From NCBI RefSeq assembly GCF_020166345.1, contig NZ_JAIUJS010000002.1, positions 1 to 64,000 on the forward strand: 64,000 nt of DNA, in the 5' to 3' direction. The translations under genes and the position numbers were made by a program. Shown in pieces: positions 1-64,000 of this stretch; position 1 is the stretch's first letter, and every line of letters starts with the position of its first letter. This stretch comes from Winogradskyella vincentii (GTDB lineage Bacteria > Bacteroidota > Bacteroidia > Flavobacteriales > Flavobacteriaceae). The notes beneath the pieces were generated by a model. It saw only the letters and a program-made list of their open reading frames with translations, searched no databases and was not told the DNA's origin.

Positions 1-2402
1 TTGCCGTATAGCCACGTGGACTCGCTGCTCCAGTCACCGTCAGCTACCGTCTCGTAAGGCATAGGTGCAGTCTGGTCCTGTAACGTGTTTATGTTTTTAA
101 GCGTAAGTGATCTATTATTGTCTGAATAATCTAAGGTTGTGCTGTTCTTTATATCGGTCATTGGATAATAGGCCAACAAATCTGTCCAAGCAACTGTTTG
201 CAAGGTTTTTGTATCCTCAATAGGCTTTGGAACTACTTTTCCTTTAACCAGACCTCCATTGTTCTCAATCTCCTGATAAACCATCTGCTGCAGCTGCTCT
301 GCGATTAGTGCCTTGCTAAATACTCGTACCTCATCAATATTGCCTGCAAAATAATGCATATTTGTGTAATTCATGGAGCGTCTACCTAATTCAAATTTTC
401 CATTCCAAATTCCTGAAGGCTCAAGAGTATTACCAATTAAACTTGAATTGGTCTGCTCATTCTTTAACTCTCCATCTATATAAAAGCTATAAGTACCCGT
501 TACATTATTAAATGTGGCAGCCACATGATGCCACTCTTCAAAATTAATATCTACTCCACTAAACCCCAATAGAACGCCAGTATTGGTGCGCATAGATAGT
601 TTCACATTATTTCCATCAACTGTAAAAAATCTTAAAGCATCGCCTTCTCCTAATATTGTGCTATTAAGATTATTAGTATTGTCTATTTTCACCCAAGCCA
701 TGACGGTAATTTCACCTAAACCATCTATAAGCGCATCTCCACTTAAATAATCGTCACTACCATCGAAATCTATTGTAGCTGACTCAAAATACACATCTAA
801 ATCATCTCTATAATCAAGGTCACCACCAATATATAAATCACCGTCCGTATCAGGAAGTATGGAAGATTCTGGACTATTGATCTCGTCGTTGACGTCCAAC
901 GGGTCGTTGATGTTGCCGCCTTCAAATAGTAAATCTAAACCGTCGTTATCAGAATCTGAAAAAACGACAATAGAACTAGCCATTCCGTTTTCCTCAATGT
1001 CGAGCAAGCCGTCATTGTCTGTATCTAAATCTAAGTTGTCCGGTACTTTATCACCATCAGAATCTATAGGTGTTAATCCTTTACCATATACTAAGTCTAT
1101 ACCACTTTTACTATCATTAGTACCACTTGGAATAACATAACCTATTGAAGTTTGAGCCTCAACATTATCAGGTATGCCATCATTGTCGCTGTCAATATCT
1201 AAGTGATTAAATTTACCATCACCGTCAAAATCTTCACCACTGATAATAACCAGTGCATCAGCATTAAAATCCAAGAACTCACATTGCGTAAAAGACATAC
1301 CAAATTGTCTTAATCTATTGCCAGTTGATGTCTTTATTGCCTGCATTCTCATACTAAAAGAATTACCAATAAATTGATAATAGGCCCTTAGCACTTTTAA
1401 TGTTGAAAAACCTGGCCCCTCTTGCAAACCAGAAGCGCTTATTTGAACATCACTACCTATTACAGAAGTTTCTAAAGAGGTAGGATTCTCAGTACCATAT
1501 GCTGCAGGGTTTATATACTTAACAGACTCTTTGAGACTTCCTCCACCGTCACAATCCCAAGTAATTCCATTAACTCTGAAAATTTCGGTTGATGGTGTAG
1601 TTGTCCCAGCGTTAACAATAGTAAATTCAAATGTTACGCCTGGTGTACCTATACCAGTAAAAGTTATTTCAGTTTGTAAATATGTTGGATTGTCGACGGT
1701 ATCATCATCAATATCAGAAATTATTGCTCCTGTCATCTCAGTAATTTCCATTAATACATCAAAACCTTGTATAGCATTTCCAAAACGATATACAGCTCCT
1801 ACCGTATCGATAGGTCCTGAACTTGCAGCTGGATCATAAACCCCATTTTCAAAAGCTAATTCTGGTAAGGTACATTCAAATCTATCTTCACCTATATTTT
1901 CAACTCCATCACTTATGCCATCTCCATCATCGTCATAATCCAAATAATCAGCTAAACCGTCTTGGTCCGTATCCAATTGAGATGTACAACTTGCATCTCC
2001 ACCACTAACATTAAAATTGATTTGGTGACCAGATGTATTTGCCAATGAGCCAGTATCGTATATTACTTGAGTACCTGCAACATTTACTGAAACATACCCA
2101 CTTGCCCAACCACTTCCTCTAAAATCGTACAATTTTATATAATAATTATTTCCATTAGTTACACAACCTAAATCGTACCTTGAGCCATATTGATCTGTAA
2201 CACCATCAAGAGTACCAGTGTAACATTGATTATCATCACAAATTGTAGCTATGAGGTCATTTGCCGGGTTATAGATTTCAACCTTACCATTAAATGAGGT
2301 ACTACTCCATTTTACGACTATATCTACAGGAGATCTTTGCGCCGACAATGAAAATGTCATTAACATTGTTAACAAGGAGTAAAAAACAATTTTCGTTTTC
2401 AT
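1..2402 (-). CDS. Secreted LamG-domain protein with calcium-binding acidic repeats, probable T9SS cargo (3' end outside window)
   Basis: The frame is open from ATG at 2402 to the window edge (800 codons, no stop), so the C-terminus is missing. Residues 1-22 form a signal peptide ending SLSAQ. Three thrombospondin-type-3-like acidic clusters follow, near residues 139-167, 388-411 and 447-467, with motifs such as DTDQDGLADYLD, DFDGDGKFNHLD and DTDNDGLLDIEE; these normally bind calcium. Residues 538-704 look like a LamG/concanavalin A-like jelly-roll (EWHHVAATFN, FYIDGELK, GNIDEVRVF). The last visible residues (DGDWSSESTWLYG) resemble the short segment that comes before C-terminal regions in flavobacterial T9SS cargo. 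A T9SS sorting domain is therefore expected outside the window but is not seen. The likely role is a large surface or secreted adhesin or polysaccharide-binding protein; the ligand is unknown. Confidence 0.85.
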   Translation of the reverse strand, partial: MKTKIVFYSLLTMLMTFSLSAQRSPVDIVVKWSSTSFNGKVEIYNPANDLIATICDDNQCYTGTLDGVTDQYGSRYDLGCVTNGNNYYIKLYDFRGSGWASGYVSVNVAGTQVIYDTGSLANTSGHQINFNVSGGDASCTSQLDTDQDGLADYLDYDDDGDGISDGVENIGEDRFECTLPELAFENGVYDPAASSGPIDTVGAVYRFGNAIQGFDVLMEITEMTGAIISDIDDDTVDNPTYLQTEITFTGIGTPGVTFEFTIVNAGTTTPSTEIFRVNGITWDCDGGGSLKESVKYINPAAYGTENPTSLETSVIGSDVQISASGLQEGPGFSTLKVLRAYYQFIGNSFSMRMQAIKTSTGNRLRQFGMSFTQCEFLDFNADALVIISGEDFDGDGKFNHLDIDSDNDGIPDNVEAQTSIGYVIPSGTNDSKSGIDLVYGKGLTPIDSDGDKVPDNLDLDTDNDGLLDIEENGMASSIVVFSDSDNDGLDLLFEGGNINDPLDVNDEINSPESSILPDTDGDLYIGGDLDYRDDLDVYFESATIDFDGSDDYLSGDALIDGLGEITVMAWVKIDNTNNLNSTILGEGDALRFFTVDGNNVKLSMRTNTGVLLGFSGVDINFEEWHHVAATFNNVTGTYSFYIDGELKNEQTNSSLIGNTLEPSGIWNGKFELGRRSMNYTNMHYFAGNIDEVRVFSKALIAEQLQQMVYQEIENNGGLVKGKVVPKPIEDTKTLQTVAWTDLLAYYPMTDIKNSTTLDYSDNNRSLTLKNINTLQDQTAPMPYETVADGDWSSESTWLYG

Positions 2403-2708
2403 AATTATTCAATAAAATAGATTCATGGGTAGTTATAAGACACATATAACACACATGAGTCACATCTAACATGATGAACTAAAATTATTTCTTTGTCAAT
2501 GGAGGTAAAAGCGAGAGGGAAAAAAGACGTTATTTAAATCTCTTTAAAACAACGACTTATACATACAATAGTAACAAAATGTAATTTGGTAAGCAAGAAA
2601 AGTGCTATTTTTTTTCGATAAAACGTATTATTTATACGATAAAGTGTTATTCGAAAAAAGTTGAAAGGCTGAAAAAAATCGTTGAAAAACCTAGTGTTTT
2701 CAAGGATT
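2403..2708. other. Intergenic region with AT-rich repeats
   Basis: No convincing gene lies in these 306 bases between the radA stop and the start of the LamG protein. The region must hold the LamG promoter, but no clean TAnnTTTG box was found. Around 2610-2659 there are two nearby copies of CGATAAA (2616-2622 and 2637-2643, 21 bp apart). Flanking arms TTTTTTCGA and TCGAAAAAA (2610-2618 and 2651-2659) could form a weak terminator hairpin for radA or a regulator site. Confidence 0.5.
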
Positions 2709-4067
2709 CTAGGTTAAATGATGGATTATATCTTCAATCTTTGACACCTTTTGAACTACAATTAATGTATTCTTAATTGAAATTTTACTATACTTTGAAA
2801 TGAAAATCGTACTAAAACCTAATTTTTCTGCTTCTAATATACGTTGTTCGACTCGCTGAACTGGCCTTATCTCACCCGATAAACCAACCTCTGCTGCAAA
2901 ACAAAAGTCACTTGGTAAAGCCATATCTTCATTACTTGATAATATGGCAGCTACAACCGCCAAATCTATCGCTGGATCATCAACGGTTATTCCTCCAGTT
3001 ATATTTAAAAACACGTCTTTTGCTCCCAATCTGAAACCAGCACGCTTTTCTAAAATAGCTAATATCATATTAAGCCGTTTTGCATTAAATCCTGTGGCAG
3101 ATCTCTGTGGTGTACCATAAACAGCTGTGCTAACCAAAGCTTGGACTTCAATCATTAACGGCCTTAAACCTTCTAACGTCGCAGCAACAGCATTTCCAGA
3201 TAATTCTCCATCTTTTTCAGAAATTAGAATTTCAGAAGGATTAGAAACTTCCCTTAAACCAGAACCCTGCATTTCATAAATTCCTAATTCATTTGTTGAT
3301 CCAAATCTATTTTTGTTAGCCCTTAATACTCTAAACACATGATTTCTATCACCTTCAAACTGCAAAACAGTATCTACCATATGCTCTAAAATCTTTGGAC
3401 CGGCAATATGACCATCCTTTGTAATATGGCCAATTAATAAAACAGGTGTTGCCGTTTCCTTTGCGAATTTAATTAGTTCAGTTGTACACTCTTTAATCTG
3501 AGAAATACTTCCTGCTGAGGATTCAATAAAATCACTATGTAACGTTTGAATAGAATCTATAATTACAATTTCAGGTTTTAGGCTTTCAATTTGCTTAAAT
3601 ATATTCTGGGTTTTTGTCTCAGTTAAAATATAACAGCTCTCGCTACTAGGATTAACGCGTTCTGCACGCATTTTAATTTGTCGCTGACTTTCTTCTCCTG
3701 AGACATAGAGTGTTTTATAATTTATATTTAGGGCAATTTGGAGTAATAAAGTACTCTTACCAATCCCTGGTTCTCCACCTAAGAGTGTTAAGGAACCATT
3801 TACCATACCACCTCCTAAAACTCTATTAAATTCATTGTCTTGTAAATCTAATCTTGCTTCTTGAGACGTATCAATTTCATTTATTTTTAATGGTTTTGAA
3901 ATTCTAGTACCAGCCTGACTCTGTGTTTTCCAATTGCTTTTTTCAGGTTTTTGTATGACCTCTTCCGCAATTGTATTCCATTCTTTACAAGAGGTGCATT
4001 GTCCTTGCCATTTAGCAAACTGACTACCACAGTTTTGACAAAAAAAAGTTGTTTTTACTTTAGCCAT
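2709..4067 (-). CDS. radA: DNA repair protein RadA (Sms)
   Basis: A RecA-like ATPase that acts on branched recombination intermediates. At 452 residues it has the normal family length. An N-terminal C4 zinc finger is present (C10, C13, C24, C27). Walker A is GGEPGIGKS at residues 97-105, Walker B ends at D171 in EIVIIDS, and the RadA signature KNRFG is at 252-256. The C-terminal third is the Lon-protease-like domain, which has no proteolytic role in this family. The ATG start places the zinc finger correctly. It follows the two esterase-like genes on the same strand after a 194-bp gap, so it may have its own promoter. Confidence 0.97.
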   Translation of the reverse strand: MAKVKTTFFCQNCGSQFAKWQGQCTSCKEWNTIAEEVIQKPEKSNWKTQSQAGTRISKPLKINEIDTSQEARLDLQDNEFNRVLGGGMVNGSLTLLGGEPGIGKSTLLLQIALNINYKTLYVSGEESQRQIKMRAERVNPSSESCYILTETKTQNIFKQIESLKPEIVIIDSIQTLHSDFIESSAGSISQIKECTTELIKFAKETATPVLLIGHITKDGHIAGPKILEHMVDTVLQFEGDRNHVFRVLRANKNRFGSTNELGIYEMQGSGLREVSNPSEILISEKDGELSGNAVAATLEGLRPLMIEVQALVSTAVYGTPQRSATGFNAKRLNMILAILEKRAGFRLGAKDVFLNITGGITVDDPAIDLAVVAAILSSNEDMALPSDFCFAAEVGLSGEIRPVQRVEQRILEAEKLGFSTIFISKYSKISIKNTLIVVQKVSKIEDIIHHLT

Positions 4068-4261
4068 TTAAATATTGGATGATCTGTGCTTTAGATAAAA
4101 GCATGGCTAAATTAAGATAAATTTAGTTGATGTCTTTAAACCAATTTATAATTGTGAGAATTTTTATAGTAGCGATTTTTGATGTAAGTTTTGTCGATAT
4201 AAATAGCTTGATTTTATCATAAAGAGCTTCGAAAAAATAGTCTGTTGATGGTGTTCTTTTT

Positions 4262-5446
4262 TTAGTTGTCTTCATCATCCTCCTCCTCTCCTTCATCATT
4301 ATCTGTATCTACAACTGTTAATTCATCAATTTTCGAAAAAATGAATTCTCTATTTATATGGCTAACATCCTCTAATGTTAATGCTGATTCATATAGCTTT
4401 TTGGCCTTTTTAGTTTTACCAACTTTCTCAGCATATTGTGCTAGATAATATGTTCCTAAAAGAGATTCTGGGTCTAACTTCTTGGCCAATTTCCCAATTT
4501 TCTCAAGTGATTCTAAATCTTCACGTTGCTCCGCTATTTTAACAACCTTATCAAATTCTTCTTCAGTAATTGGTTTTTTAATCCCAAATAAATCTTCAAT
4601 CCTCTTGTATCTATCTACCAAGTACTTGTCTAATGTGCCTTCGTAAGGCAAAACTTTTTCTTCAAGTTCTTTTTCTCTTAGAGGTTTATATAACTCAAAT
4701 ATTTTATCAAAAGATCTTGCAATGGCACTTGTTACCAAAGTGTAGTGAGTGTCATTCTTAAAATCGTCAAAGTAATAGGTTAAGTATTGATTATTAACCT
4801 GTGATATTTGACCATCTGCGTCAATCACAGCGTCTCTTATACCAGGTAAATCCTTGTCTGAAGTTGCCATGTAATAGAAAATGTCATCTTTGAAAAATTC
4901 TAATCGTTCACCTAAGTAATCCTTAACTGTGCCAGACAAATCTGGACTTAAACATACATAAGCATCAAATAATGGATCTTCTTTGAATAAATAGGAATTA
5001 ATAAAATTTCCCATAAGGTCATGACCTACTGCGACTTTAAATTTACTAGTCTTATATTCACTGTCTAAATAAGGAATTAGCTCATCTGCAACAAACTCAT
5101 GAAAACGAAGTCCGGATTCCTTTGGCAATCCTGTAACCTCATCACAATATCCATCATAAAAACGTTCGTTTGCTTGCACAACACCAACAACAATGGAGCT
5201 TGGCATATCATCAAAATAGGTCTGAAATTGAAGTTGACCAACTACTGGTTCAAATAAATAATCTCCGTCAAATACAATAATTAATGGATGTATTATCTCG
5301 GAATCAGGATTATAATCATTCGGAAGTTTGATTTTTAATTGCCTAACTGCATTTAGTTTTGAAGATGCAATTTCGTCATAAGTAATTTGAGCGAATAGCT
5401 GACACAAAAAGGCATTCAATAAAACTATTAGAATAGTCTTCTTCAT
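4262..5446 (-). CDS. Secreted esterase-fold (PF00756-like) protein with TPR-like tail; nucleophile Ser replaced by Asp (copy 1)
   Basis: This 394-residue protein has a signal peptide (residues 1-20, ending QLFAQ), an alpha/beta-hydrolase core resembling the putative-esterase family (HPLIIVFDGDYLF near 53-65), a helical region from about 300 with TPR-like spacing, and a very acidic C-terminus. At the nucleophile elbow, where esterases have GHSxGG, it reads GHDLMGN, so Asp143 sits at the Ser position. A His remains near the expected catalytic His (NDTHYTLV). It is a tandem paralogue of the gene at 5524, and both share D143. The role is unknown: either a hydrolase using an Asp nucleophile, or a non-catalytic binding protein. 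It lies in a run with panC, panD and a UPF0104-type membrane protein. Confidence 0.8.
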   Translation of the reverse strand: MKKTILIVLLNAFLCQLFAQITYDEIASSKLNAVRQLKIKLPNDYNPDSEIIHPLIIVFDGDYLFEPVVGQLQFQTYFDDMPSSIVVGVVQANERFYDGYCDEVTGLPKESGLRFHEFVADELIPYLDSEYKTSKFKVAVGHDLMGNFINSYLFKEDPLFDAYVCLSPDLSGTVKDYLGERLEFFKDDIFYYMATSDKDLPGIRDAVIDADGQISQVNNQYLTYYFDDFKNDTHYTLVTSAIARSFDKIFELYKPLREKELEEKVLPYEGTLDKYLVDRYKRIEDLFGIKKPITEEEFDKVVKIAEQREDLESLEKIGKLAKKLDPESLLGTYYLAQYAEKVGKTKKAKKLYESALTLEDVSHINREFIFSKIDELTVVDTDNDEGEEEDDEDN

Positions 5447-5523
5447 TAATAAGTAGGTTTAGTTTTGGTCTACCAAACATACTAATTAATCGGTAATCTG
5501 TAAATTTTTTTCGATGAAATGCA

Positions 5524-6672
5524 TTAATTTTTTAAAGCATCTTGGGCGTCATACATTTTATCTAGCATTATTTCTTTATCAATATACTGAGATGGCTCTA
5601 GTAACAAACCTGCCTTGTAGCGCAACAATGCTCTTTTATAGTTTCCTTCTTTCTCATGAAACATACCCATATAGTACGCACTTAGCATTGAATTTGGGTA
5701 TTCCTTCTTTACCAACTTTGCTAAATTCTCCAGCGACTCTAAATCATTTTTTTTGTTAGATGCAGAAGCTATTGCTCTAATATCATTTTCTATCAATTTT
5801 TTCTCAAACCCATAGAAATATTCAATATCCTCATATTTTTTGGTCAGATATTCAAAGGGAGAACCTTCAAATGGAATTATTTTTTCATTATACTCTTTAC
5901 CGTTTATAGGTTTATATAATGCAAATATTTCGTTTAAGGCCTTAGGTATACCTCTTCCTACTAAGGAATAATGATTGGCATCTTCAAAATCATCAAACTT
6001 ATATTGAAGCTTTTCATTTTCTACTAATTTTAGTTTTGCATCGCATTCAATAATTGAATTGCGGAGAAATCTAATATCGGCATCAGCAGTTGCCATATAA
6101 TAAAAAGATTCTTGTTCTATTAGGGCCAATCTCTCTTTTAATCTATCTGCCATTTTCGGAGCTAAATCCGGACTTAAAGCAATGAAGGCTCGAAAAATTG
6201 GTTTATCCTTAAATAAATAGTAATTGATGAAATTCGCTCCTAAATCATGACCAGCTATAATTCTATAATTAGAAGCTGAATAATTATTTTCTATAAATGG
6301 TATTAATTCTGATGCTAAAAATTCATAGAAATTTGCGCCTTCTGCAATGGGTAAAAAGTTGTCTTCGTCATAATAAAAATCATCCTCTCGAGTATTTCCT
6401 TGTTTCACGCCTACAACAATACAATCAGGTATATCTTCCCAATAGGCCTGATAGTCTATATTCCCTGCAACGGGCTCAAATAGATAATCACCGTCAAGTA
6501 CAATAACTAAAGGATAGGATCTTTTACTTTCAGGATCATAATTTCTTGGTAACTGTATTTTCAGTTCCCTCGATCCATCTAACTTTTTTGACTCAATAGT
6601 TTCATAAAGTGCTTGTGAATTAGTGATACATACTGAAAAAATAATTAAGAGTAAAGTATATAAATTCTTCAT
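5524..6672 (-). CDS. Secreted esterase-fold (PF00756-like) protein with TPR-like tail; nucleophile Ser replaced by Asp (copy 2)
   Basis: This 382-residue paralogue of the downstream gene has the same architecture: signal peptide (1-20, ending TNSQ), hydrolase core with VIVLDGDYLFEP near residues 57-68, and a helical C-terminal repeat region with TPR-like character (YYMGMFHEKEGNYKRALL). The elbow is GHDLGAN with Asp143 in place of Ser, as in copy 1. The sentence-level match SPDL after the elbow and NHYSLV near the His position are also shared. The 77-bp gap to copy 1 and 43-bp gap from the UPF0104-type gene suggest one operon. No substrate can be assigned. The acidic C-terminal tail of copy 1 is absent here. 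Confidence 0.8.
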   Translation of the reverse strand: MKNLYTLLLIIFSVCITNSQALYETIESKKLDGSRELKIQLPRNYDPESKRSYPLVIVLDGDYLFEPVAGNIDYQAYWEDIPDCIVVGVKQGNTREDDFYYDEDNFLPIAEGANFYEFLASELIPFIENNYSASNYRIIAGHDLGANFINYYLFKDKPIFRAFIALSPDLAPKMADRLKERLALIEQESFYYMATADADIRFLRNSIIECDAKLKLVENEKLQYKFDDFEDANHYSLVGRGIPKALNEIFALYKPINGKEYNEKIIPFEGSPFEYLTKKYEDIEYFYGFEKKLIENDIRAIASASNKKNDLESLENLAKLVKKEYPNSMLSAYYMGMFHEKEGNYKRALLRYKAGLLLEPSQYIDKEIMLDKMYDAQDALKN

Positions 6673-6715
6673 TGGTAGATTGACTTATAAAGTTAAAGCA
6701 AGGTAAAAAATATTT

Positions 6716-7675
6716 CTAAACAGCGCGTTTCTTTCTATTGTAGATAGGTAGATATAGTAATGAAATTCCTCCTAAAATAATAATCACAATGGTTTGTGAA
6801 GACCACATAATCCAGCCGAATGCTCTGCTCGGATCTTCTGGCAAACTAAAAAGTAAAAATGCAATTACAATTGCTTCAGGAAATGAGCCGATTCCACCAT
6901 TTGTCGCAGCGATACTGAAACTGGCTAGAATAAATCCAATCAATACAGGTGCTAAGGATATCCCTTCTAAATCTGGCAAGGATAAAGTAGTAACATAAAA
7001 CATCAATAGATACATCATCCAAATGAATACAGTATGAAAAATGAAAGACCACTTACGCTTCATTTTAAAAATGCTCAGAGCTCCTTCAATCAATCCATTT
7101 ATGAAGGATTTTATTTTTATGGCAAAACTAGATTTGCTCCTTTTTACAAAGCCTAATATCAAGGCAATCATCAATAGCAAAATAAGGAGACCAATAATGA
7201 GCGTTTGAGGACGGAATTTTTCAACAAAAAAATTGAATATAAATTCAAATTCTAAAAAAAGTGCAACAGCAATTATAATAAGTAGCATTATTGTGTCTGC
7301 CACACGTTCTGCAACTATTGTCCCAAATCCTTTTTCAAATGGGACATTTTCATAATTGGTTAATATTGAAGCTCTTGCAATTTCTCCTGCTCTAGGTATA
7401 GTAAAGTTTATGAGATATGCAGAATACACTGCCATAAAGCTATTGGCAAGTTTTGGTTTATATCCCAAAGGTTCTGCCATAAACAGCCATCTGTAAGCAC
7501 GAGATGTATGACTAAGTATACCCAAAAAAACCCCTAGAAAAATCCAAAGGTAGTTAGCATTCTTAAAATATTGAACTAATGTAGAAATTGATATTTGAGA
7601 TAACGAATACCAAACCAATAATATACCCAACAAAAGTGGCAATACAATTTTTAGAATTGGCTTTGTTTTACTCAA
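6716..7675 (-). CDS. Lysylphosphatidylglycerol synthase transmembrane region-like membrane protein (UPF0104 / YbhN family)
   Basis: The 319 residues contain about eight hydrophobic helices and match the flippase-like UPF0104 family: an early LVQYFKNANYLWIFLG, a conserved RAYRWLFMAEPLG loop, PRAGEIARA near the middle and a GGIGSFPEA loop late in the protein. These landmarks are usual in YbhN/AglD2-type proteins, thought to act on lipids or lipid-linked sugars at the inner membrane. No catalytic lysyltransferase domain is attached. The start is TTG (7675), four bases after the panD stop, so translation is probably coupled to panD. The substrate cannot be deduced from sequence. Confidence 0.85.
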   Translation of the reverse strand: MSKTKPILKIVLPLLLGILLVWYSLSQISISTLVQYFKNANYLWIFLGVFLGILSHTSRAYRWLFMAEPLGYKPKLANSFMAVYSAYLINFTIPRAGEIARASILTNYENVPFEKGFGTIVAERVADTIMLLIIIAVALFLEFEFIFNFFVEKFRPQTLIIGLLILLLMIALILGFVKRSKSSFAIKIKSFINGLIEGALSIFKMKRKWSFIFHTVFIWMMYLLMFYVTTLSLPDLEGISLAPVLIGFILASFSIAATNGGIGSFPEAIVIAFLLFSLPEDPSRAFGWIMWSSQTIVIIILGGISLLYLPIYNRKKRAV

Positions 7676-7679
7676 AAGA

Positions 7680-8030
7680 TTACTTTAGAAGATTGGTTTC
7701 TTCATCCGGAAATACCAAAGATGGTTTAAAAACTTTGGCTTCTTCTATATCCATAAATGCATAAGTGATTAATATTAAAATATCACCAACCGCGACTTTT
7801 CTTGCCGCAGCACCATTTAAAGTTATTTCCCCAGTATTACGTGGTCCTGGTATACAGTAGGTTTCTAAACGTTCACCATTGTTATTATTTACAATTTGAA
7901 CCTTTTCTCCCTGTATAATGTTTGCTGCATCCATTAAATCTTCATCAATAGTTATACTACCAATATAATTAAGATCCGCACCTGTACATTTTACACGATG
8001 AATTTTAGATTTGACAACTTGAATTTGCAT
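7680..8030 (-). CDS. panD: Aspartate 1-decarboxylase (pyruvoyl proenzyme)
   Basis: Makes beta-alanine from aspartate for pantothenate and CoA synthesis. The 116-residue proenzyme has the self-cleavage site Gly24-Ser25 in [10 protein letters not shown]; Ser25 becomes the pyruvoyl cofactor. The essential Lys9 and the later motifs [14 protein letters not shown] and [10 protein letters not shown] are present. ATG start at 8030, 13 bp after panC. Together panC and panD give the beta-alanine branch and the final condensation of the pathway in one transcript. Confidence 0.97.
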
Positions 8031-8043
8031 GAGGCAAAAATAA

Positions 8044-8895
8044 TTAATTTAAAGCGATATTGTCTATTAATCTTATATCGCCTGCATAAACTGCAATAAA
8101 CGCTCTATACGTTTTTTCTTTTGACTTTCTTTTTACTGGTTTTAAGGTTGAAGTATCTGCAATTGTGAAATATTCTAATTTTAACAACGGTTGCATTTTA
8201 AATTGCTTTTCAACCCATTCCGTAACTTTTTTAGCACTTTTTGTGCCAAACTGTATTTTGGCAGATTTTAAAGTTCTGTATATAAACGGCGCCACTTCTC
8301 TATGATGATTTGTTAATCTTGTATTTCTCGAGCTCATTGCCAAACCATCATCTGTTCTGTGAATTGAACAACCTATTACCTGAACTGGTATATCATGTAA
8401 TTCCACCAATTTTTTGATTATTTGCAATTGCTGATAATCTTTTTCACCAAAGTAAGTATTATGAGGTTTAACAATTTCAAACAAGCGCTTCACTATAGTA
8501 CCTACGCCATCAAAATGACCATCTCTGAAAGCACCTTCCATTTCATTTTCAAGACCATCAAAAGTAAAAGTATCTGACGTTACTTTTTGCCCATAAATAT
8601 CTTCAGCATTTGGTGCGTAAACAATTATTTTCTTCTCGCTAACAGTGCTTAAAAGAGCAACATCTTTTTGAAGTGTTCTTGGGTATTTTACAAGATCTTC
8701 TTTATTGTCAAATTGTGTCGGATTTACAAAAATTGAGACAACAACAATGTCATTTTGACTTAATGCCTTTTCGACCAATGAAAGATGTCCTTCATGAAGT
8801 GCGCCCATTGTAGGAACCAAACCAATGGTCTTATCCTTTTCTTTTAACTCACCGATATGAGTTGACAACTTATTTTTTTTATGATAAATTTTCAA
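8044..8895 (-). CDS. panC: Pantothenate synthetase (pantoate--beta-alanine ligase)
   Basis: Joins pantoate and beta-alanine using ATP. The 283 residues show the class I nucleotidyltransferase signature [14 protein letters not shown] (HxGH-type) near 29-42, FVNPTQF, the pantoate-binding region FGEKDYQQL, and the KMSKS-like loop AMSSRNTRL. The reading frame begins with TTG at 8895, which keeps the usual N-terminal length. It is the first gene of the leftward panC-panD-UPF0104-esterase run and diverges from the starch-synthase-like gene at 9006. Confidence 0.96.
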
Positions 8896-8959
8896 TTCTC
8901 TTTGTAAAATTTAACGCGTGCAAACTTAATATTTTACTGGCAATCTGCACAAAATTTTG

Positions 8960-8967
8960 TAATTTTG
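8960..8967 (+). promoter_or_regulatory. Probable -10 box (TAATTTTG) of the starch-synthase-like gene
   Basis: TAATTTTG matches the Bacteroidota -10 form TAnnTTTG and lies 38 bp before the ATG at 9006. A clear TTTG -33 box at the right spacing was not found, so this is a partial match. Confidence 0.45.
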
Positions 8968-9005
8968 CATGTTTTTTACTTTTAATTTTTAAAAGCAACT
9001 GATTT

Positions 9006-9818
9006 ATGAAAGATAAACGAATATTGTATGTGTCCTCGGAAGTAGTTCCGTATTTACCAGAAACAGAAATTTCTTCTATGTCGTTTGAAGCACCTAGAAT
9101 GGTAAATAAGCAAGGAGGCCAAATACGAATATTTATGCCTCGTTTTGGCAATATTAATGAAAGAAGACATCAGTTGCATGAAGTGATCAGGTTATCTGGT
9201 ATAAATCTAGTGATTAATGATTTAGATATGCCTCTGATTATTAAAGTAGCCTCAATTCCAAAAGAAAGAATACAAGTTTATTTTATAGACAACGAGGAGT
9301 ATTTTAAACGTAAAGCTACATTGACTGATGAAGATGGCAACCTTTTCCCAGACAATGATGAACGTGCAATATTTTTTGCAAAAGGTGTCATAGAAACAGT
9401 TAAAAAACTTAACTGGGCTCCAGATATTATACATGTTAATGGTTGGTTAGCATCCCTATTACCTCTTTATTTAAGAGAATATTATAAAACCGAACCATTA
9501 TTTACAGAAAGTAAAATAGTTACATCTGTATACAATCAAAACTTTGATGGTACGTTAAACAAAGACATGATAAAAAAAGTGGATTTTGATGGATTAGATG
9601 CTGAGGCTATAAAACCTTTAAGTAACCCTGATTATGTTAGTCTAATGAAAGTGGCAATTGATAATTCTGATGCTGTAATAAGAGGCTCTGAAATATTACC
9701 CTCTGAATTAGATGATTACTTAAATGGCTTAGAAAAACCAGTTTTAGAATACCATTCACTTGAAGAATTTGCAGACCCATACACAGAGTTTTATTCAAAT
9801 ACTGTCCTCAACGGTTAA
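9006..9818 (+). CDS. Half-size glycogen/starch synthase-like protein (GT5 N-terminal domain only)
   Basis: The 270 residues align by eye with the N-terminal Rossmann half of bacterial glycogen synthases: RILYVSSEVVPYLP at the start, RIFMPRFGNINERR, VYFIDNEEYFKRK, and APDIIHVNGWLASLLPLYL, which matches the conserved DIIHxHDW region. Full synthases have about 480 residues with a second Rossmann domain carrying the catalytic Glu and ADP-glucose contacts. That domain is absent, and the usual KxGGL loop is replaced by PETEISSMS. A glycogen-synthesis role is therefore doubtful. The gene is followed 7 bp later by a DUF4270 lipoprotein and then glmS, so it may bind a sugar nucleotide or regulate hexosamine or envelope synthesis. 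Confidence 0.8.
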   Translation: MKDKRILYVSSEVVPYLPETEISSMSFEAPRMVNKQGGQIRIFMPRFGNINERRHQLHEVIRLSGINLVINDLDMPLIIKVASIPKERIQVYFIDNEEYFKRKATLTDEDGNLFPDNDERAIFFAKGVIETVKKLNWAPDIIHVNGWLASLLPLYLREYYKTEPLFTESKIVTSVYNQNFDGTLNKDMIKKVDFDGLDAEAIKPLSNPDYVSLMKVAIDNSDAVIRGSEILPSELDDYLNGLEKPVLEYHSLEEFADPYTEFYSNTVLNG

Positions 9819-9825
9819 TATACTT

Positions 9826-11508
9826 ATGAAAAAATATAGAATTGCCATCCAATTATTTACATTTAGCTTAGTATTTATATCCTTTATTGCTTGTGATAAA
9901 GATTTTGCTAATCTAGATTCTGATGTTGTAAATTCAGACGTTGCAACAGATTTTACTATTAAGAAAGATAGTTTCGATATTATAGCCTATTCAAAGCGCC
10001 TTGGGCCAGTACAATCTGATGGTTTAGGAATAAATTCCATAGGAATTTATGACGATGTTTATGGCAGATCAACAGCTAGTTTTGTTACTCAGGTTACCCC
10101 TTCTTCTTTTTCTCCAATATTTGGAGAAAATGTAGTTTTAGATTCTGTGGTAATGTATATCCCGTTTTTTTCGAGTGCAACCGAATTTGATGATGAAGGT
10201 GAACTGATTTACGAATTGGATTCTGTGATAGGCGATAAGCCTATTAAACTTAGTCTTTTTGAAAGCGATTACTTCTTAAGAGATTTTGTGCCAGATGGAG
10301 ATTTTAATGAGTCTGAATCTTATTTTTCAAATAAGACCATTGCTGATTCTTCACCTATATCAGAGGCACTTCTTGAGGGAACACCAATCGAATACCTAAA
10401 CGAGGATGGAACCGTTAATACAGAAAATATTGTTACAATTTCAAATGAGGTTTATACACTGACTGAGCCAGACACTGAAGATGATGAAGATGAAGATCCT
10501 CAAGTAATTCAAACCTTATTACCTGGAATTAGACTTGTTTTAAAACCAGATTTTTGGCAAGAGAAAATTTTAGATCAAGAAGGTGAAGCGGTTTTAAGTA
10601 GTCAAAATAACTTAGCTGAATATTTTAGGGGAATATATTTCAAAGCTGAACCAATTAATGATGAAGGAAGTTTTATAATTCTAAATGTTGGTACTGTATC
10701 TTCAAATATCACCTTGTATTATACCAGAGATAATGAAAATGCAGATGAAGATAGTGAAGAGACTACTGAGCAATCAACTTTCCAATTGACCTTCGGACCG
10801 AATAGAGTGAGCTTTATTGAAAACGATTTCAACTTAACATTAGCAGATGGAGATGAGGTCAATGGTGACAGCAGACTTTATGTAAAAGGTGGCGATGGCT
10901 CTATTGCCAAATTGAAGTTTTTTGAAGGTGCTGATTTAGATGATGATGATGACACCTTTAATGCTTTTGAAACATGGAAAAATGATTTCGTTGAGACCGA
11001 CGAAGAAGGTAAATTTGTTAAATCAAAACGGTTGGTAAATGAAGCTAATTTGGTCTTTTATGTAGATCAAGACCTAGTTGAAGGCAACGAACCAAATCGC
11101 CTTTATGTGTATGATATAGAGAATAAGACACCGTTGGTAGATTATTTTTTAGATGGAATAGTAAATGCAATACCTTCGCTTTCAGTTGTTAACCATTTAG
11201 GTCCACTTGTTCGTGTTGACGATGAACCTGACGGAGAGGGCATTAAATACAAATTAGAAATTACTGAGCATATTAATAATTTACTTTTGAGAGATTCTAC
11301 TAATGTGGAATTGGGTTTGTCAACAACACTCAATGTGAATTTAGAAGAAAATTTTGCTCAACGACAAGTAATCTCATCTGATGAAGATTTAACCTCACCT
11401 CTTAGTTCTGTCATTACTCCACGTGGTACCATATTACATGGTAATAACACTGAAGATGAAACCAAAAAAGTATATTTAGAAATATACTATACTGAACCAA
11501 ATAACTAA
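9826..11508 (+). CDS. DUF4270 family lipoprotein
   Basis: The ATG at 9826 gives 560 residues beginning with a lipoprotein signal peptide, lipobox FIAC (Cys near residue 23). An upstream in-frame start inside the preceding gene would destroy the signal peptide. The rest is acidic, rich in beta-type sequence and typical of DUF4270, a Bacteroidota-specific envelope lipoprotein family: DIIAYSKRLGPVQSDGLG near the start and SVITPRGTILHGN followed by LEIYYTEP at the end. The function is unknown. Conserved placement between a starch-synthase-like gene and glmS suggests a link to cell-envelope carbohydrate synthesis, but that is inference. Confidence 0.88.
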   Translation: MKKYRIAIQLFTFSLVFISFIACDKDFANLDSDVVNSDVATDFTIKKDSFDIIAYSKRLGPVQSDGLGINSIGIYDDVYGRSTASFVTQVTPSSFSPIFGENVVLDSVVMYIPFFSSATEFDDEGELIYELDSVIGDKPIKLSLFESDYFLRDFVPDGDFNESESYFSNKTIADSSPISEALLEGTPIEYLNEDGTVNTENIVTISNEVYTLTEPDTEDDEDEDPQVIQTLLPGIRLVLKPDFWQEKILDQEGEAVLSSQNNLAEYFRGIYFKAEPINDEGSFIILNVGTVSSNITLYYTRDNENADEDSEETTEQSTFQLTFGPNRVSFIENDFNLTLADGDEVNGDSRLYVKGGDGSIAKLKFFEGADLDDDDDTFNAFETWKNDFVETDEEGKFVKSKRLVNEANLVFYVDQDLVEGNEPNRLYVYDIENKTPLVDYFLDGIVNAIPSLSVVNHLGPLVRVDDEPDGEGIKYKLEITEHINNLLLRDSTNVELGLSTTLNVNLEENFAQRQVISSDEDLTSPLSSVITPRGTILHGNNTEDETKKVYLEIYYTEPNN

Positions 11509-11519
11509 ATCTTTAACCT

Positions 11520-13367
11520 ATGTGTGGAATTGTAGGGTATATTGGCCATAGAGAGGCCTACCCAATTGTAATTAAAGGACTTCAACGATTAGAATATCGA
11601 GGCTATGATAGTGCAGGTATTGCACTATATGACGGAACCAACATCAAATTATCAAAAACCAAGGGAAAAGTCTCTGATTTAAAAAATAAATTAGAAGATG
11701 AGATTTCTACATCTGGTAGTCTAGGCATTGGACATACTCGTTGGGCAACTCACGGAGTACCAAATGATGTAAATTCCCATCCTCACTATTCCAACTCTGG
11801 TGATTTAGTTATAATTCATAATGGTATTATCGAAAATTATGATGCCTTAAAAAAAGAGTTGAGCAAACGTGGTTATACATTCAAGTCTGATACAGATACT
11901 GAAGTTCTTGTCAACCTTATCGAAGATGTTAAAAAAAATGAAGACACCAAACTTGGAAAGGCAGTTCAAATTGCCTTAAATCAAGTTGTAGGCGCATATG
12001 CAATTGCAGTTTTCGACAAGAACAAACCAAACGAAATAGTCGTTGCTAGATTAGGAAGTCCATTGGCTATTGGTATTGGTGAAGATGAATTTTTTATTGC
12101 AAGTGACGCTTCACCCTTTATTGAATATACAAAAAACGCTATTTATTTAGAAGATGAAGAAATGGCGATAATTCGAAGAAACAAAGGAGTTAAGGTCAGA
12201 AAAATTAAGGATGATGCCTTAGTTGATCCATATATGCAAGAATTGCAATTAAACTTGGAACAAATTGAGAAGGGTGGATTTGACCACTTCATGCTTAAAG
12301 AGATTTATGAGCAACCAGAAGCTATAAGAGACACTTTTAGGGGAAGATTGTTAACCAATCAAGCTATTATAAAAATGGCAGGTGTTGAGGATAATATGAA
12401 AAAGTTCCTTGCTGCGGATCGTATTATCATTGTAGCATGTGGTACTTCCTGGCATGCTGGCTTGGTAGCTGAATATATTTTTGAAGATCTTGCAAGAATA
12501 CCTGTTGAGGTAGAATATGCCTCTGAATTCAGATATCGAAACCCTGTAATCACAGAAAATGATATTGTTATTGCAATTTCACAATCTGGTGAGACAGCAG
12601 ATACTTTGGCGGCCATAAAATTAGCAAAATCAAAAGGCGCTTTTGTTTTTGGAGTATGTAATGTGGTTGGTTCTTCTATTGCTAGAGAAACTAACGCTGG
12701 TGCGTATACACATGCTGGTCCAGAAATTGGAGTCGCATCTACAAAGGCATTTACAACCCAAATTACTGTACTAAGTCTCATGGCATTGAGACTTGCAAGA
12801 GCTAAAGGAACAATTACAAGTTCAGAATTCAGGCATCATTTAATAGAATTAGAAACAATACCTGCAAAAGTAGAAGAAGCTTTGAAATCGGATGGCTATG
12901 TACAAACCATTGCTGATATTTATAAAGATGCGACAAATTTTCTTTATTTAGGTAGAGGGTTTAATTTCCCAGTCGCACTTGAAGGTGCCTTAAAGTTGAA
13001 GGAGATTTCGTATATACATGCAGAGGGTTATCCTGCTGCAGAAATGAAACATGGCCCAATTGCATTAATAGATGAGCAAATGCCTGTTGTTGTTATAGCA
13101 ACTAAAAAAGGACATTATGAAAAGGTGGTTAGTAACATACAGGAAATTAAATCTAGAAAAGGCAAAATAATAGGTATCGTTACAAAAGGCGATAAAAGTG
13201 TCAAAGAATTGGCAGACCACGTTATTGAAGTTCCTGAGACTCTGGAATGTTTGACTCCTTTATTAACCACAATTCCACTTCAATTATTGTCATATCATAT
13301 CGCAGTCATGTTAGATAAAAATGTTGACCAACCAAGAAACTTGGCCAAGTCGGTAACTGTAGAATGA
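11520..13367 (+). CDS. glmS: Glutamine--fructose-6-phosphate aminotransferase (isomerizing)
   Basis: Makes glucosamine-6-phosphate, the entry to UDP-GlcNAc, peptidoglycan and lipopolysaccharide. The 615 residues match GlmS. The N-terminal class II glutaminase domain begins MCGIVGYIG with nucleophile Cys2, followed by RLEYRGYDSAG and GHTRWATHG. The C-terminal half has two SIS sugar-isomerase domains (ACGTSWHAGL, ISQSGETADT, LGRGFNFPVALEGALKLKE) and the C-terminal loop PRNLAKSVTVE. It starts 11 bp after the DUF4270 gene and ends at a strong hairpin. No glmS ribozyme-type leader is possible, because there is too little upstream space. Confidence 0.98.
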   Translation: MCGIVGYIGHREAYPIVIKGLQRLEYRGYDSAGIALYDGTNIKLSKTKGKVSDLKNKLEDEISTSGSLGIGHTRWATHGVPNDVNSHPHYSNSGDLVIIHNGIIENYDALKKELSKRGYTFKSDTDTEVLVNLIEDVKKNEDTKLGKAVQIALNQVVGAYAIAVFDKNKPNEIVVARLGSPLAIGIGEDEFFIASDASPFIEYTKNAIYLEDEEMAIIRRNKGVKVRKIKDDALVDPYMQELQLNLEQIEKGGFDHFMLKEIYEQPEAIRDTFRGRLLTNQAIIKMAGVEDNMKKFLAADRIIIVACGTSWHAGLVAEYIFEDLARIPVEVEYASEFRYRNPVITENDIVIAISQSGETADTLAAIKLAKSKGAFVFGVCNVVGSSIARETNAGAYTHAGPEIGVASTKAFTTQITVLSLMALRLARAKGTITSSEFRHHLIELETIPAKVEEALKSDGYVQTIADIYKDATNFLYLGRGFNFPVALEGALKLKEISYIHAEGYPAAEMKHGPIALIDEQMPVVVIATKKGHYEKVVSNIQEIKSRKGKIIGIVTKGDKSVKELADHVIEVPETLECLTPLLTTIPLQLLSYHIAVMLDKNVDQPRNLAKSVTVE

Positions 13368-13383
13368 AAAATAGAAATTTTAT

Positions 13384-13418
13384 AAAAAAAGTGTCTTATT
13401 AAAAAGACACTTTTTTTT
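13384..13418. terminator. Bidirectional intrinsic terminator
   Basis: A perfect stem AAAAGTGTCTT / AAGACACTTTT with a short ATTAA loop is flanked by A and T runs on both sides, so it can act on both strands. It closes glmS and also forms the last codons (KKVSF) and stop of the convergent sulfotransferase gene. Confidence 0.9.
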
Positions 13419-14787
13419 GTTTTAATGCTTGATATAATGAACCTGTCTTTTGTAAAAGGTTTTTATCACAACCCGAGGTATCAATCGTTTTATTATTTTT
13501 AAACGGCTCAACATTTGATAAATCAAATTCCATTTTTAATTTATTCTGTAAGTAAACAAGTACTTCCTTAGGGTAAGACAAATAGTCTTGATAGTCAATT
13601 AGAATAAAGTCTGTATCATCTAAAGAAATTAAATAGTTATAATAATTCAACCAAACTGACAACCAATAATCTAATGTATTTTTATCATAATTTATTTGAG
13701 TAGGTTTATCATCAAAACTGAAAACCTTCTGATTATAGCCAAATTCATGATGACCAAGCCAATCCATATAAGTTTCTACAAAGTCATCATCAGTTTGAAA
13801 TTCAGAAAATCTTAAATGTTGATTTAATAAGGAATACGCATGATCTTCAGGTTTACGAAATAAAAAGATTGCTTTAAATTCTTTGTTTAATGATCTTAGT
13901 GATGGATATCTCAAGATCAAATTATTGTTTTTTGACAAATAAAAATGCGAATTATCTGTTCTGATTAAAGACTGATATGTTATATATTTATCATAAACTT
14001 CCTCATTAATTTCATGTTTTGTTAAAACTGAATCTCTGATAAAACTATCATTAAGAAATACCTTAAAAAAATATTCTTCTAATGCTTCAATAGTGTTTAA
14101 CCCAAACATCATTTTATCACCATGTTTACGTTCTTTAAGTTTAGCTTTCTTTGGATTGTACATTTTTTTCCAAAGATTTGGTGCTAAAAGAAATGGCATG
14201 TTAGAATAATCTAAGGAGCTAAATTTCCCTGCTTTAAACAACTGATCTGTTAAACTAGTTGTTCCCGCCCGAGCCAATCCAGACACTATAACAAACTCTG
14301 ATTTATTTTCAATTTTCTCACCTTTTTTAAATTTTCTATCGAAAGAAAAAAGTAATTTGGATAAGTTGTAATTGTTTAGAATTAGTTTGTGCAATAGTTT
14401 AGAAGCCTCAGAATAATTATCATCACTTTTCTTTTTCTTGAAAAGGAAAGGGATAACACTCCCTATGGACAGACTTATGAAAAACCATGTCGAACTAACA
14501 TCAAGACTTTCATAACTTGTATTAGTAATAAGACTATATAATACAATAGGCAAGATAGTTGCTCCAGCAATAAAGACAACCGCACCAAAAAGCTTAAGCA
14601 ATGAAATAAGAATTCTTTTTAGTGCACTTATTAATTTTTTTTGTTTAATTCTCTCGTCTTCTTTTGAGAGTACTTCATTTGAAAGTGACACCGAAGCTTC
14701 GAGCAGTTCAAAAAAAATCTTTCTTGAAGCTATAATAGACGTTGCCAGAGTAACTCCAGAAACACCTGCAATTATGAAATAAATCAT
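13399..14787 (-). CDS. PAPS-type sulfotransferase family protein with N-terminal membrane segments
   Basis: The 462 residues have hydrophobic helices near 1-20, 60-88 and 100-117, then a cytosolic sulfotransferase domain. The 5'-phosphosulfate loop is VSGLARAGTTSLT at residues 168-180, and the 3'-phosphate motif is IFLFRKPEDHAYSLLNQH. This indicates transfer of sulfate from PAPS to a carbohydrate or small acceptor at the membrane, though the acceptor is unknown. The ATG overlaps the stop of the upstream 47-residue membrane gene in a TAATG arrangement, so the two are translationally coupled. The upstream arylsulfotransferase-like gene completes a three-gene unit. The 3' end doubles as a terminator stem. 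Confidence 0.85.
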   Translation of the reverse strand: MIYFIIAGVSGVTLATSIIASRKIFFELLEASVSLSNEVLSKEDERIKQKKLISALKRILISLLKLFGAVVFIAGATILPIVLYSLITNTSYESLDVSSTWFFISLSIGSVIPFLFKKKKSDDNYSEASKLLHKLILNNYNLSKLLFSFDRKFKKGEKIENKSEFVIVSGLARAGTTSLTDQLFKAGKFSSLDYSNMPFLLAPNLWKKMYNPKKAKLKERKHGDKMMFGLNTIEALEEYFFKVFLNDSFIRDSVLTKHEINEEVYDKYITYQSLIRTDNSHFYLSKNNNLILRYPSLRSLNKEFKAIFLFRKPEDHAYSLLNQHLRFSEFQTDDDFVETYMDWLGHHEFGYNQKVFSFDDKPTQINYDKNTLDYWLSVWLNYYNYLISLDDTDFILIDYQDYLSYPKEVLVYLQNKLKMEFDLSNVEPFKNNKTIDTSGCDKNLLQKTGSLYQALKQKKVSF

Positions 14788-14930
14788 TATCCTTTCTTAA
14801 ATAAATTTCGAAAGAAACGCTTAATGGGTATCCACAATACCACTCCAAACGAAAATATTACAAGAAGGGAAATAAAAATAATAATTAGTAATGTTCCTAG
14901 TCCTAATCCTGGACCAATATAATTAAGCAT
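14787..14930 (-). CDS. Small single-span membrane protein (47 residues)
   Basis: An ATG at 14930 opens a 47-residue frame ending with TAA at 14787-14789, whose last base is the A of the next gene's ATG (TAATG). The peptide starts MLNYIGPGLGLGT, continues with about 24 hydrophobic residues (LLIIIFISLLVIFSFGVV), and ends with the basic stretch IKRFFRNLFKKG. This is a classic small membrane protein with a cytoplasmic positive tail. Coupling to the sulfotransferase and the 11-bp gap from the arylsulfotransferase-like gene argue that it is real. It may hold the sulfotransferase at the membrane; no family is recognised. Confidence 0.72.
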   Translation of the reverse strand: MLNYIGPGLGLGTLLIIIFISLLVIFSFGVVLWIPIKRFFRNLFKKG

Positions 14931-14941
14931 AACGGTAGATT

Positions 14942-16249
14942 TTAAAAATTAATGTCTGTATATATAGTTGTCCAGTTTGTAAGGTAATGATAACCTTCAA
15001 TATCACTTTTCAAGGTGGTTTTTAGTACAACTCCATCTTTATTTAGCACCCATAATAATCCGGAACCTTGTTCTTCAACAAACAAATCACCATTGGGCAA
15101 TAATTCGTATAACCCTTCAGCTCCTGTATAAATTTCATTTTCAATGAATTGCTCTTCATAGAGTACCTCAAAGGATTCACTTTCAAAGTTATAAATAAGA
15201 ACATTTGAATTGACTATTTTTCGTTGAATAGTCCCATTACTTGGTTTAAATTCATTTTTATTGAAATGAACATCCCAAGCTGCTGAATTATTATTGAATA
15301 ATGCTATAGAATTATCTGATATAATATCAACATCATGCTGAAATGTAAACGGGCCTTCAATAACCTTTATCACTTTGTCAGTGGATGGTCTAAATTGTAT
15401 TACCGCAGATAAGTGTCTGAAACTTAGGAATACATCACCCCTCTCAATATATTTTGTGCTATCTACTGCTACAACTGGCTGTATATCATTTAAATGAAAT
15501 GGATCAGTAACATGTGTGGCCTTATTAAGTAATTCTTCGAGATTATTTTCTATAAAAATATCTGTCATAGATTTACTGTAAAGTGTTTTACCTGTATTAG
15601 AATCAACACTTAAAACAAGATCATCTCTGTAATCAGTTTTGTTTCCGTCCACAGACAAGGTTTTAGGAATTATAATTCCGCCCTCATGTTTCACACCAGG
15701 TATCCAGATGTTACCAATATGATCAAAGTTCATGGCATGATGAAAAATAAATTCATCATTAAACCATTTAACTTTTGAACTTGAATCTATTCTAATTAAC
15801 CCTGGTTTTTCATTACAAGATGCAATAATATCTCTATTAGGCATTAGTTTAGCAGGATAAATTCTATCATTTTGACCAACTTCATAATGATTTGATAATG
15901 TTTCGACCGGTAAATCCCAATTTTTGATTATTTCATCTGTCTTAAAATTTTTTAACTCAATATTGAATTGATCACCATTTCTATATGCGTAAGTACCATA
16001 TAGATCGTAACTTAGGCTATTAATATCTTCTTCATCTTTCTTTTTCGTTTTTATGTAATAATCTGGTGCATTAAAGAAATGATTATAGGCCATTTTCATA
16101 TTTGATGGTACTTCGGAAAAGGATTTAATTACACCTGTAAAAGGTCCTGCTGCACGTTGCCCTAAGGCTGCATTTCTAACTATTCCACTCCATATCATAA
16201 GTATGAATATTCCAATAATTATTAAAGCCAATTTTCTTATTGTCTTCAT
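14942..16249 (-). CDS. Arylsulfotransferase (ASST)-like membrane-anchored protein
   Basis: The 435 residues start with a membrane anchor (residues 6-26) followed by a beta-propeller-type domain resembling the ASST / Arylsulfotran_2 family. Supporting features are FHHAMNFDHIGNIWIPG, GDVFLSFRHLSAVIQF, FQHDVDIISDNSIALFNNN and a late LLPNGDLFVEEQGSG. The repeated His-containing motifs (FHHA, QHD) fit the family's active-site histidine, which carries sulfate from phenolic sulfate esters without PAPS. Alternatively it is a non-catalytic propeller. It is first in a minus-strand unit with a 47-residue membrane peptide and a PAPS-type sulfotransferase, so the unit probably modifies one envelope product with sulfate. 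Confidence 0.78.
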   Translation of the reverse strand: MKTIRKLALIIIGIFILMIWSGIVRNAALGQRAAGPFTGVIKSFSEVPSNMKMAYNHFFNAPDYYIKTKKKDEEDINSLSYDLYGTYAYRNGDQFNIELKNFKTDEIIKNWDLPVETLSNHYEVGQNDRIYPAKLMPNRDIIASCNEKPGLIRIDSSSKVKWFNDEFIFHHAMNFDHIGNIWIPGVKHEGGIIIPKTLSVDGNKTDYRDDLVLSVDSNTGKTLYSKSMTDIFIENNLEELLNKATHVTDPFHLNDIQPVVAVDSTKYIERGDVFLSFRHLSAVIQFRPSTDKVIKVIEGPFTFQHDVDIISDNSIALFNNNSAAWDVHFNKNEFKPSNGTIQRKIVNSNVLIYNFESESFEVLYEEQFIENEIYTGAEGLYELLPNGDLFVEEQGSGLLWVLNKDGVVLKTTLKSDIEGYHYLTNWTTIYTDINF

Positions 16250-16603
16250 TCTTTATTATTTTATTTGATTGGTAATAATTTTCAATAATAGGAATAAATC
16301 AATTCCCCACTTAAATTTATCTATGTAAAGCAAATTTATACGTTTTGGTATAATTGAAAATTATTTACTCATAATTTAATAACTCCTTCAAAATCTAAAG
16401 GATTTAAGTAAGAACTTGGGGTTAATTACTATTCATAAAATTAATACCAAAATCTCTAATATTGAGAATGTTGCAAATTAATGGCCTTAATTTTTGTAAA
16501 ATATGTTATGCGTGCAGGCTTTTTTAAGAATTTCTCATTGTGTTTTCATATATTTATTTAAATTGCTCACTAATTATTCTAAATAAATAACTAATTCTCT
16601 AAA
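16250..16603. other. Divergent intergenic region between ASST-like gene and TonB receptor
   Basis: No gene was seen in these 354 AT-rich bases. On the minus strand TAAATTTG (16331-16338) is a TAnnTTTG-type -10 candidate for the ASST-like gene, leaving an 80-base leader. No clean plus-strand box was found before the receptor gene. No riboswitch-like fold was recognised. Confidence 0.4.
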
Positions 16604-19423
16604 ATGAAGACAACTTTAAAGCTTTTAGCAATGCTTTTTTGTGTGGTTTCCTTTGCGCAGACCACAGTAAAAGGTAAAATTACAGACAATTCCGGCTTAC
16701 CCTTACCCGGAGCGAATGTCGTAGTAGTAGGTACATCATCAGGTACGTCATCAGATTTTGATGGTAATTATACACTGACGGTTGACCAAGAACCTCCATT
16801 TTCAATCCGTGTAACATACACTGGATTTAAGGAACAAATTATCGAAGTAACATCAAACAACCAAACAATTGATGTTTCATTAGTAGAAGGTAACGAATTA
16901 GATGAAGTTGTAATTTCAGCATCTCGTACACCTGAACGTATTTTTGAATCACCCGTTACAGTAGAAAGATTTGGTCTAAAAGAAATTAAGAATACTGCTT
17001 CGGTAGATTTCTATGATGGTTTAGAAAACTTAAAAGGTGTTGATATTAACACTAACAGTTTAACGTTTAAATCTATTAACACTAGAGGTTTTGCAACATT
17101 TGCAAATACACGTTTTATGCAATTAGTAGATGGAATGGATAATTCTGCTCCTGCACTAAACTTCCCATTAGGAAACTTACTTGGTATGACTGAAACTGAC
17201 ATTCTAAGCGTAGAACTATTACCAGGTGCTGCATCTGCACTTTATGGAGCAAATGCATTTAATGGTATTCTTTTTATGCGCAGTAAAAATCCATTTGATT
17301 TCCAAGGTATAAGTGGTTATGTTAAAAAAGGTATCACTTCTCAAGAAGCTGCCGGCGATAATGAATATACCGATTTAGGTATAAGAATGGCCTATAAGTT
17401 CAGTGAAAAATTTGCAGCCAAAGTGAACTTTGGATACTTAAAAGGTACGGACTGGGCCGCAACCAGCGAGGAAGATAAGCTTAACCGCGGCCTTACTAGA
17501 GCAGATATTGATTATGATGGTATTAATGTCTATGGTGATGAAGTGAGCACAGATATAAACGGTGTCGCACAGACACTTGAGAGCTTAGGCTTAGCACCTG
17601 CAGGAATTTCAGGTTTAGTGCCTTCGGTAGATGTAAGTAGAACCGGTTATAACGAAAGAGAGCTTACCAACTATAATGCTGAAAGTATTAAGGCAGATTG
17701 GGGATTATACTACCGTCCTTGGGAAAATGATTTTGAAATTCAGTATGTGGGTAAAATTGGATCTGGTAATACTATTTATCAAGGTGCTAACCGTTACAAC
17801 ATTAAAAATTTCTTCTTACAACAGCATAAATTAGAAATAAGAAACGACAACTTCTTTGTTAGAGGATATATCACTGAGGATAAGGCAGGTGACTCATACG
17901 ATATGGTGTTTACTGGTATTAATATTAATAACGCATGGAAAGATAATAACACATGGTTTGGAGAATATGTAGCTGCTTATGCAGGTGCTACCTTAGGTGG
18001 CGCAACAGACGAAGCAGCACATATTGCTGCGAGACAAGCCGCAGACACGGGACGTTTTCTACCTGGAACACCAGAGTTTCAACGTGCGTTTGATAGAGTA
18101 ACAAACGACCCAGATTTAACATCAGGTTCTAAATTCCAAGATAATTCTAAAATCTATCACGGAGATTGGAATTACAATTTTGGTGATCTTGTTGATTTCG
18201 CTGAAATCCAAGTTGGCGGATCGGTTAGAAGATATAGCCTAAACTCTTTTGGAACAATTTATACTGATGTTGATGGTCCAATTAATTACGATGAATTTGG
18301 TTTATACACACAATTACAAAAATCATTAGAGCTCTCAGAAAGTGTAGAGCTTAAATTAACAGGGTCTTTACGTTATGATAAAAACGAACTTTTTGATGGC
18401 TTCTTCTCACCAAGATTGTCGGCAGGTTTCACAATAAATGAAGATCATAATATTAGAGCTTCTTTCCAAACCGGTTTTAGAAATCCAACAACACAAGATT
18501 TATACATAGGTCTTAATGTAGGTAGAGCCATACTGGTTGGAGGTGCTGAGGACAATCCAGAAAGAGATGTAAGAAACTACAGTGTAAACGCTGGAACATT
18601 AAGCCCGGTAGGAGCTACTATTTTAGGACAACAGTCTGTAGATATTAATGCATCTGGTGCCTATAACAATTCGTTTTTTGCGAACTCTGTATTAAATGAT
18701 TTTGCTAATTCTGGTAATCCTGCAGATTTAGAGATTGCAAATTCAAATCTAGCTAAACCTGAGCAAGTGACTTCATTTGAATTAGGATATCGAGGTAAAT
18801 TAGATGGTGTGATTATTGATGCTTCGGCTTATTATAATCAATACCAAGATTTCTTAGCTAACGAAACAGTAGTTTCTCCTTTTTATGGTGATGTGCAGTT
18901 AACTCAGACACTACCTAACGGAGTACCATTAGCTGTGGCAGCAATTGCAAATGGTGATGCCGAAGCATATCAGACCTATACTAATGCTGACGAAAATGTA
19001 AACTCTTACGGTGCTGCTATACAAGTATCTACTAAAGTTCTTGATGGTTTTGATTTAAGTGCAAACTATACATATGCTAAGTTAGACTTTGACACAGAAG
19101 CTAATCCGGATTTTAGAACAAATTTCAACACGCCAGAGCATAAAGTAAAAGTGTCATTTGGTAAAACTGAGTTATTTAAAAACTTTGGTTTTAATACTTC
19201 TTGGAGATGGAGTGATAATTTCTTTTGGGAAGCCTCTTTTGGTGACGGAGAAGTGCCTGCATATAGTGTTTTAGATGCACAAATCAATTACAGAATACCA
19301 AGCTTAAAAACTACATTAAAACTTGGTGCTACTAACCTATTGCAAGATGAGTACTTTACCGCCTTTGGAACTGGTTTCATTGGGTCAATGTATTACGCAT
19401 CTATAACTATCAATAACCTATAA
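16604..19423 (+). CDS. TonB-dependent receptor with N-terminal carboxypeptidase-regulatory-like domain
   Basis: The 939-residue outer-membrane receptor has a signal peptide (1-19, ending SFAQ), a carboxypeptidase D regulatory-like domain (TTVKGKITDNSGLPLPGANV at 20-39), a plug domain (VVISASRTPERIFESPVTVE, FMQLVDGMDNSAP, ELLPGAASALYGANAFNGIL) and a 22-strand-type barrel ending in an aromatic-rich strand. The plug-barrel arrangement resembles SusC-like receptors more than siderophore receptors, but no SusD lies next to it. An SGNH-hydrolase lipoprotein begins 5 bp downstream, which suggests the pair imports an ester-containing or acylated ligand. The imported substrate is unknown. Confidence 0.93.
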   Translation: MKTTLKLLAMLFCVVSFAQTTVKGKITDNSGLPLPGANVVVVGTSSGTSSDFDGNYTLTVDQEPPFSIRVTYTGFKEQIIEVTSNNQTIDVSLVEGNELDEVVISASRTPERIFESPVTVERFGLKEIKNTASVDFYDGLENLKGVDINTNSLTFKSINTRGFATFANTRFMQLVDGMDNSAPALNFPLGNLLGMTETDILSVELLPGAASALYGANAFNGILFMRSKNPFDFQGISGYVKKGITSQEAAGDNEYTDLGIRMAYKFSEKFAAKVNFGYLKGTDWAATSEEDKLNRGLTRADIDYDGINVYGDEVSTDINGVAQTLESLGLAPAGISGLVPSVDVSRTGYNERELTNYNAESIKADWGLYYRPWENDFEIQYVGKIGSGNTIYQGANRYNIKNFFLQQHKLEIRNDNFFVRGYITEDKAGDSYDMVFTGININNAWKDNNTWFGEYVAAYAGATLGGATDEAAHIAARQAADTGRFLPGTPEFQRAFDRVTNDPDLTSGSKFQDNSKIYHGDWNYNFGDLVDFAEIQVGGSVRRYSLNSFGTIYTDVDGPINYDEFGLYTQLQKSLELSESVELKLTGSLRYDKNELFDGFFSPRLSAGFTINEDHNIRASFQTGFRNPTTQDLYIGLNVGRAILVGGAEDNPERDVRNYSVNAGTLSPVGATILGQQSVDINASGAYNNSFFANSVLNDFANSGNPADLEIANSNLAKPEQVTSFELGYRGKLDGVIIDASAYYNQYQDFLANETVVSPFYGDVQLTQTLPNGVPLAVAAIANGDAEAYQTYTNADENVNSYGAAIQVSTKVLDGFDLSANYTYAKLDFDTEANPDFRTNFNTPEHKVKVSFGKTELFKNFGFNTSWRWSDNFFWEASFGDGEVPAYSVLDAQINYRIPSLKTTLKLGATNLLQDEYFTAFGTGFIGSMYYASITINNL

Positions 19424-19428
19424 TAAAA

Positions 19429-21081
19429 TTGACAATGAAAAATTTAAAATATATAATACTATCATTTCTGGCTATTGGATTTTTGGCTTGTGAAAATGAT
19501 ACATTAGATGATCTTAGAAATAGAGGCAATACCGATGCCGAACCTTTACCAGAACTTACAGCTGGCACTGCTGATTTTTCAAATTATGTAGCACTTGGTG
19601 CTTCATTTACTGCAGGATTCAGTGATGGAACTGTATTCCTTACAGCACAAGAAAATTCATTCCCGAATATTATGGCAAATAAATTTGGAATTGCCGGTGG
19701 AGGAGCTTTTACACAACCACTTGTTAGTGATAATTTTGGTGGTTTAGCTGCAGGTGGTACAAGAATTTCTGATCCAAGACTGGTTTTTGGTGGTGCTGGG
19801 CCAGTTGGTCTTGAATCAGTGATCGGACCGGTAACTGTTGGAACAGATATTGTTTTAAACAATCCGGTTGGGCCTTTTAATAATCTAGGAATTCCTGGTG
19901 CTAAAAGTTTCCATTTACTAGCACCTGGATATGGAAATATTTCTAATTTCCCTTCGGCCGCAAATCCTTATGCCGTAAGAGTAACAGGTAATGCTCCTAA
20001 TGCAACTATTTTAGAACTTGCATTGGCGCAAAATCCTTCATTCTTTTCAATTTCTGAAATTGGAGGTAACGATGTATTAGGATATGCTACTACTGGTGGT
20101 GACGGTACAAACCCAATAACAGATTCTGCAACCTTTGATGCATCGCTAAATGCAATCGTTGGTGGTATGACTGCTAATGGTGCTAAAGGAGTAATTGGAA
20201 ATCTTCCAGACATTACAAGTTTATCACACTTTACAACAGTAACTCATAATCCATTAGAGCCATCTAACCCTGCATTCGGACCATTAATCCCAACATTAAA
20301 TACCTTATTTGGTGCATTAAATGATGTATATGCATTTTTACAATTCCAAGGAGCAATTGATGATGCTGCCACTCGTACTGTAGTGTTTTCAGATTCTGAA
20401 GCAAGTGCAATGGTCATAGTAGATGAAAATCTTGATAACATATCAACTTTAATTACTCAAACTTTATTAGGAAATCCTGCATTCCCAGCTTTTATAGCAC
20501 AGTTTGGTCTTCCTGCTGAAGCAGCACCACAGGTTGCTGGATTATTAGGATTGGTTTATGGTCAAGCAAGACAAGCAACTGCTGATGATTTATTTGTACT
20601 ACCTAGTGCATCTGTAATTGGAACAGTTAATTCTAACTTTTCATTATTCTTACAATCACAAGGTTTACCTGCAGCTACTGCAAATCAATTTGCGGTAGAA
20701 GGTGTAACTTTACCTTTAGAAGATAAGTGGTCATTATTACCAGAAGAACAAGCTGAGATAGCTGAAGCTACCGACGCATATAATGCTACAATTTCTTCTG
20801 TAGCAAGTTCAAATGGATTGGCTTTAGTAGATTTAAATTTAATATTAGAAGAAGCAGCTACAACTGGTGTAGAATTTGATGATTTTATTCATAATACAGA
20901 TTTAGTATTTGGTGGATTGGTTAGTTTAGATGGTATTCACCTTACTTCAAGAGGATATGCTTTAATGGCAAATGCATTCTTACAAGCTATTGATACAACA
21001 TATGGATCGAATTTTGAAGCTTCAGGTAATCTTGCGAAAGCAGATGACTATGTAACCAATTATTCGCCTTTATTGCAATAA
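19429..21081 (+). CDS. SGNH/GDSL-family hydrolase lipoprotein
   Basis: The 550-residue lipoprotein (lipobox FLAC, Cys21) contains SGNH hydrolase blocks: block I YVALGASFTAGF with nucleophile Ser59, block III SEIGGNDVLGY with the Asn, and block V SLDGIHLTSRGYALMANAF with the Asp-His pair. This is a predicted esterase or lipase displayed on the outer membrane. The N-terminal TMKN gives two possible Met starts two codons apart; the second is equally good. It follows the TonB receptor by 5 bp and is followed by a strong terminator. The two genes probably act together: the lipoprotein cleaves or captures the ligand that the receptor imports. The length is greater than for simple GDSL enzymes because of inserted loops. 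Confidence 0.9.
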   Translation: MTMKNLKYIILSFLAIGFLACENDTLDDLRNRGNTDAEPLPELTAGTADFSNYVALGASFTAGFSDGTVFLTAQENSFPNIMANKFGIAGGGAFTQPLVSDNFGGLAAGGTRISDPRLVFGGAGPVGLESVIGPVTVGTDIVLNNPVGPFNNLGIPGAKSFHLLAPGYGNISNFPSAANPYAVRVTGNAPNATILELALAQNPSFFSISEIGGNDVLGYATTGGDGTNPITDSATFDASLNAIVGGMTANGAKGVIGNLPDITSLSHFTTVTHNPLEPSNPAFGPLIPTLNTLFGALNDVYAFLQFQGAIDDAATRTVVFSDSEASAMVIVDENLDNISTLITQTLLGNPAFPAFIAQFGLPAEAAPQVAGLLGLVYGQARQATADDLFVLPSASVIGTVNSNFSLFLQSQGLPAATANQFAVEGVTLPLEDKWSLLPEEQAEIAEATDAYNATISSVASSNGLALVDLNLILEEAATTGVEFDDFIHNTDLVFGGLVSLDGIHLTSRGYALMANAFLQAIDTTYGSNFEASGNLAKADDYVTNYSPLLQ

Positions 21082-21101
21082 ATTCTTATAAATAATTAAA
21101 T

Positions 21102-21134
21102 AAAAAACACGCTTCTATAAAGCGTGTTTTTTTT
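21102..21134 (+). terminator. Intrinsic terminator after the receptor/SGNH pair
   Basis: A stem of AAAAAACACGCTT with AAGCGTGTTTTTT around a short CTATA loop, followed by a T run. It lies about 20 bases after the lipoprotein stop. Confidence 0.9.
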
Positions 21135-21168
21135 ATCTAAAAATCAACTGTTTTTTTAAATAAAACTA

Positions 21169-21176
21169 TATCTTTG
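21169..21176 (+). promoter_or_regulatory. Probable -10 box (TATCTTTG) of atpDC
   Basis: TATCTTTG matches TAnnTTTG and lies 61 bases before the atpD ATG, just after the preceding terminator. The -33 region (around 21146-21150, AACTG) is only a weak match to TTTG. Confidence 0.6.
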
Positions 21177-21234
21177 CAGCGCGAAAAACACAATGTTTTT
21201 CAGAATTAAATTAAAGCAAAACAAAAACAGTTAA

Positions 21235-22746
<1,512 letters not shown>

Positions 22747-22763
22747 TTTAAAATTTCAGAATT

Positions 22764-23042
22764 ATGTATTTAGAAATTGTATCGCCTGAAGCAACCTTAT
22801 TTAGTGGAGAAGTAGATTCTGTCGCTGTTCCAGGCGTTAATGGTGAGTTTGAAATGTTAAAAGATCACGCACCTATTGTATCTATTCTTAAAGAGGGCCA
22901 TGTAAAAGTAGCTGGTAGTAACATTCAGTTAGAAGAGGAAGTAGAAGATAAATTTACTAAGTCTGATAGAGGTGTTTGGCTAGCCATCAATTCTGGAACA
23001 ATAGAAATGAAAGATAATAAGCTAATTGTATTAGCTGATTAA
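22764..23042 (+). CDS. atpC: F0F1 ATP synthase subunit epsilon (short form)
   Basis: The 92 residues make only the N-terminal beta-sandwich of epsilon (MYLEIVSPEATLFSGEVDSV, GEFEMLKDHAPIVSIL). The C-terminal two-helix domain that inhibits ATP hydrolysis in E. coli (139 residues) is missing. Short epsilon is common in Bacteroidota, so this is not a truncation unique to the strain. It lies 17 bp after atpD and before a terminator. Confidence 0.96.
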   Translation: MYLEIVSPEATLFSGEVDSVAVPGVNGEFEMLKDHAPIVSILKEGHVKVAGSNIQLEEEVEDKFTKSDRGVWLAINSGTIEMKDNKLIVLAD

Positions 23043-23069
23043 ATATATTTATTTTCTAAAATTTATATA

Positions 23070-23103
23070 AAAAAATGCGAAGTATCTTACTTCGCATTTT
23101 TTA
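23070..23103 (+). terminator. Intrinsic terminator after atpC
   Basis: A stem AAAAAATGCGAAGTA / TACTTCGCATTTTTT with a three-base loop and T run, 28 bases after the atpC stop. It could act on both strands and may also close the small minus-strand gene at 23122. Confidence 0.92.
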
Positions 23104-23121
23104 TTCAAGAACCGTAATTCT

Positions 23122-23298
23122 TTAATAATTACCTTCAGGACTAATACCTGCTACAGCAGGAGAATAGAGCTCAATGTCAAAAACACCTATTACCAGTGAA
23201 ATGGTATAGACAAACATAATTAAGAACAAAATAAATACTAGTCCTACAAATAACTGAAATGATTTAGGGTACTTAAAATCTTGATTTAATGTTCCCAT
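23122..23298 (-). CDS. Small single-span membrane protein of unknown function
   Basis: The ATG at 23298 gives 58 residues: a hydrophilic start (MGTLNQDFKYPKSFQLF), one long hydrophobic helix (VGLVFILFLIMFVYTISLVIGVF) and a short tail. A TTG ten codons upstream is an alternative start. It sits alone between the atpC terminator and the FG-GAP lipoprotein, with that gene on the same strand upstream. No family is recognised; being real rests on the coherent membrane-protein composition. Confidence 0.5.
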   Translation of the reverse strand: MGTLNQDFKYPKSFQLFVGLVFILFLIMFVYTISLVIGVFDIELYSPAVAGISPEGNY

Positions 23299-23463
23299 AA
23301 AAATTGATGGTTGGTTAGTTGTCCTCAATTTAAGTATTTTTTCTTAACTTTTCATTAACATATGTAAATTAATTAATTGATTTTCAATTTGTTACATTTT
23401 CTTACTATCATTATCACTTTCTTCGTTCTAAAATAGCATGCACAATTTTTTGACTTTTAGTTC

Positions 23464-26400
23464 CTAATTAAGCTTAATTATCTTCAGTTCACTATTCACA
23501 ATTTTTATAATTAAATATTCACTGCCATTAATAGTAATACATTCTAAATTTTTTGCTTCTTCTTCAGAAACATTAATTAAAATTGCATTATTAAATTGCT
23601 CTTCTTTTCCCTTTTTGATTAGATAACCATTAGAAGCATCATAACGTATAGTTTCAACTTCTGCATCATAAATACCTCCAATCCCAATAACTTCTAGTGT
23701 GTTATCCCTATTCAAATATTCAAAATCTAATGTAGGGCCAAATTGTGTTTCATTAGGTAATGCTAAAAATTGAAAGTTACCATTACCTTTGTTTTCAATG
23801 TAATAGGATCTAAAAGTAGTTGCTTTCAAATGAAGAGCAGTTTCTATATTATCCTTACCATATACATCAATAATAGTTGAGCTTGAAAATTCACTATAAG
23901 TTCCAATTTTATCATTTAGAAATGGTGTTTGTTGCGATGAACATTCCTTACCTCTTACCGGAAATAATTCTCCTTTTTCTTCCTTACTCAATGCAATATC
24001 ATAGCTTTCATTATCGTCAAAATAATTAGCATATATGTGTAATGGTTTGTCCTGAGTTGGATGGAATTTATTATTCTCACCGTAGTTCCCTACAAAATAA
24101 TCTTCATCACCATCCTTATCATAATCTACAGCACTTATAGTTTGATACCACCCTGTTTTAGTATCTGATTCCTGATTGACCTTAGTAAAAATGCCTTCGT
24201 TATTGTTAAAAAAACTAACTGGCATCCATTCTCCAACTACAATTAAATCTTTATCACCATCATTATCGTAATCCGAAAAAACAGCATCATTTACCAAACC
24301 AAGATTTTTCAACTCATCTCCATTGTTGGATGTTACATTAATAAAATTGCCATTTATATTTTCTAATAAATAGGATTCTGGTGCTTCTGGGTATTTTCCA
24401 GGAACCACACGTCCACCAACAAATAAATCTAAATCACCATCATTATCAAAATCACCCGATGCAATAGCCTTGGTAACCGTAAGCATTATAGGTAGTTTTC
24501 CTTTTGAAAAATTTCCTTTACCGTCGTTTATATACAATCTATCCTGAAGTAAAAGACTATCTTCATCTTCACTATAATTACCTGAAACCACATATAAATC
24601 TAAGTCATTGTCATTATCAGCATCGAAGAATAATGCATTATTATCATTATAATTTTTATCCTTTTCAAACAAAGATTGATTGCTTTTATAAAACTTTCCC
24701 GAACTAGTTTGAACATACATTTCAGCTGAATAGCCCTTTGTATTTCCCACAAAAAAATCATCCAATCCATCATTATTAACATCTGCAACTACAAGTGCAT
24801 TATCTATTGTAGATTGCTTTTGCGGTAATAATAATTGCAGGTCATAATCGTTAAAATCAACTGACTTGTGTTTATAATCAATCCCTAATTCATCAGCTGA
24901 AACAGACTCAAACAATTTGACACTCTCCTTCTTTAAGTTGATGTTCTCCTCAGCATCAGAGTAATCAATAGTCAACTTTTGGTTAGCATCAATATTGGTT
25001 AGAGTTTGGGATTTGTTTTCTGACCAAGTGACTTTAATACTATCAATCTTTTGAAATGAACCTAGTCCGAAATTAACTTGATTGCTCACCGATGATTGAT
25101 AACCTCTACTTGTATATACCTCTTTAAGCTGATTATTGTCTTTTGTGAAAACTTCAATTCTAGCACCAATACCATTGATATTATGCTCTGGTCCTTTTAA
25201 GTCAATGTTTAGATAATTAGATTCAGAATTATTGCGGTAAATTGAGGCTTTATCAGATTGATTATTCAATACCAAGTCTAAATCACCATCATTATCCAAG
25301 TCAGCGTAAGATGCGCCATTAGAATTCAATTTTTCACCAAAACCATATTTTGAAGATGAATCCTTGAATGTGTAATCTTGATTATTTATAAACATGAAAT
25401 TGGCCAACTTAGCCGATGGGATTAATTCCTGAGCTTCTTTAAATCTTTCTTCTTTATTAGTGCTTAAATCTTTTTTAAGCATGGTTCTTCTAAAATCTTG
25501 ATTGGCGATATCCTTTTCAATCCCATTTGTAATAAACACATCATTATAACCATCATTATCAAAATCAGCAATTAAAGGCGCCCAGCTCCAATCGGTTTTT
25601 GCAATACCTGAGAATTGACCTATTTCACTATAGGTGCCATTTCCATTATTCAATTGCAACATATTAGACATGTATTGATGGTGGTAACCTTGTTTAACCA
25701 TGCGATTAAACTTCGCAATATCCATCGATGCCATATTTTCCTTACCTCGTTTTCTGTCTGAGGCTAGCATGTCTAATACTATAAGATCAGGCCTTAAGTC
25801 ATTATTAATATCTGCAAAATCAGAGCCCATACTATTATTAGAAATATGCTTAAAAGCGTCTAGAACTGAATTTGTAAATGTCCCATCTTGGTTATTGATG
25901 TATAAAAAGTCTGGCTCAAAAAAATCGTTAGCCACATAAATATCCGGCCATGTATCATTATTAAAATCGCCAATTGATGCGCTTAAACCCCAAGCCTTGT
26001 CAAACGAAATTCCTGCTGATTTTGTCACGTCCTTAAATTTGCCGTTGTTATTTTGATATAAGCGATCTATGTCATCTTTTGTTATACTCGGTAGATCCTG
26101 AGGTTGTAGATATAAATCTTTGTTAGTATCGAGACTATGATTAACAAGATACATATCTAAATCGCCATCCTTATCATAATCTAAAAAGTAAGCTTGGGTT
26201 GAAAAGCTATAATCCTTAAGGCCATATTTTACAGCTTCCTCTTTGAAAGTGTTATCCTTTTGGTTTATGTAGAGTTTATTTTGCCTTGCCTTTCTGTTTT
26301 TGATAGAGGCTGATTTACAAACATAAATGTCTAACCAACCATCGTTATTAATGTCTATCATGGTCACACCAGTAGACCAACCTTGATCATCCATTACATC

Positions 26401-26724
26401 AGCGTCTTCAGTGATATCCTCAAAAACGAAGTTGCCTTTATTAAGGTATAATCTATTGGACTGCTGATTTGACGTGAAGTAAATATCCTCTAATCCATCA
26501 TTATTTATATCTCCAACTGCAACACCTCCTCCATTATAGATATAACTGTAATTTAAGAAATTGAAATCTACTGTTTCTTCAATACTATTTATGAAATCTA
26601 TATTGGAATGACTCGATGGGATATTTGTAAATAATGTAGTGGTTCCGTCATTATATGGCACATTATCTTTACCACAACTAAAGAATACACATAATAGTAA
26701 AATAAGAAACTTGTTGTACTTCAT
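23464..26724 (-). CDS. FG-GAP/VCBS-repeat lipoprotein with ASPIC/UnbV domain
   Basis: The 1086 residues begin with a lipoprotein signal (LLLCVFFSCGKD, lipobox Cys near 17). Many FG-GAP/VCBS-type repeats follow, carrying calcium-loop motifs such as DINNDGLEDIYF, DYDKDGDLDMYL, DFNNDTWPDIYV, DLDNDGDLDLVL and DYDNDGDKDLIVV; these build a seven-bladed beta-propeller, probably two. An ASPIC/UnbV segment lies near residues 510-600 (VNFGLGSFQKIDSIKVTW). Such proteins often accompany SusC/SusD polysaccharide loci, but none is adjacent here. The gene appears monocistronic, exported and outer-membrane bound, with a role in binding or recognition rather than an identified enzyme activity. Confidence 0.9.
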   Translation of the reverse strand: MKYNKFLILLLCVFFSCGKDNVPYNDGTTTLFTNIPSSHSNIDFINSIEETVDFNFLNYSYIYNGGGVAVGDINNDGLEDIYFTSNQQSNRLYLNKGNFVFEDITEDADVMDDQGWSTGVTMIDINNDGWLDIYVCKSASIKNRKARQNKLYINQKDNTFKEEAVKYGLKDYSFSTQAYFLDYDKDGDLDMYLVNHSLDTNKDLYLQPQDLPSITKDDIDRLYQNNNGKFKDVTKSAGISFDKAWGLSASIGDFNNDTWPDIYVANDFFEPDFLYINNQDGTFTNSVLDAFKHISNNSMGSDFADINNDLRPDLIVLDMLASDRKRGKENMASMDIAKFNRMVKQGYHHQYMSNMLQLNNGNGTYSEIGQFSGIAKTDWSWAPLIADFDNDGYNDVFITNGIEKDIANQDFRRTMLKKDLSTNKEERFKEAQELIPSAKLANFMFINNQDYTFKDSSSKYGFGEKLNSNGASYADLDNDGDLDLVLNNQSDKASIYRNNSESNYLNIDLKGPEHNINGIGARIEVFTKDNNQLKEVYTSRGYQSSVSNQVNFGLGSFQKIDSIKVTWSENKSQTLTNIDANQKLTIDYSDAEENINLKKESVKLFESVSADELGIDYKHKSVDFNDYDLQLLLPQKQSTIDNALVVADVNNDGLDDFFVGNTKGYSAEMYVQTSSGKFYKSNQSLFEKDKNYNDNNALFFDADNDNDLDLYVVSGNYSEDEDSLLLQDRLYINDGKGNFSKGKLPIMLTVTKAIASGDFDNDGDLDLFVGGRVVPGKYPEAPESYLLENINGNFINVTSNNGDELKNLGLVNDAVFSDYDNDGDKDLIVVGEWMPVSFFNNNEGIFTKVNQESDTKTGWYQTISAVDYDKDGDEDYFVGNYGENNKFHPTQDKPLHIYANYFDDNESYDIALSKEEKGELFPVRGKECSSQQTPFLNDKIGTYSEFSSSTIIDVYGKDNIETALHLKATTFRSYYIENKGNGNFQFLALPNETQFGPTLDFEYLNRDNTLEVIGIGGIYDAEVETIRYDASNGYLIKKGKEEQFNNAILINVSEEEAKNLECITINGSEYLIIKIVNSELKIIKLN

Positions 26725-26785
26725 TTGTAATACGTGAATTACGAAGTTAATTACTTTTTGACTAATAATTTGATGCTAACACAAT

Positions 26786-27760
26786 TCAAATTTTACCTAA
26801 GATCTTATCCATTACCCAAGCTGTATGAGTTGCAGTTTCTCCATTTGAAGGGTGTTGAAAATCTGAATTTAAATGTTTTACCATATTTTCAACATGATAC
26901 TGTTGAATATGCTTAGGATTCTCAATAACTAAATTCTCATGATGATTTTGCACAGTAATTCCTATAGGAACTTCTCCAAAAATTGAAAACGAAAGTTCGC
27001 CTTCGCTTCCAATAATTCTAACTTTGTCCTCTCTTTGATAAGTTCCAAAACTCCACATACCAGTTCCAACTACACCAGACTCATGCTCCCATGATCCTGA
27101 AATGATATCCTTTGCACTATATCGGTTCTGTTGGTTTCCTGATACACCGTTGGCACTTTTAAAATCACCAAACAAGTAAGCAAAAAGGTCTAAACCATGA
27201 CTTGCTAAATCGTCAAAATAGCCTGCTGGCGCAATTTTGACATCAGTTCGCCAATTATAGGTATCCGATTTATCCAAATCACTTGCGGTTCGACTTAAAT
27301 ACCAACTCACATGTCTAACATCTCCAATTACATGATCTTCTAAAAGGGATTTTACCTTATTAAATCGTGGTAACGACCTGCGATAATAGGCCACAAATAA
27401 TGGTAAGCTTTGTTTTTCAAAAGTATTTTGTATCTCTTGACACTCTGCATAACTGGGTGCCATAGGTTTTTCAATACAGCATATTTTGCTCGCTTCTGCT
27501 ACTTTCAATGCATAATAATGATGAGTATCTGGCGGTGTAGCAATATAAACGGCATCAACTTCGGGATCTTTAATCAATTTGTCAGCGTCATTATAATAAC
27601 GCGGTACATCATGTCGTTTTGCATAATCTTTAGCCAGTTCTAGGTTTCTTCGCATTACAGCTACCAACTCAAAACCATCAGTCATTTTGTATGCTGGTCC
27701 GCTTTTTATTTCGGTAACATCACCACAGCCAATAATTCCCCATCTTATGGTTTGCCTCAT
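26786..27760 (-). CDS. Gfo/Idh/MocA family oxidoreductase
   Basis: The 324-residue NAD(P)-dependent dehydrogenase has the N-terminal Rossmann motif WGIIGCGDVTEIKSGPA, the family signature EKPMAPSYAE near residue 97, and a C-terminal alpha/beta domain with WRTDVKIAPAGYFDDLASHGLDL, where the conserved His acts in catalysis. The substrate, probably a sugar or inositol derivative, cannot be read from sequence. The gene starts one base after the stop of the LexA-like repressor (TAGAATG junction), so it is co-transcribed with it, a surprising partner for a DNA-damage regulator. Confidence 0.93.
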   Translation of the reverse strand: MRQTIRWGIIGCGDVTEIKSGPAYKMTDGFELVAVMRRNLELAKDYAKRHDVPRYYNDADKLIKDPEVDAVYIATPPDTHHYYALKVAEASKICCIEKPMAPSYAECQEIQNTFEKQSLPLFVAYYRRSLPRFNKVKSLLEDHVIGDVRHVSWYLSRTASDLDKSDTYNWRTDVKIAPAGYFDDLASHGLDLFAYLFGDFKSANGVSGNQQNRYSAKDIISGSWEHESGVVGTGMWSFGTYQREDKVRIIGSEGELSFSIFGEVPIGITVQNHHENLVIENPKHIQQYHVENMVKHLNSDFQHPSNGETATHTAWVMDKILGKI

Positions 27761-27761
27761 T

Positions 27762-28529
27762 CTACAGTTGTTTTACAGCTTCCAGCTCTACTTTAAGTTC
27801 TTGAAACATCGTCATGATACTACTAAGTTTTAATTCTTTTTCATCGTATTCTTGCGTATTGATACAACAGGTAAATTCCCAAAGCTCTAATATACTTTCT
27901 TTAGAAACTAGGTAAGGTTTGTAGGCCTTATTATCAGAACTTAATAATAAGTCATTACTATCATCATCTGTAAGATATATACGTTTATAAACTAGACCAT
28001 CGTTCTTAGTTAAAACGATATACGTTTTTCCGTTTCTAATATCCTCAATATCTTCAACAAACTTCGCGACTACAAATGCACCATCCTTAACTGGCAACAT
28101 AGAATCACCCTTAATCGGAAATGCTCTATGTGTTCCTGTAGGTAGAAAGGGTAGCTTTATCTTTTGAAGTTGCTCTATATATTCGGGATCATCATAACCA
28201 GACAAATAGCCTGCCGAAGCTTTTGCAGGTATAATCTCAATCAAATCCTCATTGTCTTCGTTAACCGTTACAGGAAATAACACACGCTTATTCCCTACTT
28301 CTATAAACGAAGTATCCTTTGCTTTACGTAAATCTTTACGCACCAAAATATCTATAGGAATATTGAAATAATTAGACAGGTCTATCAAACGTTCTATAGG
28401 TGGTTCGCTTCTTCCCTCTTCATAAGACCCAACTACAGAACGCGTCCATCCCAAATCATCTGCAAAGCGCTCTTGAGATAACTTCTTTAAAGACCTGAGG
28501 TGCTTTATGTTAGCTTGTATAGGTTTCAA
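27762..28529 (-). CDS. LexA-like repressor: XRE-type HTH plus S24 autoprotease domain
   Basis: In this 255-residue protein, residues 5-60 form an XRE helix-turn-helix (LKKLSQERFADDLGWTRSVV). From about residue 95 there is an S24 peptidase domain as in LexA and phage repressors: scissile Ala106-Gly107 (KASAGY), catalytic Ser143 (IKGDSMLP) and Lys182 (VYKRIY). The Ser-Lys spacing of 39 is close to that in LexA. The start is TTG at 28529, needed for a complete HTH. It diverges from the polymerase operon at 28606 across 76 bp with repeated motifs. The inference is that it represses that operon and itself, and is cleaved on RecA activation during DNA damage. Confidence 0.9.
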   Translation of the reverse strand: MKPIQANIKHLRSLKKLSQERFADDLGWTRSVVGSYEEGRSEPPIERLIDLSNYFNIPIDILVRKDLRKAKDTSFIEVGNKRVLFPVTVNEDNEDLIEIIPAKASAGYLSGYDDPEYIEQLQKIKLPFLPTGTHRAFPIKGDSMLPVKDGAFVVAKFVEDIEDIRNGKTYIVLTKNDGLVYKRIYLTDDDSNDLLLSSDNKAYKPYLVSKESILELWEFTCCINTQEYDEKELKLSSIMTMFQELKVELEAVKQL

Positions 28530-28552
28530 CTAAATTAATTTTAACAGTATTT

Positions 28553-28597
28553 ACTACAAATATAAGCAATAAAAACTACATATAGTAGCTAATTTTG
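28553..28597. promoter_or_regulatory. Divergent SOS-like promoter with repeated CTAC operator motifs
   Basis: The minus-strand -10 box TATATTTG (28557-28564) serves the repressor and the plus-strand -10 box TAATTTTG (28590-28597) serves the polymerase gene. ACTACAAATATA (28553-28564) overlaps the first box. ACTACATATAGTAG (28575-28588, palindrome CTAC-N5-GTAG) lies immediately before the second. The copies are spaced 22 bp. This fits one repressor controlling both directions. The polymerase ATG at 28606 is so close to its -10 box that the mRNA could be almost leaderless. Confidence 0.6.
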
Positions 28598-28605
28598 TTA
28601 GTCCC

Positions 28606-31600
28606 ATGTATTTAAACTGTCATACATATTACAGCCTTCGTTACGGCACCATAAAACCTGAGCAACTGCTTGCCATTGCTTCAGAAAATAGTGTGCAGAC
28701 TTTAGCGCTTACAGATATTAATACGACCTCAGCTTGTTTAGATATCGTTCGTCTATCCAAAAAATACAAGGTGAAACCTGTTCTTGGTGTAGATTTTAGA
28801 AACAAAGCCCATCAAGAGTTTATTTTAATCGCAAAAAACAATGAGGGTTTTCAAAATATAAATGATTATCTGTCTAAATTTCTTCATAATCACGATTTAA
28901 AAATTCCTGAACGACCAGAACATGTCTTAGGCGATTGTTTTGTGATTTACCCATACCAAAAAGGGAAAGATTTCAACTTGAAACCAAATGAATTTTTAGG
29001 CATTGCGCCTAAAGACCTCAACCAATTGAAATTCTCTAAATGGAATAAACACAGAGAGAAATTAGTAGTTCTAAAAACCGTTTCTTTTCAAAATAAAAAA
29101 GGGTTCAATACGCATCGTTTATTACGCGCTATTGACAATAACACCCTATTAAGTAAGCTTCCCAAATCCGAAGAAGGCTATGAGGATGATAAAATGCTAC
29201 CATATGACAAATTATGTGGAATGTATTCGGAATTCCCAAGTCTTATTAGCAATACAGAGAACTTATTGGATGATTGTTCCATTACATTCGATTTTGAAAA
29301 TCCAATACCGAAAAATCAGCGATTCCTCACAGAAAATGCCGATTCTGATTATCAACTTTTAGAAAAACTAACCTATAAAGGTATTCCCTACCGATATGGG
29401 AATAATGTAGATTCTAAAATATACAACCGTATAAAAAAAGAGCTGGACATTATAAAGCAAAAAGGCTTTGTGTCTTACTTTTTAATCAATTGGAAGATTT
29501 TAGAGTACGCACGTAGCAAGGATTACTACTACGTTGGTCGTGGTAGTGGCGCTAATAGTATTATCGCTTATCTGCTTCGTATTACAGATGTAGACCCTAT
29601 TGAGCTCGACTTGTACTTTGAACGCTTCATTAATCTCTTTAGACAAAATCCACCCGACTTTGATATTGATTTCTCGTGGAAAGACAGAGATGATATTACC
29701 AAATTTATCTTCAACAGTTTTAAGCATACGGCACTTATTACGGTATATAACACCTTTAAATTTAGAGCTTCTGTTAGAGAACTCGGGAAAGTATTTGGAT
29801 TGCCAAAGTCTGAAATGGATATGCTAACAAGAGGAAGGTTTAATATTAAAAAACTGGATAGACTATCATTACTTGTACTTAAATACAGTCAATATATTGA
29901 AGGGTTTCCTAACTATCTTGGTATACACGCAGGTGGTATTTTAATTTCAGAAAAACCAATCCACTACTATGGTGCTACGTTTATGCCACCAAAAGGGTTT
30001 CCTACCACACAATTTGATATGGTTGTGGCAGAAGATATTGGCTTGTACAAGTTTGATATTTTAAGTCAGCGTGGCTTGGGTAAAATTAAAGATACCGTAG
30101 AAATTATTGACAAAAACTACAGTGATCAACCACCTGTAGATATTCACGATATTAAACGTTTTAAAGAAGACGAACGCATAAAATACTTACTTAAAAATGC
30201 CAAAGCTATTGGTTGCTTTTATGTAGAATCACCTGCGATGCGTATGCTTTTAAAAAAGCTTCGTGTAGACGACTACCTTGGTTTAGTGGCCGCAAGTTCT
30301 GTTATTAGGCCTGGTGTTTCAAAATCCGGTATGATGCGCCAGTACATTTTACGTTGTCGTCATCCAGAAAAAAGAAAGGATGCGCCTACTGTACTCTTAG
30401 ATATTATGCCAGAAACCTATGGTGTTATGGTATATCAAGAAGACGTGATTAAAGTAGCGCACTATTTTGGCGGACTCACACTTGGTGAAGCTGATATGTT
30501 ACGTCGTGGTATGTCTGGTAAGTTTAGGTCTAGAGCAGAATTTTTAAAAGTAAAACAACAGTTTTTTGATAACTGTAAAAACGATGGTAAATCTCTAGAA
30601 CTTACTGCAGAAATATGGCGACAGATTGAAAGTTTCGCTGGTTATGCTTTTGCCAAAGGACACTCAGCATCTTACGCTGTAGAAAGTTATCAAAGTCTAT
30701 TCTTAAAAGCCTATTATCCGCTAGAATACATGACAGCTACCATTAATAATTTTGGTGGTTTTTACAGTACAGAACTCTATGTTCATGAAGCCAGAATGCA
30801 TAATGGCAGTATTGAATCGCCATGTATTAACAACTCTTACAATCAAGCTATTATTAGAGGTAATACCATTTATCTAGGGTTTATGTTTTTACAATCTTTT
30901 GAGTCTAGAACTACAGCGCGTATCCTTAGAGAGCGTGAACAAAACGGCACCTTTAAATCGCTCGACGATTTTATAGAACGGGTTCCTATTTCAATAGAGC
31001 AAATTAGCATCTTGATAAAGATCAACGCGTTTCGATTTACAAACATCAACAAGCGCGAATTGCTTTGGGAAGCACACCTAAAAATTAGCAAGACCGTAAT
31101 ACAAGAACATGTGGTTACCTTGTTTAAGACAAGACGAATCAACTACAATACACCAAAATTACCAAGTACAGCATTAGAAAATGCGTTTGATGAATTTGAA
31201 CTATTAGGTTTTCCGTTGTGCAATCCATTTCACTTATTAGAAGTACCATCTACAAGTAAGTTACGAGCTAAACATTTAAAACAGCTCGAAGGTAAATATG
31301 CAAAAATTGAAGGCTATCTGGTCACTACTAAAAATACAAGCACATCTAATGGTAAACGCATGTATTTCGGTACATTTCTAGACAGAGATGGTGATTTTAT
31401 AGACACAGTTCATTTTCCACCAATTGCCAGTAAATATCCTTTTAGAGGGAAGGGTGTTTATGAAATTACTGGTAAAGTGATGATAGAATTTGACTGTGTC
31501 TCTATTGAGGTGTCAAAGTTTGAACGTTTGGCTATTATTGAAGATCCACGCTATTCAATAAATTCATCTAACCCAACATTTCAACGAAAGAAAAGTTTTA

Positions 31601-31629
31601 AAGATTTAAAAGCACAATATGAACGCTAA
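28606..31629 (+). CDS. DnaE-type DNA polymerase III alpha subunit, probable error-prone (DnaE2-like) polymerase
   Basis: The 1007 residues make a C-family polymerase shorter than a replicative DnaE (about 1150-1450 in this phylum). The PHP domain opens MYLNCHTYYSLRYGT: the usual HxH metal motif reads NCH, so PHP metal binding looks impaired. The polymerase aspartates are intact: D351 and D353 in PDFDIDF and D484 in KFDILSQRGL. Other landmarks are GRGSGANSIIAYLL and FAKGHSASYAVESYQ. A C-terminal OB-fold (GYLVTTKNT to FGTFLDRDGD) is retained. It overlaps the Y-family polymerase gene by 11 bp, and lies under the LexA-like repressor. Established DnaE2 biology and this setting suggest damage-induced translesion synthesis. 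Confidence 0.92.
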   Translation: MYLNCHTYYSLRYGTIKPEQLLAIASENSVQTLALTDINTTSACLDIVRLSKKYKVKPVLGVDFRNKAHQEFILIAKNNEGFQNINDYLSKFLHNHDLKIPERPEHVLGDCFVIYPYQKGKDFNLKPNEFLGIAPKDLNQLKFSKWNKHREKLVVLKTVSFQNKKGFNTHRLLRAIDNNTLLSKLPKSEEGYEDDKMLPYDKLCGMYSEFPSLISNTENLLDDCSITFDFENPIPKNQRFLTENADSDYQLLEKLTYKGIPYRYGNNVDSKIYNRIKKELDIIKQKGFVSYFLINWKILEYARSKDYYYVGRGSGANSIIAYLLRITDVDPIELDLYFERFINLFRQNPPDFDIDFSWKDRDDITKFIFNSFKHTALITVYNTFKFRASVRELGKVFGLPKSEMDMLTRGRFNIKKLDRLSLLVLKYSQYIEGFPNYLGIHAGGILISEKPIHYYGATFMPPKGFPTTQFDMVVAEDIGLYKFDILSQRGLGKIKDTVEIIDKNYSDQPPVDIHDIKRFKEDERIKYLLKNAKAIGCFYVESPAMRMLLKKLRVDDYLGLVAASSVIRPGVSKSGMMRQYILRCRHPEKRKDAPTVLLDIMPETYGVMVYQEDVIKVAHYFGGLTLGEADMLRRGMSGKFRSRAEFLKVKQQFFDNCKNDGKSLELTAEIWRQIESFAGYAFAKGHSASYAVESYQSLFLKAYYPLEYMTATINNFGGFYSTELYVHEARMHNGSIESPCINNSYNQAIIRGNTIYLGFMFLQSFESRTTARILREREQNGTFKSLDDFIERVPISIEQISILIKINAFRFTNINKRELLWEAHLKISKTVIQEHVVTLFKTRRINYNTPKLPSTALENAFDEFELLGFPLCNPFHLLEVPSTSKLRAKHLKQLEGKYAKIEGYLVTTKNTSTSNGKRMYFGTFLDRDGDFIDTVHFPPIASKYPFRGKGVYEITGKVMIEFDCVSIEVSKFERLAIIEDPRYSINSSNPTFQRKKSFKDLKAQYER

Positions 31630-32836
31630 TCGCTCTATAGTACATATGGATTTAGACACCTTTTTTGTGTCTTGCGAGCGCTTATTAGATAGTAGCCTAA
31701 ACGGAAAACCCGTGCTCATTGGTGGCACCAGCGATAGAGGTGTTGTGGCATCTTGCAGTTACGAAGCACGCAAATTTGGCGTACACTCTGCTATGCCAAT
31801 GCGTATGGCAAAACAATTATGCCCAGAAGCTATTATACTTAGAGGCAACTCTGGTATTTACACTAAGTTTTCACAGAATGTTACTGATGTTATAAAAGAA
31901 AGTGTGCCACTTTACGAAAAAACATCTGTAGATGAATTTTATATAGACCTTACCGGAATGGACAAATTCTTTGGTTGCCACAAACTAGCTTCAGAGTTGC
32001 GACAGCGCATTATTAAAGAAACAGGATTGCCTATTTCTTTTGGCTTATCAATGAATAAAACCGTTTCAAAAATTGCTACAGGCGAAGCCAAACCTAATAA
32101 CGAGATTAGAATTCTTTCAGGTACCGAAAAACCCTTCTTGGCGCCACTGTCAGTAAAAAAAATCCCAATGGTTGGTAATGTCACTTACAAAGCTTTATGT
32201 GATTTGGGCGTTAAACGCATTAAGACCGTACAAGATATGCCGATGGAACTCATGCATAAAGTACTAGGTAAAAACGGCTTATCCATTTGGAAAAAAGCCA
32301 ATGGCATAGACAATAGTCCTGTAATACAATATCATGAGCGCAAATCTATTTCTACTGAGCGCACTTTTGGGCAAGACACCACCAATGTTCATAAACTAAA
32401 AGGATTGGTTATTGCTATGGCAGAAAATTTAGCATATCAACTAAGACGTGGCAATAAGTTAACCGCTTGTGTGACATTTAAGATTCGATATTCCGATTTT
32501 CAGACCTACACACAGCAAAAGCGTATACCATATAGCGCTATGGACCATACTATTATACCTGTTGTTTTAGATCTGTTTAATAAACTATACAATCGCAGGT
32601 TATTGGTCCGTTTAATAGGTGTGCGTTTTAGTCATTTGGTAGAAGGTGGCCATCAAATCAACTTATTTGAAGACAACGAGATACAACTCAACCTAGCACA
32701 AGCCATAGACAAAATGCGGGAACGTTATGGTGATAGAGCTGTTATCAGCGCAGCAGGAATGGAAGCAAAAACCATTAGTCGTTGGAATCCCTTTACTGGT
32801 GAACCACCACCTCTATTGGCAAATAGGCATCAATAA
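31619..32836 (+). CDS. dinB: Y-family DNA polymerase (DinB / Pol IV type)
   Basis: The 405 residues keep the catalytic acidic residues D11 (HMDLDTFF) and D105-E106 (TSVDEFYID), so it is active, unlike ImuB proteins that have lost them. HhH and little-finger regions follow. QINLF at 346-350 is a good beta-clamp-binding motif. Its ATG lies inside the end of the DnaE-type gene (11-bp overlap, stop at 31627-31629), giving translational coupling and a fixed ratio of the two polymerases. Confidence 0.94.
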   Translation: MNANRSIVHMDLDTFFVSCERLLDSSLNGKPVLIGGTSDRGVVASCSYEARKFGVHSAMPMRMAKQLCPEAIILRGNSGIYTKFSQNVTDVIKESVPLYEKTSVDEFYIDLTGMDKFFGCHKLASELRQRIIKETGLPISFGLSMNKTVSKIATGEAKPNNEIRILSGTEKPFLAPLSVKKIPMVGNVTYKALCDLGVKRIKTVQDMPMELMHKVLGKNGLSIWKKANGIDNSPVIQYHERKSISTERTFGQDTTNVHKLKGLVIAMAENLAYQLRRGNKLTACVTFKIRYSDFQTYTQQKRIPYSAMDHTIIPVVLDLFNKLYNRRLLVRLIGVRFSHLVEGGHQINLFEDNEIQLNLAQAIDKMRERYGDRAVISAAGMEAKTISRWNPFTGEPPPLLANRHQ

Positions 32837-32861
32837 TTAGGAAAATCACTATCTTAGAATC

Positions 32862-33593
32862 ATGTGTTACTCTACAGCATTACGGAAAGAACGAGAAAAA
32901 ATTGAAAAAGAGCTTCGCAATCAAATAAAGGTAAAGTTTGATGCCAACTCAACCTACAAACCATATTTCCACCTCAACGGATTTACACATGGGAATCTTC
33001 AAATCATAAAAATGGATGAACCCAATACCATCTATGATGCTAGCTGGGGAATAATACCAGATTGGGCAATACATGATCCTGAAGCATTCAGAAAAAAAAG
33101 CAACACCTTAAATGCACGCTCAGAATCTATTTTTGATAAGGCTTCCTTTAGAAATAGTGCAGAAGATAAACGTTGTTTAATATTAGCAGATGGTTTTTAC
33201 GAACCTCATCATGAAAATGGTAAGGCCATTCCCTACTTCTGCTACCAACCCTCAACTGAAAATCCCGACGGAGATCTGTTTCTTTTTGCAGGACTTTATA
33301 ACGAAATTGATGACAATACGTTAAGCACAACTATACTCACAACCGATGCTAATGATTTTTTTATGGAAGTCCATAACAAAGGCAAACGCATGCCTTTGGT
33401 TTTAGATCCGCATTATTTTGAAGACTGGTTAGACGATGGATTGAGCATCCCAGAAGTCAATGAACTCATGGCAGTTGGTATGACAAATAAATCATTTACT
33501 GCACATCCTGTAAGCACTGATTTATATAAAAGAAATGTAGATACTAACAAACCTTATATTATCCAACCTGTACAAAAGGATACACTTTTTTAA
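32862..33593 (+). CDS. SRAP (SOS response-associated peptidase) family protein, YedK/HMCES type
   Basis: The 243 residues begin MCYS: Cys2 is exposed by Met removal and makes the thiazolidine cross-link with abasic sites. Other active-site residues are Asn84 (NTLNARSES), Glu114 (ADGFYEPHH) and His171 (EVHNKGKRMPLVL). The family protects abasic sites in single-stranded DNA. It lies 25 bp after dinB and almost abuts the convergent HTH gene, so it is the last gene of the LexA-like cassette. Damage-induced abasic sites and two translesion polymerases form a consistent functional unit. Confidence 0.93.
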   Translation: MCYSTALRKEREKIEKELRNQIKVKFDANSTYKPYFHLNGFTHGNLQIIKMDEPNTIYDASWGIIPDWAIHDPEAFRKKSNTLNARSESIFDKASFRNSAEDKRCLILADGFYEPHHENGKAIPYFCYQPSTENPDGDLFLFAGLYNEIDDNTLSTTILTTDANDFFMEVHNKGKRMPLVLDPHYFEDWLDDGLSIPEVNELMAVGMTNKSFTAHPVSTDLYKRNVDTNKPYIIQPVQKDTLF

Positions 33594-33800
33594 TTAATCT
33601 TCAACATATTCTAATATATCACTTGGCTGACAATCTAAGGCCTTACAGATAGCCTCCAATGTAGAAAACCGAATTGCTCTTGCCTTACCAGATTTTAGAA
33701 TGGACATATTTGCAGTAGTAATACCAATAAACTCAGCAAGTTCTTTGCTTTTCATGCCACGCTGAACAAGCATTTTATCTAAATTGACTACTATTGGCAT
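33594..33800 (-). CDS. Small Cro/XRE-type HTH transcriptional regulator
   Basis: The 68-residue HTH-only protein (MLVQRGMKSKELAEFIGI, TTANMSILKSGKARAIRF, ICKALDCQPSDILEY) is of the YozG type that often pairs with DUF2975 membrane proteins. It starts two bases after the end of the second DUF2975 gene, so the trio is co-transcribed. The palindromes at 34850-34897 before the operon are its likely autoregulatory targets. Confidence 0.9.
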   Translation of the reverse strand: MPIVVNLDKMLVQRGMKSKELAEFIGITTANMSILKSGKARAIRFSTLEAICKALDCQPSDILEYVED

Positions 33801-33802
33801 GA

Positions 33803-34327
33803 CTATATGGTTAATTCGTTATCCTCCTTTGCTTGTTTTCCTTTTTCAAATATTTCAGCCAAAATATAAAAGGCCAGGCCTGCAGGAATTAAAAAAGTGA
33901 ATTCTTCCTTGAGTTCATTAATAAAGTTAAAGGTAGATTCTCCTATTGCAGCTAAAAGAAATCTAAGTACCAATATACCTATGGTGTAACTAATGAAAAT
34001 ATTTCCAATCTTTCTAAAGTACTTGATGTTCTTATCACTGAAGTATTTCCCGGTCTCAACTTCTTTTAGTATTGATAAAAAGTAACTAAAACCATAAATT
34101 AAATAGCCTCTCCAAAAGAAAATTCCAGCAGTTATAGCATAGTAACTCCATTCAATGGCATTCTTTGAGGTAAACCAAGATTCATTTCTGTCTGCAGTTT
34201 TTGCCCAATTCTGAAAATTCTCGAATTGATTAAAATCAAACTCTCGCATATCATTTAGCAAAACAGAAACTGCAACTAGCAAAACTGCCCAAGTTATTAT
34301 AGTTAAAATGTTGATATTATCTTTCAT
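33803..34327 (-). CDS. DUF2975 family membrane protein (copy 2)
   Basis: The 174 residues have four predicted membrane helices (ILTIITWAVLLVAVSVLL near 6-23, then near 64-84, 111-131 and 143-160). The end, GKQAKEDNELTI, closely matches the end of copy 1 (AKHAKEENELTV). The family has no established biochemical role; a membrane partner for the adjacent HTH is suggested by the constant pairing of the two families. It lies 2 bp from each neighbour. Confidence 0.85.
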   Translation of the reverse strand: MKDNINILTIITWAVLLVAVSVLLNDMREFDFNQFENFQNWAKTADRNESWFTSKNAIEWSYYAITAGIFFWRGYLIYGFSYFLSILKEVETGKYFSDKNIKYFRKIGNIFISYTIGILVLRFLLAAIGESTFNFINELKEEFTFLIPAGLAFYILAEIFEKGKQAKEDNELTI

Positions 34328-34329
34328 AA

Positions 34330-34839
34330 TTAAACTGTTAATTCGTTTTCTTCCTTGGCATGTTTTGCTACCTTAAATACTTCACTTAGGACCATAAAAA
34401 ACAACCCTAAAACTGTTAATACTAGATATGGTGTAATACCTAAATTAATTATAAACTCACCTTTAAATAATATTCTGGATGCAAATGCTATTAAAGTACC
34501 GCCTATACCAATACCGCAAAGCATGTAACCTATTTTGTGGAAATTATTTATAACATCAATATGAAAAGGTTTTACCTGTTGAAAGTATCGTAGGGTTTTT
34601 CTAAAAACAAATAAACAATAGACTGATATTGATGTAATAATAATAAACAACAATCCAAAAAATTGTTTAATATAATTAGGTATCGTTTTGTCAAAAGAGA
34701 TTTCATCGAAAACAATATCTAAAGCTTCTGGTTCAACAAACATATAGACCAGAAAAAATCCCATTAAAAAAAGCAGTGGAATACAAGTGATAATCCAAAT
34801 AAAGTCAACTAAACTTTTAAGAATAATTAATTTTCTCAT
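34330..34839 (-). CDS. DUF2975 family membrane protein (copy 1)
   Basis: The ATG at 34839 (MRKLIILKSLVDF) gives 169 residues and places the start downstream of the palindromic operators; an upstream in-frame codon at 34869 would lie within operator 1 and the -10 box. Four membrane helices are visible, with the same plan and C-terminal signature (EENELTV) as copy 2. It is first in the unit DUF2975-DUF2975-HTH. A pair of tandem paralogues suggests a heterodimer. Confidence 0.83.
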   Translation of the reverse strand: MRKLIILKSLVDFIWIITCIPLLFLMGFFLVYMFVEPEALDIVFDEISFDKTIPNYIKQFFGLLFIIITSISVYCLFVFRKTLRYFQQVKPFHIDVINNFHKIGYMLCGIGIGGTLIAFASRILFKGEFIINLGITPYLVLTVLGLFFMVLSEVFKVAKHAKEENELTV

Positions 34840-34849
34840 AGTTAATAAA

Positions 34850-34897
34850 TTATTGTTTAACAATAACAAATATAAAATAATTATTGTAAAACAATAA
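34850..34897. promoter_or_regulatory. Two TTATTGT-N3-ACAATAA palindromes bracketing the DUF2975 operon promoter
   Basis: Operator 1 (34850-34866) and operator 2 (34881-34897) are both perfect 7-bp inverted repeats around three bases, with centres 31 bp (three helical turns) apart. Between them, read on the minus strand, lies TATATTTG (34867-34874), a TAnnTTTG -10 box. Operator 2 covers the -33 region and operator 1 the transcription start. This is a textbook arrangement for repression by a dimeric HTH protein, probably the one encoded at 33594. Confidence 0.8.
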
Positions 34898-34940
34898 TTT
34901 TACTTGCTCTTTGCCACTCAATAAGTACTATATTTACACC

Positions 34941-35354
34941 ATGAAAGACACTTTTGTGACCATAGCTCGCTATCCATACTCAACCGAAGCTCAAATAGCA
35001 AAAGGCCGTTTAGAGGCAGATGGTATTGAAGTTTTTCTTAGAGATAACGTTACTATAGATACAGATCCATTAGTGAGTCAAGCCATTGGTGGTGTTAAAC
35101 TAAAAGTCCTCGTAAAAGACGAAAACAAGGCAAGAGAAATTTTAAATTCAATTACAAACTATACTTTGGACGACGATGGCAATCTGATAAAATGTCCAAA
35201 TTGTAATAACAAACAAGTAGGTTTATATTCATCCATTTCAGATTTTAAATCCTTGATCTCATTTATAATCGGTTTTGTTTCAGGTACGTTACCATTTACT
35301 GCAAGATATCAATACAAATGTGAGGCTTGCGAGACTAGTTTTCCTGTAAAATAA
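34941..35354 (+). CDS. DUF2007 domain protein with C-terminal zinc ribbon
   Basis: The ATG at 34941 gives 137 residues. Residues 1-70 are a DUF2007 (putative signal-transducing) domain (TIARYPYSTEAQIAKGRLEA, GGVKLKVLVKDENKAREIL). The C-terminus has two CxxC pairs (CPNCNNKQVG and CEACETSF) around a short hydrophobic segment, indicating a zinc ribbon. It is divergent from the DUF2975 operon; its upstream region contains both palindromes, so shared control is possible but weakly supported. The function is unknown. Confidence 0.85.
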   Translation: MKDTFVTIARYPYSTEAQIAKGRLEADGIEVFLRDNVTIDTDPLVSQAIGGVKLKVLVKDENKAREILNSITNYTLDDDGNLIKCPNCNNKQVGLYSSISDFKSLISFIIGFVSGTLPFTARYQYKCEACETSFPVK

Positions 35355-35359
35355 TTCTA

Positions 35360-35367
35360 CCTTTGCG
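35360..35367 (+). promoter_or_regulatory. Probable -10 box (TACCTTTG) of the BtuB-like receptor
   Basis: TACCTTTG matches TAnnTTTG and lies 20 bases before the ATG at 35388, just after the DUF2007 stop, so the receptor has its own promoter. The short leader leaves no space for a cobalamin riboswitch. Confidence 0.6.
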
Positions 35368-35387
35368 GCAACAAACTAACTAATAAA

Positions 35388-37214
35388 ATGACCCTTAATA
35401 AGAAATTATTTCTGGTAGTTGCCTTACTATCAGTAATTAATAGTATTGATGCGCAAACAATACCGCAACAAGATTTAGACTCAATAACTCTAACCTCAAC
35501 GCGTATTGACATTCCTTTTAAGGAGAATTCTAGAACGGTTAATATCATAACTTCAGCAGACATCAAAAATAGCGCAGCAGTAAATGTTGCAGACCTATTA
35601 CAACAAGTTGCTGGCGTAGATATAAGACGACGAGGCACAGGTGGAAGTCAGGCCGATTTATTTATAAGAGGTGGTGGCTTTGACCAAACATTACTTTTAA
35701 TTGATGGTATTAAAATGGATGATGCACAGACTGGGCATCATACAATGAATGCGGCTTTGCCAATAGAAGTAATTGAACGTATTGAAATCATAAAAGGGCC
35801 AGCTGCTAGAGTGTTTGGCCAAAATGCATTTACTGGAGCTATTAATATAGTTACAAAAAAGAAATTGAATAATACAGTTTCAACAAATGTTGAAGCTGGT
35901 TCATTTGGTCAGCTTAATGGGAATGTAACCGTTGGCCTAGAACAAGACAATGCAACGCATATTGTACACTTTGGCAGAGTAACTTCTGCAGGTTACAGAA
36001 ATAATTCAGACTATGATAATTCCAATTATTTCATTAAAAGTATTTTCAATAAAGACAAGCAACCTATAGAAATGATTGCAACGTTTATGGAACGAAAGTT
36101 TGGTGCTGAGAACTTTTACACTACCAATTCAACTTTTAACGAATATGAGGAAACTCAAAATAGCTTAATTGCCTTTACAACAACATTTAGAAAGAATAAT
36201 TTTAAAATTCGCCCCAGAGTATATTGGAAACGTAATCAAGATGTGTTTTTGTTGAGACGATTTGAACCTGAATTCTATAGAAATTTTCATATTTCTGATA
36301 AAATTGGTGCGGAAGCTAATGCATCATACAATTCAAAATTAGGAATCACAGGTTTTGGTGTAGACGTATCTAAAATTTATCTGCGCAGTAATAATCTAGG
36401 CAATAGAAACAGGTTTATGGCGACAGTTTTCTTGGAGCATAAATTCAATCTAGCAGATAACAAATTAGATATTACTCCTGGTGTTGCCATGACCTATTTC
36501 TCAGATTTTGATTTTAATGCCTTTCCAGGTATTGACATTGGATATTCAATTTCTGATGACTTAAGATTATATGGAAATGTTGGTTATACATATAGAATAC
36601 CAACTTATACTGATTTATACTATAGTGATCCAGCAACATCTGGGAATCCTGATTTAGAACCCGAAGAAGCTTTTGCTCAAGAATTAGGCATAAAGTATTT
36701 CTCACCTAAGTTTTCTGCTTCTGTAGCTGTATTTAATAGAGATGCCGATAACTTAATTGATTACATAAGACCAAACACAACTGACGGTGTTTTTACAGCA
36801 ACGAATATAAGAGAGGTAAATACTAAAGGTATAGAGTTTGATGCGTCTTATAATTTTAAGATTAAAGAATTTAATCAGACACTTGCTTTTGGCTATTCAT
36901 TTTTAGAAGATGATATTTTAGACCAAAACCCAGAACTATCTCGTTACTCGCTTAATACACTTAAGCACCAATACATTACAAGGTTTAGTACTCAGTTATT
37001 TAAAAATATACGTCAAAATATAGTTTATAAATATGCCGAAAGAACTACTGGGCAAACATATAATGTTTGGGATGCATCTTTAGTAATGCGTTTAAAACAA
37101 ATGGAGTTTACTGTAACGGCAAGTAATATTTTTAATGCTGATTATATTGAAACAGGTTTTGTACCGATGCCACCAAGTAACGTATTGTTTGGATTTAGAT
37201 ATAACTTTAGATAA
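35388..37214 (+). CDS. TonB-dependent receptor, BtuB-like
   Basis: The 608-residue outer-membrane receptor has a signal peptide (1-23, ending IDAQ), a plug with ITLTSTRIDIPFKENSRTVN, FIRGGGFDQTLLLIDGIKMDD and EIIKGPAARVFGQNAFTGAINIV, and a barrel ending in an aromatic strand (LFGFRYNFR). The size and layout (no carboxypeptidase-like domain) match BtuB/FepA-type importers. Late motifs YRIPTYTDLYYSDPATSGNPDLEPE are typical of this class. The ligand could be cobalamin or a siderophore; no riboswitch or uptake partner supports a choice. Confidence 0.9.
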   Translation: MTLNKKLFLVVALLSVINSIDAQTIPQQDLDSITLTSTRIDIPFKENSRTVNIITSADIKNSAAVNVADLLQQVAGVDIRRRGTGGSQADLFIRGGGFDQTLLLIDGIKMDDAQTGHHTMNAALPIEVIERIEIIKGPAARVFGQNAFTGAINIVTKKKLNNTVSTNVEAGSFGQLNGNVTVGLEQDNATHIVHFGRVTSAGYRNNSDYDNSNYFIKSIFNKDKQPIEMIATFMERKFGAENFYTTNSTFNEYEETQNSLIAFTTTFRKNNFKIRPRVYWKRNQDVFLLRRFEPEFYRNFHISDKIGAEANASYNSKLGITGFGVDVSKIYLRSNNLGNRNRFMATVFLEHKFNLADNKLDITPGVAMTYFSDFDFNAFPGIDIGYSISDDLRLYGNVGYTYRIPTYTDLYYSDPATSGNPDLEPEEAFAQELGIKYFSPKFSASVAVFNRDADNLIDYIRPNTTDGVFTATNIREVNTKGIEFDASYNFKIKEFNQTLAFGYSFLEDDILDQNPELSRYSLNTLKHQYITRFSTQLFKNIRQNIVYKYAERTTGQTYNVWDASLVMRLKQMEFTVTASNIFNADYIETGFVPMPPSNVLFGFRYNFR

Positions 37215-37512
37215 AAAATATTTTTTAAATATTTTGTAACAAAATTCTTTCAGTTACTACTGATATATAGAAAGTAGGTCAGTACTCAATACTTTTTGAG
37301 CATTACAGTAATGGCCTTACCTAAACTAACCATCATATAACAATTGACATTCCTAATTTGGATAATTTCTTGTCCAAAAAAAGATTTCAAAAGACCAAGA
37401 CTTATAACGTCTTATTTGGTGGTGACTTTATGTCTAATTTACTTTCAAAATTAAGATGGAATATTCTTACAATGATTGTATCTTTATTAACGCATTTTAA
37501 AAATTAAAAGTT
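37215..37512. other. Intergenic region with a possible very short ORF
   Basis: An A/T-only perfect hairpin AAAATATTT / AAATATTTT (37215-37235) just after the receptor stop may be a weak terminator. Near the right end a 25-codon frame from ATG at 37430 ends six bases before the NfeD-like start; it could be a leader peptide but has no supporting homology. No other signal was seen. Confidence 0.35.
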
Positions 37513-38157
37513 ATGGCAGATTGGTTTTCAAACTTAGATTTTTTGGCTAAGATATATTGGGCAGTAGCCATCATAGGTTCATTAATATTTGCAGTAGTTA
37601 TGATAATGGCCTTTGCAGGTGGAGATGCGGATGATTTGGGTGATGTAGATTCAGATTTTGATGGTGATGTTGGTGCCGGTTTTCAATTTATAAGCTTTAA
37701 AAATTTAGTAGGCTTTTTTACCATTTTTGGGTGGAGCGGAATCGCATGCATAGATGCTGGCTTATCAAAACCACTTACAATTATAATTTCAGTTGTTAGT
37801 GGATTACTAATGATGCTGATAATGGCAACACTTTTTTATTTTATTAGCAAGCTATCGGATAGTGGCACTTTAAAATATAAAAATGCATTAGATGCTGTTG
37901 GTGAAGTATACCTTACTATAGGTGCAGACCGATCTAGTATGGGTAAGGTATCCGTAAACGTACAAGGAACTGTGAGAGAATTAGATGCTTTAACCGATTC
38001 ATTAACAGACCTTAAATCAGGCACAATAATTAAAGTTGTAGATGTAACTTCTAATGGAATTTTAATAGTTGATCATACGCGGAAACCTATTGAACCTTTA
38101 AAGTCAAATAACAAAGAACTAGAAGCTGGTGGTAATCACCTATTAAGTAACGAATAA
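37513..38157 (+). CDS. NfeD/YqiJ-like membrane protein with C-terminal OB-fold
   Basis: The 214 residues have membrane helices near 13-33, 65-80 and 86-110, then a C-terminal OB-fold-like part (GEVYLTIGADRSSMGKVSVN, GTIIKVVDVTSNGILIVD). Such proteins are the usual partner of flotillin-like proteins, as here: flotillin begins 29 bp downstream. Together they organise membrane microdomains or membrane stress responses in other bacteria. An acidic loop (GGDADDLGDVDSDFDGD) follows the first helix. Confidence 0.85.
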   Translation: MADWFSNLDFLAKIYWAVAIIGSLIFAVVMIMAFAGGDADDLGDVDSDFDGDVGAGFQFISFKNLVGFFTIFGWSGIACIDAGLSKPLTIIISVVSGLLMMLIMATLFYFISKLSDSGTLKYKNALDAVGEVYLTIGADRSSMGKVSVNVQGTVRELDALTDSLTDLKSGTIIKVVDVTSNGILIVDHTRKPIEPLKSNNKELEAGGNHLLSNE

Positions 38158-38186
38158 TAATATTAACCTTAAAAAATAATTGTCCT

Positions 38187-39605
38187 ATGAAACTACTCAT
38201 TCAAGAAAGTATAAACATGGAAGGCTTTGGCGGACCAATGCTACTCATTTTTGTAGCGCTGTTTATTGTACTCACCATAATAATATTAATAAAACGATAC
38301 AAACGCTGCCCTTCTGACCGAATATTAGTTGTATATGGTAAAGTTGGTGGAGGACAATCTGCCAAATGTATACATGGTGGAGCTGCATTTATAATACCAG
38401 TAATTCAAGATTATGAATTCTTAGATCTAACGCCTATTTCTATAGAAGTTAACTTAGTTAATGCTTTATCTAAACAAAACATAAGGGTTAATGTACCATC
38501 GCGTTTTACCATTGGAGTTTCTACTGAACCAGGTGTGATGCAAAATGCTGCTGAACGATTACTTGGGTTAGGATTACAAGACATACAAGAACTTGCTAAG
38601 GAAATCATTTTTGGACAATTACGTTTAGTTGTAGCGTCTATGGATATTGAAGAAATTAATAATGATAGAGATAAATTCTTAACCAATATTTCACAGTCAG
38701 TTGAAACCGAATTAAAAAAAGTTGGTCTGAAACTAATCAACGTAAACATTACAGATATTGTTGATGAGTCTGGATATATAGAAGCACTTGGTAAAGAAGC
38801 TGCTGCACATGCTATAAATGCAGCTCGTAAATCAGTTGCCGAGAAAACCAGAGATGGATCAATAGGTGAAGCAAATGCCGTACAAGATGAAAGAACACAA
38901 GTTGCTGCTGCTAATGCACAAGCAGTAGAAGGTGAAAACTCTGCAAAAATATCAGTAGCAAATTCAGATTCTTTACGTCGTCAGCGTGAAGCTGAAGCCG
39001 AGCGTGTAGCGATTGCCGCAGAAAAAGTGCAAGCAGCTAAAGCATTAGAAGAGTCTTATGCCGCAGAGCAACAGGCTGAAGCTGCAAGAGCAGAACGTGA
39101 ACGTTCATCTCAAATGGCTGATGTTATTGTACCTGCTGAAATAGATAAGCGTAAGGTGGAAATTGATGCTGAAGCAGAAGCTGAGCGTATCAGAAGACGC
39201 GCAAAAGGTGAAGCAGATGCCATATTATTTAAAGCACAGGCTGAAGCAAAAGGGTTATATGAAGTATTAACGAAGCAAGCAGCAGGTTTAGATGAAATTG
39301 TAAAAGCTGCTGGTAACAATTCTAAAGATGCCGTACTATTATTAATTGCAGATAAATTACCTGAATTAGTTAAAACACAAGCTGAGGCTATAAAGAATAT
39401 TAAGATTGATAAAGTTACTGTTTGGGAAAATGGCGGTGGAAAAGATGGTAAATCATCAACCTCTAACTTTATCTCTGGTATGTATAAGTCAGTGCCACCT
39501 TTACAAGAAATGTTCAATATGGCCGGTATGGATTTGCCAGAATATCTTAAAGGTAAAGACAAAAAAGAAATTGATGCAGAAGATGCTGAAATTGAAAAAA
39601 CATAA
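38187..39605 (+). CDS. Flotillin/YqiK-type SPFH domain protein
   Basis: The 472 residues have an N-terminal membrane helix (PMLLIFVALFIVLTIIILI), an SPFH/band-7 domain (residues 40-210, YKRCPSDRILVVYGKVGGG, GVMQNAAERLLGLGLQDI), and a long Glu/Ala-rich coiled-coil (about 210-380). A flotillin-type C-terminal region follows. It oligomerises at the membrane and works with the NfeD-like partner. The ATG chosen leaves a short cytoplasmic start; Met11 (MEGFGGP) is an equally plausible start. A terminator follows. Confidence 0.93.
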   Translation: MKLLIQESINMEGFGGPMLLIFVALFIVLTIIILIKRYKRCPSDRILVVYGKVGGGQSAKCIHGGAAFIIPVIQDYEFLDLTPISIEVNLVNALSKQNIRVNVPSRFTIGVSTEPGVMQNAAERLLGLGLQDIQELAKEIIFGQLRLVVASMDIEEINNDRDKFLTNISQSVETELKKVGLKLINVNITDIVDESGYIEALGKEAAAHAINAARKSVAEKTRDGSIGEANAVQDERTQVAAANAQAVEGENSAKISVANSDSLRRQREAEAERVAIAAEKVQAAKALEESYAAEQQAEAARAERERSSQMADVIVPAEIDKRKVEIDAEAEAERIRRRAKGEADAILFKAQAEAKGLYEVLTKQAAGLDEIVKAAGNNSKDAVLLLIADKLPELVKTQAEAIKNIKIDKVTVWENGGGKDGKSSTSNFISGMYKSVPPLQEMFNMAGMDLPEYLKGKDKKEIDAEDAEIEKT

Positions 39606-39620
39606 AATTAATTATTAATT

Positions 39621-39651
39621 AAAAGCCCACTCAATATAGTGGGCTTTTTTA
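39621..39651 (+). terminator. Intrinsic terminator after the flotillin gene
   Basis: Stem AAAAGCCCACT / AGTGGGCTTTT with a short CAATAT loop and T run, 16 bases after the stop codon. Confidence 0.92.
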
Positions 39652-39660
39652 CAATATAAT

Positions 39661-40134
39661 ATGAACAAAATTGTCATTAACCGAAAGCTCCCAATCTGGA
39701 AACTCATTCTAGGGAGTCTTGCCTTGGTTGTAGGAGTAATTTCATTATTTTCTAGTTTTAAAGGATTCTTGTTAATTGGAATGGGTGTATTTCTCCTACT
39801 AACTGAAGGGTCAGAATTTGATTTTAAAAATGGATTTTACAGAAAGACTAAATCGATATTAGGTGTTTCCTTAGGTTCATGGAAACCGATTCCCAAAATT
39901 GAATATGTGTCCGTATTTAAAACGAACGAAAACACCACCTTACGATCTAGAACTGCAGAAACCAATGTGTCTAAAGAAATTATAAAACTTAATTTATTCT
40001 ATGACACAAACAAAAAAATTGAAGCTTATTCTACCTATAAAAAAGACGATGCTTTTGCAAAAGCCAAACAGATAGCAAGCTTTTTAAATATTGATATTCT
40101 CGATGCTACAGAAAGAGAGTCCAAGTGGCTTTAA
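39661..40134 (+). CDS. Hypothetical membrane protein with PH-like soluble tail
   Basis: The 157 residues have two N-terminal helices (residues 12-30 and 33-46, WKLILGSLALVVGVISLF and GFLLIGMGVFLLLT), then a soluble part with alternating beta-type sequence (IPKIEYVSVFKTNENTTLRS, IIKLNLFYDTNKKIEAYS) and a helix (DDAFAKAKQIASFL). This resembles bacterial PH-like domain proteins; the assignment is not firm. It follows the flotillin terminator and has no obvious partner. Confidence 0.7.
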   Translation: MNKIVINRKLPIWKLILGSLALVVGVISLFSSFKGFLLIGMGVFLLLTEGSEFDFKNGFYRKTKSILGVSLGSWKPIPKIEYVSVFKTNENTTLRSRTAETNVSKEIIKLNLFYDTNKKIEAYSTYKKDDAFAKAKQIASFLNIDILDATERESKWL

Positions 40135-40206
40135 GCAACAAAATTTGAAAATGTAATATTATAGTTTTAGAAACGTTTTATTAACTTTGATTTAAAACGG
40201 AATATT

Positions 40207-41070
40207 TTGGCATTGAACCTACAACAAATTCCACGTGTTAAAACCATAACCAAGACCGACTTTTTAAAGCACTATTTTAAAACTCAAAAACCTGTGGTTA
40301 TCGAGCGTTTTATTGAAGACTGGCCAGCATATTCTAAATGGAGTTTAGATTATATAAAGGAAGTTGCAGGTGATAAAACAGTGCCACTGTACGATGACAG
40401 ACCAGTAGATTACAAGGACGGTTTTAACGAAGCTCATGCAACAATGAAAATGAGTGATTATGTAGATTTGCTCAAGCGTGAACCAACCAAGTTTAGAATT
40501 TTTCTCTGGAATATATTAAAGGAAGTACCACAACTTCAAAAAGACTTTAAATATCCAAATTTTGGATTACGGCTAATGAAGGGTTTACCCATGCTCTTCT
40601 TTGGAGGTACAGACTCATATACCTTTATGCATTATGATATAGATTTAGCCAATATTTTTCATTTTCATTTTGAAGGTAAAAAGCAATGTATCTTATTTGA
40701 TCAAAAACAGAATAAATTTCTTTATAAAATCCCTCACTCGTTAATAACGCGAGAAGATATAGATTGGACGAATCCTGATTTTGAAAAATGGCCTGCTTTA
40801 AAACATGTTGAAGGTTATATTTGTGATCTTAAACATGGTGAGGTTCTTTACATGCCAGAAGGTTACTGGCATTATATGCGGTATATAACTCCAGGTTTCT
40901 CAATGAGTTTAAGAGCAATCGCCAGAAATCCAAAAAATCTTGGAAAAGCATTGTATAACGTTTTTTTAATGCGAAACTATGATAATGTAATGCGTCGGAT
41001 TAAAGGACAAAAATGGATTGATTGGAAAAATGAAAAAGCAATTGAAAATACAAATCGTTTTATTTTGTAA
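40207..41070 (+). CDS. Cupin-8/JmjC-like protein, probable Fe(II)/2-oxoglutarate oxygenase
   Basis: The 287 residues match the cupin-like (JmjC-type hydroxylase) family. The N-terminus has KPVVIERFIEDWPAYSKWSLDY, and the metal site is H-x-D in TFMHYDIDLANIFHFHFEG with a distal His in LYMPEGYWHYMRYITPG. Fe(II)/2-oxoglutarate hydroxylation of a protein or small molecule is likely; the target is unknown. The start is TTG at 40207, and TAACTTTG (40182-40189) is a -10 candidate 18 bases upstream. Usually a single-gene unit. Confidence 0.87.
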   Translation: MALNLQQIPRVKTITKTDFLKHYFKTQKPVVIERFIEDWPAYSKWSLDYIKEVAGDKTVPLYDDRPVDYKDGFNEAHATMKMSDYVDLLKREPTKFRIFLWNILKEVPQLQKDFKYPNFGLRLMKGLPMLFFGGTDSYTFMHYDIDLANIFHFHFEGKKQCILFDQKQNKFLYKIPHSLITREDIDWTNPDFEKWPALKHVEGYICDLKHGEVLYMPEGYWHYMRYITPGFSMSLRAIARNPKNLGKALYNVFLMRNYDNVMRRIKGQKWIDWKNEKAIENTNRFIL

Positions 41071-41096
41071 TTAATATGCTAATTCATAGGGATTTG

Positions 41097-41104
41097 TATA
41101 TTTG
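41097..41104 (+). promoter_or_regulatory. Probable -10 box (TATATTTG) of the small outer-membrane protein
   Basis: TATATTTG matches TAnnTTTG exactly and lies 24 bases before the ATG at 41129. The -33 region is weak. Confidence 0.6.
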
Positions 41105-41128
41105 CCAACGATTTTAAATAACTTACTT

Positions 41129-41620
41129 ATGAAAAAAATAGTTTTAATAATTGCCCTAGCATCATTTGGACTAGGAAACTCTCAAGCTTTTAAGGGAAAA
41201 GACGATGCCAAATTTCAAGTTGGTGCTAATTTTCAAAGCAACGGTACAGGATTGAATGCTTCTTACGATTACGGTATAGGAGAAAACATCTCTTTAGGAC
41301 TTTCTTCCACATATTTACTAGGAGTGGAAGAAGAATTAGATGCAGACTTTAAGGATCGTTTTGATGTGAGAGCAAGATTCAATGCCAACATTGGTAACGT
41401 TTTGGCAATAGATGAAAATTTTGATGTTTATCCTGGATTAAGCTTTGGACTTAAAAATTTTGGAGGCCATTTAGGAATGCGCTATTTCTTTACAGATGGT
41501 TTTGGTATTTATACAGAATTAAATACACCTTTTGCTAAGTATAATACTGACGATCTTACTCCTGCGGAAGAATTACATAATCAATTCACAATTAATATTG
41601 GAGCCTCTTTTAATCTTTAA
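41129..41620 (+). CDS. Small outer-membrane beta-barrel protein
   Basis: The ATG at 41129 gives 163 residues with a signal peptide (1-19, ending GNSQA). Alternating hydrophobic strands follow (FQVGANFQSN, LNASYDYGIGENISLGLSS, GLSFGLKNFGGHLGMRYFF) and the last residues end in Phe-Asn-Leu. This is the pattern of a small 8-strand barrel of OmpW/OmpX type. The start further upstream would lack a signal peptide. The ligand is unknown. It ends before a bidirectional terminator shared with recX. Confidence 0.8.
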   Translation: MKKIVLIIALASFGLGNSQAFKGKDDAKFQVGANFQSNGTGLNASYDYGIGENISLGLSSTYLLGVEEELDADFKDRFDVRARFNANIGNVLAIDENFDVYPGLSFGLKNFGGHLGMRYFFTDGFGIYTELNTPFAKYNTDDLTPAEELHNQFTINIGASFNL

Positions 41621-41639
41621 TTAATTGGTAATATAAAAT

Positions 41640-41671
41640 TAAAAAGCCTTTTCAGTGAAAAGGCTTTTTTT
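41640..41671. terminator. Bidirectional intrinsic terminator between the small barrel gene and recX
   Basis: Stem AAAAAGCCTTTTC / GAAAAGGCTTTTT with a very short loop and T and A runs on either side. It separates convergent genes. Confidence 0.9.
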
Positions 41672-42140
41672 ATACGTACTCATTTAGTTTTTCATAAATA
41701 AGATGAGATTCCCAACCGCGATATAAAAGGTAATCAGCCACTTTTTTTCGTTTCTTGTACTTATTGGTTTCCTTTACTTGGGCAACTCTCTTAATTACAA
41801 GTTCATCTAAAGTTTTTAGGTATTCTGTTTCACCAATTTGATTAATTGCTTTAGTAATACTATAGTTTGAAATATCTCTAAATTTCAATTCCCGCTTTAG
41901 TCTATTTTTACCCCATTTTTTAATCCTGAATTTCCCTCTAACAAAGGTCATTGCAAACCGTTCTTCATTTAAATAATTGTGCTCTATTAAATGAACCATA
42001 ATTGTATCTATTACTTGAGGTATCATGTTCATTGACATCAATTTAGCCCTAACCTCTTTATGGCAACGTTCTTGATATGCGCAAAAAATCTCCATTTTTT
42101 TTTGCGCTTCGTCGACCGTATATGTTTTTTGTAGATTCAA
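41670..42140 (-). CDS. recX: Regulatory protein RecX
   Basis: The 156 residues show RecX three-helix repeats (YTVDEAQKKMEIFCAYQERC, IMVHLIEHNYLNEERFAMTF, RKKVADYLLYRGWESHLIY). RecX controls RecA filament stability. It is not next to recA here. The start is TTG at 42140, keeping the normal family length. It may modulate the damage response that also drives the LexA-like cassette, although they are 13 kb apart and independent transcripts. Confidence 0.93.
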   Translation of the reverse strand: MNLQKTYTVDEAQKKMEIFCAYQERCHKEVRAKLMSMNMIPQVIDTIMVHLIEHNYLNEERFAMTFVRGKFRIKKWGKNRLKRELKFRDISNYSITKAINQIGETEYLKTLDELVIKRVAQVKETNKYKKRKKVADYLLYRGWESHLIYEKLNEYV

Positions 42141-42230
42141 ACCTTAAAAATAAGCCATTTTTACAATTTAATTCGCATATTTACAATGGTATATAAAATA
42201 CAATAGTACCCAAATTTAAATATCACCCTC

Positions 42231-44603
42231 ATGATAAATAACTACCTATCCCTCGTTTTCTCCTTTATTCTATTTGGAATTTCTTTTGGGCAAGTTAAAA
42301 TTGCTGAAGTCAATTTTGAAGTCCCTGGAGGTTATACAACAAGTATTCCTGAGTTCACAAATGGAACAAATGATTGTTTTATTAGAACTGACGGTTCTGA
42401 TATTACCACCGAAGTTTTCACCAACATTCAAGGCAGTTATTATTTTACAGCTGAAGACATAGATAGTGGAAACACGATTCCACTGCCTGTTACTTTAAAT
42501 TTGGATAATATTGATATAGCAGGCTATGAAAATTTGGAGTTTCGAGTTTACTTGGCCGAAGATGACGATGGCGCTGTTAATCAGGACTGGGATAATTTTG
42601 ATTATGTTCATTTCAAGTTTGATATCGATAATTCTGGAACATTAACAAATTTATTATGGATAGAGAACGATGGAAGTACTTTTAACTCTCCACCATTTTT
42701 AGATACAGATTTTGATGGTACAGGTGATGGGGCTGAAATAACGGATGCTTTTACGCAATTCACTGAAACTATAGCTGGCACGGGATCACTAATAGATATA
42801 GAAATTGAATTTAGTCTAGACGCAGGAGATGAAGATATTGCAATAGATAATATTGAAATTTGGGGAACCTTTTCAGCATGTTCCTCTACAACAACATGGA
42901 CCAATACGGGTTGGGATAATGGCGCACCAGATATTAATACTTCGGTTATCTTAGATTTTGATTATAACACCACAGCGTACGGCAACATTACAGCTTGTGA
43001 TTTAACTATCAATGCAGGAAGTACTTTAAGAATAACTGATAATTCATTTATCAATATCAAAAATGAAATTATTACAAATGGAGATATAATCCTTGAGTCT
43101 CAAGGTGCAATAGTTCAAAAAAATGATGCTAGTGTAAATACTACCGCTGGCTCAGTAACTGTTCAAAAAGAAACTTCAATTTTAAATGGTTCATTAGATT
43201 ATACCTATTGGAGTTCGCCAGTAACAGGGGAAACCATTGAGAATGCTTTTGCCATCGTACCTGCAAATAGACGTTATTATTTTGATGCAAATAACTTTGT
43301 TGATTTGCAAGCAGAAGTCGGTAATACAGGTGTATATAATCCAGGCCAAGATGATATAGATGATGATGCTAATGCATGGCAACTTGCAACAGGTGTAATG
43401 ACTCCAGGAGTTGGTTATGCTGCAACTCCAAGTACCTTTGGTCCTTTTCCTGCTGCTCAACAATTTACTTTTGTTGGCCCACTAAATAATGGCATTTACC
43501 AACCTGCTATAGTAAATAACTCTGGCGGTGCATATAATGACTGGAATTTTATTGGTAATCCTTATCCGAGCGCTGTTGATGCAAGTAAATTCTTTAGTAC
43601 CAACGCAGGTATTGTTGATGCTGTTTATCTATGGAGTCAGGCAACTCCATTGAATGCAAATGCCCAAGGAAATGAAGGGTTCAACTTTTCTACGGCGGAC
43701 TATGCTGTACTCTCAGCAAGTGGAGTTAATACAGCAGGCGGTTCTGGTGTAATACCTGATAACTTTATTCCTTCTGGTCAAGGTTTCTTTGTTGAGGCAT
43801 TAGGTGGCGCAAATGTTACATTCAATAATTCAATGCGAGATACTGGTAATAATACTCAGTTTTTTAGAAATACTAATCCAAGTTCAGGGTCTGGAAGTAG
43901 AAATGTATTATGGTTAGACTTAACTTCTGACAATGGCGTTTATAATCAAATTGCAATGGCGCATTTGGTTGGAGCAACAGATGGGAACGATGGTACTTTT
44001 TATGATGTAAAACGAAATGGATCATCTCAAAGTTACGCACGTTTATATTCAACAATTGAAAATAGCGATGACGAATTTGTAATTCAAGGTAGAAGTAATT
44101 TAAGTCTAGACATAAATGAGATAATTAATCTTGGATTTAATACAATTATCGAATCTCCTACAATATTCACTATTTCGATTGCACAATTTGAAGGCGACTT
44201 TTATACAGACAATGATATTTATTTAAGAGATAACTTATTAAATACAATTCACAACCTAAAAGAATCAGATTACACTTTCACATCAGAAATTGGTGCCTTT
44301 AATGAAAGATTTAATATTGTTTTCAATGCTCAAGTATTGTCAATAGACGAAAACAATATAAATGAAAGCCAACTTTCGATATCAGAATTATCAAATGGTG
44401 AAGTTAAATTCACAGTCAATTCAAACCACTATATCACCAATGTGCAAATTATTGATCTAGTTGGTAGAACCATTTATAATCTAAAAGGTGAAGACTCAAC
44501 CGAGATTTATAACTTAGATAATTTGAATAAATCTGCTTATATAGCCAGAGTAACACTATCTAATGGACAAACCATTTCCAAAAAAGCTATAAAACGTTTA
44601 TAA
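42231..44603 (+). CDS. T9SS type A sorting domain protein
   Basis: The 790 residues have a signal peptide (1-20, FGISFGQ) and an N-terminal beta-rich region with acidic Ca-type segments. A large middle portion contains SGGAYNDWNFIGNPYPSAVDASKF and related Gly/Asn-rich strands typical of flavobacterial T9SS cargo. A type A C-terminal sorting domain occupies about 705-790 (SIDENNINESQLSIS, GEVKFTVNSNHYITNVQIID, LVGRTIYNL, YIARVTLSNGQTISKKAIKRL). It is exported and attached or secreted by T9SS. No enzyme domain is recognised, so it is probably an adhesin or structural surface protein. Confidence 0.88.
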   Translation: MINNYLSLVFSFILFGISFGQVKIAEVNFEVPGGYTTSIPEFTNGTNDCFIRTDGSDITTEVFTNIQGSYYFTAEDIDSGNTIPLPVTLNLDNIDIAGYENLEFRVYLAEDDDGAVNQDWDNFDYVHFKFDIDNSGTLTNLLWIENDGSTFNSPPFLDTDFDGTGDGAEITDAFTQFTETIAGTGSLIDIEIEFSLDAGDEDIAIDNIEIWGTFSACSSTTTWTNTGWDNGAPDINTSVILDFDYNTTAYGNITACDLTINAGSTLRITDNSFINIKNEIITNGDIILESQGAIVQKNDASVNTTAGSVTVQKETSILNGSLDYTYWSSPVTGETIENAFAIVPANRRYYFDANNFVDLQAEVGNTGVYNPGQDDIDDDANAWQLATGVMTPGVGYAATPSTFGPFPAAQQFTFVGPLNNGIYQPAIVNNSGGAYNDWNFIGNPYPSAVDASKFFSTNAGIVDAVYLWSQATPLNANAQGNEGFNFSTADYAVLSASGVNTAGGSGVIPDNFIPSGQGFFVEALGGANVTFNNSMRDTGNNTQFFRNTNPSSGSGSRNVLWLDLTSDNGVYNQIAMAHLVGATDGNDGTFYDVKRNGSSQSYARLYSTIENSDDEFVIQGRSNLSLDINEIINLGFNTIIESPTIFTISIAQFEGDFYTDNDIYLRDNLLNTIHNLKESDYTFTSEIGAFNERFNIVFNAQVLSIDENNINESQLSISELSNGEVKFTVNSNHYITNVQIIDLVGRTIYNLKGEDSTEIYNLDNLNKSAYIARVTLSNGQTISKKAIKRL

Positions 44604-44621
44604 AATAAACAACAATGAAAG

Positions 44622-44655
44622 AAAAGCCTAGTTTTTATGAATTAGGCTTTTTTTT
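44622..44655. terminator. Bidirectional intrinsic terminator
   Basis: Stem AAAAGCCTA / TAGGCTTTT with a 12-base loop and T run, between the T9SS cargo gene and the convergent TonB receptor stop (44654). Confidence 0.85.
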
Positions 44656-47089
44656 ATAGCATATATCTCAAGGCTAGAATGAGGTTTCTACCAGGTGCAG
44701 AAATACCTGAGGAATATGGTCGGTAAAGTTGGTCAGTTACATTTTCAAGACTTGCTGTGAGACTTAAATTGTTATTCCATTGATATTGCGCTCTAAGATT
44801 AATTGTATGCCAAGATGGCGAATAAGGATTACCATTCTCATCAATAGCATATAAGTATGCTTTAGAGTATTCTGAAGGTGCTAATTGATCAAAAGATAAA
44901 GAACCATTATAGACTAGAAATCCATCGAGTAAAAAGTTATTTTTCTTCCATATTAAATGTGTCCTTCCAAAAATAGGAGCGACGTGTCTAACAGGAACTT
45001 CAATTCCATCATTATATTCCGTACCGCCAATAACATTATATTGAGACCTTAATTTCAAATTTTCAGAGAAATTTATATCTATTCCAGCCTCAAAACCATA
45101 AATCCATGCTTTTGACGCATTTTGAATGGCCTGTACATTACTTAATTCACCATCATAAATAATTTCTGTCTCACCGTTTATATCATAATCTCTCCGAATT
45201 AAAGCATTATCTAAAAATGTATAATAAGTAGCTAAATCCAGCACTATCTTATTCTTGAAGTTTAGTTTCAATCCAAGCTCACCACCATATGCATATTCTG
45301 ATTTTAAATCATTATTTGGTACTACAACAGATCCTGGTTCTGAATCAAAAACTTTACCTATATCATCAATATTGGGAGCTCTAAAAGCAGTAGAAGCATT
45401 TAATTTCCACTGAATCACGTTATTTGGAGACCAAGTAATTCCAGCCGTCCCAGTAAGTGCACCAGTATTTATTTCTGTATTATCAAATGGTAAATTTAAA
45501 AATTCATTATTCTCAGTAAAATCTGCTTTTGCGATAACCTGATTAAATCTCAAACCTGTTTGGAACACGAATTTTTTATTAGGCTTATATTTTAAACTCG
45601 CATAGCTTGCAATGGATTGCCAAGTTGAACCGTCTGGATAACGTGTGACATTTCTAACACTCGCATCAGTTTCAATATTCTCTTCTTTACCATTTGATCC
45701 TACTTTATTGAATAGGTATTCAAGTCCATAAAAGAAAGAGGTCTTTGGGCTAAGTGATTTTTCTAAATCAAGGTTAAATGAAAATGCATTAACGTTCTCT
45801 TTTCTTATTTCTCTGAGAGGAGATTGAAAATCTCTAACTTTTCGGCTCTCCTTGAAATTTTGATAGGCCAATGTCGATTGTATTTTGTCATACAAGTTAG
45901 ATCTGCTACTTGTTTTGGTAACTTGAAAATTGGTCATAAACCATTGCTGAGGACCATAATCCCACTCCGCTGATTTTAACCCATCTTCATCTGGCCTCAA
46001 TAATCGATCATACCTTGGATAATCTGAAGTTGTTGTAAAATAAAGGCCAAAATCAAAATTTAAATTATCAGACGGTTCATAACGAACTTTCTGCATTAAA
46101 TTTATCTGATTGTATCCTGTAGGTAATTGTACTTGAGGGTCTGGATTGTTCATTAAAACATCTTCACCATTTTGTCTAACAACATATTGATTTCGTAAGT
46201 ACTCATTTGGTCCATGACTTCCCATTCTTAGGTCATCAAAGTTCGTGTAACTAACATTTGTTAAAAATGCCCATTTTTTATACCCTAAATTAAAATCAAA
46301 ATGACCGGTTTTTTCCTCATTTGCACTTGCGTACCTGATAAGAGCACTACCATTAAGGTATATTTCGTCCTTATATGATAATTGTGGTTTTTTAGTATAA
46401 AAACTCATCACGCCACCAATTGCATCACTACCATAAACAACAGATCCGGCTCCCAAGGTGACTTCTGTATTTTTTATGGATAATGGATCAATGGAGATTA
46501 CATTTTGAATGTTACCTCCCCTGAATATTGCATTATTCATTCTAACACCATCTACGGTTATTAGTAAACGGTTTGTAGAAAATCCTCTTATCATAGGACT
46601 CCCTCCACCCATTTGGCTTTTCTGTACAAAAATATTACCAGTGTTTTCTAATAAGTCCGCACTTGTTTGTGGGTTAACAAATGCTACTTCTTCAGCACCT
46701 ATACTTACAATAGTTTGTGGAATGTCTCTTTTTTCTTGCTCAAATTTTGTAGCCGAAATAACAATTTGATTTAAATCTTCAACCTTTGGTATTATATAGA
46801 CAATATTGTTGTTGTTTAATATTTCTGATTTTCTAATTTGTAATTTCTCATACAGAAAATTTTGAAAAAATATTAATTCATTAATTTCAAATATATCAAT
46901 AGACACTTTACCGTTTAAATCTGTAACAAGTGATTTGGTTTTCTTGAGATTATAAAGAGCTATTCCAGGTACAGGCTCATTAGACGATTTTTCTAAAACC
47001 GTAATTGTTTGAGCACATATTGGTTTAAGAAATAAAACCAGTATAAGGGTGTAAATAAAATTGTATTTCAATTTTAGAGGCATCAGCAT
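44654..47089 (-). CDS. TonB-dependent receptor of hemoglobin/heme type
   Basis: The 811 residues have a signal peptide (ending KPICAQ near residue 27), a carboxypeptidase regulatory-like domain (ITVLEKSSNEPVPGIALYNL), a plug (ITVDGVRMNN, IKNTEVTLGAGSVVYGSDAI) and a barrel. The sequence AFRAPNIDDI and PNNDLKSEY resemble the FRAP and NPNL boxes of heme-type receptors, which suggests heme or a heme-protein ligand. The last residue is Leu of ALRYML instead of the common Phe. It is adjacent to recO and a PorZ-like gene on the same strand; the 21-bp gap to recO suggests a shared transcript. Confidence 0.9.
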   Translation of the reverse strand: MLMPLKLKYNFIYTLILVLFLKPICAQTITVLEKSSNEPVPGIALYNLKKTKSLVTDLNGKVSIDIFEINELIFFQNFLYEKLQIRKSEILNNNNIVYIIPKVEDLNQIVISATKFEQEKRDIPQTIVSIGAEEVAFVNPQTSADLLENTGNIFVQKSQMGGGSPMIRGFSTNRLLITVDGVRMNNAIFRGGNIQNVISIDPLSIKNTEVTLGAGSVVYGSDAIGGVMSFYTKKPQLSYKDEIYLNGSALIRYASANEEKTGHFDFNLGYKKWAFLTNVSYTNFDDLRMGSHGPNEYLRNQYVVRQNGEDVLMNNPDPQVQLPTGYNQINLMQKVRYEPSDNLNFDFGLYFTTTSDYPRYDRLLRPDEDGLKSAEWDYGPQQWFMTNFQVTKTSSRSNLYDKIQSTLAYQNFKESRKVRDFQSPLREIRKENVNAFSFNLDLEKSLSPKTSFFYGLEYLFNKVGSNGKEENIETDASVRNVTRYPDGSTWQSIASYASLKYKPNKKFVFQTGLRFNQVIAKADFTENNEFLNLPFDNTEINTGALTGTAGITWSPNNVIQWKLNASTAFRAPNIDDIGKVFDSEPGSVVVPNNDLKSEYAYGGELGLKLNFKNKIVLDLATYYTFLDNALIRRDYDINGETEIIYDGELSNVQAIQNASKAWIYGFEAGIDINFSENLKLRSQYNVIGGTEYNDGIEVPVRHVAPIFGRTHLIWKKNNFLLDGFLVYNGSLSFDQLAPSEYSKAYLYAIDENGNPYSPSWHTINLRAQYQWNNNLSLTASLENVTDQLYRPYSSGISAPGRNLILALRYML

Positions 47090-47110
47090 TAAATCTTTTC
47101 AAAAATTGGC

Positions 47111-47830
47111 TTAATGAAATACGTCGTTAAGCACCTGCAATGACTTAGGTTTTTTAAAACCTTCCAAATGTAATTCAAAATAATGCAATAACATATTTAA
47201 AAACTCACGTCTTTGCTTTGCGTTAATTTTGACCAAATAAAGAGCATCAAAATTTATGCCCAACATATGTTTGAGAAGCAATAAATTTTCGCCAGAAATT
47301 GAGTGTTTTCCTTTATTATCGGATTCAAAAACACCAGATTCTAAGTTGAAAAATGGATGTTTTTGGTGAGTTTTTTCAGGATAAAAACCTAAATATTTTG
47401 TTAGGTTAAGTAAAAACAACAAATGAAAATTTGAAAAATTATCTTCTGCATCCAAATACTGAAATGCAATTGAGATATAATTATATAAATCTTTGTTTGG
47501 CTCTTCCTCTTTTAGAACCGTTGATAAAATCTCTGCAAGAAATAATACAATTGAGCCTTTGTAGATGTTGGTGTGTAAGGATTTATAAACATGACTAAAT
47601 TTAACTTCCTTAATAAATTGTAAAGACTGATTAGGCCTATAATTTTCCTCAATTTGAAGTAATGATAAAGGTTGAAAATAAATAGTTTTCGATTGACTTT
47701 TTTTGGACTTAAGAATTCCTTTAAGCATGTAACTTGTTATGCCATGCTCCTCTGTATAACACTTAACAATGAGATCATAATCACGATATTTTAATTTTGA
47801 AAGTACTATACAATTATTTGATCTAAGCAT
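47111..47830 (-). CDS. recO: DNA repair protein RecO
   Basis: The 239 residues start MLRSNNCIVLSKLKYRDYDL, the N-terminal OB-fold, and continue with the alpha-helical RecO C domain. RecO loads RecA with RecR at gaps. The ATG at 47830 was chosen because it sits two bases past the PorZ-like stop; a TTG four codons upstream is possible and would overlap that gene by 11 bases. The start context suggests translational coupling with the PorZ-like gene. The usual Cys zinc cluster is absent, as in many Bacteroidota RecO. Confidence 0.9.
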   Translation of the reverse strand: MLRSNNCIVLSKLKYRDYDLIVKCYTEEHGITSYMLKGILKSKKSQSKTIYFQPLSLLQIEENYRPNQSLQFIKEVKFSHVYKSLHTNIYKGSIVLFLAEILSTVLKEEEPNKDLYNYISIAFQYLDAEDNFSNFHLLFLLNLTKYLGFYPEKTHQKHPFFNLESGVFESDNKGKHSISGENLLLLKHMLGINFDALYLVKINAKQRREFLNMLLHYFELHLEGFKKPKSLQVLNDVFH

Positions 47831-47831
47831 T

Positions 47832-50231
47832 TTATCTAACAATAAGAACCTTAAGAACTTTAGTCTCGAAGGAGTCTAAATCTGAAATCATAATTAAATA
47901 AACACCTGTTCTAACAATAGAATTCGCAAGATTTTTACCATTCCATATAGCAGTTCCTCCATCAATTGCAAAATTGTAATTCGCCTGTGATGATCTTAAA
48001 TTTACATTTGATTGAGCCTCGGCAACTAAATTACCTTCTACGTCGGTAATTTTAATATTTACACGCTCGGTAAGGCCCGTAATTTTGATGCCTTTATTAA
48101 TATCATTAAGGTCACTAGACCCAAGTATGTCGTATTCTGGTCTTACCGGATTTGGATAAACATACGCCTCCTCCAAATCTTCCTTGGTAGAAGAACCTCC
48201 AGAAGTAAAAGCTACTAAACCTCTATTAGTAGCAAAATATACAATCCCGTTATTTGGATCAATTGATATATCATTAATTGTATTGGAAGGCAAAGGAGAA
48301 TTATTAATAGTAAAATGATAAATTGTATTCTGACCATCTGGTGAAAAATAGAAAACACCTGAATCTGCTGTACCCACCCACTTATTGTTAGAACCATCCA
48401 CTTTTATATCTGTTATACCTTGATTAGCTAATAATTCTTTAGGTATACCCTCCTCAAGAATAATTATGGAACGTAATGTAGGATTGGGATCATCATAAAA
48501 CCCAAATGTGTTAAATAATACTCTTAATCCTTTGGTTGTTCCTAACCATAACTGATTTCTATTATCCAAAGCTAATGCAGTAAACCTTGTAAATGGCAAC
48601 ACATTTTGAGATTCAGAATTTAAATTTCTCAATGGATTGTTACCAATACTTTCGTTATATGCTAACAATCCATTATTATATGATCCTATCCACTTGGTTC
48701 CATTGTTATCAATTTCCATGTCAAAAAATCCTACTTCACCAGATAATGGATCATCAATTAAGTCAGAAAAACTATAGCCTTGCCAATTTCCCGAAATTGG
48801 GTCAAAAGATTTTAATGCACGATCTACTCTACTAGTTAATGACCAAAGTAAACCATTTGTGTCAAATTCAGTCGCAGATACCCTTATATCACTTGCATTT
48901 GGATTATTAGGCACTACAATTGTTTCTAAACCACTATTAGTTTCATCTAGTAATTCAGTTGGAGAAAAATCATTTAGTTCTAATATACCATCTACATAAG
49001 AACTGATGAAAACTTGGCTTGGATTAAAAATATTCGGTGTGATTTCATTTAATTCTCTCGTCCCGAGGACACTGTCAAAAGGAATATTATACCATTCATC
49101 TTCATATAAGTAACTAATTCCTTTGGATGTTAAAGGAAAGGGATTCAATGCTTCTGTGTATTCCCCATATGTGGCCCAAACAGATTCAGAGGTTGCGTCC
49201 AGTCTGAAAATGTTATTCTCAATGGGTCCATTGGGCAATAATTGCAAATAGTCAATTCCATCCGAAATTTCACTACTTATAACTCCGAAATCATTAGTTC
49301 CAATATAAATTCTATTATCTAAATATGTCGCCGACGAAAAAACTGACATGTATTCCGTAGATGCTTGAAAAATGTTTACTAGTTGTATGTTTACGTCATA
49401 TAGGAGTACTTCGTCATTCGCAGTAAATACAATATTATTACCAGAAACCTTGCTGTCTTTTGGTAATGTGTCAAATTGAAATAATTCGATAAATCCATTG
49501 ATATCAATCTCAAATAATGACCTATTCAAACGAGTTGCATATACTTTTTCGTTCAGAGTATTAACAGTTCTAAAGTTTCCCCCTAAAACTGTTTCCCATT
49601 GCTGAAAATCAATTAGGTTTGGATTATCCAAGGCTGCTCGCTTTAATCCAGTCCCATCTAAACATGCGACGTAAACAAAATTATCCAAAACCGAAACTTG
49701 ATTAACTCTTATCTGTGAACCTCCATTCCCAATAAAATAAGTGTCACCAAATTCTAATCTTTCTAAATCATAAACCGAAACACCAAAATTGGTCGAAATA
49801 TAAATAAAGCCGTCATGCTCATAGAAGTGATTTATTTGCTTTTTGTCAGGAGTAATATTTTCTTTATCTAATATATCCACTATGGACAAAACTGACTGAT
49901 CCAATGTTGAATATAATTCAATCAAACCTGTTTCATAGCCAATCAATAAATAATTAAAATCTCTGCTGAAGTAAATTGTGGTTATTTCTCTACCTGATAA
50001 TCCTTCGACAGTTGTAATGGTTGAGAGTTCATTTGTTAGGGGTTCAAAGCTGAAAACAGCATTTTCAGCAGCAGCATATATGGTATTATTCCCAGTTACA
50101 ACATCAACAATGTTGTTATATGAATAGTGAGATTCCCAAAGTGCTGAAAATTCTTGAGCGAAGCCATAGTGACAAAAGAAAACAACTATAGCAAATAACT
50201 TTATCGCAATTCTACTCATCAATTCTTTCAT
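47832..50231 (-). CDS. porZ: PorZ-like two-propeller T9SS component
   Basis: The 799-residue secreted protein has a signal peptide (1-25, ending YGFAQ) and two regulator-type beta-propellers (blade motifs such as IYISTNFGVSVYDL, NNGTKWIGSYNNGLLAYN, NQLWLGTTKGLRVLFN, NNKWVGTADSGVFYF and IVYFATNRGLVAF). A C-terminal Por-type domain follows (EEAYVYPNPVRPEYD to VLKVLIV). This fits PorZ, a surface component of T9SS that helps attach A-LPS to cargo. The pairing with recO is a known neighbourhood for this gene in Bacteroidota as far as I can recall, but the link was not checked. A generic propeller with a sorting domain is the alternative. Confidence 0.75.
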   Translation of the reverse strand: MKELMSRIAIKLFAIVVFFCHYGFAQEFSALWESHYSYNNIVDVVTGNNTIYAAAENAVFSFEPLTNELSTITTVEGLSGREITTIYFSRDFNYLLIGYETGLIELYSTLDQSVLSIVDILDKENITPDKKQINHFYEHDGFIYISTNFGVSVYDLERLEFGDTYFIGNGGSQIRVNQVSVLDNFVYVACLDGTGLKRAALDNPNLIDFQQWETVLGGNFRTVNTLNEKVYATRLNRSLFEIDINGFIELFQFDTLPKDSKVSGNNIVFTANDEVLLYDVNIQLVNIFQASTEYMSVFSSATYLDNRIYIGTNDFGVISSEISDGIDYLQLLPNGPIENNIFRLDATSESVWATYGEYTEALNPFPLTSKGISYLYEDEWYNIPFDSVLGTRELNEITPNIFNPSQVFISSYVDGILELNDFSPTELLDETNSGLETIVVPNNPNASDIRVSATEFDTNGLLWSLTSRVDRALKSFDPISGNWQGYSFSDLIDDPLSGEVGFFDMEIDNNGTKWIGSYNNGLLAYNESIGNNPLRNLNSESQNVLPFTRFTALALDNRNQLWLGTTKGLRVLFNTFGFYDDPNPTLRSIIILEEGIPKELLANQGITDIKVDGSNNKWVGTADSGVFYFSPDGQNTIYHFTINNSPLPSNTINDISIDPNNGIVYFATNRGLVAFTSGGSSTKEDLEEAYVYPNPVRPEYDILGSSDLNDINKGIKITGLTERVNIKITDVEGNLVAEAQSNVNLRSSQANYNFAIDGGTAIWNGKNLANSIVRTGVYLIMISDLDSFETKVLKVLIVR

Positions 50232-50291
50232 TTGTTCAAATATATTTATTACAAACGTAATATTTAAGTTTATAATATGAATAGAACCGAA

Positions 50292-50321
50292 AAAAGCCTC
50301 TAAAATTTGTTAGAGGCTTTT
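50292..50321 (-). terminator. Intrinsic terminator after gdhA
   Basis: Stem AAAAGCCTCTAA / TTAGAGGCTTTT with a six-base loop. On the minus strand a T run follows it. It separates gdhA from the PorZ-like gene downstream. Confidence 0.88.
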
Positions 50322-50343
50322 GATCAAATTATTTTTCTTTTTA

Positions 50344-51687
50344 CTATATCACACCCTGTGCTAACATTGCGTCAGCAACTTTTACAAAGCCAGCAATATT
50401 TGCACCCTTTATGTAGTCAATAGAACCATCTTCATTCTTTCCGTATTTAACACAAGAATCATGGATATCCTCCATAATATCTTTTAATCTTGCGTCAACT
50501 TCTTTTCTTGTCCAACTCAAACGAAGTGAGTTTTGGCTCATCTCCAATCCAGACGTCGCAACGCCACCAGCATTTGATGCTTTACCTGGTGCAAATAATA
50601 TTTTTGCATTTTGAAATTCATGTATTGCTTCAGGAGTTGAAGGCATGTTTGCACCTTCAGAAACACATATACAACCATTATCAACCAATTGTTTAGCTTC
50701 TTCTCCGTTTAATTCGTTTTGTGTAGCACATGGTAAAGCAATATCACATTTGACAGACCAAGGTCTTTTACCTGCAAAATACTTTGCATTTGGATATTTA
50801 TCTACATATTCACTAATTCTTCCTCGTTTTTCATTCTTAAGATGCATTACAAACTTAAGTTTATCTGTGTCAATCCCATCTTCATCATGAATATAACCAC
50901 CTGAGTCAGAAAAAGTTAAAACTTTAGCACCGAGTTCAATTGCTTTTTCAGCAGCAAACTGAGCCACATTTCCAGAGCCGGAAATCACTACATTTTTTCC
51001 TTTAAATGAATCGCTCTGTGTACTAAGCATACTTTCTGCAAAATAAACGGTACCGTATCCTGTTGCTTCAGGTCTGATTAGAGACCCTCCCCAAGATTGT
51101 CCTTTACCAGTTAAAACACCAGTAAATGTATTGTTCAATTTTTTGTACATACCAAACATAAAACCAATTTCTCTCGCACCAACGCCAATATCACCTGCTG
51201 GTACGTCTGTATTATGTCCGATATGTCTATATAATTCAGTCATAAATGCATGGCAAAAACGCATTATCTCGTTATCAGATTTTCCCTTTGGATCAAAATC
51301 TGAACCACCTTTACCACCACCCATTGGCAGTGTTGTTAAACTATTTTTAAATACCTGCTCAAAAGCCAAAAACTTTAAAATACTAGCATTCACGGTAGGA
51401 TGAAATCTCAATCCACCTTTGTAAGGACCAATAGCAGAATTCATCTGGATTCTATAACCTCTATTTACTTGAATTTCACCAGAATCATCAACCCAACTCA
51501 CTCTAAAAGATATCAACCTTTCTGGTTCAACCATTCTTAAGAGAATGTTCTTTCCGTGATAAATATCGTGCTTAACGATATATGGAATTACAGTTTCTGC
51601 TACCTCTTGAACAGCTTGTAAAAACTCTGGTTCATGGCCATTGCGTTCCTTAACAAGGTCCATGAAAGCATCTATTTTATTTTTCAT
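50344..51687 (-). CDS. gdhA: NADP-specific glutamate dehydrogenase
   Basis: The 447 residues match hexameric bacterial glutamate dehydrogenase: GPYKGGLRFHPTVN, LPMGGGKGGSDFDPKGK with the catalytic Lys region, PAGDIGVGAREIGFMFG, and the Rossmann segment VVISGSGNVAQFAAEKAIELG. It assimilates ammonium with 2-oxoglutarate. The length and the SGSGNV dinucleotide loop suggest NADP(H) use. Followed by a terminator. It diverges from a THC0290_0291-family gene. Confidence 0.97.
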   Translation of the reverse strand: MKNKIDAFMDLVKERNGHEPEFLQAVQEVAETVIPYIVKHDIYHGKNILLRMVEPERLISFRVSWVDDSGEIQVNRGYRIQMNSAIGPYKGGLRFHPTVNASILKFLAFEQVFKNSLTTLPMGGGKGGSDFDPKGKSDNEIMRFCHAFMTELYRHIGHNTDVPAGDIGVGAREIGFMFGMYKKLNNTFTGVLTGKGQSWGGSLIRPEATGYGTVYFAESMLSTQSDSFKGKNVVISGSGNVAQFAAEKAIELGAKVLTFSDSGGYIHDEDGIDTDKLKFVMHLKNEKRGRISEYVDKYPNAKYFAGKRPWSVKCDIALPCATQNELNGEEAKQLVDNGCICVSEGANMPSTPEAIHEFQNAKILFAPGKASNAGGVATSGLEMSQNSLRLSWTRKEVDARLKDIMEDIHDSCVKYGKNEDGSIDYIKGANIAGFVKVADAMLAQGVI

Positions 51688-51846
51688 ATAAAATATTGTT
51701 AATAAATTGTGATTTACAGGCTACAAATATACATTATCTTTAAAAAATGGCCTATATTTTTTTGATATTCTCAATTATAATTGAAATATTTACAATGTCA
51801 ATGAATTCTGCAAAAACAGAATAATCTTGCATTTTGTCCGTTTTAT

Positions 51847-51876
51847 TTTGTAGTTAATCGAGTTTTTATATATTTG
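51847..51876 (+). promoter_or_regulatory. Complete Bacteroidota-type promoter of the THC0290_0291-family gene
   Basis: TTTG at 51847-51850, an 18-base spacer and TATATTTG at 51869-51876 match the -33/-10 consensus (TTTG, about 19 bp, TAnnTTTG). The ATG follows 31 bases later. This is the best promoter match found in the window. Confidence 0.75.
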
Positions 51877-51907
51877 TTCGGCAGGTGCCTCAACTTTTAA
51901 AACCATT

Positions 51908-52714
51908 ATGGCTAAAGACTTAAGAAAACTTACACTACTGATTGTAATGATGCTATCGATACAATCGATATATTCCCAATTAGGCTTTTCGCATGAGATT
52001 GGCGCTTTTGTTGGTCCTGTTGCGTTCCAATCGGATTTTGGTGTTAGAAGTGATTTTGAGACAAATTCTGGAAATACAGGTATTGCTGTAGGAATTGTAC
52101 ATTATATTAATTTCTCCTATAGGGCAGATTGTAACTGTTATTCTACTGATACATTTTTTAATGACCATTTTAAACTAAGAACTGAAATTGCATGGAATAA
52201 AACCAAATTAGAACATTTTGGTAAGTGGGTTGATGATGATAGAACAACCCCAGAAGCAGATCAATTGAGGGCCCACACTGGTGAAGCTCAAAATTGGGAT
52301 ATAGGTATGCAGTTAGAATTTTTTCCAAAAAGTATACGAGCTTTCTCCGCTGGTGCATACTCATTTGCACCATTTGCGGCTTTGGGTGCGCATTTTGTTT
52401 CGTTTAATCCAACTGTTGAAACATCTTATGGCTTGCCAGGAGGTATTAATAATCTTGACAACTTTTATAATCCTTGGAATGCTAATTCTGGTGGAGACCC
52501 ATTCATAAGTGATGAAGGCGGTTCTACATGGTCAGTTGTTGCAAGTGCAGGAACTAGATATAAGTTAACTGTATTATCAGACCTTTTTGTAGAATTGAGA
52601 TGGCAATATTATTTTGATGATTTTATTGATGGTCTAGACCATAAATTGGATTCTAATAAAGCTAATGACTGGAATTTATGGTTCAACTTTGGCTATATCT
52701 ATTATTTAGACTAA
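51908..52714 (+). CDS. THC0290_0291 family outer-membrane protein
   Basis: The 268 residues have a signal peptide (ending SIYSQ near 24) and a characteristic sequence: LGFSHEIGAFVGPVAFQSDF, a paired-Cys segment in SYRADCNCYSTDTFFNDHF, LEHFGKWVDDDRTTPEA, MQLEFFPKSIRAFSAG and a C-terminal barrel (FVELRWQYYFDDFIDGLDH). This is a flavobacterial family with no known role, probably an outer-membrane barrel. It commonly sits next to gdhA; here they are divergent, 220 bp apart. Two cysteines in CNC could form a disulfide. Confidence 0.85.
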   Translation: MAKDLRKLTLLIVMMLSIQSIYSQLGFSHEIGAFVGPVAFQSDFGVRSDFETNSGNTGIAVGIVHYINFSYRADCNCYSTDTFFNDHFKLRTEIAWNKTKLEHFGKWVDDDRTTPEADQLRAHTGEAQNWDIGMQLEFFPKSIRAFSAGAYSFAPFAALGAHFVSFNPTVETSYGLPGGINNLDNFYNPWNANSGGDPFISDEGGSTWSVVASAGTRYKLTVLSDLFVELRWQYYFDDFIDGLDHKLDSNKANDWNLWFNFGYIYYLD

Positions 52715-52725
52715 AAAAGATTTAT

Positions 52726-52763
52726 AAAAAAAGCCCAAGTTAAAAATTACTTGGGTTTTTTTA
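52726..52763. terminator. Bidirectional intrinsic terminator
   Basis: Stem AAAAAAGCCCAAGT / ACTTGGGTTTTTTT (one G-U pair tolerated) with a seven-to-eight-base loop, between convergent THC0290_0291 and metB genes. Confidence 0.88.
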
Positions 52764-52781
52764 TTTCTAATAATTCCAGCA

Positions 52782-53921
52782 TTATCCAATTGCTTGTTTT
52801 AAATCATTTATTAAATCTTCTTCATCCTCAATCCCAACACTTAGTCTAATTAAAGAGTCTACCACACCTGTCTTTTCGCGTTCTTCCTTTGGGATACTCG
52901 CATGTGTCATACTTGCAGGATGACCAGCCAATGATTCTACTCCTCCAAGTGATTCAGCCAAAGTAAATACCTTAAGTTTTTCTACTATTTTAATAGCTTC
53001 TTCAAAGTTATTGCCCTTAGTGGTGAATGAAACCATCCCACCAAAATCACTCATTTGTGACTTGGCAATATTATGATTTGGGTGATTTTCGAAACCAGGC
53101 CAATATACTTTTTCAATTTTTGGATGATTATTCAAATATTCTGCTACTGCTATTCCGTTTTCGCAGTGTCGTTGCATTCTTATGTGTAAAGTTTTTATAC
53201 CCCTTAACACCAAGAACGAATCTTGTGGCCCACATACCGCACCGCTTGCATTTTGAATAAAATATAATTTCTCAGCTAACTTTTCATCTTTAACAACCAA
53301 TGCGCCCATTACCACATCGCTATGTCCGCCAAGATATTTTGTGGCAGAATGCATTACAATATCTGCACCTAGATCTAATGGTCGTTGTAAATAGGGTGTT
53401 GCAAATGTGTTGTCCACTGCTAGTAATACATTGTGTTTTTTCGAAATTTTAGAAGTAGCAACGATATCTATAACATTCATCATTGGGTTGGTTGGTGTTT
53501 CTACCCAGATTAATTTGGTATTGTCATTTACGTAATCTTCGATTTTATTAGCATTTTCCATTCCAATGAAATGAAATTTTATACCAAAGTCTTCATAAAT
53601 TTTAGTAAATAATCTATAGGTTCCTCCGTATAAATCATTGGTAGATATAACTTCATCTCCAGGTTGTAATAATTTTATAACAGCATCTATTGCAGCTAAA
53701 CCAGAACCAAAGGCCAATCCGTATTTGCCATTCTCTATACTTGCAAAGGAGTTTTCTAATGCATTTCTGGTTGGGTTATGTGTTCTAGAATATTCGTATC
53801 CCTTATGACCACCTGGTGTCGATTGTGCATAAGTTGAAGTCTGATAAATTGGAGGCATTACAGAACCATATGCTGGATCATGCTCTTGACCTCCATGTAT
53901 AGTTTTAGTATTAAATTTCAT
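52782..53921 (-). CDS. metB: Cystathionine gamma-synthase-type PLP enzyme
   Basis: The 379 residues belong to the Cys/Met metabolism PLP family. Signatures are PPIYQTSTYAQSTPGGHKGYEYSR, FGSGLAAIDAV, and the PLP-Lys segment MHSATKYLGGHSDVVMGALV. The SxxGGxESLAxHPASMTHA region is near the C-terminus. It may act as cystathionine gamma-synthase or gamma-lyase, which cannot be told apart from sequence alone. It is a single-gene unit. A hairpin TCCTT / AAGGA (53941-53960) sits just upstream in the leader; no SAM riboswitch was recognised. Confidence 0.9.
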   Translation of the reverse strand: MKFNTKTIHGGQEHDPAYGSVMPPIYQTSTYAQSTPGGHKGYEYSRTHNPTRNALENSFASIENGKYGLAFGSGLAAIDAVIKLLQPGDEVISTNDLYGGTYRLFTKIYEDFGIKFHFIGMENANKIEDYVNDNTKLIWVETPTNPMMNVIDIVATSKISKKHNVLLAVDNTFATPYLQRPLDLGADIVMHSATKYLGGHSDVVMGALVVKDEKLAEKLYFIQNASGAVCGPQDSFLVLRGIKTLHIRMQRHCENGIAVAEYLNNHPKIEKVYWPGFENHPNHNIAKSQMSDFGGMVSFTTKGNNFEEAIKIVEKLKVFTLAESLGGVESLAGHPASMTHASIPKEEREKTGVVDSLIRLSVGIEDEEDLINDLKQAIG

Positions 53922-54069
53922 TTAAATTTTTATTTAGATTTCCTTAGACGCAACCAAGGACTTTACTTAACATTATTCTGTCTTAAAAGCACAACAAATT
54001 TACTCCATAATTCGTTCTATTCAAATCAATACAATACCTTTATTAAGTGTTTAACAAATTCGTGTAATC

Positions 54070-54789
54070 TTGAAAACAATTACAGCTTTCATTTTTTTGT
54101 TCGCATTAGCTATCGGCTGTGAACCTGAAATTAAACCAGCTACGTTTAAAATCATCAGCGCTGAAAATGATTATGATGCAGATATTTCTCTAAACTATGA
54201 GAAGGCTAACGGTAGTAGTGAATTGGCTAAGACTATAAATTCAAATATTGAAAGCTTAATTATTAAATCGTTGAATCCTGAAACAAAATTTGAAAATTTA
54301 AACTCTGTTTTAAATGAATTTAATGAAGAGTATTTAGCATTTAAGTCTCAATTTCCTGATGAATCTGATCCTAAATGGGAACTTTACGTCGAGACAGAAA
54401 GGACTTATCAATCTGATGAAATTATATCTATTGCAATTAACACCTATGAGTTTAAGGGTGGAGCACATGGAAATGATAAAATCAAATTTTTAAACCTAAA
54501 TGCTAAAACGGGTGGCATAATCGAAAATGCCAATTTGATTAATGATACAATCACATTAAAAAAAATAGCGAAAACATACTTTATTGAAGATTTAAAATCT
54601 CAAGAAGAAAATTTAAATATAGAAGACTACTTCTATGGTAAATCCTTTCAACTTCCTGAAAATATTGGATATAGTGAAGAAGGTTTAATTATGCTATATA
54701 ACACTTATGAAATAGCGAGTTATGCTCAAGGTTACACCGAGTTTGTAATTCCGTTTGAAGATGTTAATTCAATAATTAACTTTAACTAA
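54070..54789 (+). CDS. DUF3298/RsiV-like lipoprotein
   Basis: The 239-residue lipoprotein (signal MKTITAFIFLFALAIGCEPE, lipobox AIGC) has a DUF4163-like N-part and the DUF3298 segment FKGGAHGNDKIKFLNLNAKTGGII and NANLINDTITLKKIAK. The C-end LYNTYEIASYAQGYTEFVIPFEDV matches the family end. In other bacteria the fold occurs in anti-sigma factor RsiV, where it binds lysozyme; here there is no membrane anti-sigma part. The start is TTG at 54070. It overlaps the convergent antiporter gene by 8 bases. Confidence 0.82.
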   Translation: MKTITAFIFLFALAIGCEPEIKPATFKIISAENDYDADISLNYEKANGSSELAKTINSNIESLIIKSLNPETKFENLNSVLNEFNEEYLAFKSQFPDESDPKWELYVETERTYQSDEIISIAINTYEFKGGAHGNDKIKFLNLNAKTGGIIENANLINDTITLKKIAKTYFIEDLKSQEENLNIEDYFYGKSFQLPENIGYSEEGLIMLYNTYEIASYAQGYTEFVIPFEDVNSIINFN

Positions 54790-56035
54790 CTTCTTTATTT
54801 CTTGTCAATCTTTTAATTATTGGTTCTACAGTTAATCCTTGACCAACAATTGAAACAACTACAACTATATATGTTATGACTAGGAATAATTCCCTGTGCA
54901 TTTCAGTTGTTAAACTTAGGGCTAATGCAATTGAGATACCGCCTCTTAATCCTCCCCAGGTCATAATTAGATTTGTTTTGGGTACAAAATCTAAACGTTT
55001 TGCAAAAAACTTAACAGGTAACCAAAGTGATATATAACGGCATAACAAAATAATTGGTATTGCTAATAACCCAGCATAGATATAATTACCCTCTAAGGTT
55101 AAAACTAGCATTTCCATTCCAATCATTACAAATAAAATTGTATTTAAAAGTACATCTATCAATTCCCAGAATTTATCGACATAGGCTTCTGTAGTCTCTG
55201 ACATCGCAGTGCTTCTTATTGTGTCATTACCAACAATTAAACCTGCCGTTACCATCGCCAATGGTGCTGATAAATGAAATCTATGAGCTAACATTGTTCC
55301 TCCCATCACGGCCGAAATAGTTAGAATTACCTCAACCTCATAATTATCTATAGATTTCATTAATTTATAAGTAATCCATCCTAAAAACAAACCTAGGCCA
55401 ATTCCACCAATAACTTCTTGCCCAAAAAGTGTAGCTATATCAGAAAATTCAATTTTTGCATTTGGTTTAGCGGCAATGGCAAAAATGGTAAGAAAGACCA
55501 CTACACCAACCCCATCATTAAATAAGGACTCTCCAACAATCTTGGTTTCAAGTTTCTTTGGCGCTCCTGCTTTTTTCAATATACCCAAAACAGCAATTGG
55601 ATCAGTAGGAGATATTAATGCACCAAATAATAGGCAATAGATAAATGATACATCTATACCAATCCAGCCTAGAACGTAAAACATAATTGTACCTACTAAT
55701 ACTGTTGAAACCATTACACCTAGTGTAGCAAATGCTAAAATTGGCCCACGTTGCACCTTCAATTGATCAAAATTTGTGTGAAGCGCACCTGCAAAAAGCA
55801 GGAAACTTAACATAATGTCAAGCAGTACAGTCTCAAAATCAATACTATTAATAAATGCTTTTTCTCTTAATAACAAAGTATCGTCAAATTGACCTATTAT
55901 TACTAGAACAACTGTAAACACAATTGTTATAAGCATTAATCCAATTGTAATTGGTAATTTTATAAACCTCACATTTATATAACCGAAAATAGCAGATATA
56001 ACAATTAAGATTGTTGCTATTGAGTAATATTCCAT
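54782..56035 (-). CDS. CPA1-type cation:proton antiporter (NhaP-like)
   Basis: The 417 residues have about 12 membrane helices. Family features are the ion-binding ESLFNDGVGVVVFLTIF and the SPTDPIAVLGILKKAGAPKKLE loop, plus MTWGGLRGGISIALALSL near the C-terminus. It exchanges Na+ or K+ for H+ at the inner membrane. The soluble RCK/TrkA regulatory tail is absent. It follows the DinB-superfamily gene by 4 bp, so they form an operon. Its 3' end overlaps the convergent lipoprotein gene by 8 bases. Confidence 0.92.
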   Translation of the reverse strand: MEYYSIATILIVISAIFGYINVRFIKLPITIGLMLITIVFTVVLVIIGQFDDTLLLREKAFINSIDFETVLLDIMLSFLLFAGALHTNFDQLKVQRGPILAFATLGVMVSTVLVGTIMFYVLGWIGIDVSFIYCLLFGALISPTDPIAVLGILKKAGAPKKLETKIVGESLFNDGVGVVVFLTIFAIAAKPNAKIEFSDIATLFGQEVIGGIGLGLFLGWITYKLMKSIDNYEVEVILTISAVMGGTMLAHRFHLSAPLAMVTAGLIVGNDTIRSTAMSETTEAYVDKFWELIDVLLNTILFVMIGMEMLVLTLEGNYIYAGLLAIPIILLCRYISLWLPVKFFAKRLDFVPKTNLIMTWGGLRGGISIALALSLTTEMHRELFLVITYIVVVVSIVGQGLTVEPIIKRLTRNKEVS

Positions 56036-56039
56036 AGTA

Positions 56040-56495
56040 TTAGATTGATTTTCTAAGTGCTAAAATATAACCTAAATGAATACCTTCATGAAAATTATTA
56101 AACTCAATTGCTTCCTCAACGTTACTAATTGTATTTTTTGTTGTTACCGTGTATTGATTATAAGTTTGAAATAATTTTGAGTCATAATCATCTTTAGTTT
56201 TTTCAATGGTTGAAAACAAAAGGTTACCTATTGCATCTACTTCAGCCTGATTCAAATCACGCAAAGGCTTAGTCCCTTTTCTATAAGAATCAATCATTTC
56301 TTTAGAAACAATTGTGGGTAAACCAGATAAATTGTATACCAATAATTGTTGTGTAACTACTACATGAGCAATATTCCAAATGATATTATTATTAAAACCA
56401 TCTGGCACCTTGTTTAATTCTGATAATGACAAATTTTCAATAAAACTGTTTAAAAATTTTCTAGTTTTTATAGTAATGTCAAAAGCCCAATCCAT
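56040..56495 (-). CDS. DinB-superfamily (YfiT/DUF664-like) four-helix protein
   Basis: The 151 residues have the four-helix DinB/YfiT fold signals: NNIIWNIAHVVVTQQLLVYN with a His, and the C-terminal FHEGIHLGYILALRKSI with two His that bind a metal together with the first. The superfamily includes thiol-dependent transferases and detoxifying enzymes. This is not the Y-family polymerase DinB at 31619 despite the name. It precedes the antiporter gene by 4 bp. Confidence 0.88.
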   Translation of the reverse strand: MDWAFDITIKTRKFLNSFIENLSLSELNKVPDGFNNNIIWNIAHVVVTQQLLVYNLSGLPTIVSKEMIDSYRKGTKPLRDLNQAEVDAIGNLLFSTIEKTKDDYDSKLFQTYNQYTVTTKNTISNVEEAIEFNNFHEGIHLGYILALRKSI

Positions 56496-56578
56496 AGAAT
56501 TATATTTTTCTTAAATGTAATTATTTTTAATATGAAATACGGTTACTTTGCATTGCTAAAAACTTTGAATTGTTCATA

Positions 56579-56932
56579 ATGAAAAAAATATACTACCTCA
56601 GCTCCTGTAATACTTGTATGAGAATTATTGATGAATTAAAAATTAATGACGAATTTATTCTTCAGGATATTAAATCAGAAAGTATTACAAAATCACAATT
56701 AGAAGAAATGAGAGGTTTAACTGATAGTTATGAGAGTCTTTTTAGTAAGCGTGCACGATTATATAAAGAGTTAGGGTTAAAAGAAAAAAATCTTACTGAA
56801 GATGATTTCAAAAAATTCATTTTAGAACATTATACATTTCTTAAACGTCCTGTTACGATAATTAATGACCAAATCTTCATCGGTAATTCAAAAAAAGTAG
56901 TTGAAGCTACTAAAAAAGCAATACATGAGTAG
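56579..56932 (+). CDS. ArsC/Spx-family thioredoxin-fold protein
   Basis: The ATG at 56579 gives 117 residues of the ArsC-like family. The N-terminal SSCNTC motif (residues 8-11 CNTC) is the redox or binding Cys pair, followed by KRARLYKELGLKEK and the KRPVTIINDQIFIGNS tail typical of the Spx/arsenate-reductase family. No ars operon partner or regulator is adjacent, so arsenate reduction is not assured. It overlaps the transporter gene by 8 bases (ATG at 56925, stop at 56930-56932). Confidence 0.87.
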   Translation: MKKIYYLSSCNTCMRIIDELKINDEFILQDIKSESITKSQLEEMRGLTDSYESLFSKRARLYKELGLKEKNLTEDDFKKFILEHYTFLKRPVTIINDQIFIGNSKKVVEATKKAIHE

Positions 56933-57818
56933 CAGAGGCTTTGCAATTTTTGCACTGTTTATGGTGCAATTGTTATACGGCCTTAATTACACAATTGCCA
57001 AATTGGTTATGAATGGCAATTTTATAAAACCATTTGGTTTTGTTTTACTCAGAGTTGCGGGCGCTACATTGTTGTTTTGGTTAGTAAGTCTTGTTGTTCC
57101 TCAAGAAAAAATAGAGAGAAAAGATTTCTTCAAACTTTTTATTGCAGCTTTATTCGGTGTAGTAATAAATATGCTTTTCTTTTTTAAAGGTTTAGAATTT
57201 ACATCTCCTATACATGCTTCTGCAATAATGACAATTACACCAATAATCATACTTGTTTTATCGGCTTATGTATTAGGTGAAAAAATAACATCTCTTAAAA
57301 TTGCAGGAGTAGTAATAGGGTTAATCGGCGCTTTAATATTAACTATTTACGGAAAATCTGCTAGAGCAGGTGATAATGTCCCTTTAGGTAACTTATTAAT
57401 ATTTTTAAACGCTATTTCCTATAGTATCTATGTTATTTTAATTAAAAAATTAACGGCTAAATACCATCCATTCTCCTTTATTAAATGGTTGTTTTTGTTT
57501 GGGTTAATTATACTTATTCCTTTTGGATATAAAGAATTAACTGAAGTGCAATGGGAAACTTTTACCCCAAATATTACATATTCTGTTCTTTTTGTAATAA
57601 TAGGAGCAACTTTTGGAACTTATCTCCTAAATCCTTTGGCACTGAATAAATTAAAAGCATCTACAGTTGGTATATTTATTTATCTTCAACCTGTTATTGC
57701 CGGTCTTTTTGCACTATACATTGGTGCAGACTTTATTGATTTACTGAAAATATCGGCTATGGTATTAATATTTACAGGGGTTTACTTAGTTACGAAAAAA
57801 CTCAAAAAAGCAACTTAA
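56925..57818 (+). CDS. EamA/DMT-family transporter
   Basis: The ATG at 56925 (MSSRGFAIFALFMVQ) gives 297 residues, with ten membrane helices arranged as two EamA repeats of five (LLYGLNYTIAKLVMN to ILTIYGKSA, and LLIFLNAISYSIYVILIKKL to VYLVTKKL). DMT family members export metabolites or amino acids; the substrate is unknown. The start overlaps the stop of the ArsC-like gene, so the two are coupled; the GNAT-type gene follows after 1 bp. Confidence 0.9.
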   Translation: MSSRGFAIFALFMVQLLYGLNYTIAKLVMNGNFIKPFGFVLLRVAGATLLFWLVSLVVPQEKIERKDFFKLFIAALFGVVINMLFFFKGLEFTSPIHASAIMTITPIIILVLSAYVLGEKITSLKIAGVVIGLIGALILTIYGKSARAGDNVPLGNLLIFLNAISYSIYVILIKKLTAKYHPFSFIKWLFLFGLIILIPFGYKELTEVQWETFTPNITYSVLFVIIGATFGTYLLNPLALNKLKASTVGIFIYLQPVIAGLFALYIGADFIDLLKISAMVLIFTGVYLVTKKLKKAT

Positions 57819-57819
57819 A

Positions 57820-58953
57820 TTGGTGCTAGATTCAAAAATATTTAAGTCTATAAACGAAATACCCAATTCCTATTGGGACAGTTTAGACTGTTGTACCAAT
57901 ATTTATTATTCACCTGAATTTTTAAGTGCTTTTGAATTATCTAATCCAGATATTGAATTTAACTACATCTTTATTCTAAAGGATAATGAAGCTGTTGCTT
58001 TTGCCAATACACAAATAGTAACTATAGGCATTGAAACCATTACAAAAAACATAAGAATGTCCTCGACTCTGAGGCGAATTATCAATAATCTATTTTGCAA
58101 CAGTCATTTGCGTGTTCTTTTTTGCGGCAATGTTTTTCTTAGTGGCGAGTATGGTACATTTTTAAAAAAAGGAGAAGATAAGATTGAGACTTTTAAGGCC
58201 ATTGCCAATGGCGTAAAAAAATTTTATAAAAATTCTAAGCGTCTGCATACAATTTTTATCAAAGATTTTGAGAATGAATCACTCTATATAACGGATCATT
58301 TAAAATCATACGATTATGCTTCAATGCAGGTAGAATCTAATATGATAATCTATCTAAAACCTGAATGGGATTCCTTTGAAACTTACAAAAACGCTCTAAA
58401 ATCCAAGTATAGAGTTAAAGCTAACAGAGCAGATAAGAAAAGTGAGGCATTAGAAGTAAAAATGTTTACCGTAGAGGATATAAACAAATACAAATCCGAG
58501 CTCCAAGCCTTGTACCAAAATACAATTGACAATGCAGATTTTAATGCTCAGATTTTAAATCTAGACACTTATATTCACCTTAAATCAACCTTTAAAGACA
58601 AGTTTATTGTAAGAGGATATTTTCTTGATAGTAAGTTGGTTGGTTTTCTCTCAGCAATGCAAAATCAAACGCATTTAGATGCTCATTTTATAGGTATAGA
58701 TTATTCTAAAAACAAAGAGTTTGCCATTTACCCTCGTATATTAAATGATTATGTTAGGCTAGGGATTTCAACAAAATCAGATCAAATAAACCTAGGGAGA
58801 ACGGCTTCAGAAATAAAAAGTACATTAGGAGCGATTCCAAAAAGTTTAACCTGTTATTGTAGGCACAAATGGTACTTGCCAAATCAAATACTAAAGCCGT
58901 TTATAAAAAACGTTCAGATAAAGTCTTTTAAACAACATCAACCGTTTAAATAA
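57820..58953 (+). CDS. GNAT-fold protein (BioF2-like acetyltransferase family)
   Basis: The 377 residues resemble the BioF2-like/FemAB-type GNAT fold: N-terminal SYWDSLDCCTNIYYSPEFL and IIYLKPEWDSFETYKNALKSKYR with a conserved Lys/Arg-rich run. The second half has FIVRGYFLDSKLVGFLSAM and DAHFIGIDYSKNKEFAIYPR, as in GNAT acyl-CoA sites. An N-acyltransferase or peptidoglycan-type aminoacyl transferase is possible; the substrate is unknown. Start codon TTG at 57820 directly follows the transporter stop. Next, after 1 bp, lies a convergent thioesterase. Confidence 0.8.
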   Translation: MVLDSKIFKSINEIPNSYWDSLDCCTNIYYSPEFLSAFELSNPDIEFNYIFILKDNEAVAFANTQIVTIGIETITKNIRMSSTLRRIINNLFCNSHLRVLFCGNVFLSGEYGTFLKKGEDKIETFKAIANGVKKFYKNSKRLHTIFIKDFENESLYITDHLKSYDYASMQVESNMIIYLKPEWDSFETYKNALKSKYRVKANRADKKSEALEVKMFTVEDINKYKSELQALYQNTIDNADFNAQILNLDTYIHLKSTFKDKFIVRGYFLDSKLVGFLSAMQNQTHLDAHFIGIDYSKNKEFAIYPRILNDYVRLGISTKSDQINLGRTASEIKSTLGAIPKSLTCYCRHKWYLPNQILKPFIKNVQIKSFKQHQPFK

Positions 58954-58954
58954 A

Positions 58955-59437
58955 TCAGTTCAGCTCTATATTTCTGGGTCTAATCCCGTATTTGCGCGTA
59001 TCTTCCTTTGTTAGGGTTTTGAAGCTATTAGACTTTGGAAACTTTTGTGCCAAGGAAAGTAATTCTTCAGGTAATTGAGTTAGTTTTCGAGTTTTTAAAT
59101 CTATCCAAGCACCTTGCATTTCACAATATGCTAAATTTTCACCCTTCTCATTATAAAAATTGTGTTCAAATTTAAACAGCATACCATCATCACTTAAACC
59201 TGAAACCTCAATTGTTACTGTTATTGGAGCTCCTAGGAATGATTCCTTAAAATAATACATGTGTTCATAAAATACCACAGGGCCAACATTGAATTTTCTA
59301 ATTTCATTCATTGAAAACCCTTGTTTATTAAAAAAAGCCATTCGTGCATGACTCATAAAATTGGTATATGCAGAATTGGCCAAATGACCATTTGCATCAA
59401 CATCGCTCCACCTAATTTCAAACTCCTTTTTATACAT
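58955..59437 (-). CDS. Acyl-CoA thioesterase (hotdog fold, 4-hydroxybenzoyl-CoA type)
   Basis: The 160-residue hotdog protein has the family motif RWSDVDANGHLANSAYTNFM, where Asp14-type and His residues act in catalysis, and a long central helix (ARMAFFNKQGFSMNEI). YbgC/4HBT family members hydrolyse acyl-CoA esters. The ATG at 59437 is preceded by the divergent yicC gene. It converges with the GNAT-type gene one base away, without a terminator between them. Confidence 0.9.
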   Translation of the reverse strand: MYKKEFEIRWSDVDANGHLANSAYTNFMSHARMAFFNKQGFSMNEIRKFNVGPVVFYEHMYYFKESFLGAPITVTIEVSGLSDDGMLFKFEHNFYNEKGENLAYCEMQGAWIDLKTRKLTQLPEELLSLAQKFPKSNSFKTLTKEDTRKYGIRPRNIELN

Positions 59438-59568
59438 TGATATCTCTAATTTTAAGATTGCAAAGTTATAAAAGTCTGTATGTACATCCTGTTGATTTAA
59501 TGTCTATTTTAAAAGTTTTGAAACCATTCTATTTTGTACCTTAGCGCAACTTTAATTTTATCTTATTA

Positions 59569-60426
59569 ATGATACAATCCATGACTGGTTATGGGAAAAC
59601 TGTATTACAGCTTCCGACCAAAAAAATATCTATAGAATTAAAATCTTTAAATAGTAAAAACTTGGATGTTAATGCTCGTATGCCATCTGCTTATAGGGCG
59701 AAGGAATTGGATATCAGAAAACTTATTGCCAAACATCTTGTTCGAGGGAAAGTAGATTTTTCGCTTTATGTTGAAATAACCGGTGAGGATACAACTTCCA
59801 AAATAAATAAAACTGTTGTACAAGAATATATTAAACAACTTAAAGAAGTTGTTGATGGTGATACAACTGAATTATTAAAAATGGCCGTTAGATTGCCCGA
59901 TGCCGTTACAACTGAACGTGATGACATTGATGAGGAAGAGTGGTCATCTATTGAAGATGGTATTAATGAAGCCGTAACCAAAATAGTGAGTTACAGAAAG
60001 GATGAAGGGGCTATATTAAAAGCAGATTTTACCAACAGAATTTCAACGCTTAGAGATCTTCTTAATCAGGTTATACAAATGGATCCTGATCGTATTGATG
60101 GAGTAAGGGCAAGATTAGAAAAAGGCATTGCTGACATAAAAGAAAAGGTAGACGAGAATCGTTTTGAGCAAGAGCTAGTTTACTATATTGAAAAATTTGA
60201 TATCACTGAAGAAAAAGTGAGGTTAGACAATCATTTAGATTATTTTATAAAAGCTTTAAATTCAGATGATTCAAATGGTAAAAAACTTGGTTTTATAACT
60301 CAGGAAATTGGACGAGAAATAAATACCATTGGCTCAAAATCTAATTATGCACCAATGCAAAAACTTGTGGTGCAAATGAAAGACGAGTTGGAAAAAATAA
60401 AGGAACAATTATTGAATGTACTTTAA
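59569..60426 (+). CDS. yicC: YicC/YloC family endoribonuclease
   Basis: The 285 residues open with the family signature MIQSMTGYGKTVLQLP and end with IGREINTIGSKSNYAPMQKLVVQMKDELEKIKEQL. The central region is helical. YicC proteins are endoribonucleases in E. coli and Bacillus. It is followed 15 bp later by gmk and then nadD, a conserved gene order. A possible promoter is TTTG at 59517-59520 with TACCTTAG at 59537-59544 (16-base gap). Confidence 0.95.
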   Translation: MIQSMTGYGKTVLQLPTKKISIELKSLNSKNLDVNARMPSAYRAKELDIRKLIAKHLVRGKVDFSLYVEITGEDTTSKINKTVVQEYIKQLKEVVDGDTTELLKMAVRLPDAVTTERDDIDEEEWSSIEDGINEAVTKIVSYRKDEGAILKADFTNRISTLRDLLNQVIQMDPDRIDGVRARLEKGIADIKEKVDENRFEQELVYYIEKFDITEEKVRLDNHLDYFIKALNSDDSNGKKLGFITQEIGREINTIGSKSNYAPMQKLVVQMKDELEKIKEQLLNVL

Positions 60427-60441
60427 CCAAAAGAAATAATT

Positions 60442-61026
60442 GTGGCAGATAAAGTAAAACAAGGTAAATTAATTGTATTCTCAGCACCATCAGGATCTGG
60501 CAAAACAACAATTGTTAGACATTTATTGAAACAACCTGAGTTAAATCTAGAATTTTCTATCTCTGCAACATCTCGAGAAAAACGAAGTAACGAAGTAAAC
60601 GGAAAAGATTATTATTACCTCTCCTTAAAAGAGTTTAAAAACAAAATTAAAAATGACGAATTCTTAGAGTGGGAAGAAGTTTACAGAGATAATTTTTATG
60701 GTACATTAAAAGAAGAAGTAGAACGAATTTGGGCCAAAGGGAAGCATGTGATTTTTGATATTGATGTCTCTGGTGGCTTAAGAATAAAACGTAAATTCCC
60801 TGAGCAAACACTAGCAGTATTTGTTAAACCACCAGATTTAAATGAACTGGTAAGACGATTAAAAGATCGCGGTGAAGAAAGTCCTGAAAAAATAAGTATG
60901 CGAGTTGCAAAAGCACCTGCTGAACTCGCCACTGCACCTCTTTTTGATACAATTGTGGTCAATTCTAACTTAGAAGAGGCATTAGAAAATGCATATAATA
61001 AAGTTTCAGAATTTTTAGATCAATAA
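60442..61026 (+). CDS. gmk: Guanylate kinase
   Basis: Phosphorylates GMP to GDP. The 194 residues have the P-loop VFSAPSGSGKTTIVRHL, the GMP-binding region SATSREKRSNEVNGKDYYYL and EWEEVYRDNFYGT, and FDIDVSGGLRIK. The start is GTG at 60442, which gives the standard family N-terminus. It precedes nadD by 2 bp and follows yicC. Confidence 0.97.
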   Translation: MADKVKQGKLIVFSAPSGSGKTTIVRHLLKQPELNLEFSISATSREKRSNEVNGKDYYYLSLKEFKNKIKNDEFLEWEEVYRDNFYGTLKEEVERIWAKGKHVIFDIDVSGGLRIKRKFPEQTLAVFVKPPDLNELVRRLKDRGEESPEKISMRVAKAPAELATAPLFDTIVVNSNLEEALENAYNKVSEFLDQ

Positions 61027-61028
61027 AA

Positions 61029-61607
61029 ATGAAGATTGGATTATACTTTGGTACGTTTAACCCAATACACGTTGGGCATTTAATTATAGCTAATTATTTA
61101 GTAGAACATAGTGATTTGGATCAGGTTTGGTTTGTTGTCACTCCTCAAAGCCCATTTAAGAAGAAGAGCAGTTTATTAGATGACCATCAGCGCTTGGAGA
61201 TGGTATATTTGGCAACTAAAGATTATGATAAACTGCGCCCTAGCGATATTGAATTTGGTTTAAAACAACCTAATTATACAATTGATACCTTGACATATTT
61301 GTTTGAAAAATTTCCACAACATGAATTTTCATTAATTATGGGTGAAGACAATCTTAAAAGTTTTCATAAATGGAAGAATTACGAACAAATTCTTGAAAAT
61401 CACAATATTTTAATTTACCCAAGACTCTCCTCAGGTAATATTGAAAACCGATTTCAAGATCATCCAAAAATTTTTAACATTTCTGCTCCAATAATGGAAC
61501 TGTCTTCTACGTTTATAAGGAGAAATGTTAAGGCTGGGAATAACGTCAGGCCAATGCTCCCCGATAAAGTGTGGCATTATATAGACGAAATGAATTTTTA
61601 TAAATAA
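61029..61607 (+). CDS. nadD: Nicotinate-nucleotide adenylyltransferase
   Basis: Makes deamido-NAD from nicotinate mononucleotide. The 192 residues have the nucleotidyltransferase signature YFGTFNPIHVGHLIIA, FVVTPQSPFKKK, and the second motif LSSTFIRRNVKAG. Last gene of yicC-gmk-nadD. NAD synthesis and guanylate kinase sharing a transcript is a common flavobacterial arrangement. Confidence 0.96.
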   Translation: MKIGLYFGTFNPIHVGHLIIANYLVEHSDLDQVWFVVTPQSPFKKKSSLLDDHQRLEMVYLATKDYDKLRPSDIEFGLKQPNYTIDTLTYLFEKFPQHEFSLIMGEDNLKSFHKWKNYEQILENHNILIYPRLSSGNIENRFQDHPKIFNISAPIMELSSTFIRRNVKAGNNVRPMLPDKVWHYIDEMNFYK

Positions 61608-61686
61608 TTCTTTGTTAAAATTCGATTAAATTTCAATTTGTTCTCCGTATTAATTATTTTTATTAAGTAAAATCTGAAAAGAAAAT

Positions 61687-62025
61687 ATGATATTATCCAT
61701 AACTATTTTATCTATACTTTCTGCCTTTATTCTCAATAAAACAAGAAGCATTTCTATAAGAAACAACTTAAATGCTAGAAGTGAGAAAAGGTTAATTATA
61801 TCAAGTGTCTTAATTATTATATTTTTAATAACTAACATAACTCTTCCCTACCCTAAATCATTGTATTGGTTTATTGGTTTAAGTGTAATATTTACAGTTT
61901 CTGTTTTATCATTTGATACTTTAAAACCAGAATATAAAAGGTTTAAGACATTAGAATTTAAAGATAAGATTGTGAATGTTCTATTCTACAGTCTTTTATT
62001 TGCTGTGACAAATATCTATCTCTAA
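61687..62025 (+). CDS. Small hydrophobic membrane protein of unknown function
   Basis: The 112 residues form about four membrane helices (MILSITILSILSAFILN, LIISSVLIIIFLITNITL, LYWFIGLSVIFTVSVLSF and VNVLFYSLLFAVTNIYL) with short Lys-rich loops. No family is recognised. The gene lies between nadD and a terminator and has low-complexity AT-rich codons, so being real is likely but not proven. No operon partner. Confidence 0.55.
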   Translation: MILSITILSILSAFILNKTRSISIRNNLNARSEKRLIISSVLIIIFLITNITLPYPKSLYWFIGLSVIFTVSVLSFDTLKPEYKRFKTLEFKDKIVNVLFYSLLFAVTNIYL

Positions 62026-62103
62026 AAGTTAAAAGTAATACCTGTAATTTTTTCTTGTTATGCATTCTTAAGAATTTATAAATTCGGTATTGCTATTAAA
62101 AAT

Positions 62104-62136
62104 AAAAAGGACAACCATATGAAAGTTGTCCTTTTT
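62104..62136. terminator. Intrinsic terminator (bidirectional)
   Basis: Stem AAAAAGGACAAC / GTTGTCCTTTTT with a nine-base loop, between the convergent membrane-protein and lipoprotein genes. Confidence 0.9.
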
Positions 62137-62158
62137 AAATTTTTATCAATCAAGTATT

Positions 62159-62827
62159 TTATCTTACTCCTCCATCATCGTCTGGTGTATCAATATCAAC
62201 AACATCACAAGAGGTCTTAGATGCCTCTATGTACATGGCCCAGTTATTTCCTTCAAAATCTTTAACAGTAAACTCATCAGATTGAGAATTTGAGTTAGCA
62301 TATTGCCCACCAATTTGACCAGCCCATGCCGTTTCTCCTCCATTTGGGCCACTTACCTCTGCATGTGCAGCAAAACAATAAATATCTGTGTATTCAGGCA
62401 GAGCTTCTAAATCCACAAAATAAACCACTTCTTTAATGCTCTCTGTATGTGGTTCTGTATGCTCAAAGCGACCAATTTTAGGATTTCCTGAACCGGTTTG
62501 TGGTGCCCATTGTTCATTACAATCACCAATGCTCATATGGGTTAAATCTAAATCCCAATCCTCGTTTGTACTATATGTTAAAATTAAATGTGTTTCATTT
62601 CTATCAATTGTTACTGAACCAACTACTTCATTTTGTCCTGCAATCAAATCTACAGTAATACATGGATCATCTAATGATGATCTTTTAGCAATGACATTCT
62701 TTTTCTTAGATTCTTTTATAATAAAATATTTTTGAACATTTGCTGAATAGTCTAATTCACTTTTTTCACAAGAATAAAAAAGTAAAGCGAACAGACAAAT
62801 AAAGAATAAGGTAGATTTAGGTTTCAT
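62159..62827 (-). CDS. Hypothetical secreted lipoprotein
   Basis: ATG at 62827 gives 222 residues with lipoprotein signal KPKSTLFFICLFALLFYSC (lipobox FYSC), which the longer upstream start would disturb. The remainder contains four paired Cys (PCITVD, GDCNEQW, IYCFAAH, TSCDV), a beta-type pattern and an acidic end (DIDTPDDDGG). The segment VEFVDLEALPEYTDIYCFAAHAEV-like region has the look of a disulfide-rich domain. No family or function is recognised. Confidence 0.7.
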   Translation of the reverse strand: MKPKSTLFFICLFALLFYSCEKSELDYSANVQKYFIIKESKKKNVIAKRSSLDDPCITVDLIAGQNEVVGSVTIDRNETHLILTYSTNEDWDLDLTHMSIGDCNEQWAPQTGSGNPKIGRFEHTEPHTESIKEVVYFVDLEALPEYTDIYCFAAHAEVSGPNGGETAWAGQIGGQYANSNSQSDEFTVKDFEGNNWAMYIEASKTSCDVVDIDTPDDDGGVR

Positions 62828-62875
62828 AATCCAGTAAATTTTGGGGTTAGTAATAATCAAGTTTAATAAAAATTT

Positions 62876-62897
62876 CGATTAATTACTAATTTAATCG
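62876..62897 (-). terminator. Weak hairpin after yraN
   Basis: Arms CGATTAA / TTAATCG with an eight-base loop, followed on the minus strand by a T-rich stretch. It could terminate the ldcA-yraN transcript; the all-A/T stem is weak. Confidence 0.35.
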
Positions 62898-62922
62898 TTA
62901 AAATGTATTTTATTTTAACATA

Positions 62923-63282
62923 TTAAAAGTGATAGAATGCGTCTAGTAGATGTTCTATTTTAAAAGATTGTTCTTCCTTTACTATTGCAATAATATCAAA
63001 CCTTACTTCTAGGTCTAAATTATTCTCAGTTACATATTCGTTAACCGCTTTTACCAAATTTTTAATCTGTTTTGGCTTAACAAAATCCTGTGGATTGCCA
63101 AAATCAATATTGGTTCTAGTTTTAACTTCAATAATTGATAAAATTTCTTGTTTTTGTGCAATAATATCTACTTCTGCTTTATCAAACCGATAATTGCGAT
63201 CTAAGATGTCATAGCCATTTTTAATTAAAAAATCTACCGCTAATTGTTCACCCTTCTTACCTAGTTCATTGTGTTGTGCCAC
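62923..63282 (-). CDS. yraN: YraN family protein (UPF0102, endonuclease-like)
   Basis: The 119 residues match UPF0102: N-terminal NELGKKGEQLAVDFLIKNGY, RNYRFDKAEVDIIAQKQE with the conserved Asp and Glu, and IIEVKTRTN where a Lys follows Glu, which is the PD-(D/E)xK nuclease arrangement. The target is unknown. The start is GTG at 63282, 20 bp after the LD-carboxypeptidase stop, in the same transcript. Confidence 0.93.
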   Translation of the reverse strand: MAQHNELGKKGEQLAVDFLIKNGYDILDRNYRFDKAEVDIIAQKQEILSIIEVKTRTNIDFGNPQDFVKPKQIKNLVKAVNEYVTENNLDLEVRFDIIAIVKEEQSFKIEHLLDAFYHF

Positions 63283-63302
63283 TAACTATTCAATTGATTA
63301 TT

Positions 63303-64000
63303 TTAATTAAAGGTAATTCTTGCTCCGTTTTTATTAACCCTTAAATTTATCCTTCTCCCCAATATTAAAGCTCTGTTATCTTTTTCGTGGCCTGCCGGCA
63401 TCCCAAATGCAATTGGGAAACTGTATTCAGATAAGGCGTCAAGGATTAACTGTTCAATGGATGTTCCCCAAAGCGTAGTGTTTTTTCTCAGTTTTGACAT
63501 ATCACCAACTATAATGCCCTTACAGTTGTCAAAATATCCAGCTCTTTTGAGGCTTTGAAGCATTCTATCAATATGGTATTTATACTCACCTATTTCTTCA
63601 ATAAATAGAATTTTATTTGATGTGTCAATACTTGTATCAGATCCCAACATAGTGTGTAACATTGTTAGATTGCCACCAATTAACTGTCCAGTAGCATCTC
63701 CTTCTCTATTATATTCTGATCCCTTGAGAGTGTAATTAGTTGGATTTCCAAATATTGCAGACTTAAAAGTTTCAACAGAATCCTGTATTTCACTTAAATC
63801 CTTAGTTAAACTTACACACATCAATGCATGTAAAGATTCCACACCTTCGTTGTGTAATTGATTGTGCAATGCTGTAATGTCACTGTAACCAATAATCCAT
63901 TTTGGGTGTTCTTTAAATTTTGAATAATCTAACCTATCTAATATTCTTACAGTACCATAACCTCCACGTGCGCACCAAATCGCACTAATACTCGAGTCAT
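63303..64000 (-). CDS. ldcA: LD-carboxypeptidase (S66 family), 5' part outside window
   Basis: Recycles peptidoglycan by removing the terminal D-Ala from tetrapeptides in the cytoplasm. Reading backward from 64000, the frame is open without a start, so the N-terminal part (perhaps 70-80 residues) is cut off. In the visible 231 residues: CARGGYGTVRILDRL, the nucleophile in WIIGYSDITALH, the catalytic Glu in LFIEEIGEY, and the His in FGMPAGHEKDNRALI, which together form the Ser-Glu-His triad. A Met at 63869 is internal, not the start. Confidence 0.92.
   Translation of the reverse strand, partial: DSSISAIWCARGGYGTVRILDRLDYSKFKEHPKWIIGYSDITALHNQLHNEGVESLHALMCVSLTKDLSEIQDSVETFKSAIFGNPTNYTLKGSEYNREGDATGQLIGGNLTMLHTMLGSDTSIDTSNKILFIEEIGEYKYHIDRMLQSLKRAGYFDNCKGIIVGDMSKLRKNTTLWGTSIEQLILDALSEYSFPIAFGMPAGHEKDNRALILGRRINLRVNKNGARITFN

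What the first reader, a model, noticed from the sequence alone, without database searches (positions are those of the whole stretch)
26786..33593. Self-contained SOS-like mutagenesis cassette: LexA-like repressor, DnaE-type polymerase, Y-family polymerase and SRAP protein
An HTH-S24 repressor with an intact cleavage site (A106-G107) and Ser143/Lys182 dyad diverges from overlapping genes for two specialised polymerases and an abasic-site-binding SRAP protein. Established families (LexA, DnaE2, Pol IV, HMCES) make a coherent inference: damage-induced translesion synthesis with abasic-site protection. Unlike the well-studied imuA-imuB-dnaE2 cassette, it has no imuA and its Y polymerase keeps its catalytic residues. 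The repressor gene also co-transcribes a Gfo/Idh/MocA oxidoreductase, which has no known SOS role.
Basis: partly seen in the sequence, partly recalled or inferred. Interest (0 to 1): 0.75.

Follow-up and report, generated by a model that had tools for sequence, protein, structure and literature searches.

The report
Damage-response gene cassette in Winogradskyella
A marine bacterium carries a repressor of the self-cutting kind next to two emergency DNA-copying enzymes and a DNA-patch protein; every part is of a known kind, but the repressor belongs to a branch with its own DNA docking sites and appears to control one further repair gene elsewhere.

Summary
The five genes are real and correctly placed. 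The genome is a Winogradskyella close to strain KYW1333. The repressor is a Bacteroidetes non-canonical LexA (phage-type HTH plus S24 peptidase; Ala106-Gly107, Ser143, Lys182 invariant in 21 of 21 rows). The polymerases match the published "DnaE2B-PolY-RecA" mutasome (PMC6511836, PMC12926913), so the missing ImuA and active Y-polymerase are not new. SRAP closes the operon in 9 of 80 named loci; the oxidoreductase abuts the repressor in 9 of 80, all Winogradskyella.

New here: (1) the repressor's clade is separate from those carrying the two published motifs, and its promoters bear a conserved pair, CTAC-N5-TAAG and CTAC-N5-GTAG, 22 bp apart, at back-to-back promoters; (2) the cassette is not self-contained. 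Of 37 exact CTAC-N5-GTAG in the genome two lie upstream of genes: the cassette and a SplB-like radical-SAM gene. Among 17 Winogradskyella genomes with that gene the site (0-1 mismatch) occurs in 9 of 9 with the repressor, 0 of 8 without; (3) DnaE2 is absent wherever the repressor is, and in a genome where the two lie 40 kb apart both keep the operator. Induction and binding are inferred. Known system, modest new variant.

The parts
27762..28529 (-). S24 repressor (non-canonical LexA), HTH_3 + Peptidase_S24; cleavage site A106-G107, dyad S143/K182
28554..28566 (.). operator O1, CTACAAATATAAG (CTAC-N5-TAAG), overlapping the repressor's -7-like element
28557..28564 (-). -7-like element TATATTTG (TAnnTTTG) of the repressor promoter; promoter consensus recalled
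28576..28588 (.). operator O2, CTACATATAGTAG (CTAC-N5-GTAG), 22 bp from O1
28590..28597 (+). -7-like element TAATTTTG (TAnnTTTG) of the polymerase operon; promoter consensus recalled
28606..31629 (+). DnaE2-type C-family polymerase, 1007 aa, catalytic D353/D355/D484
31619..32836 (+). Y-family polymerase (DinB/PolY) with catalytic residues, 405 aa, D11/D105/E106
32654..32668 (+). QINLF (residues 346-350), likely sliding-clamp motif (motif recalled); Q-x-x-[LM]-F in 89 of 89 full-length rows
32693..32755 (+). RecA N-terminus-like motif LAQAIDKMRERYGDRAVISAA (residues 359-379)
32862..33593 (+). SRAP (YedK/HMCES family), C2/N84/E114/H171; lineage-variable member
26786..27760 (-). Gfo/Idh/MocA oxidoreductase, 1 nt after the repressor; lineage-specific neighbour

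Best explanation
It is a damage-inducible mutasome cassette. In undamaged cells the non-canonical LexA binds O1 and O2, two dyads 22 bp apart (two helix turns, so on one face of the helix and possibly bound cooperatively), and covers or abuts the -7 elements of two back-to-back promoters, silencing itself and the polymerase operon. RecA filaments on damaged DNA trigger self-cleavage at A106-G107 by the S143/K182 dyad and the operon is released. The PolY docks on RecA through its RecA-N-terminus-like tail and on the clamp through QINLF, and hands over to or works with the DnaE2 to copy past lesions; SRAP, where present, shields abasic sites. The same repressor also holds down a SplB-like radical-SAM gene through one CTAC-N5-GTAG site. 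Shown here from sequence: gene content, catalytic residues, conserved operator pair, co-occurrence of repressor with site and with DnaE2. Inferred: binding, cooperativity, RecA-triggered cleavage, damage induction, the protein contacts and the enzymology.
For: Invariant cleavage and dyad residues. O1+O2 (at most 1 mismatch in each) at 22 bp spacing in 74 of 113 unique upstream regions (98 of 113 if O2 may have 2), against 1 of 113 at all other spacings 14-31 together and 4e-5 in shuffles. Both -7 elements in register in 73 of 113. Of 37 genomic CTAC-N5-GTAG two lie upstream of genes: the cassette and a radical-SAM gene of the SplB/COG1533 kind, a published SOS target (PMC8565304). That site occurs in 9 of 9 repressor-bearing and 0 of 8 repressor-less Winogradskyella with the gene (Fisher 4.1e-5 ignoring kinship). 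Cassette DnaE2 in 15 of 16 genomes with the repressor and 0 of 9 without. In genome G159 repressor and DnaE2 lie 40 kb apart; the repressor keeps O1 exact and O2 with one mismatch, and the DnaE2 upstream keeps an exact O2 with a two-mismatch O1 22 bp before it, as expected of action in trans. RecA-like tail in the cassette PolY but not in the genome's second DinB. Published relatives of the repressor bind such dyads and their regulons are mitomycin C-inducible (PMC8565304).
Against: No expression or binding data for this clade. CTAC-N5-GTAG is not enriched genome-wide (37 against 40 for the reversed pattern). recA and the second dinB have no site with 0-1 mismatch in the 394 and 200 bp upstream. 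The relocated exonuclease gene has no exact site in 11 repressor-bearing genomes, only scattered one-mismatch matches in 2. With exact radical-SAM sites only, 7 of 9 against 0 of 8 (Fisher 0.0023). Two of the eight repressor-less genomes are under 90% complete (G171 78%, G168 89%). On the tree only 2 well-supported (4 in the best tree) independent changes back the co-occurrence, too few for a significant sign test. No clear -33 element was seen for the polymerase promoter. The motif was derived from the same regions that were then counted.
Confidence: 0.82

Rival explanations
1. The repressor is a cassette-only regulator and the radical-SAM site is coincidence or inherited noise; the operon is a private mutasome with no wider regulon.
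For: Only 2 of 37 exact sites are upstream of genes and there is no genome-wide enrichment; recA, the second dinB and the relocated exonuclease gene lack exact sites.
Against: Arms of the radical-SAM site are kept while the spacer varies, in 9 of 9 repressor-bearing genomes and 0 of 8 without; an exact match is expected in about 0.1% and a match with up to one mismatch in about 4% of such regions.
Confidence: 0.2
2. The repressor is not cleaved in a RecA-dependent way but answers another signal (for example a ligand or a redox cue linked to the neighbouring oxidoreductase), so the cassette is not an SOS unit.
For: The oxidoreductase follows the repressor after 1 nt in the window and sits beside it in 9 of 80 named loci; in this genome a second Gfo/Idh/MocA gene also diverges from the radical-SAM gene; no damage data for this clade.
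Against: Cleavage site and Ser-Lys dyad invariant in 21 of 21 rows; the oxidoreductase is beside the repressor in 0 of 44 close loci of the family sample, and the second one is beside the radical-SAM gene in this genome only, 0 of 16 congeners; published relatives are mitomycin C-inducible (PMC8565304).
Confidence: 0.07
3. The true operator is the published CTAA-N5-TTAG dyad at 28589-28601, so this is simply the published CTAA-type regulon.
For: An exact CTAATTTTGTTAG lies at 28589-28601.
Against: Exact at this place only in the window, L113, L117, L118, L127 and L190 among the unique regions listed; it overlaps the -7-like TAATTTTG; 127 copies genome-wide against 151 for the reversed pattern; the repressor lies outside the clade of regulators whose own promoters carry CTAA-N5-TTAG.
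Confidence: 0.08

Closest known systems
Non-canonical LexA of Bacteroidetes (Sanchez-Osuna et al. 2021, PMC8565304; parts 2-6 of 9 read)
   Same: HTH_3 + S24, Ala-Gly and Ser-Lys kept, dyad with 5-bp spacer in its own promoter; in Elizabethkingia anophelis a repressor (site TTAC-AAATT-GTAA) faces an error-prone polymerase gene and both are mitomycin C-inducible; SplB-like, GIY-YIG exonuclease and SRAP genes are among predicted targets
   Different: [quoted passage not shown] operator CTAC-N5-GTAG plus CTAC-N5-TAAG in tandem; very small predicted regulon. The paper's supplement (table S10) was not readable here, so this motif may be listed there
DnaE2B-PolY-RecA module of Bacteroidetes (PMC6511836, passages; PMC12926913, passages and section 20)
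   Same: active Y-polymerase with RecA-like motif beside an active DnaE2, no ImuA or ImuB in the operon
   Different: In the passages read, the repressor, operators and SRAP of the Bacteroidetes form are not described; two gene orders are found here
imuA-imuB-dnaE2 mutagenesis cassette
   Same: damage-type regulator, Y-family protein and DnaE2 together
   Different: no ImuA in the operon; the Y-family protein keeps its catalytic residues in 91 of 91 rows
SRAP/YedK/HMCES in SOS operons (Aravind et al. 2013, PMC3765255, passages)
   Same: SRAP with DinB, LexA and in some cases a DnaE paralog
   Different: here at the operon end in only 9 of 80 named loci and 6 of 44 sampled loci

Membership tests
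Bacteroidetes non-canonical LexA | phage-type HTH (PF01381), no LexA winged helix | tested here: met
   HTH_3 2.3e-12; no LexA DNA-binding domain among the Pfam hits
Bacteroidetes non-canonical LexA | S24 domain with Ala-Gly site and Ser-Lys dyad | tested here: met
   Peptidase_S24 6.9e-8; A106, G107, S143, K182 in 21 of 21 rows
Bacteroidetes non-canonical LexA | own promoter carries a published motif (GGA-N5-TCC or CTAA-N5-TTAG) | tested here: inconclusive
   CTAA-N5-TTAG is exact in the window but poorly conserved; the conserved dyad is the variant CTAC-N5-GTAG; separate clade in the tree
Bacteroidetes non-canonical LexA | damage-induced derepression and sequence-specific binding | not testable with these tools
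   needs RT-qPCR, EMSA and a cleavage assay
canonical LexA | winged HTH LexA_DNA_bind domain | tested here: not met
   no such domain among the Pfam hits
DnaE2B-PolY-RecA mutasome | catalytically intact C-family polymerase | tested here: met
   D353, D355, D484 in 93 of 93 rows; aligned to E. coli Pol III alpha
DnaE2B-PolY-RecA mutasome | Y-polymerase with intact catalytic residues and a RecA-N-terminus-like motif | tested here: met
   D11, D105, E106 in 91 of 91 rows; motif in 89 of 89 full-length rows; 9 of 1000 shuffles reach its score against the genome's own RecA
DnaE2B-PolY-RecA mutasome | DnaE falls in the DnaE2B branch | not tested
   no tree with the published DnaE2 groups was made; NCBIfam scores it higher with DnaE models than with the error-prone DnaE2 model, all of these below their cut-offs except the superfamily model TIGR00594
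DnaE2B-PolY-RecA mutasome | no imuA or imuB in the genome | tested here: inconclusive
   two Y-family genes; the second shows DMDAF and LSLDEAYLD, so neither looks like a dead ImuB; one RecA-family match; no dedicated ImuA search
ImuA-ImuB-DnaE2 | catalytically dead ImuB with ImuB-C | tested here: not met
   catalytic residues kept; Pfam shows only IMS-type domains
SRAP/HMCES | Cys2 and the Asn/Glu/His active-site set (residue roles recalled) | tested here: met
   C2 in 15 of 18 (3 rows gapped there); N84, E114, H171 in 18 of 18
Gfo/Idh/MocA oxidoreductase | Rossmann + C-terminal domains | tested here: met
   PF01408, PF22725, PF02894

The most novel reading that the evidence does not exclude
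A third class of Bacteroidetes SOS repressor: a clade with its own tandem operator (CTAC-N5-TAAG + CTAC-N5-GTAG, 22 bp apart, on two back-to-back promoters) that in this Winogradskyella is the only non-canonical LexA homologue found and controls a minimal SOS regulon, a DnaE2B-PolY mutasome plus a SplB-like radical-SAM repair gene, which is gained and lost together with its remote target site.
Probability: 0.5. Interest if true: 0.45.

Novelty: new variant of a known kind. Interest (0 to 1): 0.36.

Why it matters
It joins two separately published pieces, the non-canonical LexA and the ImuA-free DnaE2-PolY mutasome, into one locus with a defined operator, and gives a natural experiment: congeners that lack the repressor also lack the cassette DnaE2 and the operator at a distant repair gene. 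That makes the working of inducible mutagenesis in marine Flavobacteriaceae directly testable.

Tried and rejected
CTAA-N5-TTAG as the operator: rejected, poorly conserved and not enriched. recA as a target: no site with 0-1 mismatch in 394 bp upstream. Relocated DnaQ/GIY-YIG exonuclease as a target: no exact site in 11 repressor-bearing genomes; one-mismatch matches in 2 of them at scattered places. Second DinB as part of the module: it lacks the RecA-like tail and has no site in 200 bp upstream. A link of Gfo/Idh/MocA genes to the regulon through the gene that diverges from the radical-SAM gene: that neighbour was found in this genome only. A count of S24 genes by Pfam PF00717 in the genome gave zero although the repressor itself scores above cut-off as a protein, so that search is insensitive and I rely on the protein search (one homologue). 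Anti-phage reading: PADLOC matches are weak and to the HTH part only. Literature: searches listed no paper with both Winogradskyella and LexA (0 papers) and I saw none on a CTAC-N5-GTAG class; this covers only the held open-access library and not the supplement of PMC8565304, whose main text does not hold the string GTAG at a word start.

Caveats on counts: loci overlap (several contigs are in both); one search kept 80 of at least 572 confirmed loci, best first, so the named set leans to Winogradskyella and its kin; one search used 113 unique of 125 upstream regions with repressor identity of at least 59%, lower-identity ones dropped, and its -7 counts allow up to 4 mismatches in O2; protein rows are length-filtered and de-duplicated (91 of 101 Y-polymerase, 93 of 106 DnaE, 18 of 19 SRAP rows). 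SRAP was counted only within 600 bp of the operon end; L182, L184 and L187 have one elsewhere in the flanks. L229 is the weakest 'inside an ORF' call (site 12 nt after a possible start); ORFs there are mechanical.
Full report
What is there. The window is part of contig C22 of a 3.29 Mb genome. The nearest named record is Winogradskyella sp. KYW1333, with an identical repressor and 96% identical DnaE, so the source is a close Winogradskyella, not that strain itself. The dnaE-type and Y-polymerase genes overlap by 11 nt; SRAP follows 25 nt on. The repressor has an HTH_3 domain and an S24 domain; A106-G107, S143 and K182 are invariant in 21 of 21 aligned rows, the window and 20 relatives. DnaE D353/D355/D484 are kept in 93 of 93 and Y-polymerase D11/D105/E106 in 91 of 91 rows. 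SRAP keeps N84/E114/H171 in 18 of 18 and C2 in 15 of 18, the other three being gapped there.

How the locus varies. In 80 named loci with up to 9 kb flanks, both polymerases diverge from the repressor in 66 (DnaE first in 62, Y-polymerase first in 4); in the 44 close loci of the family sample, 32 (21 and 11). The 'not both' loci include contig ends. SRAP closes the operon in 9 of 80 and in 6 of 44. The oxidoreductase abuts the repressor in 9 of 80, all titled Winogradskyella, and in 0 of 44. A commoner gene beside the repressor is a DnaQ/GIY-YIG exonuclease (20 of 80; 20 of the 60 loci; domains). So the core is repressor, DnaE2 and PolY; SRAP and the oxidoreductase are lineage extras.

The operator. 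Between repressor and polymerases lies a block conserved across the family: [GA]CTAC-N5-TAAG-CAA, then CTAC-N5-GTAG, then TAATTTTG. In the window these are 28554-28566 (O1), 28576-28588 (O2) and 28590-28597. O1 contains, on the minus strand, TATATTTG (28557-28564). Both octamers fit the Bacteroidetes -7 element TAnnTTTG (recalled, from no call). O1 and O2, each with at most one mismatch, are exactly 22 bp apart in 74 of 113 unique regions, in 98 of 113 if O2 may have two; all other spacings from 14 to 31 give one region in total, and shuffled regions 4e-5. The reverse -7 is in register in 104 of 113 and both in 73 of 113. Two helix turns put both dyads on one face, which suggests, but does not show, cooperative binding. 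The published CTAA-N5-TTAG does occur at 28589-28601 but is exact there in only six of the unique regions listed and overlaps the -7 element.

A regulon beyond the cassette. CTAC-N5-GTAG occurs 37 times in the genome (reversed control 40). All 37 were placed by mechanical ORF calls: 34 inside ORFs, one between convergent ORF ends, and two upstream of genes, namely the cassette and, 36 bp before its start, a PA0069-family radical-SAM gene. That gene is of the SplB/COG1533 kind (my assignment from the family name), which PMC8565304 lists as a Bacteroidetes SOS target. In 17 Winogradskyella genomes with the gene, the site is exact in 7 and has one mismatch in 2; these nine are exactly those with the cassette repressor, while the eight without a repressor orthologue (two of them have only distant homologues; two are under 90% complete) have none. 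Fisher's test gives 4.1e-5, or 0.0023 for exact sites only, both ignoring kinship. On the radical-SAM tree the repressor's presence changes four times at least, two on well-supported branches; in those two independent pairs the site goes the same way, too few for a sign test. The cassette DnaE2 is in 15 of the 16 genomes with the repressor and in 0 of the 9 without.

A split cassette. In genome G159 the repressor and the DnaE2 gene lie about 40 kb apart. Upstream of the repressor are CTACAAAAATAAG and, 22 bp on, CTACATATGATAG (one mismatch); about 180 bp upstream of the DnaE2 gene are an exact CTACATATAGTAG and, 22 bp before it, the two-mismatch CTACAAATAAGAG. Each half has thus kept a copy of the pair, as expected if the repressor acts in trans. 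This is one genome.

Against a larger regulon: recA and the second dinB have no site with 0-1 mismatch, and the exonuclease gene, whose close orthologues in Winogradskyella lie away from the cassette, has no exact site in 11 repressor-bearing genomes, with scattered one-mismatch matches in 2. A second Gfo/Idh/MocA gene diverges from the radical-SAM gene in this genome, but was found beside it in none of the 16 congeners, so it gives no ground for an SOS role of such enzymes.

Place among known systems. A tree of 37 repressors separates the window's clade (24 rows, support 94/89) from regulators whose own promoters carry GGA-N5-TCC (5 rows) and from those that carry CTAA-N5-TTAG (3 rows), the two published motifs, each of these groups at 100/100 (the types were assigned here from the promoters, not from the published proteins). 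PMC8565304 (parts 2-6 read) reports extra palindromes in paralogues and an E. anophelis repressor facing an error-prone polymerase, so the layout is not new; its supplement could not be read. The polymerase pair matches the Bacteroidetes PolY2-DnaE2 system of PMC6511836 (passages) and the DnaE2B-PolY-RecA module of PMC12926913 (passages and section 20); its RecA-like tail is present here (LAQAIDKMRERYGDRAVISAA against LKLTLDKLDKAYGKGTVMKMS of the genome's RecA; 9 of 1000 shuffles reach the score). The SRAP link is in PMC3765255 (passages).

Verdict. A real, widely conserved, damage-response-type cassette whose parts and logic are already described. No expression, binding or cleavage has been shown for this clade.

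Noticed in passing
window 33594-34869: A small HTH_26 regulator gene followed by two DUF2975 membrane-protein genes on the minus strand; relatives of some of these recur downstream of the cassette in many Winogradskyella loci.
   Followed up: partly
window 23464-26724: A 1086-aa FG-GAP/ASPIC-UnbV repeat protein downstream of the oxidoreductase; among the 80 named loci it was seen beside the cassette only in L112 (85%; matches of at least 150 bits), and L086 of the family sample has a 44% one in its flank.
   Followed up: no
L202 1835-3013 (genome C22, about 100.7-101.9 kb): A second Gfo/Idh/MocA gene diverges from the operator-bearing radical-SAM gene in this genome, but in none of the 16 congeners looked at.
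   Followed up: yes
L128, L129, L137, L164, L167, L168 and genome G164: Repressor orthologues with no cassette polymerase in the flanks searched, or no cassette DnaE in the genome (G164); several keep the O1/O2 promoter. What these solitary repressors control is unknown; in G159 the DnaE2 gene has simply moved 40 kb away.
   Followed up: partly
L096-L098: Distant repressors (40-46% identity) form a sister group whose promoters lack the CTAC operator; in L097 one still faces DinB-DnaE, so yet another operator type is likely.
   Followed up: no
L087, L188: Repressor loci where only a short stretch of the DnaE gene matches (118 and 89 residues), suggesting decayed cassettes.
   Followed up: no
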